Positions 1 to 37,173 of a stretch of 37,173 nt of DNA are shown one piece after another; within the stretch, counting starts at the first letter, position 1, and every line of letters begins with the position of its first letter. The position numbers and the translations under genes are program-made. Location: positions 1 to 37,173 of the forward strand of contig JAJZMH010000022.1 of NCBI GenBank assembly GCA_021850365.1, in the 5' to 3' direction. Source of the DNA: a bacterium (GTDB taxonomy: Bacteria > Patescibacteriota > Saccharimonadia > Saccharimonadales > UBA4665). The notes under the pieces were generated by a model, which made no database searches, was not told the DNA's origin, and was given only the letters and a program-made list of their open reading frames with translations.

Positions 1-1675
1 CATGTAATTCATTTAAAGCCCTTTTGGTTGGGTATTCATCGAAGCTAACAACTAAATCTTCTTTTATCTTCTGATTAACAATATCTTCAACCTTTTGAAT
101 TTCTTCCGGAGTCATTTTTTGAGGATGTGAAAAATCAAAACGAAGACGTTCTTCGGTGATATTACTTCCATGCTGAATAACGTGTTCACCTAATACTTCT
201 TTAAGTGCTTTATACATTAAATGAGTTGCCGTATGGTATTTCTTGTGTATATCTTGATGTCCACCAAGACCGCCCTTAAATGTACCTTTGGTAGCAGTTT
301 GACTACGAGTTTTTTGATCCTGAATTAGTTTCTGAAATTCAGTTTGCCAGTTTGGATCAATTTCTAGATTATTTTTGAAGGCTTCTTCTAAAGCAAGTTC
401 TACCGGAAACCCATATGTATCATAGAGTTTAAAGATGTCCGCTCCACTTAAAGATTTTGTTTTTAACTTAGCTAACTCTTTGATACCTTTTCGAAGGGTT
501 TGTCTGAATAAACTTTCTTCCTTAATTAAAGTTTGAATAATTTCTTCTTTTTTATCTTTAATTTGAATGTAATATTCTCCAAAGATATCGGCAATTATCT
601 CTCCAATTTGGCTAAGAAAATTATTTTCAATTCCTAAGTCAAAACTAAATCTAATTGCTCTTCGAATTAATCTTCTTAGAACATAACCTTGTTCTTTATT
701 TGAGGGGAAAACCCCATCAAGACAAAGAAAAAATGCCCCTCTTAAATGATCGGTAATTACTCTCATAGCCGTCGTTTCAGATTGATAACTCTTTCCACTT
801 AACTTTTCTAATCGATCAATGATTGGACCGAGCAGACTAATTTTAAATATATCTGGACTATTGATTGCTGCTGCTGCAATTCTTTCTAAACCTCCACCGA
901 AGTCTACATTTTTTTTAGGTAATGATTTAAATCCATCTTCAGTTCTAAGATATTCCATAAATACAGAATTTCCAATTTCAATATATCTCCCACAATCACA
1001 GTTTGGGTGACAATATTTACCGAATTTAGGATCATGCTCTATTTGATCAAATAAATAAAAAACTTCAGTATCTGGACCACCAGGCTCATTGACTGGCATA
1101 TCCTCTATTTTAGATGCACGGCACCACCAATTTTTCTCTTGATAGTAAAATATTCTACCGTTCTGAGTTCCAAGTTCAGAAGCATTTTGCTCATTAATTA
1201 GTTCTACCTGAGCATGATCAATATTTAATTTTTTAAAAATACCTTCCCATATTTGTCCACTTTGGACATCCTTTGGAATAGCAAACTGCTCATTCCCAAA
1301 ATAGCATGTAACATATATTCGCTTCGGGTTTAGACCTATTTCTTTAGTTAAAAACTCAAAAAACCAATTAATTTGTTCTTCCTTAAAATAATCTCCGAGA
1401 CTCCAGTTTCCCAACATTTCAAAAAAGGTAGTATGCCTGTTATCTCCTATTTCATCAATGTCCGAGACTCTAATACAAGGTTGTGAATCTACCAAACGAT
1501 TTCCTTCGGGATGCTCTTCTCCTAAAAGATAAGGAATGATGGGCTGCATTCCACTTCCAGTGAACAAAGTACTAGGATCATTTTGGGGTACCAAAAGAGC
1601 AGGAGCGATTACTTTATGTCCTCTTTTTTGGAAATAAGTTATATACTTTTGTCTAATCTGTTGAGCATTCATCAT
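1..1675 (-). CDS. alaS: Alanine--tRNA ligase, N-terminal part (cut by window edge)
   Basis: Attaches alanine to tRNA-Ala in the cytoplasm. The reading frame stays open to base 1, so only about 558 N-terminal residues are present. Translation shows the class II core: motif 1 region TFFEMLGNWSLGDY, motif 3 GGGLERIAA, and further on the editing-domain signature HTATH, whose histidines bind zinc in this family. The protein starts M(M)NAQQIRQKY; two in-frame ATGs at 1675 and 1672 are both possible. It lies 13 bases after the mnmA stop on the same strand and is probably co-transcribed with it. The C-terminal C-Ala domain would lie outside the window. Family assignment is certain; the C-terminal extent cannot be judged. 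Confidence 0.96.
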   Translation of the reverse strand, partial: MMNAQQIRQKYITYFQKRGHKVIAPALLVPQNDPSTLFTGSGMQPIIPYLLGEEHPEGNRLVDSQPCIRVSDIDEIGDNRHTTFFEMLGNWSLGDYFKEEQINWFFEFLTKEIGLNPKRIYVTCYFGNEQFAIPKDVQSGQIWEGIFKKLNIDHAQVELINEQNASELGTQNGRIFYYQEKNWWCRASKIEDMPVNEPGGPDTEVFYLFDQIEHDPKFGKYCHPNCDCGRYIEIGNSVFMEYLRTEDGFKSLPKKNVDFGGGLERIAAAAINSPDIFKISLLGPIIDRLEKLSGKSYQSETTAMRVITDHLRGAFFLCLDGVFPSNKEQGYVLRRLIRRAIRFSFDLGIENNFLSQIGEIIADIFGEYYIQIKDKKEEIIQTLIKEESLFRQTLRKGIKELAKLKTKSLSGADIFKLYDTYGFPVELALEEAFKNNLEIDPNWQTEFQKLIQDQKTRSQTATKGTFKGGLGGHQDIHKKYHTATHLMYKALKEVLGEHVIQHGSNITEERLRFDFSHPQKMTPEEIQKVEDIVNQKIKEDLVVSFDEYPTKRALNELH

Positions 1676-1688
1676 AAATTAATCTAAA

Positions 1689-2735
1689 TTATACTATAAT
1701 TCCACCACCTACGCAGTATGAGTTATAGTACAATACTGCAGATTGTCCTTTAGCTATCGCCTTAACCGATTCATCTAACTCCAGTTTTGCTTTTTGGCCA
1801 GTTACCTTTAACTTACAATTAACTAAATCTCCACGATAACGTATACGTACTTTAAGTTTCTTATTTATATAATCAAAGTTGTTATATGTAAAGTAAAAGT
1901 TATTTAAATTAACCTCGTTAGCCCATAGTTTCTGATTGTCTAAATTACGACTAACATAAACTATATTCTTAGGAATATCCTTATCTATGACGTAGTAGGG
2001 AAGTCCACCTCCAATATTTAGGCCATGTCTTTGTCCAATGGTATAAAATATTGCCCCATCATGCCAACCCACTTCTTTACCTTGATCATCTATTATTGGG
2101 CCTCTGGGTTGAGGTCCTAGTTCGTTAATCAAAAATTCTTTTATGCCTACTTCACCAATAAAACATATTCCCTGACTATCTTTTTTATCTGCTGTTGCCA
2201 AATTATGTTCTTTAGCAATTTTCCGTATTTCAGTCTTCTTATAGTCTCCGACAGGCATCAGTGTTTTTGTTAACGACTCTTGACTCATTCTATATAAAAA
2301 ATAAGTTTGGTCCTTACTTTGATCAATTGCTGTTTTTAAATGTCCATTAACTATTTTAGCGTAATGCCCAGTTGCAATCAGATCTGCTCCATTCTGAAGA
2401 GACAAATCATAAAACAATTTAAATTTTATTTCTTGATTACAGATTATATCTGGATTTGGAGTTATTCCTTCTTTATAGCCATTAATCATATAGTCAACGA
2501 CTTTTGTTCTATATTCTTTTTCAAAATCATAGACTAAAAGGGGGATATCTAAATCAACGCTGACTCTTTTAACGTCACGATAATCATCTCTCCAGGGACA
2601 CTTAAAGCTCCCTATACTTTTAGTCCAGTTTTTCATATAGACACCAGTAACCCTATAACCCCTTTGCCTTAAAAGTAAGGCAGTTACTGAACTATCTACT
2701 CCACCAGACATGCCGACAAATACATTTTTAGACAT
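1689..2735 (-). CDS. mnmA: tRNA-specific 2-thiouridylase MnmA
   Basis: Makes the 2-thio group of uridine 34 in the Glu/Gln/Lys tRNA anticodons, using ATP and sulfur passed from a cysteine desulfurase. At 348 residues it has the usual length. Visible motifs: the PP-loop SGGVDSS at residues 10-16, the catalytic Cys99 in ICNQEIKF, the second catalytic cysteine Cys191 in GICFIGE, and the C-terminal beta-barrel region ending in a glycine-rich tail. It is the gene before alaS and the gene after atpC in the minus-strand run. A cysteine desulfurase gene sits at the other end of the ATP synthase block (7882-9024) and is a plausible sulfur donor; that pairing is inferred from proximity. Confidence 0.96.
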   Translation of the reverse strand: MSKNVFVGMSGGVDSSVTALLLRQRGYRVTGVYMKNWTKSIGSFKCPWRDDYRDVKRVSVDLDIPLLVYDFEKEYRTKVVDYMINGYKEGITPNPDIICNQEIKFKLFYDLSLQNGADLIATGHYAKIVNGHLKTAIDQSKDQTYFLYRMSQESLTKTLMPVGDYKKTEIRKIAKEHNLATADKKDSQGICFIGEVGIKEFLINELGPQPRGPIIDDQGKEVGWHDGAIFYTIGQRHGLNIGGGLPYYVIDKDIPKNIVYVSRNLDNQKLWANEVNLNNFYFTYNNFDYINKKLKVRIRYRGDLVNCKLKVTGQKAKLELDESVKAIAKGQSAVLYYNSYCVGGGIIV

Positions 2736-2762
2736 ATAAAATTAATTTTATCAATAAACAGG

Positions 2763-3128
2763 CTAGATATCTAAAAAAACTTGAACATCGTTATTTTTAA
2801 CATGCAATAATCCGCCACTTATTTTCAATTCATCAATTTGTTTATGTGTTGTGCGAATCGCAACAGTGCAGGGGACTAAAAGGCAGATGAAGTTATGATG
2901 CTCAGGGAGAATATCGAAAGGTCCTGTTAAATTAACGGCACTGATACTTAAAGCCAGATCGTCAAAATATGTAACTAAAGGACTAGCTACGGTTACTTTC
3001 AATTTTTTAATTGGTCCTTTTTCTTGATTTATAATCTCATCCAACGCAATATCGGCATATTTATCGCCCTGATCTCGATTATCTATTATTCTGTTTTTAA
3101 TAACTTGGGATTTATCTTCTTGATTCAT
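2763..3128 (-). CDS. atpC: ATP synthase F1 epsilon subunit, short form
   Basis: Central-stalk subunit of F1. Residues about 42-121 read as the N-terminal beta-sandwich domain (KVTVASPLVTYFDD, GPFDILPEHHNF, ISGGLLHVKNNDVQVFLD). The protein stops right after that domain, so the C-terminal two-helix domain that inhibits ATP hydrolysis in many bacteria is absent. In compensation there is a charged N-terminal extension of about 40 residues before the barrel. Its ATG overlaps the atpD stop by 4 bases (ATGA type), giving translational coupling. Identity is supported by position at the end of atpH-A-G-D and by the barrel motifs. Confidence 0.9.
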   Translation of the reverse strand: MNQEDKSQVIKNRIIDNRDQGDKYADIALDEIINQEKGPIKKLKVTVASPLVTYFDDLALSISAVNLTGPFDILPEHHNFICLLVPCTVAIRTTHKQIDELKISGGLLHVKNNDVQVFLDI

Positions 3129-4426
3129 ATCAATATTTCTTCAATACTTTTTAGAGTCTGTTCACGAGTGAAATAATCACCCTTAACTCCGGTTAATTTA
3201 GTCATTACATTCATATTGTGTCTAAAATTGTTAATTAGTTTTAAGGCCTTTTGAAAATCTGATCGATCTTTTGGACTTAATTCATTTTCTCCTATAATTG
3301 CCACGATGTTTTTTAGGGATTGATATTTCTTAAGTAAGGAAGACACTTCTATGCTCAGTAAATAATGTCTCTCTCCAACAACTTCTGGTGTTAGCAGGGA
3401 AGAGGTAGTCAAATTTAAATCAACTGCTGGACGAATCCCCTGCTCAGCTACTTTCCTAGACAGAACAATGACCGAATCCATTTCATTTTGAATTAATTGT
3501 ACTGCTGGATCAGTTATATCGTCTGCAGGAATATAGATTGTCTGAACAGAAGTGATTGAACCATTGTCATTCGAACTCAAACGATCTTCCAAGATTTTAA
3601 TATCTGAAAATAGAGTTGAACCGTAACCCCCTTCGTTTGGAACTTGATTTAGGATTGAAGAAAGTTCATTTTTGGCCTGAACATATCGGTACATGTTATC
3701 GGCAAAGAAAAGGATATCTCGACTTAATTCATCTCTGAAATATTCTGCAGCTGTGGCTGCTGCCATACCAATTAGAGATCGTTGAATAGGATTTTCGTTA
3801 GTTTGGGCAAAAAACATTGATGTGTTTTTTAATAAATCGTTATCTTTTAAGGTTTCCCAGAGTTCGTGGCCCTCTCTGATTCGTTCACCCATTCCGCAAA
3901 ACATTGCTAAACCTTTATCGATTTTAGCAACATTATTAATTAACTCCATAGTAAGAACCGTTTTTCCTACCCCTGCCCCACCAATTATTCCGATCTTACG
4001 TCCTTTAACAAATGGAGTGAAAAAATCTATAACTTTAATTCCTGTTTCTAGAATTTCGGTCTTTTTAGGAACAAATTCTGTATTCTTAGTTGGTAATTTA
4101 ATAATATTATCTCTCTTAACTTGATCAGAAATTGGTTCTAAACCATCTAAAGGATCACCGAAAGGACCTAAGACTCTTCCTATAATTTGTTCTCCGACAG
4201 GAATATCTGGGAATTTTTTGGACCTTTTAACTTTTTGTCCTCTCGATATGGTTAAATCATTGCGAATATTTAAGCCATAAACTAATCCGTTTTGATCAAT
4301 ATGATCCACTATTAGCTCTGTTTTTTGATCATTTTGAACTATCAATAATTCATTTATTTTAGGTAAATTTTCATCAAAAAAAACACTTACAATTAATTCT
4401 GATACTGATTCAACTATGCCCGCCAT
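3125..4426 (-). CDS. atpD: ATP synthase F1 beta subunit
   Basis: Catalytic subunit of the F1 head. The P-loop GGAGVGKT is at residues 149-156, and the catalytic glutamate region GERIREG at about 180-186. At 433 residues it is somewhat shorter than typical (about 460-470), the saving lying mostly in the N-terminal barrel and C-terminus. It follows atpG directly and overlaps atpC by 4 bases. Catalytic motifs are intact, so it should be functional. Direction of the enzyme (synthesis, or ATP-driven proton pumping) cannot be told from sequence. Confidence 0.97.
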   Translation of the reverse strand: MAGIVESVSELIVSVFFDENLPKINELLIVQNDQKTELIVDHIDQNGLVYGLNIRNDLTISRGQKVKRSKKFPDIPVGEQIIGRVLGPFGDPLDGLEPISDQVKRDNIIKLPTKNTEFVPKKTEILETGIKVIDFFTPFVKGRKIGIIGGAGVGKTVLTMELINNVAKIDKGLAMFCGMGERIREGHELWETLKDNDLLKNTSMFFAQTNENPIQRSLIGMAAATAAEYFRDELSRDILFFADNMYRYVQAKNELSSILNQVPNEGGYGSTLFSDIKILEDRLSSNDNGSITSVQTIYIPADDITDPAVQLIQNEMDSVIVLSRKVAEQGIRPAVDLNLTTSSLLTPEVVGERHYLLSIEVSSLLKKYQSLKNIVAIIGENELSPKDRSDFQKALKLINNFRHNMNVMTKLTGVKGDYFTREQTLKSIEEILI

Positions 4427-5284
4427 TTAACTACTACTCCTTGATAAACTGATTTTATAGGCACTAACAATTTCCTGAAGACGTCTATCACCAAGATTTC
4501 TTTTAGTTCTATTATATAAAAGTTTGGTATCGTCTTTTAATTGATTGGCGATCTGATTTGAAATACTCATTGCCTTAAATCTAGATGCATATTGAGCTAA
4601 TTTTGAACTTAAGATCTTTTGGTTTAATGCAATACGGACAAATGAGGCTTCAACGTGTCTCGCAACATCTCTAGCATTAGGTTCAAAGATGTAGTTTTTT
4701 TGGTTAATGATTTCTGTTGAATTTTGATCTATATTTAACTTAATTGCTTTATTTAAGTCTATTTTATTAACTTCTTGGTTAAGTAAAGAAATATACTCCT
4801 GATAATATATTGTGGTTGACTGATATTTAATAATTTCTGTAATTAACGGTTCAGTATTTATATTTTGATCAGATTTAGGTAATTTGAAATACTTAATATA
4901 ATCAACACCTCTTTGAGCAAGTTGAATTGCGCCGTGATAACCGATAACCAAAATATCATTTTTAGTTGAGTTATAGTCTGAAAGCATCATTTCGATAAGC
5001 TTGAGATCGATATCTCCCCCAAAACCACTTTCGGAGGTAATAATAATAAACAATTCTTTATTTAAAATGTTTTTTTGAGCTATTGATTTATTGTATTTAA
5101 AATCTTCATCAATTTTTAAAAGTCTATAAATGGCCCAAAGTCTATTAAAATAATTAGCTAGGTTCAAGACACTATCTTTAATTTGGGATACTCTCAAACT
5201 AGCAATACCCTCAAAAGCGCCTGTTAATTCAGCTAGAATTTGATAATCATCAACTTCATTTTTTAAAGATTCAATTAGATTCAT
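4427..5284 (-). CDS. atpG: ATP synthase F1 gamma subunit
   Basis: Rotor shaft of F1. The 285-residue protein has the expected pattern: an N-terminal helix rich in L/I/V with SLRVSQIKDSV, a Rossmann-like middle (IIITSESGFGGDIDLKLIEM, close to the usual LCGG-N region), and a conserved C-terminal coiled helix ending RRLQEIVSAYKISLSR. Its start overlaps the atpA stop by 4 bases, and its stop abuts the atpD start. N- and C-terminal helices match the family better than the variable centre. Confidence 0.93.
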   Translation of the reverse strand: MNLIESLKNEVDDYQILAELTGAFEGIASLRVSQIKDSVLNLANYFNRLWAIYRLLKIDEDFKYNKSIAQKNILNKELFIIITSESGFGGDIDLKLIEMMLSDYNSTKNDILVIGYHGAIQLAQRGVDYIKYFKLPKSDQNINTEPLITEIIKYQSTTIYYQEYISLLNQEVNKIDLNKAIKLNIDQNSTEIINQKNYIFEPNARDVARHVEASFVRIALNQKILSSKLAQYASRFKAMSISNQIANQLKDDTKLLYNRTKRNLGDRRLQEIVSAYKISLSRSSS

Positions 5285-6729
5285 GTTTTATCTCCGATTT
5301 TTTGAGGACTTAATCCAATAAAATCATTCCTTAAGTTTTGAAATTGAACTTCAAAATCATCTTTAGCCAAGATTTTAGATGCATACTGTTTAATCTTTTG
5401 TTTAAGTTCAATAATATTTAATTTGTTCGTTAATTTCATATCAATTATTAAATTAAGCATTAATTGTTGTTCGATAAGCGAAAATACTTTGGTAGGTTCT
5501 TGATTTAAAAGTTCTAAAATTAAGTCACCAATATATAGTGCAGTTTTAGATTGATCCGAAAGCTCATTTCCGAAATGAGAAAATTCTTTTGCTTCTTGGT
5601 AATCTGCTAATATCTTGAATGTTTCTTGGGCTAATTTCTTTTGTCTAGAATTATGCCCTAACCCACCTGCCCTGGTGACACTTAAACCAATATTTAAGGC
5701 TGGTCGTTGACCATCTTTAAATAAGTTCATATCCAATATCCACTGTCCATCAGTTATAGACATGATGTTAGTCGGTAAATAGGCAGTAATATCCCCATTG
5801 GATACATTTACGATAGCAATAGCTGTTAAACATTTAGAATTCTTGTTTAGCTTTCCTGCCCTTTCCAGTAATCTGGAATGTGTGTAAAAAGTATCTCCTG
5901 GATATGAGTCTCTTCCTGGACTTGAACCTTGTAGCAAAGATATTTCTCGATGCACCTGAGCGTGTGCACTTAGGTCATCATAGACAATAATTACGTCCTC
6001 ATTTTCTTCTTGCCAAAGATATTCAGCCATTGAACAAGCTACGTATGGAGCTAAAAAATTAATCGTTAATGAATCATACAGGGTTGCTACAATTATAATG
6101 GAATTATCTAATCCTCCGTTTTGACTTAGTCTGGAAATAATTTGATCGACATCTACTTTTTTCTTAGCAATTAGACAATAAACTACTATTTGGTTGGTAT
6201 TTTTTTGATTAATTATCATCTGAGTTGCAAGAGAGCTTTTTCCGGATTTACTATCACCAAGTAGGGCCATTCTCTGTCCTTTTACAATAGGAAAAAGACT
6301 ATCAACAGCAGTTACGCCAGTTTCAACTTGGTCCTTAAGCAATTCTCTTTGATTAATATTAGGCGCATTATTAAAAACATTCCAAGAGCTAAAGTCTAGT
6401 ATAGGACCTTTTCCGTCCAAAGGCTCACCGGTAACTGAAATAATTCTGCCAATAAAACCTTTACCTACTTTTGTCAGGAGTCGATCATGTTGGACTATTC
6501 CTAAAGTACCTACTTTAGGTGGTTTATTTCCTAAATGAAGAACTATTGTAGAATCTTTATTAATCTTTTGAACAAATCCTTTAGAGCCATCTTCAAATAA
6601 GATAAGCGAAAATACGTTACAAGGTTGAATACCCTTAAGGGTTAAAATAAATCGATTAACCGCGGTAACCTCACCAACTGGTTTGCCTTCATCTAAAAAC
6701 TTTTGAAAAATATTTTTATTTCTACTCAT
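5281..6729 (-). CDS. atpA: ATP synthase F1 alpha subunit
   Basis: Non-catalytic nucleotide-binding subunit of F1. The P-loop is GDSKSGKS at residues 158-165, a variant of the usual GDRQTGKT. The arginine-finger segment SVTRAGG and the DDLSAHAQVHREISLL and PGRDSYPGD signatures are present. Length is 482, slightly shorter than the common 500-513. The stop is TGA, one of the cases showing TGA is a normal stop here. It overlaps the 3' end of atpH by 8 bases and the start of atpG by 4. Confidence 0.97.
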   Translation of the reverse strand: MSRNKNIFQKFLDEGKPVGEVTAVNRFILTLKGIQPCNVFSLILFEDGSKGFVQKINKDSTIVLHLGNKPPKVGTLGIVQHDRLLTKVGKGFIGRIISVTGEPLDGKGPILDFSSWNVFNNAPNINQRELLKDQVETGVTAVDSLFPIVKGQRMALLGDSKSGKSSLATQMIINQKNTNQIVVYCLIAKKKVDVDQIISRLSQNGGLDNSIIIVATLYDSLTINFLAPYVACSMAEYLWQEENEDVIIVYDDLSAHAQVHREISLLQGSSPGRDSYPGDTFYTHSRLLERAGKLNKNSKCLTAIAIVNVSNGDITAYLPTNIMSITDGQWILDMNLFKDGQRPALNIGLSVTRAGGLGHNSRQKKLAQETFKILADYQEAKEFSHFGNELSDQSKTALYIGDLILELLNQEPTKVFSLIEQQLMLNLIIDMKLTNKLNIIELKQKIKQYASKILAKDDFEVQFQNLRNDFIGLSPQKIGDKT

Positions 6730-7213
6730 TACTCAATCCTTGAAGTGCATTAATTTTATCAAGTAGTAGTTTTCTTTTTTGTTTTAAGCGAGATTTCAGA
6801 GAAAAATCAAAGTACTTATTGGTAGTTCTAATCCGACAACCAATTACAATGCTTGGATCTAAACCTACCGTAATTAAAACATTTGGATAAATATTTTCCC
6901 GTGCGTAGCTTACTAATTTTTGAAGGGTAAAAGGATCTGCTTCTTGGTTAAAACTAAAATGAATAACCGCTGGATGATTACCGATTTGTTCTAGAAAATC
7001 TTTTAATTTTTGTAAGTCAGATATGTTATTTCTATCAAGATTATTAAGTTCTATTAATTGATTAAGTTCTAAACCAAAATTAGCTTGATCTTCCTGGTAT
7101 TGATCATTAGTAATTCTATTTTGTTCAATTTTTGAAATCAACAGACCTAATTCAAAAGTTATTCTTCTAAGTTGAGCCAGTTTATAGATTGAATTATCTA
7201 GCTTAAATTCCAT
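6722..7213 (-). CDS. atpH: ATP synthase F1 delta subunit (probable)
   Basis: Peripheral-stalk protein that sits on top of F1. I chose the ATG at 7213 (163 residues) because GAGG lies about nine bases before it; a longer reading from a TTG at 7228 adds only five residues. Evidence is a helical N-terminal half (YKLAQLRRITFELGLLIS), a C-terminal segment resembling the delta signature (VLITVGLDPSIVIGCRIRTT, then phenylalanine- and lysine-rich), and position immediately before atpA. The family is poorly conserved, so position carries much of the weight. The start lies within the end of the b-like gene (11-base overlap). Confidence 0.85.
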   Translation of the reverse strand: MEFKLDNSIYKLAQLRRITFELGLLISKIEQNRITNDQYQEDQANFGLELNQLIELNNLDRNNISDLQKLKDFLEQIGNHPAVIHFSFNQEADPFTLQKLVSYARENIYPNVLITVGLDPSIVIGCRIRTTNKYFDFSLKSRLKQKRKLLLDKINALQGLSNE

Positions 7214-7838
7214 TCTTGATATCCTCAATAATAGCTTCTTTATTAGCTTCTAGATCAGCAAATATGTATTCTAATTGATCGGACAAATCGACCTGGTCAC
7301 CAATTGCTTCTAAAATGTAGTGGTTCAAGATTTCAGTCATATGCTGTTCGAATCTAGAAACTAATTTATCTTTGTCTCTGAATACTTCTTCTTTAATCTG
7401 ATTGGCTAGTTCTGTTCTCTGATTCTCCAAAGATGCAAGTGTTTTTTGAATTGATTCAACGGCTAATTGCTTAGCATCACTAATTGATTGTTCATATTTA
7501 GAAAATTCGTCCTTAAGCGTTTTTGTGATTTGATCTTTCAAGAAGTCATTTAACTGAGAAGTGGTAAGACGTAAATCTTGTTGCAAAAACATTGCATTAT
7601 CTCCAATAATCTTTTCGAAATAGAGTCTACCCCTGTTTCTAAGTTCTTCTCTAAATTCATTATTAAAGACATGCTCAACATCTTTTTCAGCAGCTTTATC
7701 CAAAGAACTACTTAGTTTATCTTGAGTAATACTATTCTGATTTTTTAAAATAGCGTTTAATTTTAAAGCTAACCACAAAAAACCGATAGTTGCTACAGCT
7801 AGAACTGTGATAATTAATCCAAGCCACCAGATTGTCAT
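7203..7838 (-). CDS. atpF: ATP synthase Fo b-like subunit
   Basis: Likely peripheral-stalk subunit anchoring F1 to the membrane. The 211-residue protein has one N-terminal membrane helix (residues about 4-28, WWLGLIITVLAVATIGFLWL) followed by a long, highly charged helical region with coiled-coil character, as in subunit b. It is longer than the 156-residue E. coli protein and has an extra acidic tail. Assignment rests on topology and position before atpH. The usual preceding genes atpB (a) and atpE (c) are not present here; a cysteine desulfurase gene lies 43 bases upstream instead. Confidence 0.75.
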   Translation of the reverse strand: MTIWWLGLIITVLAVATIGFLWLALKLNAILKNQNSITQDKLSSSLDKAAEKDVEHVFNNEFREELRNRGRLYFEKIIGDNAMFLQQDLRLTTSQLNDFLKDQITKTLKDEFSKYEQSISDAKQLAVESIQKTLASLENQRTELANQIKEEVFRDKDKLVSRFEQHMTEILNHYILEAIGDQVDLSDQLEYIFADLEANKEAIIEDIKNGI

Positions 7839-7881
7839 AAAATATAACCCACCTTAATATCTTAAAGCGATAATGGTTATA

Positions 7882-9024
7882 TTATATCAGTTTGTTTAAT
7901 ATTTTTAGCAATTTTTTAATATCTTCTAAAGTAGTTTTTCGACCTAGTGTAATTCTTATACTGTTTCGAACCTCATCATCAGATAAATTTATTGCTTTTA
8001 AAACGTGCGATAATTCTTCTTTTGCGGCATTACAGGCTGATCCGGAAGCAACCATAATGCCTTGTTGATCTAATTTTAAAATGAGCCATTCATTATCTAC
8101 CCCATCAATCCTAAAGTTAATATTATTAGCAATTCTTTTTGTTAGCGATCCATTAATTTTTATCCTGGGGTTTAAACTTAACTGCCTAATTAAATAATCT
8201 CTAATCTGAATAGTTCTTCTGCTTTCTTCTTCTTTAATTTGATGAGCCTTCTTTATAGCAAGGCAAAAACCATAAATATTGGCTAAATTTTCACTACCAC
8301 TTCTCAAATTATTTTCTTGTCCACCTCCTAGAATAAGTGCTTTTATTTTAGTATTGTTTTTAACATATAAAGCACCAGATTGTTTTGGACCATAAATTTT
8401 AGATCCATTTAAAGTCATTAAATCTACCCCTAAACTTGCTGGTTTTAGATTAAGATAATTAACTGCCTGACATGCGTCTGTGTGTAGATAAAGTGGGAGG
8501 TTATTTCCATTTTTTAGTCTCTTACTTAATATTTTATTGATCAGTCCTGAAATTAATCTTAGATCCTGAATAACTCCAATTTCGTTATTAGCTAAAATGA
8601 CACTAATTAAAACCGTCTTTTGATCAATTAATTTTTCAAGTTTATCTATTTCGATGATCCCTTGATTATTAACAGGGATAATCTTATGGTTATATTGCTC
8701 TGCTGGTTTTAGAATAGAATCATGTTCTATTGCAGAAACAAGAAGATTAGAACCTTTAAAGTTCTGCATTATTCCTGAAATGGCTAGATTATTGGCTTCT
8801 GTTCCCCCGCCAACAAAAATAATTTCAGAAGCTTTAACTTCTAGAATATGAGCAACATCGTATCTTGACTGTTCAAGAATATTTTTGGCTTTTAGACTCT
8901 CTTGATAAATTTCTGATGGATTATAGAAATGGTTTAAATAAATTTGATCCATCTGATTTAAAATATCCGGATCAATAGGAGTAGCAGCAGCATAATCTAG
9001 GTAGATTGATCGGCTTTTATTCAT
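7882..9024 (-). CDS. Cysteine desulfurase (NifS/IscS family)
   Basis: PLP enzyme that removes sulfur from cysteine for tRNA thiolation or Fe-S assembly. At 380 residues it has the normal length. Signatures: YLDYAAATP at the N-terminus, GGTEANNLAI, HTDACQAVNY for the cofactor, the PLP lysine Lys209 in GSKIYGPK, and the persulfide cysteine Cys331 in ASGSACN. The residue before the lysine is serine where many relatives have histidine. No IscU, IscA or SufU-like scaffold gene is in the window, and mnmA is a few genes downstream, so a role in tRNA thiolation is a reasonable inference. The WhiB-like proteins encoded here would also need an Fe-S source. Confidence 0.93.
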   Translation of the reverse strand: MNKSRSIYLDYAAATPIDPDILNQMDQIYLNHFYNPSEIYQESLKAKNILEQSRYDVAHILEVKASEIIFVGGGTEANNLAISGIMQNFKGSNLLVSAIEHDSILKPAEQYNHKIIPVNNQGIIEIDKLEKLIDQKTVLISVILANNEIGVIQDLRLISGLINKILSKRLKNGNNLPLYLHTDACQAVNYLNLKPASLGVDLMTLNGSKIYGPKQSGALYVKNNTKIKALILGGGQENNLRSGSENLANIYGFCLAIKKAHQIKEEESRRTIQIRDYLIRQLSLNPRIKINGSLTKRIANNINFRIDGVDNEWLILKLDQQGIMVASGSACNAAKEELSHVLKAINLSDDEVRNSIRITLGRKTTLEDIKKLLKILNKLI

Positions 9025-9044
9025 CTAACTATTCTAAAACTGCT

Positions 9045-9425
9045 TTACTTATTTAATCCAGTAAGAATTAAATTATACTCGTTCCGAATTGTTTTAACGT
9101 ATTCTTTAATAGCAATTAAAAGATTTCTACTTTCAGCTTTGGAGACTATTTTGTACTCACTACCGTTTTGACTTTTTAAAATATCTCGATTCCTCAGAAC
9201 AAATTTAGTAGTGTTTTCTATGATAGATCCATTGCTTTGTTTAGATTTCTCATACCAGATCCATGTTTTATTATCTAGGCAAAAAAATTCTCTTTGGGTA
9301 TTTTGAGGAATTGGACCAAATAATTTTCGTCCAAAAGTAGATTCAAATTGAATCAGTTTTCTTTCTCTAGATAGTTTAGCTTTAGGATTATTTGTACTTC
9401 CTAAAAGATAAGAAAAAAATGACAT
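9045..9425 (-). CDS. Uncharacterised small protein
   Basis: I do not recognise this 126-residue protein. The ATG at 9425 is preferred over a GTG at 9440 because GTGAGG lies about nine bases before it. It is basic, with no signal peptide or membrane helix. The N-terminal third is arginine/lysine-rich (KAKLSRERKLIQFES), the middle carries aromatic strands (REFFCLDNKTWIWYEKSK), and the C-terminus is helical (IAIKEYVKTIRNEYNLIL). It begins one base after the stop of the next gene upstream, so the two are translationally linked and probably work together. Ordinary codon use supports a real gene. Confidence 0.7.
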   Translation of the reverse strand: MSFFSYLLGSTNNPKAKLSRERKLIQFESTFGRKLFGPIPQNTQREFFCLDNKTWIWYEKSKQSNGSIIENTTKFVLRNRDILKSQNGSEYKIVSKAESRNLLIAIKEYVKTIRNEYNLILTGLNK

Positions 9426-9426
9426 T

Positions 9427-9768
9427 TTAAGCAGCCTCACTATAAATTAGATCTAATTCGTTCCTTAGGTCTGTAATTCTATTAGTCTCAGGATCATTAG
9501 GTTCTTGTTGATTAAGGTTAATTATATTATCATCTTCACCCTTAACACTCGGCTTGTTATTAACAGTTGTAATCTCTTCTTTTTTCTCTTCTTTTTCAAG
9601 TCCTAAAATTTCTTCTAATTGGTCTGCTCTATTCTCAGATAGATATAATTCTGATAATCTTTTTTGAATCTCTTCTCCCAGTTTCTCATTTTTTATACCT
9701 TCAATATTACCATTCAGGTCTTTATTATCATTCAGGTCTTTACCATTAATTAAACTAATAATTCCCAT
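9427..9768 (-). CDS. Uncharacterised acidic, low-complexity protein
   Basis: I do not recognise this 113-residue protein. It is rich in Asn, Glu, Asp and Lys, with a repeated N-terminal phrase (GKDLNDNKDLNGN), a likely amphipathic helix (EEIQKRLSELYLSENRADQLEEILGLEKEEKKEE), an unstructured centre, and a final helix (RITDLRNELDLIYSEAA). There is no membrane segment and no cysteine. It lies directly before the 126-residue protein with one base between stop and start, and follows tatD by 15 bases, all on the same strand. It may be an adaptor or a disordered partner of its neighbour; this is speculative. Confidence 0.65.
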   Translation of the reverse strand: MGIISLINGKDLNDNKDLNGNIEGIKNEKLGEEIQKRLSELYLSENRADQLEEILGLEKEEKKEEITTVNNKPSVKGEDDNIINLNQQEPNDPETNRITDLRNELDLIYSEAA

Positions 9769-9783
9769 TTAAATCCTTTTTAA

Positions 9784-10602
9784 TTAAATACTAAACAACT
9801 TTTGACTGTTGTTGGTAGTATATTCTGCTAAATATTCTAGTTCCTCACCCCTTAGTTCTGCTAAAAATCTTGCGATTTGTTTAACATTTTTAGGCGTATT
9901 GATTGTACCACGAAAAGGGATAGGAGTCAAGTACGGTGAATCTGTTTCAAGAATTAAATTTTGGGTTGGAATTTTTTTGTAAAGCTTAAGTAAGTTATCA
10001 TCCTTACAAAATGTAGCAATGCCATTAACGCCTATATAGAGATTTTGGGATAACGCAAGTTCTAGATTCTGCAGATTATCGGTATAACTATGCAAAACTC
10101 CACGAATCTGGGATTTAGAATTATATTTATCAAAGATTTTAAAGAATTGATCAAATCCATCCCGAACATGAAAAATGATTGGTTTATCTACGGATAAGGC
10201 TAGCTCTATTTGTTGTTCTAGAATCTTAAGCTGATTTGTTTGCCGGGAATAATTGTAATGAAAATCTAGACCGCATTCTCCTACGGCCACAACCTTGGGA
10301 TCCTGGATAAGAGACTTGAACACTTCAATCCACTCTTTATCTATCGAATAATTATCTGCTTCGTGAGGATGAATTCCTATTGAACAAAAAACATTAGGAT
10401 ATTTTCTAGCAACTTCTACCGCCCAAATACTTTCATCTAAATTACAACCAACAACTATTAGTTTTTGGACTTCCGCATCAATAGCTTCTTTTATGACTTG
10501 ATCAATTGTCTGATCTAATTTTGCCCAAATATTAGTAGTATTGTTATCCTTAAGGTTATGCCCTATATCTTGGATATGGCAATGAGTATCAATTAGCTTC
10601 AT
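9784..10602 (-). CDS. tatD: TatD-family metal-dependent deoxyribonuclease
   Basis: Cytoplasmic metal-dependent hydrolase; TatD proteins act as 3'-5' DNases. The 272-residue protein has the metal-binding HCH near the N-terminus (DTHCHIQD, His7 and His9), the glutamate in AVGECGLDFHY, histidines in IIFHVRDGFD and GVLHSYTD, and the C-terminal LETDSPYLTPIPFRG signature. It overlaps the metG 3' end by 14 bases. The metG-tatD order is the same as in many Gram-positives, where yabE/rpfB and ksgA follow; here those two genes are at 15.1-17.1 kb instead. Confidence 0.95.
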   Translation of the reverse strand: MKLIDTHCHIQDIGHNLKDNNTTNIWAKLDQTIDQVIKEAIDAEVQKLIVVGCNLDESIWAVEVARKYPNVFCSIGIHPHEADNYSIDKEWIEVFKSLIQDPKVVAVGECGLDFHYNYSRQTNQLKILEQQIELALSVDKPIIFHVRDGFDQFFKIFDKYNSKSQIRGVLHSYTDNLQNLELALSQNLYIGVNGIATFCKDDNLLKLYKKIPTQNLILETDSPYLTPIPFRGTINTPKNVKQIARFLAELRGEELEYLAEYTTNNSQKLFSI

Positions 10603-12046
10603 GTTTAGCCGGCTCTTCTAACTTTGGAAAAAGGATTTCTAGTTTACTAGGAAGTTTCTTTGATTTAAAAATATCTTCTATTTTTTTAGAGGTTTCAGGA
10701 AGAAATGGTTTAAGTAAAAAAGCGATTTCCAGAATTGAGCTTGCAAGATATTCCAGTACTTCTTTCAAATGATCTTTATCGTTTTGTTTGGCAATAACCC
10801 ACGGCTTGGTTTCATCAATATACTGATTGAGTGATCTTACTTGTTTAAAAACTTCATCAAGCGCTTGATCTAAATGGAAGGCCTCAATAGCCCTTTTGTA
10901 TGGAATTATGTCATGCTCAGGTGGTGGTATACTCCCAATTTCGCCATTTAAATATTTATTAATCATTACCAGGGATCTTTGAATTAAATTACCTAGCTCA
11001 TTGGCAAGTTCGTTATTATAGGCATCATCCATTGCTTCAAAACTAAAGTCTCCGTCAGAAGAGGAAGAGATATGTCTTAAGAAATAATAACGAGTTGGGT
11101 CAACGCCATATTTTTTAATAATCTGAGTAGGATTAATGCTATTCCCAAGGCTTTTTCCCATTTTTTTGCCATTAACACTTACAAAACCATGGATGTAGAG
11201 ATTCTGAGGTAATTCTAAATCTAAGCTCATTAAAATTGCCGGAAGAATAATTGCATGAAACCTGGCAATATCTTTACCAACAACCTGAATATTTGCTGGC
11301 CAATATTGTTGAAAGTCAGAATGTTCAGGATAACCTAAAACCGTAATGTAATTAAGCAAAGCCTCAAACCATACATAGATAGTTTGTTTCTTATCTCCGG
11401 GTACTTCTATTCCCCAAGGAACTTTCTTAATAGGTCTTGATACGCTAATATCTTCAAGTCCATCATTTAGGAAACTAAGCATTTCATTTCTTTTGCCTTT
11501 TGGATAAATTTTAAATTTGTTATCAATAATTGCCTGATAGATCTTTTCAGAATATTTAGATAAAGGGAAGAAATAGTTTTCTTCCTCGATTTTTTCAAAA
11601 GGTTTATTATGATTCGGACAAATACCGTTATTTTCTCTTACTTCTGAATCAGTGAAATAAGCTTCATCACCATCACAATACCAACCGATATATTTACTTT
11701 TGTAAAAATCTTTAGACATTTTTTGCCATATTAATTGAACTCGATCAATGTGATTTTGATCAGTAGTTCGAACAAAACGGTTGTTTGATACGTTTAAATC
11801 CTTTGCTAATTTCTTAAATTGATCACTGGTTTGGTTAACAAAATCTTGAACATCTAATTTTAAATCTTTTGCCTTATTATAGATCTTAGAACCATGTTCA
11901 TCTGTTCCGGTAGAAAAAATAACCTGTTTATTAAGCTCCCTGGCATACCTAGCCATAGAATCTGCCAATATAAATTCTAGAGCATGCCCGAGATGGGGTT
12001 CTCCATTAACATAGGGAATAGAAGTAGTAATATAAAACTGGTTCAT
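10589..12046 (-). CDS. metG: Methionine--tRNA ligase
   Basis: Charges tRNA-Met. The 485-residue class I enzyme has the HIGH-type motif HLGH at residues 18-21 and a KMSKS-type loop reading KMGKS at 295-299, with glycine in place of the usual serine. The connective insertion keeps only two cysteines (Cys124 in WYCDGDEAY, Cys143 in GICPNH), so a four-cysteine zinc knuckle is not formed in the usual way. The C-terminal tRNA-binding (Trbp111-like) domain found in longer forms is absent. It lies 40 bases downstream of the trehalase stop and overlaps tatD. Confidence 0.96.
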   Translation of the reverse strand: MNQFYITTSIPYVNGEPHLGHALEFILADSMARYARELNKQVIFSTGTDEHGSKIYNKAKDLKLDVQDFVNQTSDQFKKLAKDLNVSNNRFVRTTDQNHIDRVQLIWQKMSKDFYKSKYIGWYCDGDEAYFTDSEVRENNGICPNHNKPFEKIEEENYFFPLSKYSEKIYQAIIDNKFKIYPKGKRNEMLSFLNDGLEDISVSRPIKKVPWGIEVPGDKKQTIYVWFEALLNYITVLGYPEHSDFQQYWPANIQVVGKDIARFHAIILPAILMSLDLELPQNLYIHGFVSVNGKKMGKSLGNSINPTQIIKKYGVDPTRYYFLRHISSSSDGDFSFEAMDDAYNNELANELGNLIQRSLVMINKYLNGEIGSIPPPEHDIIPYKRAIEAFHLDQALDEVFKQVRSLNQYIDETKPWVIAKQNDKDHLKEVLEYLASSILEIAFLLKPFLPETSKKIEDIFKSKKLPSKLEILFPKLEEPAKHEAN

Positions 12047-12086
12047 TTTATCCTAATTATATTAAATATTTTGACTAATTAACAAT

Positions 12087-13352
12087 CTAACTGGCTCGAT
12101 CAACATACTCTTGAGCTAATCTTTCAAATATTGCATTTGTCCAACCAAAACCATCCTGGGAGGGATAAACACCCTTCATCGGTGGCTTATCTGGATTAAC
12201 GACGTTGTATTTTTCTAAGAAAACTTGATCTTTATTAAACCAATTTAGATTAGTTTTAAGCCATTTAATTGCAATTCTTCTGGCATCATTATGATATCCA
12301 TATCTTTCTAAACCTTTAATTACAATATAATGAAGTGGTGCCCAACCATTTGGAAATGCCCATTGGGTAGGCATTGTCCCAAAAACAAATTGATTAAATA
12401 AAAGTTGATCTGTTGTTGATAGTCCACCACGATGTTCAAATTTCCTTAAATTCTTAACTAGTTGATCTGCTTGTTCTTTTGAAGCAAGTCCTGACCACAT
12501 TGAATAATAAGCAGCTAAGGAAGATACTGGGGATTTTTTGTTTTTGACATAGTCATAGTCAAAAAAGAAACCCTTAGATTCATCCCACATTAACTCATTA
12601 ACTTTACTCTTTCGTTGTTCAGCACTGTCTTTCCACCTAATACTTTTACGACTCTCACCTATTATTTTATAAAACCGGGCAAAATCCATTTCGTATTTAT
12701 ACAGTAGACAGTTTAAATCGATCCCTAAATAATCTAGGGCATGACGGTTAAATCTAGGGGTTAAATCCCAACCACTCTCTGCTTCTGCCAGGTCATGGAT
12801 ATTATTAACATCATAATAACGAGACAATCCCTTAAATACTTTATGGTTAAAAGGATGTTTTGAATTTAACCAAACTAAGTTATATTCATCTTCCGCAACC
12901 TTGATATGTTCCTTGAGCCATTTATTATCTAGGTTATATTTCTGATAGATATCGAAAATTAAAGAAGTTAAAAAAGGTGGTTGACTCCTACCGAGGAGAT
13001 ATATTCTAGATGCATTTGGAATAATCCCAAATTTTTTAAACATAAAAATTAGATTATCTAAAATACCAATCACCAAATCTTTATTTTTTTGATCCAGTAA
13101 GCCCTGAACGATAAAATAACTATCCCAATAGTACATTTCTGAAAAATCAAAAGATATTTTTTCAGATTTTGATGGGACAATGTATGGATGTGGCAGACCT
13201 AATAAATTTTGATCGTCTTTTGGATGATAAACTGTAATTTTGGGATAATAATTTTGGATATATTTTCTAGCTTTCTTAACGTCTTCTGGAGTCAAATTTA
13301 AATTAGACCTAAAGGAAAAAATTTCTGTTGGGATAATTTTGGATATTTTCAT
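12087..13352 (-). CDS. treA: Trehalase, glycoside hydrolase family 37
   Basis: Splits trehalose into two glucose molecules. The 421-residue protein shows the GH37 pattern: FSEMYYWDSYFIVQGL (family signature 1 region), AEAESGWDLTPRF with the proposed catalytic acid Asp, QWAFPNGWAPLHY (signature 2), and FLEKYNV with the catalytic base Glu, followed by GGFGWTNA-like SQDGFGWTNAIF. No signal peptide is seen, so it should be cytoplasmic. The ATG at 13352 is preferred; the frame can be read back to a TTG at 13376. A trehalase in an otherwise minimal gene set suggests use of imported trehalose, a common compatible solute of Actinobacteria. The symbol is by family, not a tested orthology. Confidence 0.9.
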   Translation of the reverse strand: MKISKIIPTEIFSFRSNLNLTPEDVKKARKYIQNYYPKITVYHPKDDQNLLGLPHPYIVPSKSEKISFDFSEMYYWDSYFIVQGLLDQKNKDLVIGILDNLIFMFKKFGIIPNASRIYLLGRSQPPFLTSLIFDIYQKYNLDNKWLKEHIKVAEDEYNLVWLNSKHPFNHKVFKGLSRYYDVNNIHDLAEAESGWDLTPRFNRHALDYLGIDLNCLLYKYEMDFARFYKIIGESRKSIRWKDSAEQRKSKVNELMWDESKGFFFDYDYVKNKKSPVSSLAAYYSMWSGLASKEQADQLVKNLRKFEHRGGLSTTDQLLFNQFVFGTMPTQWAFPNGWAPLHYIVIKGLERYGYHNDARRIAIKWLKTNLNWFNKDQVFLEKYNVVNPDKPPMKGVYPSQDGFGWTNAIFERLAQEYVDRAS

Positions 13353-13393
13353 CTCTAGAAGATAGACTAAAACCAATTTTAAATTTTAGCAAA

Positions 13394-13434
13394 TAAAAAA
13401 AACACACCTTATCCAAAAATGTTTAAGATGTGTT
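13394..13434 (-). terminator. Rho-independent terminator after the RRM gene
   Basis: On the minus strand an 11-bp stem (arms 13424-13434 and 13401-13411, with one T-G wobble) encloses a 12-base loop and is followed by a run of at least six T. It begins 13 bases past the RRM stop, and ends that transcript before the trehalase gene. Confidence 0.85.
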
Positions 13435-13447
13435 AATTCAGTTTTTT

Positions 13448-13714
13448 TTATCGTCTAGAGTTTTCTTCTCTAGGTCTAGCTTCGCTAACGATAATGTTTC
13501 TCCCATCGAGATCTTTACCATTGAGCTCGCTAATAGCTTTTTTTGCTTCTTCGTCGGTTGACATTTCAACAAATCCGAATCCTTTTGATCGATTACTGTC
13601 TCGATCAACTATTACGGTTGCTGAGTTGACGGTTCCAACGCTTGCAAAAAAGTTCTTTAATTGGTCATCATTGGTTCCCCAAGATAATGATCCAACAAAT
13701 AATCTGTTTGCCAT
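13448..13714 (-). CDS. RRM-type RNA-binding protein
   Basis: Small single-domain RNA-binding protein of 88 residues, like the Rbp proteins of cyanobacteria and many other bacteria. RNP2 is LFVGSL (residues 5-10) and RNP1 is KGFGFVEM (44-51), each with the RNA-stacking aromatic positions. The tail RPREENSRR is basic and short. A strong ribosome site (AAAGGAGTG) precedes the ATG by about 9 bases. It has its own terminator and lies downstream of ssrA on the same strand, so it may be transcribed from its own promoter or by read-through from ssrA. Targets are unknown. Confidence 0.93.
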   Translation of the reverse strand: MANRLFVGSLSWGTNDDQLKNFFASVGTVNSATVIVDRDSNRSKGFGFVEMSTDEEAKKAISELNGKDLDGRNIIVSEARPREENSRR

Positions 13715-13737
13715 TAACCTTTCACTCCTTTTTCGTC

Positions 13738-13773
13738 TTGAGGTAATCTGACAAACAGTTAGCTGCGCCTCAA
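13738..13773 (-). promoter_or_regulatory. Hairpin in the leader of the RRM gene
   Basis: Six-base arms TTGAGG (13768-13773 read on the minus strand) and CCTCAA (13738-13743) can pair about 24-60 bases before the RRM start, with a small inner CTG/CAG pairing. It could be a site for autoregulation of the RNA-binding protein. No homolog or covariation has been seen, so this is weak. Confidence 0.3.
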
Positions 13774-13888
13774 AAAACTTACTTTTTAATATACATTCCT
13801 AGAAAACTTAACCTAAACAGTTACCTTAGCAGCTTCATCTAGTGTAGATATAGGATAATGAAAATGCTTTCTAAATGCAAATCTTTAT

Positions 13889-14279
13889 TGGTGGAGCTGC
13901 CGGTTATTGCGACCGGGTCCGTTCGTTTACCTGATTGAATCTCTACAAGTTTAGTTATTTTTGATTAAAGAAAAGTATCTAAAAATAACAAAAAAACTTT
14001 TCTTTTCCTAATTTAAGCTTACTTACTTGATAGTTTAGGAAATGCTAGCAAATAAGGCATCCAGATAATATTAAGCACTTAATCCGTATCTGAAGTAAAG
14101 AATAAGCACTGCTCTTGACTTATTTCTTAAGCAAAAGCTGGCGCAAAGTTTAATGGTCTAAAAAGATCAGCAACTTTACTAAAAATAGATTTTGCATCTA
14201 TAAATTTTGCCTATAACGCTGACAAGCGACTTGCTAATTCAACCGATAAAGTACAAACGTCGAGCTTAAATTCAGCCCC
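13889..14279 (-). ncRNA. ssrA: Transfer-messenger RNA (tmRNA)
   Basis: Rescues stalled ribosomes and tags the unfinished peptide. The 5' end GGGGCTG (14273-14279) pairs with the 3' CAGCTCC (13893-13899), followed by an encoded ACCA; flanking GGAC and CTCGACG match the conserved tRNA-like domain. The length is 391 nt. A tag frame starts at GCA (14195-14193), preceded by TAGAT as in E. coli TAGTC, and runs to TAA at 14127. It encodes 22 residues beginning AKSIFSKVADLF and ending NFAPAFA, a hydrophobic degron-like end. The T-arm is CCGGT/ACCGG with the loop CGCAATA, which lacks the usual TTC. The order acceptor, tag, pseudoknot region, T-arm shows a one-piece tmRNA. Confidence 0.95.
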
Positions 14280-14291
14280 ATCTAGCTTATG

Positions 14292-14320
14292 ATTATATAC
14301 TTTTTTTATAAATATTGCAA
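14292..14320 (-). promoter_or_regulatory. Promoter of ssrA
   Basis: On the minus strand a -35 TTGCAA (14315-14320) and a perfect -10 TATAAT (14292-14297) are separated by 17 bases. The mature tmRNA end at 14279 is 12 bases past the -10 box, consistent with a short 5' extension removed by RNase P. Confidence 0.8.
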
Positions 14321-14343
14321 AATTTTTAATAATATATTAAGAT
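14315..14343 (+). promoter_or_regulatory. Candidate divergent promoter for the whiB-like pair
   Basis: TTGCAA at 14315-14320 is its own reverse complement and could also serve the plus strand, with TAAGAT at 14338-14343 exactly 17 bases away. A start about seven bases later would fall just before or at the ATG at 14355, giving a leaderless or near-leaderless mRNA. Spacing is good, but the -10 is non-consensus in an AT-rich stretch. Confidence 0.45.
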
Positions 14344-14354
14344 ATATGGTTATT

Positions 14355-14711
14355 ATGGAAAAATTGTCAAACAAAATCACTGATCTAGCTAATTATAAAC
14401 TGTACGGTGACACTGAACCAAGATATCCCATAAAAACTGACTTAGCTAGAAAAGTTAATGTAAATATCTTTGATAAACGAGGATGTAAGGGAGAAAACCC
14501 AAATATGTGGTTTGCGACTCCAGATGATGACGAATTACCCAAATTATATGACTATAGTAGAAAGGCAAAACAGCTGTGTTTTAGATGTCCAATCCAACAA
14601 GAATGTTTTGATACCGCTATCGATAACGGAGAAGAATTTGGAATATGGGGTGGAATAAATATTGGGGTACTTCGGAGAGCATTAATAGCGGATTATAATA
14701 GCAAACAATAA
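14355..14711 (+). CDS. WhiB-like iron-sulfur protein, first of a pair
   Basis: Probable [4Fe-4S]-binding transcription regulator. Reading from the ATG at 14355 gives 118 residues with the WhiB cysteine pattern Cys44, Cys75-x2-Cys78, x5, Cys84, followed by the family turn GIWGG (residues 96-100) and a short basic end (RRALIADYN). The region after Cys44 (NPNMWFATPDD) corresponds to the usual acidic/aromatic stretch between the first and second cysteines. An ATG at 14346 is also in frame; the still longer reading from 14289 would overlap the ssrA promoter and is unlikely. Its stop overlaps the next whiB-like start by one base. WhiB proteins are regarded as an actinobacterial family, so transfer from, or shared history with, that phylum is an inference. 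Confidence 0.85.
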   Translation: MEKLSNKITDLANYKLYGDTEPRYPIKTDLARKVNVNIFDKRGCKGENPNMWFATPDDDELPKLYDYSRKAKQLCFRCPIQQECFDTAIDNGEEFGIWGGINIGVLRRALIADYNSKQ

Positions 14712-15067
14712 TGTCCCCTGAGTATAAGATAAGGTACCCGGTTGCATCTATTTCCTTAGAGGAAAAAGTAGGAAATATTAAGTACGAAGAAAGAAATTGT
14801 AAGAACGTATCAAAAGATATATTTTTTCCAAAAAAAGTTATTGATAGTTTTGTAGAAAACGGTGTGGAGAATATTAAGACAAGCCAGAGCTTTCAAAAAG
14901 AAATTGAAAAAGCTAAAAGTATATGTCAAGACTGTGATATTAAAGATCAATGCTTAATCGTAGCCATCGAAAATAATGAGCGTGATGGTGTTTTTGGAGG
15001 AGAATATTTTGGTGGACGGAATGGTTATAAAGTCAGAAAAAAAATTAATAATGTTAAAGAAAATTAA
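14711..15067 (+). CDS. WhiB-like iron-sulfur protein, second of a pair
   Basis: A divergent paralogue or partner of the preceding gene, 118 residues. It keeps the four cysteines (Cys30, Cys72-x2-Cys75, x5, Cys81) and a turn reading GVFGG (residues 93-97), with Phe in place of Trp. The first cysteine is followed by DIFFP, as in canonical WhiB proteins. The C-terminus is short and basic (GGRNGYKVRKKINN), suitable for DNA contact. Start and stop overlap as TAATG, so the two are translationally coupled and could form a hetero-pair. The 3' end overlaps the end of convergent rsmA by 14 bases. Sequence similarity between the two proteins is low outside the cysteine region. Confidence 0.8.
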   Translation: MSPEYKIRYPVASISLEEKVGNIKYEERNCKNVSKDIFFPKKVIDSFVENGVENIKTSQSFQKEIEKAKSICQDCDIKDQCLIVAIENNERDGVFGGEYFGGRNGYKVRKKINNVKEN

Positions 15068-15815
15068 AAATATCTATCCACTGATCTAAATCGATTGCTT
15101 GAGCTCTGATTAGTTGATCCATTTGATGATCAATGAGATACTTCTTGAATTTTTCTTTTGGGAAATTAGGTAACGTACCAAGATTATTTATTAAAGTTTT
15201 TCTTTTTGAACTAAAACCTATTTTAATTAATCTAAATAATTGATTAGTGTCAATGTCTGGTAATTTAAGTTTGGGTTTTAAGATAACTATTTTTGAATCA
15301 ACTTTCGGAACTGGATAAAACTTATCTTTTTCTATGTCATCACCCAAAGTTACTTCCCAATAAAATTGCGTTAAAAGACTTAAAATGCTATGTTTTCCTT
15401 TTGTTGCTGACATTCTAAGGGCAACTTCTTTTTGAACTAAGAGAACTATTAGAGTCGGCTTATATTTAATGTTTGAGAGAATTCGTATTAGATGTGATGT
15501 TAAATAATATGGAATATTACCAACTATTTTGTATTCTTCTTTAAGCTCATTGAAATTAAATCTTAAAATATCTTGATGAATTAATTTTAGATTAGCTAAT
15601 TTTTGTTTTTCTAGATCGTGAATTAGATTTTGATCTAGTTCAATAGCTATTACTTTTTTAACTTGAGAAAGTAAAAGCTTAGTTAAATTACCCGTTCCTG
15701 GCCCTATTTCTAAAATTAGATCATTTGGTTTAAGTTCGGTCCATGACGCTATATTAATTAAACTTTTTTGATCTACTAACCAATTCTGTCCTAATGATTT
15801 TTTTGGTTCAATCAT
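15054..15815 (-). CDS. rsmA: 16S rRNA dimethyladenosine transferase RsmA
   Basis: Dimethylates two adjacent adenosines near the 3' end of 16S rRNA with S-adenosylmethionine during 30S maturation. The 253-residue protein has the KSLGQNWL N-terminus, SAM motif I EIGPGTGN (residues 36-43), the acidic IAIELDQ strand, and the catalytic GNIPYYL motif. The C-terminal helical domain is present but compact. It starts three bases after the stop of the RpfB-like gene, so both are one transcription unit; this rpfB-ksgA pairing is also found in Actinobacteria. Confidence 0.96.
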   Translation of the reverse strand: MIEPKKSLGQNWLVDQKSLINIASWTELKPNDLILEIGPGTGNLTKLLLSQVKKVIAIELDQNLIHDLEKQKLANLKLIHQDILRFNFNELKEEYKIVGNIPYYLTSHLIRILSNIKYKPTLIVLLVQKEVALRMSATKGKHSILSLLTQFYWEVTLGDDIEKDKFYPVPKVDSKIVILKPKLKLPDIDTNQLFRLIKIGFSSKRKTLINNLGTLPNFPKEKFKKYLIDHQMDQLIRAQAIDLDQWIDIFNFL

Positions 15816-15818
15816 CTA

Positions 15819-17096
15819 TTACCACCATCTATAGTTGATCCAATGTAAATATGCATTGTACCAACCACCATATTTAGAAACTGCATAATTATTGCACCAT
15901 TCCAGTTGAGTTATTGGATTTGTAGCCCAATCTGATCCAAAGCTTGCCATCTTAGTTCCGGGTGTAGCCTGACAAAGTCCATATCCATATGATGTATAGG
16001 GATTATCTGGTATAGCAGGACAATAATGTTCTCCTTGAGCTTTAGTTGGACACCAACCGGACTCGTGAGAAATTATATAATCTGCATATTGATAACTGTC
16101 TGCAGGTATACCAGCAAGGGCCATGTCTCCCTTAATTCCACTAAGACTGGTTCCTTCAACCACTATTTCTGGAACTGGTGGAACAGTTACGATTACTTGG
16201 AGTTGAGTTTGGGAAGCTATTACTCCATTTACCAGATTGTTTTGATAAGTTATTACTTCTTGTCCAGAAGATCCTGCCTGACGAATGGCTGACGTTCCAA
16301 AGGCAAGACTACTATCATAAATGGTTTGAATTGGCATAGGAATTGTTTGATTTTGAGTACTAACGCTGATTCCTTTTTCAATTACTAGTATTGCCATACC
16401 TGCTGTAATTGGTGAAGATGAATTTGGGATTAATTGAGCGCCTTTTTTAAGAGCGATGTGTTCAGAGTTAATAAACTGACCAACAGTTGTAGCATGGGTT
16501 CTAATTGGAATAATTTTGCCATACAAACTCAAACTAATTGGGGTAGCTGGATCAATCTCAATTTCACTTCCTATAATGCCTGATTTTAGGAAATTAAGAG
16601 TTGGCTTTTGGTAAACATAGTCCTGAGGATAAATCTTTATATTAGCTTGATTAACAATTGCCCTTGGTGTTTTAGCGGCACTCATTAAATAGTCAACTTG
16701 GCCTAAATAATTAATGGCAACTGGCTTTGCTCTATAAATATTAATCCTAAAATCGTCCTGATTAATTGGCGTATTTAACGAAGGCTCAACCACATCGCCC
16801 GGGCGTAATTTAATATTTAATTTATTTAACAAAGCTTGAATTGTCTTTTGTTTTGTCGGAATCACTCTCTGTACATTGTCATAGGAAATAATTACTATTT
16901 TTGAATCCGGCGTAACTTTAATAACAGATGAGTTCTGGAAAAAATGATATAAAATAAAGCTAGTTAATAAAAGAGTAAATATGGAAACAAAAGGAACATA
17001 AAAAGATGGATGCTTAATTAGGAATTTAATTTTTCTGAATTGACGACGTAAAAATCGCCTTTTCTTTTTCAATTTAATATTAGATCTTAAAGCCAT
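15819..17096 (-). CDS. RpfB-like cell-wall hydrolase (DUF348-G5-lysozyme-like)
   Basis: Likely membrane-anchored or secreted peptidoglycan-cleaving enzyme. From the ATG at 17096 (425 residues): a very basic cytoplasmic start (KLKKKRRFLRRQFRK), a membrane helix around 34-56, two to three DUF348 (YabE-type) beta domains from about 60 to 245, a G5 domain (about 250-315) with the G-x-V-I-x-Y-Q pattern, and a C-terminal lysozyme/SLT-like domain. That domain has the catalytic glutamate in ISHESGW, the GYGLCQATPG turn, and four cysteines probably in disulfides. The domain order equals mycobacterial RpfB. An extended -10 (TGTTAGAAT) lies about 50 bases upstream. Whether it acts on its own wall or on a host wall is open. 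Confidence 0.85.
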   Translation of the reverse strand: MALRSNIKLKKKRRFLRRQFRKIKFLIKHPSFYVPFVSIFTLLLTSFILYHFFQNSSVIKVTPDSKIVIISYDNVQRVIPTKQKTIQALLNKLNIKLRPGDVVEPSLNTPINQDDFRINIYRAKPVAINYLGQVDYLMSAAKTPRAIVNQANIKIYPQDYVYQKPTLNFLKSGIIGSEIEIDPATPISLSLYGKIIPIRTHATTVGQFINSEHIALKKGAQLIPNSSSPITAGMAILVIEKGISVSTQNQTIPMPIQTIYDSSLAFGTSAIRQAGSSGQEVITYQNNLVNGVIASQTQLQVIVTVPPVPEIVVEGTSLSGIKGDMALAGIPADSYQYADYIISHESGWCPTKAQGEHYCPAIPDNPYTSYGYGLCQATPGTKMASFGSDWATNPITQLEWCNNYAVSKYGGWYNAYLHWINYRWW

Positions 17097-17166
17097 CAAT
17101 AGCTACTTAATTATTCAAGCTAAACCGTTTAACTGTATTAATTCTAACATAAAATTATCTATGACT

Positions 17167-17646
17167 TTAGATTTTGTTCCATTTAAGATCTGGATAAAAT
17201 ATGTTTAAATACTTAAGGTTATTTTTACTGAATTTATATTGTTCAAGTTCATTTAATTTAAACCATCTTATATAACTAATTTCATGTTTTTGAGGATGAA
17301 TATTTGGTTTTTGCTTAAGGGTCACTTTATATAAATAGATATTTTGCTTAAAGATTAGAAATCTACTGTCCAACTTAGCTACAAAAGTTGGCATATTTTT
17401 ATCTAGCTTAATTGCAGTTTCTTCTAAAACTTCTCTGATCAATCCTTCCTCAATTGCTTCAGATTTTTTAATTCCACCACCAGGAAACCCCCAAGTATTA
17501 TCTGAAATATAACCCTTAACTAATAAGATTTGATTTTGGTAATTAATTAGTACTCTTGTTCTATTTGAATTATTTGTTAAAAAATAAATAAATGGCTTTA
17601 ACCAAAAATGAATCTGTCTTCCTAAAAAAATATGTATCTTTTTCAT
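17167..17646 (-). CDS. Nudix hydrolase
   Basis: Hydrolyses a nucleoside diphosphate linked to another moiety; the substrate cannot be read from sequence. The complete Nudix box is present (GGGIKKSEAIEEGL followed by REVLEETAIKL), with the REx2EE metal-binding core. At 159 residues it is a single domain with a hydrophobic, basic N-terminus (GRQIHFWLKPFIYFL) that might associate with a membrane. It starts within the last 4 bases of the helicase gene. The later Nudix gene at 24165 is only distantly similar. Confidence 0.88.
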   Translation of the reverse strand: MKKIHIFLGRQIHFWLKPFIYFLTNNSNRTRVLINYQNQILLVKGYISDNTWGFPGGGIKKSEAIEEGLIREVLEETAIKLDKNMPTFVAKLDSRFLIFKQNIYLYKVTLKQKPNIHPQKHEISYIRWFKLNELEQYKFSKNNLKYLNIFYPDLKWNKI

Positions 17647-19778
17647 AATTTTGAAATATTAGCATAATCTAAATTGAGTTTTTTAATTCCTTTATTCTTA
17701 AAATAAACGGCCACAAAAGATTGATCTATTTCAACAACTGTTCCTTCTCCAAAAATAGAATGTCTAACTTGATCTCCTTCTACGAGGTCCGGAACATAAT
17801 GCGGTTCATTTTGATCAAATAAACTTTGTTTTATTTCTGTTGTTCCTAAATTATCTGATTCGATTTTAAATTCTCCATCGATGTCAGATAAAAAACGACT
17901 AGGAGGATTGTGATTTAAACCTCCGTATAAAAGTCTAGTATTAGCGTAAAATAGATAAAGTTCTTTCATTGCTCGAGTCATTCCAACATACATTAATCTT
18001 CTTTCTTCTTCCAGTTCATTGTTATCGTAAAGTGCTTTAGTGTGCGGAAATATTCCTTCTTCTAGACCTGGCATTAATACGATAGGAAACTCTAATCCCT
18101 TAGCAGAATGAACAGTCATTAAGGTTACACTATCTTTTTTAAAATCTGCATTGTCTAGATCACTTATTAAAGCAACTTCTTCTATAAACCCATCAAGACC
18201 AAGATCAATATATTCGTTTGCTACACTTAAGAGTTCTTTAACATTTTCTTGTCTTGATTCTGATTGAATCGTACCGTCATCAAGATAATTTAAATAATTT
18301 AGTCTACGAATTAAAGAATCTATTAGCCCTACTAAGCTAGTATTTTTTGAAATATCTCTTAGATCATTGATTAGTTTATAGATTTGATTAAAACTTTCTT
18401 TAGCTTTTGGTGTTAGTTCATCACATTTTAAAACTAAGCCAAGTGCATTTTGAAGATTGTTATGTTTATCTAAAAATTGATTAAATAATGCAATACTTTT
18501 AGGACCAATACCTCTAGTTGGCACATTAACAATTCGAAGGAATGAAATTAAATCATTGGGCTGATAAATTAATCTTAAATAAGCAATTAAATCCTTAATC
18601 TCTTTTCTGTCGTAAAATCTGACTCCACCAATTATTTGATAAGGGATATTATATCGAACAAATATTTCTTCGATTACTCTACTTTGTGCATTAGTCCGGT
18701 ATAGAATAGCGAAATCTTTATAGCTATTTTTTGACGCATTAACTTTAGATTGAATGATTGAAATAATATTTTCAACTTCTGCCCTCTCATTACTTACTTG
18801 AAGTATCTGAACTGGCATTCCAGAATCAGACTTTGTCCATATTTTTTTATCACTTCGTTGATTATTCTTTGATATAACCATGTAAGCAGCATCTAAAATA
18901 TTAGCCGTTGAGCGATAATTCTGTTCTAACTTAACAACTCTTACATTTTTATAGTCTTTTTCAAAATTTAAGATATTCCTGTAATCCGCACCTCTCCAGC
19001 TATATATGCTCTGCCAATCATCACCAACTACGGCAATGTTTTGGTTTTTTGATGAAAGCAATTTAATTAGTTGATACTGAGCGTTATTAGTATCTTGATA
19101 TTCATCTACTAAAATATATTTAAACTTATCCTGCCATCTTGCTAGAACTTCTGGATATTTTTTGAATAATTGAACAGTTTTTAAGATTAGATCATCAAAG
19201 TCAAGTGCGCCTAGTTTCCTAAGCTCTTCTTCGTAAATTGGATAAATATCTGCTGCTATTTTTTGTGCTGGATTAATCAAATATTGTTCTTTGTATTTAT
19301 TTGGGCTAATTAATTCAGTTTTAGCTGAACTAATGTAATATGCGCATTGTCTTAAAGGATAATTTTTTTGATCGATTCCAAGTTTTTTATATATCTTTTT
19401 GAGTAAACTTAATTGATCAGCTTCATCAAATATAATAAAGTTCTTGGACATTTTAAGATACTCTCCATCTTTCCGGAGTATTTTTACGGCTATACCATGA
19501 AAAGTTCCCATGAACGGCATAAAGTTGTAACCCGAGGAATTTAAATTAAGTAGTTTCCCAATTCGATCCCGCATTTCTTTTGCTGCTTTATTTGTAAATG
19601 TAACAGCTAAGATTTGATCAGTATCTGCTTTTTTTGTAGTTAAAAGATAAAATATTCTATAAGTTAGGGTTTTTGTTTTACCACTACCTGCGCCTGCTAA
19701 AATTAACAATGGCCCTTCAGTGTTAATAACCGCTTGATATTGATTAGGATTAAGTTCCCTGCTAAATAGATTATCCAT
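17643..19778 (-). CDS. pcrA: ATP-dependent DNA helicase PcrA/UvrD
   Basis: Superfamily 1 3'-5' helicase for repair and replication-fork clearing. The 711-residue protein has the Q motif with NPNQYQAV, Walker A LAGAGSGKTKTL, motif II VDEYQDTN, motif III GDDWQSIYSWRGAD, motif IV QNYRS, motif V TVMTVHSAKGLEFPIV (read as TLMTVHSAKGLEFP) and motif VI EERRLMYVGMTRA. The C-terminal 45 residues form the Tudor-like RNA-polymerase-binding module of this subgroup (GDQVRHSIFGEGTVVEID). It leads a unit with the downstream Nudix gene. Confidence 0.96.
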   Translation of the reverse strand: MDNLFSRELNPNQYQAVINTEGPLLILAGAGSGKTKTLTYRIFYLLTTKKADTDQILAVTFTNKAAKEMRDRIGKLLNLNSSGYNFMPFMGTFHGIAVKILRKDGEYLKMSKNFIIFDEADQLSLLKKIYKKLGIDQKNYPLRQCAYYISSAKTELISPNKYKEQYLINPAQKIAADIYPIYEEELRKLGALDFDDLILKTVQLFKKYPEVLARWQDKFKYILVDEYQDTNNAQYQLIKLLSSKNQNIAVVGDDWQSIYSWRGADYRNILNFEKDYKNVRVVKLEQNYRSTANILDAAYMVISKNNQRSDKKIWTKSDSGMPVQILQVSNERAEVENIISIIQSKVNASKNSYKDFAILYRTNAQSRVIEEIFVRYNIPYQIIGGVRFYDRKEIKDLIAYLRLIYQPNDLISFLRIVNVPTRGIGPKSIALFNQFLDKHNNLQNALGLVLKCDELTPKAKESFNQIYKLINDLRDISKNTSLVGLIDSLIRRLNYLNYLDDGTIQSESRQENVKELLSVANEYIDLGLDGFIEEVALISDLDNADFKKDSVTLMTVHSAKGLEFPIVLMPGLEEGIFPHTKALYDNNELEEERRLMYVGMTRAMKELYLFYANTRLLYGGLNHNPPSRFLSDIDGEFKIESDNLGTTEIKQSLFDQNEPHYVPDLVEGDQVRHSIFGEGTVVEIDQSFVAVYFKNKGIKKLNLDYANISKL

Positions 19779-19821
19779 TACCTATATATTAACAAGAAAA
19801 TGTGGATTTATTAGATTTATT

Positions 19822-20517
19822 TTATGAAAAAAAATGAGTTATTGGATGAATTCCATTGATTTTAATTAGTCCTGCATCAAGGGCAAGATCAAGCCAAATT
19901 AGAATTAAAATTAATCCAAGAATAATACCGAGGATAAGAATCCGTTTGTTTTTAGCTTTTTGAGTTTTATTAAACGGTAAAAAGTATTTTTTGCTTAAAA
20001 TCAAATTATTGATCGTTAGATCATGTTGTTTTTGCTTATCTTCTTCGAGTTGTTCTTGTTTTGTTTGAGAATCTTCATTAACTTGTTTTCTTTGAATCAA
20101 GCCATCCGGTATTCCTTTGCTATCTTCATTATTTTTCAAGTTCTCTTCTTTAAGTTCAGCCTCATTGTCGTCTGGTTTTTCGAGGCTTTCTTTTTCTGGT
20201 TTCTCTTGGCTTACTTCATCTTCTTTAACTACACTTTCTTGATCAGTTGATTCATCGTTTTCTTCGTTTTTAACTTCTATCTTTTCTTCTTGATCTTTTA
20301 AATCATCATGAATTGGTTCAATATTAAGCTTTTTATTAAGTCCCATCTTTAAAGGTGGTGGTCCGCTTAATTGACTCTGATCATCTTGATCATCCAAGAC
20401 CATCGGATCTTTGATTATAGGCGTAGATTTAATAATAATATTTTTTGAATTTGTAGCTGGTTTGATAGTACCTGGCTTGGATACATCCATTATATTTTTT
20501 TTATTGTCTTCTTTCAT
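19822..20517 (-). CDS. Acidic protein with one C-terminal membrane helix
   Basis: I do not recognise this 231-residue protein. Residues 1-180 are hydrophilic and of low complexity, rich in Glu, Asp, Lys, Asn and Gln, so probably disordered. A basic stop (NKTQKAKNKR) precedes a single membrane helix (about 191-214, ILILGIILGLILILIWLDLAL), leaving a short outer tail (KINGIHPITHFFS). This is a tail-anchored arrangement. It starts three bases before tpiA ends the preceding unit and is followed by pcrA 44 bases on. It may tether a cytoplasmic partner to the membrane. Confidence 0.7.
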   Translation of the reverse strand: MKEDNKKNIMDVSKPGTIKPATNSKNIIIKSTPIIKDPMVLDDQDDQSQLSGPPPLKMGLNKKLNIEPIHDDLKDQEEKIEVKNEENDESTDQESVVKEDEVSQEKPEKESLEKPDDNEAELKEENLKNNEDSKGIPDGLIQRKQVNEDSQTKQEQLEEDKQKQHDLTINNLILSKKYFLPFNKTQKAKNKRILILGIILGLILILIWLDLALDAGLIKINGIHPITHFFS

Positions 20518-20519
20518 AT

Positions 20520-21296
20520 TTATCCTAACTTATCTATTAAGTAACCTTTTTCGATTATTTTTGAAAATTCTAAATAGTTTAAACTAGCTCCTCCGACAAG
20601 AGCACCGTCACATCCATCCAAAGCAAGATAGGCTGAGACACTATTGGAATTGACACTACCACCATACAAAACTCTAACTTGATTAGCGATCTTTAGTCCA
20701 TAAAGTTCGGAGATCTGATATCTAATATAGTCTATAGCTTTTTGGATATCGGTTGGTTTCGGAATTTCTCCGCCAAATGTAGATATTGCCCAAATCGGTT
20801 CATAGGCAATTACTATTTTAGCTACTTCGTCCGACGTAAGATTATAGAGTGCGCTTGTCAGCTGATCGGATAATACTTTTTTAGTCTCATTAGCTACTCG
20901 TTCTGATTTATTTTCACCAATACATAAAATAGGTATAATACCATTTCTGGTAGCAGCGGCTACTTTATCTCTAATCATTTGATGATCTTCATTGAAATAA
21001 ATCCTTCGTTCACTATGACCAATAATTGCATATTTGACCAAATCCTTTAACATAGCAAAGCTAACTTCTCCAGTGTATGCTCCTTGATCTTTAAAGTATC
21101 CATTTTGGGCAGCCAAACTAAATTTACGATGATCTATTTCTAGGCTAAGGGGATGTAATAAAGTAAAAGCCGGTGCAATAATTACTTCTAAGTTTCGATG
21201 AATGCTAGTTAGTTTATTTAAATTATTTAAATAAATACTGCCGTTGGCTATATTCATATTCATCTTCCAGTTTGCAGCTATTATTCTTCTTCGCAT
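20520..21296 (-). CDS. tpiA: Triosephosphate isomerase
   Basis: Interconverts dihydroxyacetone phosphate and glyceraldehyde 3-phosphate. At 258 residues it is a standard-length TIM barrel with the substrate lysine in ANWKMN (residues 8-13), the electrophilic histidine in IIGHSERR, the catalytic glutamate in AYEPIWAIST, and the phosphate-binding VLYGGSVN and GALVGGASL segments. It lies downstream of pgk in a lower-glycolysis cluster pyk-pgk-tpiA. The 39-base gap to pgk contains an AT-rich hairpin next to a T-run, too weak to call a terminator. Confidence 0.97.
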   Translation of the reverse strand: MRRRIIAANWKMNMNIANGSIYLNNLNKLTSIHRNLEVIIAPAFTLLHPLSLEIDHRKFSLAAQNGYFKDQGAYTGEVSFAMLKDLVKYAIIGHSERRIYFNEDHQMIRDKVAAATRNGIIPILCIGENKSERVANETKKVLSDQLTSALYNLTSDEVAKIVIAYEPIWAISTFGGEIPKPTDIQKAIDYIRYQISELYGLKIANQVRVLYGGSVNSNSVSAYLALDGCDGALVGGASLNYLEFSKIIEKGYLIDKLG

Positions 21297-21335
21297 TATT
21301 TTTAGTTTAACAAAAAAAGCATAACTATTATATAG

Positions 21336-22622
21336 TTAATCTTTATTCAAAAGTGCTTCTACGCCAGGTAATTGATGTCCGGACATTAATTCTAAGCTAG
21401 CACCTCCTCCAGTAGATAGGTGATTAAACCCATCACTCAATCCTCTTTCTCTAATATACCCAACCGTATCTCCACCACCAACCAAACTAAACGGCTTATT
21501 CCCAAAATCTCCTAAGATTGCTTGAATCAATAAATCGGTTCCATGGGCATAAGGTCCAACCTGATTATGATAACCTTTTATTTCCGTTACACCTAGAGTA
21601 CCATTCCAAACGACTGTTTTAGCTAATTGGACACCACCGGCTATAAATGCTCCTGAAAACGGACCAATGTCTAAAATTTTTTCATCTTTTTTTATTTTAA
21701 AATCTTCTTTTGGTGGTTTCTTTGGATAATTCTCAATATCTGCAATTGCATAGGTTGACCAATCTACAATACGGGTTGGAATATTTTCTTTTGGGTCTTT
21801 AGATACTACCCCATCAAAAGGAATTAAGAAAATAAAGTTCCTTTTCTTTTTTTGTTCCTCAGCTTTTTGGATTAAATCTTTGGCTAATTTTAACTCATCC
21901 TTATCGTAAAGACTCTCTCCTATATGATGACCTTGGGCACTAAGAAATGTATTTGACATTGCTCCTCCAAGAACTAAAAAATCGGCACTTTCAATAAATC
22001 TTTCTATAATCTCAATTTTGTCTACAATTTTAGCTCCGCCAATAACTGCACATAATGGTCTATCGGGGTTTTTCATAACGTTTGTAATAGTATCTACCTC
22101 TTTTTCAAGAAGTAAACCAGCGACACTTGGTAAAAATTTAGTTACAGCTGATGTCGAAGCATGGGCTCTATGAACAACTCCAAAACCGTCTTGGACAAAA
22201 ACATCCGCATATGAAGCCAAAGCTTTTCCAAATTCAGGATCATTATTCTCCTCTTCTGGGTGAAATCTCAAATTCTCTAGAAGTAAGATTTCTCGAGGTT
22301 TTAAATTGGCTTTTAGCTGATCAGTTTTAGGCCCAATACAATCTAGCCCAAATTGAACATCTTTAGATAGAATTTGACCTAAACTTTTAGCTACTGGAAA
22401 CAGGCTAAATTTATCATTAACCTTTCCCTCCGGTCTACCGAGATGAGATATGATGATTATTTTACAATTTTTGGAAAGTAAATAATTAATTGTTTCAAGT
22501 GATTGTTTAATCCTATAGTCATCGGCGATCTGATCATTAATTAAGGGAACGTTATAGTCTGTTCTTAATAGAACCGTCTTGTTTTCTAAGTCTATATCCC
22601 TGATAGTTTTTTTTAAGAACAT
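21336..22622 (-). CDS. pgk: Phosphoglycerate kinase
   Basis: Makes ATP from 1,3-bisphosphoglycerate in glycolysis. The 428-residue monomer has the N-terminal substrate site (LLRTDYNVPL, HLGRPEG, RAHAS), the hinge region AVIGGAKIVDKIEIIERF, and the nucleotide-binding tail GGGDTVGYI and STGGGASLELMSG. All recognised catalytic residues are in place. A ribosome site AAGGGTGG lies about 9 bases before the ATG. It lies 39 bases downstream of pyk on the same strand; a TATAAT in that gap could be an internal promoter. Confidence 0.97.
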   Translation of the reverse strand: MFLKKTIRDIDLENKTVLLRTDYNVPLINDQIADDYRIKQSLETINYLLSKNCKIIIISHLGRPEGKVNDKFSLFPVAKSLGQILSKDVQFGLDCIGPKTDQLKANLKPREILLLENLRFHPEEENNDPEFGKALASYADVFVQDGFGVVHRAHASTSAVTKFLPSVAGLLLEKEVDTITNVMKNPDRPLCAVIGGAKIVDKIEIIERFIESADFLVLGGAMSNTFLSAQGHHIGESLYDKDELKLAKDLIQKAEEQKKKRNFIFLIPFDGVVSKDPKENIPTRIVDWSTYAIADIENYPKKPPKEDFKIKKDEKILDIGPFSGAFIAGGVQLAKTVVWNGTLGVTEIKGYHNQVGPYAHGTDLLIQAILGDFGNKPFSLVGGGDTVGYIRERGLSDGFNHLSTGGGASLELMSGHQLPGVEALLNKD

Positions 22623-22661
22623 TAAGCTTTTCCACCCTTATAATTTAATTATACATTACTT

Positions 22662-24092
22662 TTAGTCTTCAATTAGTCTTACTTTAATCGTATCGGTTGT
22701 TCCAACTACACCTGGATATTTACCGGAAGCACTAACTACCAAGTCACCTTTATTTAAGATATTGTTCAGTTTCAACCAATTAGTTAATTTGGTTGCAGCG
22801 TATTTTTCTGCTGGTCTTAAATAACTTTTGACTCCATATACTATGGCAAGTGAATTGGCAGTTGCCATATCGTTAGTTACTGCAATAATTGGAGTAAAGG
22901 TTCGTTTTGAAGAAATATTTCTTGCTGTTGCCCCTGACTTTGTTTCAGCCACTATTGCTTTGGCGTGAATTTGACTAGCAAGTTTAACGACAGAAATACT
23001 AATGGCGGCCCTGACGTCTTCTTCTTCATAAGTTTGTTCCTTGAAGTCATTTTTAATTGCTTTTTCTGTATAGAGAATTACTCTTTTCATTAACTTAACT
23101 GCTTCAATTGGATGATTTCCGCTAGCAGTTTCATCACTTAGCATTAAACAATCTACTCTCTCATAAACAGCATTGGCAATGTCTGAAACTTCTGCCCTTG
23201 TTGGAGATTCGGAAGTCGTCATACTAAAAAGCATCTGGGTAGCAATAATCACCGGTTTAGACTGTTTAATTGCTTCCTTTACTATATCTTTTTGAAGTTT
23301 TGGAACTGCTTCGGGTAATACCTCATATGCTAGATCTCCTCTTGCAACCATAGCACCATCAGCTTCGCTAATAATCTCTGGAATATTTAAGGTAGCCATT
23401 TTTGTTTCAAATTTTACAATTACTTTCGCCCTCGAATTTAAACTTGTTAATATTTTTTTCAAGGATCTGACGTTATCTACGTTCTGAACAAAGCTTTGGG
23501 CAACATAATCAATATCATGGATTGAACCAAAAACCAGATCCGCCCTATCTTTTGACGTAATTATTTCGCTTCCTAGATCTGTATCTGGTAAATTTATACC
23601 TTTCCTGGATAAGATCTGGCCGCCGGTTTCAATTTTTAGATAAATTAATTTGTCTTTTACTGACTGAACGACGCCCTTAACTCTTCCGTCAAATATAAAT
23701 AACCTATCCCCTCTTTTTAATTTTTTAGTTAAATCAAATTGGATTGGAATGACATGATCTTTTAGATAATCACCATTAATACCAAGGACAACTACCTGGT
23801 TTTTGCTTAGTTCAATTACTCCATTAAAATCACCAAGTCGAATTTTAGGACCCTGCAAATCTTGTATAATACTGACTGGTTTTTTTAGTTCCTTTGATGC
23901 TTCTCTAATCCAGTTTATTTGTTGTTCTTTTTCTTGATGTGTACCATGAGAAAAATTAAGTCTCAGTCCATTAGCTCCAGCTTTAATCAGCCGATAAATA
24001 GCATCATAACTATTCGTACTTGGTCCTATTGTAGCTATGATTTTAGTTCGTTTATAATTTTCGTTTAAATTTATTTTACTATTTATATCCAA
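22662..24092 (-). CDS. pyk: Pyruvate kinase
   Basis: Last ATP-forming step of glycolysis. The 476-residue protein shows KIIATIGPSTNSY, RLNFSHG, IIQDLQGPKIRLG, the lysine loop IVKFETK, the metal-binding AMVARGDLAYEV, and ATQMLFSMTTSESPTRAE. The start is a TTG (24092) preceded by GGTGGG; no ATG is available nearby upstream of the conserved region. The C-terminal effector domain is present (GVVGTTDTIKV end). It begins the pyk-pgk-tpiA unit and is divergent from the Nudix gene at 24165. Confidence 0.96.
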   Translation of the reverse strand: MDINSKINLNENYKRTKIIATIGPSTNSYDAIYRLIKAGANGLRLNFSHGTHQEKEQQINWIREASKELKKPVSIIQDLQGPKIRLGDFNGVIELSKNQVVVLGINGDYLKDHVIPIQFDLTKKLKRGDRLFIFDGRVKGVVQSVKDKLIYLKIETGGQILSRKGINLPDTDLGSEIITSKDRADLVFGSIHDIDYVAQSFVQNVDNVRSLKKILTSLNSRAKVIVKFETKMATLNIPEIISEADGAMVARGDLAYEVLPEAVPKLQKDIVKEAIKQSKPVIIATQMLFSMTTSESPTRAEVSDIANAVYERVDCLMLSDETASGNHPIEAVKLMKRVILYTEKAIKNDFKEQTYEEEDVRAAISISVVKLASQIHAKAIVAETKSGATARNISSKRTFTPIIAVTNDMATANSLAIVYGVKSYLRPAEKYAATKLTNWLKLNNILNKGDLVVSASGKYPGVVGTTDTIKVRLIED

Positions 24093-24150
24093 TTTATATT
24101 CCCACCGATTGCTAATTTTTATAAGTTATCCTTATTATAACTATTTAGTT

Positions 24151-24156
24151 TATAAT
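24151..24156 (+). promoter_or_regulatory. -10 box of the Nudix gene, likely leaderless
   Basis: TATAAT ends eight bases before the ATG at 24165, with no room for a ribosome site. A weak TTATCC lies 19 bases upstream. A leaderless transcript is the simplest reading. Confidence 0.55.
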
Positions 24157-24164
24157 TTTAAAGT

Positions 24165-24680
24165 ATGGATCAACAATTATTAAAAACTTTAAAACCAAAA
24201 GGTTTAAAGGATGAAGATCTAGCTAAATTTAGAAAACGTTTAGCGGCTCGGGCTATACTATTTTACGATCATCGAATATGTCTTATTTTTGTGGCTAAAC
24301 ATAATTATTATATGCTCCCAGGTGGTGGAATAGAGAATGAAACAATTGAAGTTGGTTTAAGACGTGAGTTAAAAGAAGAGGTTGGAATAAATGTAGACAT
24401 TATTACAGAAATTGGTCAAACCATATTATACAACCCAAGATTTAGGGTAAGACAATTGGATCGCTGTTTTATTGTCAGACAAAAAGGAGATTCTAAGTTA
24501 CGCAATATAACTCCTTTAGAAAAAAGTGATGGTCATCAAATTGTTTGGGCAAATAGCCTAAAAGATACCTACAATTTAGCCTTAAATACTGATCCAAAAA
24601 CTGATGATGGAATATTAATTAAACAAAGAGATTTAATCTTTATTAACAAAGTTATTAAAGATAATAAGTTTAGCCTATAA
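24165..24680 (+). CDS. Nudix hydrolase
   Basis: Single-domain Nudix enzyme of 171 residues. The box reads PGGGIENETIEVGLRREL then KEEVGI, retaining the Rx2E-x-KEE metal-binding core. The preceding strands (RAILFYDHRICLIFVAKHNYYMLP) fit the fold. The substrate is not evident. Its stop codon TAA lies inside a TATAAT sequence that is the -10 box of the following phosphatase copy, showing how tightly the two genes were packed before the later insertion. It is divergent from pyk. Confidence 0.88.
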   Translation: MDQQLLKTLKPKGLKDEDLAKFRKRLAARAILFYDHRICLIFVAKHNYYMLPGGGIENETIEVGLRRELKEEVGINVDIITEIGQTILYNPRFRVRQLDRCFIVRQKGDSKLRNITPLEKSDGHQIVWANSLKDTYNLALNTDPKTDDGILIKQRDLIFINKVIKDNKFSL

Positions 24681-24770
24681 TTATTTAAATAAACATAGAT
24701 CTAAAAGATAAAAAGTAGTTTATTTAATCCGACATGGTCAAAGTGAAGATAATTTAAGACCGGTTTTTCA
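24651..24770 (+). repeat. Direct repeat, left copy (120 bp)
   Basis: Aligns with 26273-26393, with about eight substitutions and one single-base gap. It covers the last 30 bases of the Nudix gene and the 5' end of a phosphatase copy. It marks the left edge of a 1.5-kb insertion or duplication. Confidence 0.85.
24689..24770 (+). pseudogene. Dead 5' fragment of the histidine phosphatase gene
   Basis: Matches the first 27 codons or so of the intact gene at 26311, including the segment for LIRHGQSEDNLRPVF. The start is ATA instead of ATG (24689-24691), one A of a poly-A run is missing so the frame shifts, and the match ends abruptly at TTTTTCA, where unrelated sequence begins. It is a relic of the gene's original position directly after the Nudix gene. 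Confidence 0.85.
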
Positions 24771-24781
24771 TTTCGACAACA

Positions 24782-24807
24782 GGAGTTCGATCCCCTTGGT
24801 ATCACCA
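24782..24807 (+). other. Sequence resembling a decayed tRNA 3' end
   Basis: The stretch GGAGTTCGATCCCC, then TTGGTATCACCA, looks like a T-arm (TTCGA loop), acceptor strand TGGTATC, discriminator A and CCA. One loop base is missing and one stem pair is broken, and no upstream tRNA body is visible. The 11-base TATCACCAAGA recurs 53 bases later (24853-24863). It may be an integrase attachment relic; chance is possible. Confidence 0.4.
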
Positions 24808-24861
24808 AGAAATATATATAGACTTATTTTGTCAATTTTGCTATACTTAAGTTATCACCAA

Positions 24862-24912
24862 GACAGGCTACCCTGCAGAGTACGTCTCGCAAGATTATGC
24901 CTGTCACTTTTT
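24862..24912 (+). terminator. Possible hairpin terminator
   Basis: Perfect 7-base arms GACAGGC (24862-24868) and GCCTGTC (24899-24905) with a 30-base loop are followed by CTTTTT. The large loop makes a classical terminator doubtful. It lies immediately after the 3' end of the NYN gene, which reads the other way. Confidence 0.35.
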
Positions 24913-25414
24913 ATTTATGTTCAAGCTTTGCTCGTTTAGTGCTTATATAATCAATTCTTGCCATAAACGGCTTGAGGAGTTTGGAGTACTTTAATTTGTT
25001 GGGAACTAAAATCTTTTCAAGTTTTCCGATTTCTTCTAGGTACTCATAAAGGCAAAGAAAATCCCCATCTCCACTAACTACTACAGCTGTATCGTATTCT
25101 TTAACTAATCTTGCAGCGGCATATAACACGAGTTCGGCATCTACATTACCTTTTGTGGTTTATTTACCATCCTTAAAATAATGCTGAGTTGGTTTAAAAA
25201 TAAGAGTGAAACCAGCTCGCTGCAAGTAGTGATATAGTAGTTGGTTCTCGGGCATTTGGCCAATAAACAGATAAGCTTGATCTATTCTGTATGTATCACT
25301 TAAAAACTTTCGGAACTTGACAAAATCCAACTTCCACCCAGCATCACGTACACCTAAATTGAGGTTCTGGCTATCGATAAATGCATAAACTTGCTTATGT
25401 TTAACCCCTGACAT
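24911..25414 (-). pseudogene. NYN-domain (LabA/DUF88-type) nuclease gene with an in-frame stop
   Basis: PIN-like NYN proteins are predicted metal-dependent RNases. The frame runs unbroken from the ATG at 25414 to the stop at 24911 except for one TAA at 25160-25162, after residue 84. The two halves are in the same frame, and ten codons join the stop to the downstream open part. Family acidic motifs lie on both sides: AFIDSQNLNL (Asp14) before the stop, GNVDAELVLYAA and VVVSGDGDFLCL after it. A single change such as CAA to TAA explains the break. TGA is not involved, so recoding of that codon is not the answer. The gene lies within the repeat-flanked insert. A sequencing error is the main alternative. 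Confidence 0.8.
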
Positions 25415-25582
25415 ACCTCTATTATCTCACTTTTACTAGATAGATTATAGTCTTGGGCATTTAAATAGCCTTGAATTGTTCTAGTTTATAATCCAGAGCC
25501 CTTAAATCAAAAAAATGATTTCCGTCGAAGCGCCTCGTTTGGACATTATGTTCTAGGGAGCTTTTTTATTGAAAAAACTCCA

Positions 25583-25612
25583 TTGACCTTAACGTACATC
25601 TAGTTGTACAAT
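25583..25612 (+). promoter_or_regulatory. Promoter and operator of the toxin-antitoxin pair
   Basis: TTGACC (25583-25588) and TACAAT (25607-25612) are 18 bases apart. The -10 overlaps TGTACA (25605-25610), and a related CGTACA lies at 25593-25598, 12 bases apart. TGTACA is the core of the known YefM operator in E. coli, so autorepression by the antitoxin here is a fair inference. Confidence 0.6.
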
Positions 25613-25637
25613 AGGAATGTAACATAGGAATAAGATT

Positions 25638-25895
25638 ATGAGTACTAAGACAATAGATACCACCGATTTACGTAATAATCTATCGACTACTATTAATGCC
25701 CTAGGAAAAAACGATATTCTGTTTATTAAAAGAAGAGGTAAACTCACCGGAAAAGTTATTGTTGATGACGATTTATTAGAAGACCTACTGTTATTAAATG
25801 ATAGTAAGTATATAGCCTCTATATCTAAGGCTCGTGATGAAATAAAGCGTGGTGACATTTATACATTTGATGAGGTTTTTGGGGACGTATTATAA
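25638..25895 (+). CDS. Antitoxin, Phd/YefM family
   Basis: DNA-binding antitoxin of 85 residues. The N-terminus TIDTTDLRNNLSTTINALGKND, followed by LFIKRRGKLTGKVIVDDD, matches the Phd/YefM fold that binds the operator. The C-terminal half (SISKARDEIKRGDIYTFDEVF) is the usual toxin-wrapping tail. It lies directly before the toxin gene with stop and start adjacent, the typical antitoxin-first order. The pair sits inside the insert between the two repeat copies and is probably what keeps or kept that segment in place. Confidence 0.88.
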   Translation: MSTKTIDTTDLRNNLSTTINALGKNDILFIKRRGKLTGKVIVDDDLLEDLLLLNDSKYIASISKARDEIKRGDIYTFDEVFGDVL

Positions 25896-26159
25896 ATGAA
25901 CAAATACCGCATTGTATTTGCGGGTAGTAGTAAAAAAGATTTAGATAAACTTGACCAAACTACACGTAAAAGAATAGCAAAAAAACTTCAATTCTTTCTT
26001 GAGCAAAAAGACCCTTTGGCTTATGCAAGGCCACTGGTTCATTCCAGTATCGGTAGTTATAGATTCCGCATTGGTCATTATCGTATTGTTTTTGACATAG
26101 ACAGAAATATAATGCAAGTGATTAATATTAAACATAGAAAAGATGTATACAGAGGATAA
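25896..26159 (+). CDS. Toxin, RelE/ParE superfamily
   Basis: Predicted ribosome-dependent mRNA interferase of 87 residues. The pattern is that of RelE: a basic helical start (SSKKDLDKLDQTTRKRIAKKL), then SIGSYRFRIGHYRIVFDID with the conserved arginines on adjacent strands, and the ending INIKHRKDVYRG typical of the family. The ATG follows the antitoxin TAA with no gap, so expression is coupled. No inactivating change is seen. RelE rather than YoeB is suggested by the ending, but subfamily calls from sequence alone are soft. Confidence 0.88.
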   Translation: MNKYRIVFAGSSKKDLDKLDQTTRKRIAKKLQFFLEQKDPLAYARPLVHSSIGSYRFRIGHYRIVFDIDRNIMQVINIKHRKDVYRG

Positions 26160-26272
26160 ACGTAATTTAGCCCAATATTAAAAAAGCTTAATGAGTTATT
26201 CCATCATAGTATTTTTCAGACATTAAATATTTTGTAATATAATAATCTAAAATATGTTATTAATACTTAGGA

Positions 26273-26393
26273 GTTATTAAAGGCAATGAGTTTAGACTAT
26301 AATTATTTAAATGAACATAGATCTAAAAGATAAAAAAATAGTTTATTTAATCCGACATGGTCAAAGTGAAGATAATTTAAGGCCAGTTTTTCA
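26273..26393 (+). repeat. Direct repeat, right copy (121 bp)
   Basis: Partner of 24651-24770. This copy keeps the ATG and the open frame, and leads into the full histidine phosphatase gene. The insert between the copies is 1,502 bp. Confidence 0.85.
26298..26303 (+). promoter_or_regulatory. -10 box of the histidine phosphatase gene
   Basis: TATAAT ends seven bases before the ATG at 26311, again suggesting a leaderless message. The same box is kept in the left repeat copy, where it overlaps the Nudix stop codon. Confidence 0.5.
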
Positions 26394-26970
26394 AAGACCG
26401 CAAGCACCATTGACTAAAAATGGTTTAAGTCAAGCAAAACTAATAGCCAATCGTTTGTCTGATATTAACTTTGACATAATTCTATCTAGTCCATATCAAA
26501 GAGCATTCCAAACAGCAGAAATTATAGGAAATAAAATAAATAAAAGTGTATTTGTTAAGGATTTTTTAAGAGAGATAACTAGTCCAAAAAGCATTCAAGG
26601 TAAAAAATATGATGATCCAATTGCTTCTAAGAAATGGAGAAAGTGGGAAAAAACTTTAAGGAATGGGGATCTAAAATTTGAAGACGGAGAAAATTATATA
26701 GAACATATTCAAAGAGTTGATCAAATCTTAACTTACCTTAAAAACTTGCCATTTTCAAAAATTGCTCTAGTCAGTCATGGGTATCTTATCCGAGCTTTAA
26801 TTTTTAGAGCAGTTTTAGACAACAGCCTTAATCCAGAAATATTAAACAAAATTCAAAACAAAATTAAATCTGAAAATACGGGAATATCGATCTTATTTTA
26901 TAGCGATGATTTTGAACAAGACTTCTCCTTTAGATTATATACCTACAATGATCACGCGCATTTTAGTTAA
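26311..26970 (+). CDS. Histidine phosphatase family protein
   Basis: Phosphoglycerate-mutase-like phosphatase of 219 residues. The phospho-acceptor is in YLIRHGQSEDN (RHG at residues 15-17), with the second arginine in SSPYQRAFQTAEII and the second histidine in LVSHGYLIRAL. Such enzymes act on small phosphate esters; the substrate is unknown, although an adjacent Nudix hydrolase in the ancestral layout suggests nucleotide or sugar-phosphate housekeeping. A truncated copy of its beginning remains at 24689. Its end overlaps the convergent CHAP gene by eight bases. Confidence 0.92.
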   Translation: MNIDLKDKKIVYLIRHGQSEDNLRPVFQRPQAPLTKNGLSQAKLIANRLSDINFDIILSSPYQRAFQTAEIIGNKINKSVFVKDFLREITSPKSIQGKKYDDPIASKKWRKWEKTLRNGDLKFEDGENYIEHIQRVDQILTYLKNLPFSKIALVSHGYLIRALIFRAVLDNSLNPEILNKIQNKIKSENTGISILFYSDDFEQDFSFRLYTYNDHAHFS

Positions 26971-27460
26971 TCTTACTATGAATAAAGTTATATTTAGATA
27001 TTTGATTAAAACTTATTGTTCGAGTATCTACTTCATCAAATCCAACCCTGTTCATTTCACTAATAGTAAAACTTTTTCCTTGAACTACATTAGTTACAAA
27101 GGCTACATGTCCTAAACCACCATAGGCATTAGGATCCTGCATAATAGCTCCAAATGATGGAATATCGTCTACTAAATATCCACTTTTTTGAGCATTTTTA
27201 GCCCAAGATATAGCATTTCCCCAGTCGGTCGGAATTGGTTCTTTTATCAATTCTCTTAAGTAATAAACCCAATAGGTGCAATTTCCAAATGCATAATAAT
27301 CCCCTTTTATTAAAGGTCCACTATAAATAAAAATATTCTTGTTATTCAAATATGAGTTTGAGCTAAGGGCACTTAAATTTGTTAGACTTGAGAGAGCGAT
27401 CGCTGGTAGGATCATTAATAAAATTATAATGCCTAGTATTAGCCCGTAAATACTTTTCAT
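26963..27460 (-). CDS. CHAP-domain peptidoglycan hydrolase
   Basis: Cysteine amidase/endopeptidase likely to open the cell wall for the secretion apparatus. The 165-residue protein starts with a signal-anchor helix (residues about 5-28), then a CHAP domain with the nucleophile Cys61 in YAFGNCTYWVY, His118 in GLGHVAFVT, and Glu135/Asn137 in ISEMN. It is the last gene of the T4SS operon, overlapping the VirB4 stop by four bases, in the place held by VirB1-like or NlpC/CHAP hydrolases in Gram-positive conjugation loci. It faces outward if the helix is a normal N-in anchor. Confidence 0.88.
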   Translation of the reverse strand: MKSIYGLILGIIILLMILPAIALSSLTNLSALSSNSYLNNKNIFIYSGPLIKGDYYAFGNCTYWVYYLRELIKEPIPTDWGNAISWAKNAQKSGYLVDDIPSFGAIMQDPNAYGGLGHVAFVTNVVQGKSFTISEMNRVGFDEVDTRTISFNQISKYNFIHSKIN

Positions 27461-29172
27461 TTTATGTAAAGTTCACTTGGGTCTGTTGTAATTAGCGGGT
27501 GTTCCTTTTTAGAGGCTATGATTTTAAGAGCTAAATGAGTCTGATCTACAATCATTAGCGCTTCCCCACGATCGGAAGTTAGCAAAAAATCTCTTTCAAA
27601 TTCACTAAGATTAAAAGATTTTTGAACCTGATCAATACTAGTACTATCTTGACGCATCAATATACGAATCATGCTCTGGGATGCAACAATTTTTCCATAT
27701 GGATTGTTTAAAAAGTCATTAGCTTGTTGGCTAATAATACTAATGCCTAAATAATATTTCCTTGCTCTTCTTACTAAACCTGCAATAAATTTAGCTGAAG
27801 TTGGATTTTCGAATAATAACCAACCTTCATCTATTATAAGAATTTGTTTACTTTTATTTTGTTTGACTGAGTTTGAGACAAAATTAGAAATCATAAACAT
27901 CATAATTGGTCTAATATTTTCAGATAAATCTTTTATATCAAAAACAATTAAACGATTATCCAAAGCTATATTTGTTTGAGAGTTAAATAGCTCGGATAAA
28001 CTACCAGTTACATATTTCTCTATTTTGGATAATAGATCTTTTTGATGATATTTTCTTAATCTTAGATAAAAATCTTTAAGAAGAGGTGGCGTTTTGGTTT
28101 CCTTTGCGTAGAGCTCTAAAAGTATTTTATCTACGATTGCTTTTTCATTTGTCTTTAATCCCTCGGCCATAACCTGAATAAAACTAGTTAAGTCTTGAAT
28201 GTGTTGAGTTTTATCTTTGTTGTTTAATTTTGAATAAAGAGAATCAAATGGATTAATTTTTTGTTTTGAGTTTATAGTTATTTTGATATACGACCCAGAT
28301 AACGATTCAGCCAATGAACGGTACTCACCTTCTGGATCAATTACTATAACCTTAGTACCGTCATTTAATTGACGAATAATCTCAACTTTTGTTAGATAAC
28401 TTTTTCCACTTCCACTTTGAGCAAATATTATTGAATTAGCATTTGCTAAACTAAACCGATCAACAATCACTAATGAATTATTGGATTTATTTATTCCATA
28501 AAGAACTCCCGAAGGATGTACTAAATCTGAAGACATAAATGGGAAGGTTAATGCGAGCGAAGAACTATCTATGTTTCTTTGATGAGTTAAATTATTTTCG
28601 GCTCTTGGCAGAATTGATCGGAGTGCTTCAATTTGTTGATACCTGGAAACTTTAGTATAAAAGAGTTTTGAAGCCATTACCGATTCCAACATTGAAGTTA
28701 TTTTGTTAAGTTCAGAAAGCGAGTTCGCACGAAGTCCAATATAGATACTCAGTTGAAATAATTTTTGTTGCCCTCTAAGTATCTTGTCTCTCAAATCTAT
28801 TGCTGAGTCTAGAGGATCAGTAATTTCGGAACCTATAATCTTACCATCTCTTAACATAGTTCTTTTTGTTGATTCAAGTTCAGTAATCTTACGATTCAAC
28901 TTAGGTAGAGCCTGAGAAGATGGAATTTCTTGAATATGATATGAAATATCTGAGTTATACCCAAAATTAATTAAATTATCTAACCATCCGCTAACTGCTA
29001 CAAATGGAAATCCAACAATGTATAAACAGCGTAAATATTGATTATCTATTTTTAAATAATCTTCATTCTCTTTAAGACCTTCATATGAGAATAAATCAAT
29101 TATCGTTAGTGAATCGTTTTTGATTAAATTTGGCAAATTAACTTTTTTATCTAGAATTTCTTTGATCTTCAT
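27457..29172 (-). CDS. virB4: VirB4/TraC-family secretion ATPase
   Basis: Energises assembly of, and transport through, the T4SS. The 571-residue protein has a membrane-proximal N-terminal domain, Walker A FAQSGSGKSYLT at about residue 252, VIDPEGEYRSL, Walker B LIIDEGWLLF, and the RARKYYLGISIISQQ and conserved C-terminal segments of the VirB4 clade. The N-terminal domain is shorter than in TraC-type proteins, and a separate upstream protein probably supplies another part. It overlaps both neighbours (26 bases upstream, 4 downstream). The absence of a relaxase or coupling protein nearby argues against a self-transferable element. Confidence 0.93.
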   Translation of the reverse strand: MKIKEILDKKVNLPNLIKNDSLTIIDLFSYEGLKENEDYLKIDNQYLRCLYIVGFPFVAVSGWLDNLINFGYNSDISYHIQEIPSSQALPKLNRKITELESTKRTMLRDGKIIGSEITDPLDSAIDLRDKILRGQQKLFQLSIYIGLRANSLSELNKITSMLESVMASKLFYTKVSRYQQIEALRSILPRAENNLTHQRNIDSSSLALTFPFMSSDLVHPSGVLYGINKSNNSLVIVDRFSLANANSIIFAQSGSGKSYLTKVEIIRQLNDGTKVIVIDPEGEYRSLAESLSGSYIKITINSKQKINPFDSLYSKLNNKDKTQHIQDLTSFIQVMAEGLKTNEKAIVDKILLELYAKETKTPPLLKDFYLRLRKYHQKDLLSKIEKYVTGSLSELFNSQTNIALDNRLIVFDIKDLSENIRPIMMFMISNFVSNSVKQNKSKQILIIDEGWLLFENPTSAKFIAGLVRRARKYYLGISIISQQANDFLNNPYGKIVASQSMIRILMRQDSTSIDQVQKSFNLSEFERDFLLTSDRGEALMIVDQTHLALKIIASKKEHPLITTDPSELYIK

Positions 29173-29800
29173 TTAATTTCTCCTTTTTAGAAATTGGGGT
29201 GTCTTGAATATTAAACTGATCTAAAATAATAGGCTGGATTTTGGCTTTTATTGGATTATAAAAACTATAAAATAAATCGATTATAGCTAGTGAATCTAGT
29301 GGAAATGAAATAATATTTAATTTTTTTAAATTTTTTTGAATTAATTCTATTCTTAATTCTAGTTGTTTTTTAACTAAATTAAATTCTTGCCCTTGATCTA
29401 GTTCAATAGGAATAATTACATAAAAGAATTTAGAGAGTATCTTATTTTGGCTCACTAACTCTAGCACAAAGTTTTTATATTCTTTTAAGTTTTGTAAGTA
29501 TATTGAATTTTTTTCTTTTTTTATTTTCTGATTAATACTACCTAAGTAATCGTCTATATCCATTTCCCTAGTACGGATCAATATTTGGATAGGAAAGTTT
29601 AGTGAGTTCAAAAATCCTTCATAAATATCTATCACATTGTCTTGTTCTGACTCATTTTTTAGTTGAAAGTTTATTGAGGAAGTTTGGATGATTGTAAAAT
29701 ATTTATAGTTGTTTATTTTGACTATTCCAGAACGAATATCTTGAATGCCTATTTGATCAATTGAAGACCCTTTCTTATTAAATATTTGAAATTTGAACAT
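29147..29800 (-). CDS. T4SS accessory protein, TraC N-domain-like
   Basis: The 217-residue cytoplasmic protein resembles the N-terminal, ATP-site-free part of VirB4/TraC-like proteins found as a separate gene in Gram-positive and Patescibacteria T4SS loci. Pattern: a beta-rich opening (GIVKINNYKYFTIIQTSSINF), then helices with a small insertion containing LNFPIQILIRTREMDIDDYL, and IELDQGQEFNLVKKQLELRIELIQK. No Walker motif is present. It overlaps prgI upstream and virB4 downstream, which supports a direct role with VirB4. The assignment is by pattern and position only. Confidence 0.65.
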   Translation of the reverse strand: MFKFQIFNKKGSSIDQIGIQDIRSGIVKINNYKYFTIIQTSSINFQLKNESEQDNVIDIYEGFLNSLNFPIQILIRTREMDIDDYLGSINQKIKKEKNSIYLQNLKEYKNFVLELVSQNKILSKFFYVIIPIELDQGQEFNLVKKQLELRIELIQKNLKKLNIISFPLDSLAIIDLFYSFYNPIKAKIQPIILDQFNIQDTPISKKEKLNEDQRNSR

Positions 29801-30257
29801 AAAGTTTTCCTTTCTTATTAAATTTAAAAACGTACTTATCTGAATCTTTGACTAGTTCGCTTAAATGATCAGTTTGTCTTGAGGATGGGATTATTTCTGA
29901 TCTTACTTTTTTTGAAGACATTTTAGTTATATTCAATTCTGGATTATGATTATATTTACTTGACGGAGTTAAGACATATATCCTGGGTCTAAGTAAAAAA
30001 CTAAGGTATAAAATTAAATAATTTAGAACTAAGTTTTGATCACGTCTTCGTATTGCCAGGACAGAAATGGAGCCACTAAGAATAATGCTGGGAATTAATT
30101 TTAAAAGACTAAATTTTAAAAATGGAGGAATTACCAAATATATAAAGAAACTTATCAGGAGAGCCAATATTAAAATAATGATTTGGGTGATACTAAGTGA
30201 TGATGTAATTTTATCTTCTACGTTAGTAATTTGAGCTGGTATAACGGAAACACGCAT
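29778..30257 (-). CDS. PrgI-family membrane protein (VirB3-like)
   Basis: A small inner-membrane T4SS component, 159 residues. After the short start MRVSVIPAQITNVEDKI come two membrane helices (about 25-44 and 48-66), then the characteristic RRRDQNLVLNYLILYLSFLLRPRIYV segment, and a polar tail. PrgI proteins occupy the VirB3 position, next to VirB4. It lies nine bases after the stop of the VirB6-like gene and overlaps the next gene by 23 bases. Confidence 0.88.
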   Translation of the reverse strand: MRVSVIPAQITNVEDKITSSLSITQIIILILALLISFFIYLVIPPFLKFSLLKLIPSIILSGSISVLAIRRRDQNLVLNYLILYLSFLLRPRIYVLTPSSKYNHNPELNITKMSSKKVRSEIIPSSRQTDHLSELVKDSDKYVFKFNKKGKLYVQISNI

Positions 30258-30266
30258 CGTGACCTT

Positions 30267-31604
30267 TTAAGTCCTTTCTCCGTAGTAACTTGGTTGAGAA
30301 TTTTTTTGGTTGGATGAAAAAGGAGTATACTCTATTCTTTTTTTAGTACTCCCTCCAGGAATAACAAGTTGAATACTTCTTCTAAGAATTCCAGCAGTTT
30401 GACTAAATCCTCCTAATAATTTTGAAGTACTTTTGCTGGCATATCTTGCGCTTGTAGACAGATAACTTAAATTACTAATTACACCTTGAGTTTTTAAAAG
30501 AGTAACTAAGGTGGCTAGACCTAGCAAAATAGACATTAATGGATCCGGGAGACCGTTATTAGCCGCTGCCATTCCAGCCATTAATGAGGCTGCTAGTTCA
30601 ATAATTACAACGTGAAAAAATAAAACAAAAATAGTACTTATATATTTTTTAAGAGCAGTTACCGCTAAGTCTCTTAAACCAGGGATTATAAAAAGTAAAA
30701 TAACAATTGGAGCAAGGATTATTCCAAGATAAATTGTCACAATCCGAAGTAGATAATAAATAATCAAGATTACGCTTAAAATAATAAAAATAAGCATAAT
30801 CAACAGTACAGCTAAGCTATAAACTGAGGATTGATTTATAACTAGTTTTAAAATATTCCAAAATGAATTAATAACGTTTGTATTTGAGATAGCTTTGATC
30901 ATGATATTAGAGATCTGGATAATAAAATCAATTATGTAAATTGAGCTATTAATTAAAACAAATGCAAAACCAATTTGGGGAAGTAATTGTGAAATACTAA
31001 CTTCCGTAAATCCAAATACAGAAAAACTCATTATTCTAAAACCAAGTAATACTATAACTAAAAATAACAGCCCGTCAGCAATACCGACTGAGCTTAGCCA
31101 TAGATCATAAACTGCTTTATTATTAGCTCCTAGTGAAGTACCCGCGGTAAAGTAAGATATTGCTTTAATAAAAGGAGAGCCAATGGTTTCGATAATGCTC
31201 CCAAAAACCCCTGCAATAGCCTTAATAATAATTGCCACAATTCCAGAAGAAGGATTTTTGGGTTTTATGTTTGAAAGTAATGGAATCTGATTATTAACTT
31301 TGCTAGATCCAACCTGACCGTAACTTGAGATAAATAAGTTACTTAAAAACATTCCAGAGATAATGATCACTAATCCAATGACAGAATTTAAAATTATTTT
31401 CTTAGCCTTAGTTAATTTATAAATATTTCCAGAAGAAGTTATGTAACTATACCCACCAATTAGAATAAATAAAACAGCCACAATAGCACCTAATCCTGAC
31501 AGCATATCTATAATTGGAAGTAGCGATGAATGAACTGAGGAAGTGATTGAGGATACGGTTGAAAACAATCCTAAATCTATCAAAGTTTTATCCCCCAAAT
31601 GCAT
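30267..31604 (-). CDS. VirB6/TrbL-like channel protein with a pilin-like front
   Basis: Polytopic membrane protein of 445 residues that would form the T4SS channel. About 8-9 helices are visible. Residues about 30-95 (IGGYSYITSSGNIYKLTKAKK, then two hydrophobic stretches) look like the VirB2-like protein encoded just upstream, so the protein appears to be a pilin-type domain joined to a VirB6-type body. The C-terminal 50 residues are a polar cytoplasmic tail. An ATG at 31604 overlaps virB2; a TTG at 31583 four bases past the virB2 stop with GGGGGA before it is a credible alternative start. Confidence 0.82.
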   Translation of the reverse strand: MHLGDKTLIDLGLFSTVSSITSSVHSSLLPIIDMLSGLGAIVAVLFILIGGYSYITSSGNIYKLTKAKKIILNSVIGLVIIISGMFLSNLFISSYGQVGSSKVNNQIPLLSNIKPKNPSSGIVAIIIKAIAGVFGSIIETIGSPFIKAISYFTAGTSLGANNKAVYDLWLSSVGIADGLLFLVIVLLGFRIMSFSVFGFTEVSISQLLPQIGFAFVLINSSIYIIDFIIQISNIMIKAISNTNVINSFWNILKLVINQSSVYSLAVLLIMLIFIILSVILIIYYLLRIVTIYLGIILAPIVILLFIIPGLRDLAVTALKKYISTIFVLFFHVVIIELAASLMAGMAAANNGLPDPLMSILLGLATLVTLLKTQGVISNLSYLSTSARYASKSTSKLLGGFSQTAGILRRSIQLVIPGGSTKKRIEYTPFSSNQKNSQPSYYGERT

Positions 31605-31935
31605 TAGTAGCTAGAGACGTAACAATATTGGATAGAACAAATGATCCTATAGTTATAGCTAATCCAATAGCTGAATATAAGATAGTTCTTTTAGCTTTTT
31701 CTAATTTATGGGGATTGCCACTTGAGGTTATGTAACTAAATCCACCTACTATAAAGTACCCTGTAGCAACTAAACCAGCTAAACCAGCCATAATTTGAAT
31801 AATGCTTTTAATAAAACTAGATATTTGACTTACGCTAGCCGTAGAGGAGAATGCAAATACATTATTAAAATCAAGTAAGATAATAAAAACACTAATAATC
31901 AGTAGCTCGATCCATTTTTTAATTCTATTTTTCAA
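31588..31935 (-). CDS. virB2: VirB2/TrbC-like pilin-type membrane protein
   Basis: Predicted T4SS pilus or channel subunit, 115 residues. It has a secretion signal (WIELLIISVFIILLDF, cleavage near VFA-FSS) and two membrane helices separated by the short polar loop GGFSYITSSGNPHKLEKAK. The start is TTG at 31935, supported by an ideal GGAGG site six bases before it. It is the first gene of the T4SS unit. The loop phrase SYITSSGN recurs in the next gene. Confidence 0.8.
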   Translation of the reverse strand: MKNRIKKWIELLIISVFIILLDFNNVFAFSSTASVSQISSFIKSIIQIMAGLAGLVATGYFIVGGFSYITSSGNPHKLEKAKRTILYSAIGLAITIGSFVLSNIVTSLATNAFGG

Positions 31936-32096
31936 TTTGTTCCTCCACTTTAATAATTTGACATAGTCGTATCCTACTTGGTATCAGTTTAAATAAGAAA
32001 CATAAGCAAATTATTTATATTAAAAAATAATTAAACTGTTCCTACTAACTTCGTAAGATGTTGTTTTTAATACTAAATTATTTTATTTAATAATAA

Positions 32097-33188
32097 TTAA
32101 CCGCCGATGTATCCACCGCCGTATTGTAAGCTAAAATAAGTCCAAGTTACTATAAGAACTATTAAGCAAACCTTTTGAAGTAGAGCTTTGTTTTTTAAAT
32201 AATCATAGGCCATAAATTGAAGAGGAAAGGCCATTAAAACATACCTATTAAAACCGCCGAATTGATTACCAAGTATTGGTATTAGTAAAAACGACAATAA
32301 ATAAATTGAGAAACTTTTCCGTTTTTTATACCAATAGATAGCTCCTAAAATTAAAAGTATTATAAAAACTAGAGTAAAAATATTAAAACTGGATACAAGC
32401 TCAGTAAAATGACCATTTAACCAACCATTACTTTTTTGGGATAAAATAAAAGCAAGTGGACTGTTAAACTTATCCAATAAATAAATAGAATAACCAATTA
32501 TACCAATAAGACTAATACCTAAGTAGGTTATTAATTTTACGATTTTTTGTTTCTGCTCAAATAAAATTAATAAGATAAAAAGTAATGTTAAAAATCCATA
32601 AGTATTCGTAATTAAAAATAAACTACTTAAGATGCCGGCTAAAATGTAACGGTTTTTAAGGGCAAGATAGACTGCTCCTAAGGCAAGCATGGCAAATAAA
32701 CTTTCGGAATATGTGGCTACAAAAAAGATAGCGCTAGGAAAAAAGATATAAAATATTAAATAATTGAATCGATTGAGATTATTCTTAACGCCAAATAAAA
32801 CATCTACAATTTTTAAATAAAAATAAATACTAAAGACTAAACATACCCAGCTTATTAAGAGAGCCGCAATTAGAGTTGAGGGGATAAGATAATTAAATGC
32901 ATGAACCAAAATTGGATATAAAGGTAAAAATTTGGTTAAGGTTGAATCGGTATATCCGTTTTTAGAAATTCGTAAGTATTGAGGACCATCCCAATTAGAT
33001 AAAAATTTCAGTGGATTATTTGGTTCTAGGAGATAATGCGCTAAAGGATCAGGATTAGACAAAACTAATTTATTAAACTCCCATGAAAGCCCCACACTAA
33101 ATAGAATAAATAATATCGTAATTAATAACGAAAATAAAAAAGTATTTTTCTTAAATAGATTAATAACAATAGATATTTTTGATTTCAT
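32097..33188 (-). CDS. PIG-V-like mannosyltransferase (GT-C membrane enzyme)
   Basis: Multi-pass membrane glycosyltransferase of 363 residues likely to use a lipid-linked sugar outside the membrane. About ten helices. The first outer loop contains WDGPQYLRISKNGYT then FLPLYPILV, and a later segment FFPSAIFFVATYSESLFA, both PIG-V family hallmarks with the catalytic acidic residue in WDG. The C-terminal FGGFNRYVLMAFP matches the family too. The 161 bases between it and virB2 hold no gene. It transcribes together with, and downstream of, the flippase-like gene. Confidence 0.85.
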   Translation of the reverse strand: MKSKISIVINLFKKNTFLFSLLITILFILFSVGLSWEFNKLVLSNPDPLAHYLLEPNNPLKFLSNWDGPQYLRISKNGYTDSTLTKFLPLYPILVHAFNYLIPSTLIAALLISWVCLVFSIYFYLKIVDVLFGVKNNLNRFNYLIFYIFFPSAIFFVATYSESLFAMLALGAVYLALKNRYILAGILSSLFLITNTYGFLTLLFILLILFEQKQKIVKLITYLGISLIGIIGYSIYLLDKFNSPLAFILSQKSNGWLNGHFTELVSSFNIFTLVFIILLILGAIYWYKKRKSFSIYLLSFLLIPILGNQFGGFNRYVLMAFPLQFMAYDYLKNKALLQKVCLIVLIVTWTYFSLQYGGGYIGG

Positions 33189-33231
33189 TGTTGTTTTTTA
33201 TTTATACTCTAATATTCTTTAAATGTAAAAA

Positions 33232-34128
33232 TTATTTTATTACTTCTAGACTGTTCTGCTTTTTAATATTGATCTTTTTATTTATATGAAAGATTACTAT
33301 TAAAATACCTATTACTAAAAGAAATGCTATATAAATTGAGCGATCAATTAAATTAGCAAATACTATTGTTGAGCTGTTTAAGTGATTAATTTTCTCGGTT
33401 AGAAGTAAAAAGCTTTCTCTAATTCCAATTGCTCCTGGAGTAAGGGCAACAAATAGGGCTAATCCGGCAGTACCGGTATAACTAATTACGTCTTTAAGTG
33501 GTAAATTTTTTTTGATTGAATGAATCTCTAAGTAATAAATTACAAACTGCACAATAAATTGGAATAAAGTTACCACGACAAGTTTAAAGAGCGTATTTAA
33601 ATGAATCTTGAAGTCTGCTTTCTTTTTTTTGAGATAATACCTTAAAAATAAATAAGAGCCGAAGCTTAAAATTACTAAGCTTAAAATGAAAAGATAAACA
33701 TTGAATACCCCAAAGCCTATGAATAAAACGGCTATAACTGCGTATATTCCAAAATAGATTAGAGTTGATAGACTAAATTGACGTATTTTTAACTTATGTT
33801 CAGTTTTCATGTAATATGCTCTATAAATTGGTCCTGATTGTCCAGGAATAAAAAAATTCATAAAGAGAGAAACCATATTTAAAAAAAGGTTATTTTTAAA
33901 GTGAAGATCAATATTATTAAGTTTCATTGTAAATTTAAAAATTAAAACAAGGACGATTAACATTACAAAATATAAGATAAATACTTCAAAAAGAAGTAAG
34001 GGAGAAATACTTAAAAACTTATTAATCAAGTTCTTGTGATTATCTAAAAAATAGACAACTAGGAATAATGTTATTAGAATAATAACCAGGCTAATTAAAG
34101 ATTTGGTGGTTTTATTTATCTTTAACAT
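33232..34128 (-). CDS. Membrane protein of the LPG synthase/AglD transmembrane family
   Basis: Integral membrane protein of 298 residues with eight or so helices. FFIPGQSGPIYRAYYMK and TPGAIGIRESFLLL are the two conserved loops of the UPF0104/DUF2156-less lysylphosphatidylglycerol-synthase transmembrane family, which includes proteins acting in lipid-linked sugar assembly. The soluble aminoacyl-transferase part of MprF is absent, so lysine transfer to lipid is unlikely. Its neighbours are all glycosyltransferases, so a role in glycolipid export or flipping is plausible. Confidence 0.85.
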   Translation of the reverse strand: MLKINKTTKSLISLVIILITLFLVVYFLDNHKNLINKFLSISPLLLFEVFILYFVMLIVLVLIFKFTMKLNNIDLHFKNNLFLNMVSLFMNFFIPGQSGPIYRAYYMKTEHKLKIRQFSLSTLIYFGIYAVIAVLFIGFGVFNVYLFILSLVILSFGSYLFLRYYLKKKKADFKIHLNTLFKLVVVTLFQFIVQFVIYYLEIHSIKKNLPLKDVISYTGTAGLALFVALTPGAIGIRESFLLLTEKINHLNSSTIVFANLIDRSIYIAFLLVIGILIVIFHINKKINIKKQNSLEVIK

Positions 34129-34204
34129 AGTTTCATTCTATCTAAAAAATATTAAATTTAATATTAGTTTAATTTCAGGTAGGTGTTAGATACTAGAAAA
34201 ATAT

Positions 34205-35737
34205 ATGTTTTTAAAAATAACTAATTTTTTTTATAAAGTATTAAAATCTAATAAGTTTTATATTTTTATCTTGATCTTTTTTATATTTGAATCTGTATGG
34301 ATTGCTCTATCTGCAGCCTATCCCCAAGCGTTTGATGAAAATTTTCACTTTGGTTTAATTAAATACTTTTCGACTCACCTAAATCCTTTTACGTCTTCAG
34401 AGCCTAAAAGCGCCTACCAATTTGGATTAGTTTTTAGAGATCCATCTTATCTTTATCATTATTTAATGAGTTATCTGTATTTAATAATTAAACATTTTAC
34501 ATCTGTCCAAATTTATCAAATTGTTATATTAAGATTTATTGACATTATCTTTTTTAGTATTGGATTGATCTTTTTTAGAAAAATATTTATAAAATTAAAA
34601 ATATCTAAAGCTCTAACGAATATATCATTGCTTTTATTTTGTTTAATTCCAATTGTTCCTCAAATGGCTGGTCAAATTAATTACGATGACCTATTGTTTG
34701 CACTAGTTGGAATTATTGGAGTCTTGTCACTTAAAATCATTGATCAACTAAAAAATAAGGATGTTCATTCTAGGGATATAGCGATATTATTTATTCTTTG
34801 TACATTTACAGCTTTAGTGAAATATGCTTTTTTGCCCATCTACTTAGGGATTGTTTTGTTTTTTATATATCTTACTTATAGAGTATTTGATAAAAAATTA
34901 GGCGTCTTTTTTAATAAATTGTGGCGTGATTTTATTAAACAAAAGTTAGTGTCTAAAATATTGATTGTTTTTTTTATAATTTTGAGCCTATTTATGTTTA
35001 CCCAAAGAGATCTAGTTAACTTAATTGAATACGGGGCTATATCACCAAACTGTTCCAAAGTTTTAACCGTTAAGGATTGTAGCCAATATTATGTATGGAA
35101 ATCGGACTATAAAAGGCATCAGCTGGTTCTTGATCATAAAGTTAAAGCTTCATCCAACCCTTTTTATTACACCTATCAATGGTTTTATTGGATGTGGTAT
35201 AGATTGTTTTTTGCTATAAACGGACCAAAATCAGGTTATACTAATTATCCCCCTTTGCCCCTTCCTAGTGCAGCAGCTATTATTATTTTCTTATCTGGTC
35301 TATTCTTCGCAGTTAAATATTTTAGGAAGATATTTTCAAAAAATTATTACTTTAAGCTGCTTTTAGTTATTTCTTTAATATATTTGATTGCTTTATTTGT
35401 ACAGGGATACATTACATATAATTATACGGCGGTTCTAGAAAACATGAATGGAAGATATCTGATACCAATTTTGTTATTTATTATTATTATTTTAGCTAAA
35501 GGATTTGAGTATGGTTTAAATAAATTTAATAAATTAAAAGTATTAATCGCAATTCTAGCCTTACTACTTTTTATCGAAGGTGGAGGATTTTTAACATACG
35601 TAGTAAGAAGTGATGATAGTTGGTATATAAATAGTAATAAAATAATTAAGATTAATAAAGCCGTTAAAAAGATAACCAAAAAAGCGATTATTAAAGATAA
35701 AAAAACTTATTCAACTAATATGTGGTTCTTTAATTAA
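34205..35737 (+). CDS. GT-C family membrane glycosyltransferase (DUF2142/PMT-like)
   Basis: A 510-residue membrane enzyme with about eleven helices. The first extracellular loop reads AAYPQAFDENFHFGLIKYFS, with the acidic D-E pair typical of the GT-C catalytic loop. GQINYDDLLFALVG resembles the conserved N-x-D region of DUF2142 proteins. The C-terminal helices are followed by a short lysine-rich tail. It probably transfers a sugar from a polyprenyl phosphate donor to an outer acceptor. It is divergent from the flippase-like gene and followed by the GT2 gene that could make its donor. Confidence 0.75.
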   Translation: MFLKITNFFYKVLKSNKFYIFILIFFIFESVWIALSAAYPQAFDENFHFGLIKYFSTHLNPFTSSEPKSAYQFGLVFRDPSYLYHYLMSYLYLIIKHFTSVQIYQIVILRFIDIIFFSIGLIFFRKIFIKLKISKALTNISLLLFCLIPIVPQMAGQINYDDLLFALVGIIGVLSLKIIDQLKNKDVHSRDIAILFILCTFTALVKYAFLPIYLGIVLFFIYLTYRVFDKKLGVFFNKLWRDFIKQKLVSKILIVFFIILSLFMFTQRDLVNLIEYGAISPNCSKVLTVKDCSQYYVWKSDYKRHQLVLDHKVKASSNPFYYTYQWFYWMWYRLFFAINGPKSGYTNYPPLPLPSAAAIIIFLSGLFFAVKYFRKIFSKNYYFKLLLVISLIYLIALFVQGYITYNYTAVLENMNGRYLIPILLFIIIILAKGFEYGLNKFNKLKVLIAILALLLFIEGGGFLTYVVRSDDSWYINSNKIIKINKAVKKITKKAIIKDKKTYSTNMWFFN

Positions 35738-35744
35738 TAAAATG

Positions 35745-35770
35745 TATAATTCAATAATTTGGTGTATAAT
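35745..35770 (+). promoter_or_regulatory. Two candidate -10 boxes before the GT2 gene
   Basis: TGTATAAT occurs at 35743-35750 and 35763-35770, 20 bases apart, in the 63-base gap after the GT-C gene. No good -35 is seen. A ribosome site (GGGAG) lies ten bases before the ATG, so this gene has a leader, unlike the TATAAT-to-ATG cases elsewhere. Confidence 0.4.
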
Positions 35771-35800
35771 ACTAAAATATTTTAAGGGAGTTAAATATAA

Positions 35801-36760
35801 ATGAAACTAGTAATTATGATCCCGTGTCTAAACGAAGAAAAGACTCTACCAATTGTTTTAAAAAGCATTCCTAAAAAGATTCCAGGAATTGATAAAATAG
35901 ATATTTTACTAATTGATGACGGCAGTACCGATAAAACTATTCAAGTTGCTAAAAAGTTAGGTGTCAAAAACTTTTTATACCATACCAAAAATCAAGGTTT
36001 ATCCAAATCATTTAAACACGGTTTATTTAGGTCCTTAGAACTAGGAGCAGATATTATTGTTTTAACCGAAGGAGACAATCAATATCCTCAAGAAAAAATT
36101 CCGGAATTAATTAAGCCAATACTTGATAATAAGGCTGATTTGGTTATTGGAGATAGACAAACTCATAAAATTAAACATTTTAGTTGGTCAAAAAAAATGT
36201 TTCAGAAACTAGGAACTGGCGTTCTTAACTTCGCGGCTAACAGCGATATTCCGGATGCTATAAGTGGCTTTAGAGCTTATTCAAAATTAGCCGCAATTCA
36301 ACTCAATCCAATTGCAGATTATAGCTGGGCTACTGAGACAACCATCCAAGCTTCTCAAAAGAAGCATAAAATTGTTATTTTACCCATTAAAACAAATCCT
36401 AAACTAAGAGATTCAAGACAATTTAAATCTTCTTGGCAACACATAAGAAAATCAGCACCAACCATAATTAGGGCTTTTATAATGTATAGGCCTTATGCAT
36501 TTTTCTTTAGCATTGGTTTTATTCAATTAGTTATTGGTCTTATTCCAATGATTAATTTTATAAATATAGCAATCAATCATCATCAGAAAGCTTTTGGACC
36601 CCACCACCTCCAGTCTCTATTAATTGGATCTATCTTTATCTTTGCTTCTTTTATTTCATTCGCACTAGGAATTATTGCTGATCTAATTAGGATTAATAGA
36701 ATTATTCTTGAAGACAGTCTTGAAATAATTAAGAAAGATCACCTTAAAGTTAAAGACTAA
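35801..36760 (+). CDS. Family 2 glycosyltransferase with C-terminal membrane helices
   Basis: Likely polyprenyl-phosphate sugar synthase (DPM1/GtrB-like), 319 residues. GT-A fold: VIMIPCLNEEKTLP, then LLIDDGSTDKT at about 37-46, then the region where most relatives have DADGQ reads TEGDNQYP (89-96), and GDR. ISGFRAYSK and the TETTIQASQK segment follow, and two C-terminal membrane helices from about 228 to 295. The altered donor motif still keeps Asp92 for metal. It could feed sugars to the PIG-V-like and GT-C enzymes nearby. It ends directly next to the convergent epimerase gene, with no gap. Confidence 0.88.
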   Translation: MKLVIMIPCLNEEKTLPIVLKSIPKKIPGIDKIDILLIDDGSTDKTIQVAKKLGVKNFLYHTKNQGLSKSFKHGLFRSLELGADIIVLTEGDNQYPQEKIPELIKPILDNKADLVIGDRQTHKIKHFSWSKKMFQKLGTGVLNFAANSDIPDAISGFRAYSKLAAIQLNPIADYSWATETTIQASQKKHKIVILPIKTNPKLRDSRQFKSSWQHIRKSAPTIIRAFIMYRPYAFFFSIGFIQLVIGLIPMINFINIAINHHQKAFGPHHLQSLLIGSIFIFASFISFALGIIADLIRINRIILEDSLEIIKKDHLKVKD

Positions 36761-37173
36761 TTACCACTTACTTTTTGGCAAAATTGTTCTCTTATCTACT
36801 CGAGAAACATATTTTTTAGCAATTTCAGTTACTTCGTCCAAAAGACCCCCATCTAGTGTAGTAGGATTTAGCCCAAGTTTTAAGAATTTCTTATTTTCTA
36901 CAACCAATTCGTTTTCAGAGGCTTCTTTTCTAGGGTTTTTAAGATATTCAATCTTTGCGCCTGTCTTTTTAGATACAATTGCAGCTAACTCAGAAACTCT
37001 TCTAGTCTCTGTTACCTGGTTAAAAATAAGTGGTCTATCACCTTTTTTTGGAGGATTTTTAATAGCTATATTTATACATTTAACCGTATCACTAATATGA
37101 ATAAATGCCCTTGTTTGCCCTCCTGTACCATAAATTGTTAAAGGATAATTAATAGCTGCCTGCATTAAGAATC
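36761..37173 (-). CDS. SQD1-like NAD-dependent nucleotide-sugar epimerase, C-terminal part
   Basis: Extended short-chain dehydrogenase, cut by the window edge; the frame continues upstream of the internal ATG at 37165 without a stop. The 137 visible residues contain PLTIYGTGGQTRAFIHISDTV, NPRKEASENELVVENKK and LGLNPTTLDGGLLDE, a pattern I associate with UDP-sulfoquinovose synthase (SQD1/SqdB) rather than with ordinary GalE-type enzymes, and the tail ends in VDKRTILPKSKW. The Rossmann domain and catalytic Tyr/Lys are outside the window, so the reaction is uncertain: sulfosugar synthesis or a related UDP-sugar modification. Confidence 0.65.
   Translation of the reverse strand, partial: FLMQAAINYPLTIYGTGGQTRAFIHISDTVKCINIAIKNPPKKGDRPLIFNQVTETRRVSELAAIVSKKTGAKIEYLKNPRKEASENELVVENKKFLKLGLNPTTLDGGLLDEVTEIAKKYVSRVDKRTILPKSKW

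Follow-up and report, generated by a model that had tools for sequence, protein, structure and literature searches.

Two overlapping genes between ssrA and ksgA

Does the window analysed here, the whole stretch of 37,173 nucleotides, encode genuine WhiB-like (Wbl) proteins in an organism outside the Actinobacteria and, if so, what might two such proteins do there? The sequence-only reading had placed the pair in such an organism, and the source genome (653 kb in 35 contigs, 91% complete) is indeed that of a Saccharibacterium, a member of a class known as episymbionts of Actinobacteria. The two genes are the only Wbl genes found in this genome. ORF1 (14355..14711, + strand) encodes a protein of 118 amino acids with cysteines at positions 44, 75, 78 and 84, an aromatic pair W52-F53 and the turn GIWGG. 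ORF2 (14711..15067, + strand), also of 118 amino acids, has cysteines at positions 30, 72, 75 and 81, an aromatic pair F38-F39, the turn GVFGG and a basic C-terminal tail. The stop codon of ORF1 and the start codon of ORF2 overlap by one base (TAATG), and because this base is common to both, the two genes are probably translationally coupled.

The pair is flanked by the tmRNA gene ssrA (13889..14279, - strand; Rfam RF00023, 72.2 bits) and by a convergent rRNA dimethyltransferase gene, ksgA/rsmA (15054..15815, - strand), which was named from its sequence in the list of open reading frames and at its stop end shares 14 nt with ORF2. Between the tmRNA and ORF1 lies a divergent AT-rich region (14280..14354) containing a palindromic TTGCAA (14315-14320), which could serve as a -35 element in both directions, with a TATAAT 17 nt away on the tmRNA side and just a weak TAAGAT towards ORF1. 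This shared -35 element is kept as a remark only, since a consensus scan, with four found against 2.7 expected, is not above chance. The tmRNA side of the region is conserved in the congeneric loci L053 and L411, and in the former a TTGCAA (7945-7950) is separated by 17 nt from a TATAAT in each direction. Two alternative in-frame ATG starts exist for ORF1, at 14346 and 14289; the latter would fall inside the probable tmRNA promoter, which leaves 14355 or 14346 as the preferred start. The Wbl mRNA could be leaderless.

Comparison with two congeners shows how the locus varies. G002 (locus L053) has the same trehalase-tmRNA-Wbl-ksgA-G5 order with a single Wbl gene, which also overlaps ksgA by 14 bases and likewise has a phenylalanine in its turn (GIFGG). 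In G001 the tmRNA and ksgA are approximately 125 bases apart with no Wbl gene between them; this genome has a different Wbl gene adjoining a transporter, which it has in common with G002. From these comparisons ORF1 and ORF2 are taken to be resident chromosomal genes and not contamination, and Wbl genes have evidently been gained, duplicated or lost within the genus. Of the two, ORF1 most resembles the transporter-linked Wbl gene in G001, and ORF2 its counterpart in G002, so the pair appears to be part of a genus-level set rather than a very recent duplication.

Identity and predicted fold of ORF1 and ORF2

Both proteins are genuine members of the Wbl family. They score well above the curated cut-off (23.6 bits) of the Pfam Whib profile PF02467, with 59.3 bits (E = 5.6e-16) for ORF1 and 47.6 bits (E = 2.6e-12) for ORF2, both match phage WhiB families in PHROGs, and the sequence of ORF1 matches PDB chains of WhiB4, WhiB1, WhiB3 and WhiB7. 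The four cysteines of each protein and the turns GIWGG (ORF1) and GVFGG (ORF2), already noticed in the two overlapping genes from sequence alone, are present, and the cysteines do not vary in any of the 44 rows of an alignment that includes actinobacterial and viral Wbl proteins. AlphaFold2 models, both guided by Wbl alignments, have a mean pLDDT of 68 (ORF1) and 73 (ORF2) and a Wbl-like fold, their good PDB fold matches being Wbl structures only, most of which were solved with sigma region 4. The top matches of the ORF1 model are WhiB3 and WhiB1, with a significant E-value of 1.5e-4, and the best 14 matches of the ORF2 model are all Wbl proteins, with high probability and weak E-values (0.02 at best).

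The proteins share with actinobacterial Wbls (PF02467; WhiB1-WhiB7 of Mycobacterium tuberculosis, WhiB and WhiD of Streptomyces) the four cysteines, the aromatic pair after the first of these, the G-x-[WF]-GG turn, a helical fold (predicted here) and a small size; they differ in being saccharibacterial, in tandem and coupled. In addition, ORF1 has the G[V/I]W[G/A]G turn complete whereas ORF2 has all of it but the tryptophan, a residue which is essential in WhiB3 and is replaced by phenylalanine here. Unlike the actinobacterial proteins in general, neither ORF1 nor ORF2 has a tryptophan before the first cysteine, a feature also lacking in WhiB7, in which the cluster is exposed and more sensitive to O2 (PMC10245118).

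The same anatomy is seen across the class, for which 120 Wbl neighbourhoods were fetched and 136 saccharibacterial Wbl domains aligned. The four cysteines are invariant in every row with letters at those positions (134-136 of 136), so that their conservation extends to close relatives, and the residues around them are conserved also. The first aromatic residue after the first cysteine is phenylalanine in 122/136 domains; the tryptophan of the turn is kept in 108/136 and is phenylalanine in four, among them ORF2 and the syntenic congener gene. Adjacent Wbl genes on the same strand occur at 11 of the fetched loci and in the window, making 12 genomes, with up to four genes in a row; in four actinobacterial genomes the 27 Wbl genes all stand apart from one another. 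Some Wbl domains of the class carry long extensions of unknown function (373-960 amino acids in total; L071:5488-8370, L080:6955-8316 and L058:8495-9616), and one of these three proteins has MarR-like helix-turn-helix matches.

Distribution of Wbl genes

Wbl genes were identified in all three genomes of the genus and in 109 of 393 genomes of the class Saccharibacteria. In a sample of the phylum they were present in 18/380 genomes, all 18 of them within this class; no match was obtained among about 343 sampled genomes of Patescibacteria outside it, nor in any of 45 genomes of one other class. The difference between the class and the rest of the Patescibacteria gives a Fisher p of about 1e-33, which serves as a guide only as the genomes are related. 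Wbls have been stated to be exclusive to Actinobacteria (PMC6282962, PMC10245118, PMC7363131) and reviews treat them as a hallmark of that group. With over a quarter of the sampled Saccharibacteria carrying them, and no other sampled Patescibacteria, this confinement does not hold, a result that concerns the range of the family and not its structure. A search of the open-access literature, with subscription papers outside its scope, found no report of Wbl proteins in Saccharibacteria, and protein databases may well list saccharibacterial Wbl sequences already. Such a distribution ties the gene family to an epibiont and its host, and it supplies a specific regulator for experiments on bacteria in which gene control is poorly understood.

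Origin of the pair

The Wbl domain of G090, a member of the window's family, has 61-84% identity to actinobacterial WhiB. In a tree of 175 Wbl domains, built on 71 columns, 101 of the 169 branches are open and the window pair cannot be placed, its nearest relatives being other saccharibacterial Wbls. To explain the starred branches, three or more changes between Saccharibacteria and Actinobacteria are needed, which suggests, as far as a short alignment and a quick tree allow, more than one exchange of Wbl genes between the two. It had been proposed from the sequence that the regulator was acquired from, or shared with, the actinobacterial hosts. Sharing is borne out by the class-restricted range, the identity of the G090 domain and the changes on the tree; a host origin of this particular pair is not, given its saccharibacterial relatives and the poor resolution of the 71 columns.

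A phage might be another source. Wbl genes are common in actinophages and occur also on viral contigs, and the Wbls of mycobacteriophages and Streptomyces phages have the same domain, with about 28-48% core identity to the window proteins. No near relative of ORF1 or ORF2 was found in the phage and viral sets, and a phage origin of the pair was rejected as none was present among the viral contigs. A reading of the pair as a remnant or passenger of some mobile element or phage, with no role in the cell, would fit both the abundance of such genes in actinophages and the patchy presence of Wbl genes at the ssrA-ksgA locus within the genus. It is nevertheless improbable, for besides the lack of near viral relatives, no phage gene adjoins the pair, a diverged Wbl gene stands at the same locus in a congener, both frames are open with their cysteines conserved, and fixed chromosomal positions of Wbl genes recur across the class.

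Association with sigma factors

Actinobacterial Wbls act by gripping a sigma factor (PMC10245118, PMC7363131, PMC5741622, PMC6282962), and the neighbourhoods of the saccharibacterial genes point to the same kind of partner. In 27 of the 117 class neighbourhoods on which loci were counted, the distance from a Wbl gene is no more than 6 kb to rpoD or 2.5 kb to polA, the usual order being dnaG-rpoD-(kinase)-whiB-polA (for example L064, L065, L081 and L145), where approximately three would be expected by chance if relatedness is ignored. Additional to these 27 is L128, in which the Wbl gene sits beside another sigma-like gene coding for a sigma region 4 protein. Extra sigma paralogs lie beside Wbl genes in L074 and L084, which also have a Wbl gene in the dnaG-rpoD-polA interval.

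Two proteins join the functions in one chain. In both, a Wbl domain comes after a sigma-70 part, which comprises regions 2, 3 and 4 in the product of L131:7010-8377 (- strand), a gene that adjoins three more Wbl genes, and regions 1.2 and 2 in that of L426:2266-3801 (- strand), a locus of the same family as the window. They come from different saccharibacterial families and are apparently independent fusions. A natural fusion of this type is known in WblP of Streptomyces, in which the partner is an ECF sigma factor, and three wbl genes of that genus are located near genes for sigma factors (PMC6282962); the saccharibacterial fusions differ from WblP in having sigma-70 regions 2-4 (L131) or 1.2-2 (L426), and the window pair is unfused. 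The rpoD linkage and the fusions together suggest that the partner of Wbls in this class is likewise a sigma factor, with all of these cases lying in genera other than the window's and no Wbl gene present in the rpoD-polA interval of the source genome.

We consider it probable that ORF1 and ORF2 are a coupled pair of genuine Wbl proteins, resident between ssrA and ksgA, which bear a cluster and bind region 4 of the sigma factor. In each protein the four cysteines would bind a metal-sulfur cluster around which the chain folds. The G-x-[WF]-GG turn and the two aromatic residues that follow the first cysteine would hold the housekeeping sigma factor by its region 4, thereby redirecting RNA polymerase at selected promoters. 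Oxidants or NO, by damaging the cluster, would end this effect, and the two copies, with GIWGG and GVFGG, may compete for the same sigma surface or divide it between them. The sensing of redox state or of host contact, which the sequence-only reading had assigned to the pair, is plausible by analogy with the actinobacterial proteins.

Several features speak against this mechanism: the phenylalanine in the turn of ORF2, the lack in both proteins of a tryptophan before the first cysteine, the missing SufB/D described below and, on the sigma side, one residue of the proposed contact. Histidine 516 of sigma-A is essential for WhiB3 binding, which is abolished by its replacement (PMC10245118). In a hand alignment from the C-terminus, the RpoD of the source genome has lysine at this position in region 4, unlike Mycobacterium sigma-A, followed by histidine, and the equivalent of R515 is kept. 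The lysine and the retained arginine are found, by the same hand alignment, in every RpoD of the class examined and in several from outside it.

The target could conversely lie in the host, with the two proteins released as decoys that bind the sigma factor of the actinobacterial cell. Such decoys have in their favour only the actinobacterial range of the family elsewhere and the episymbiotic life of the class on Actinobacteria. Neither sequence shows, by eye, a signal for export, and the Wbl genes of relatives are linked or fused to the sigma factors of their own genomes, so that decoys are very improbable indeed. Binding to the cell's own sigma factor, the preferred reading, is open to experiment by way of the rpoD-adjacent genes and the sigma-Wbl fusions.

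Cofactor and partner genes

SufB/D (SUFBD_core) is missing from the source genome and from 27 of 28 relatives, that is from 28/29 genomes, and is present in 14/14 controls. For this reason a [4Fe-4S] cluster in ORF1 and ORF2 is unproven, and the cluster would need another source or the proteins another metal. The cysteines of a Wbl fold could then hold zinc or form a thiol-disulfide switch, giving an adaptor that binds sigma with no [4Fe-4S] cluster. The pattern of SUFBD_core agrees with such an adaptor, as does the presence in the window (7882-9024) of a gene for a NifS-like desulfurase (aminotransferase-V) with no recognisable scaffold gene beside it. Against it, the search for cluster assembly covered only SUFBD_core, so that a scaffold of the ISC or NIF type (IscU, NifU) may be present, the G090 domain reaches 84% identity with actinobacterial WhiB, and conserved residues surround the cysteines. 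A different cofactor is on balance unlikely and the cluster-bearing form is preferred, which makes the origin of the cluster a direct question.

A second partner expected from the actinobacterial systems is also missing. Class II WhiB works with WhiA, and no HTH_WhiA match was found in the source genome, which is 91% complete. On a wider scale, the tandems, fusions and rpoD-linked genes may form a Wbl-sigma network specific to the class, exchanged with the host phylum, independent of SUF and WhiA and perhaps using a different cofactor; this is a tentative proposal, to which we give a little less than an even chance.

Two further features were observed. Within the family to which the window belongs, a Wbl gene is found repeatedly with a pilB-like ATPase gene on one side and rplS on the other (L069, L101, L110, L153, L162, L166 and L168). 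The window itself also contains a type IV secretion-like cluster (26963-31935) coding for a TraG/VirB4-type ATPase, a CHAP hydrolase and small membrane proteins, which is a possible host-attachment apparatus.
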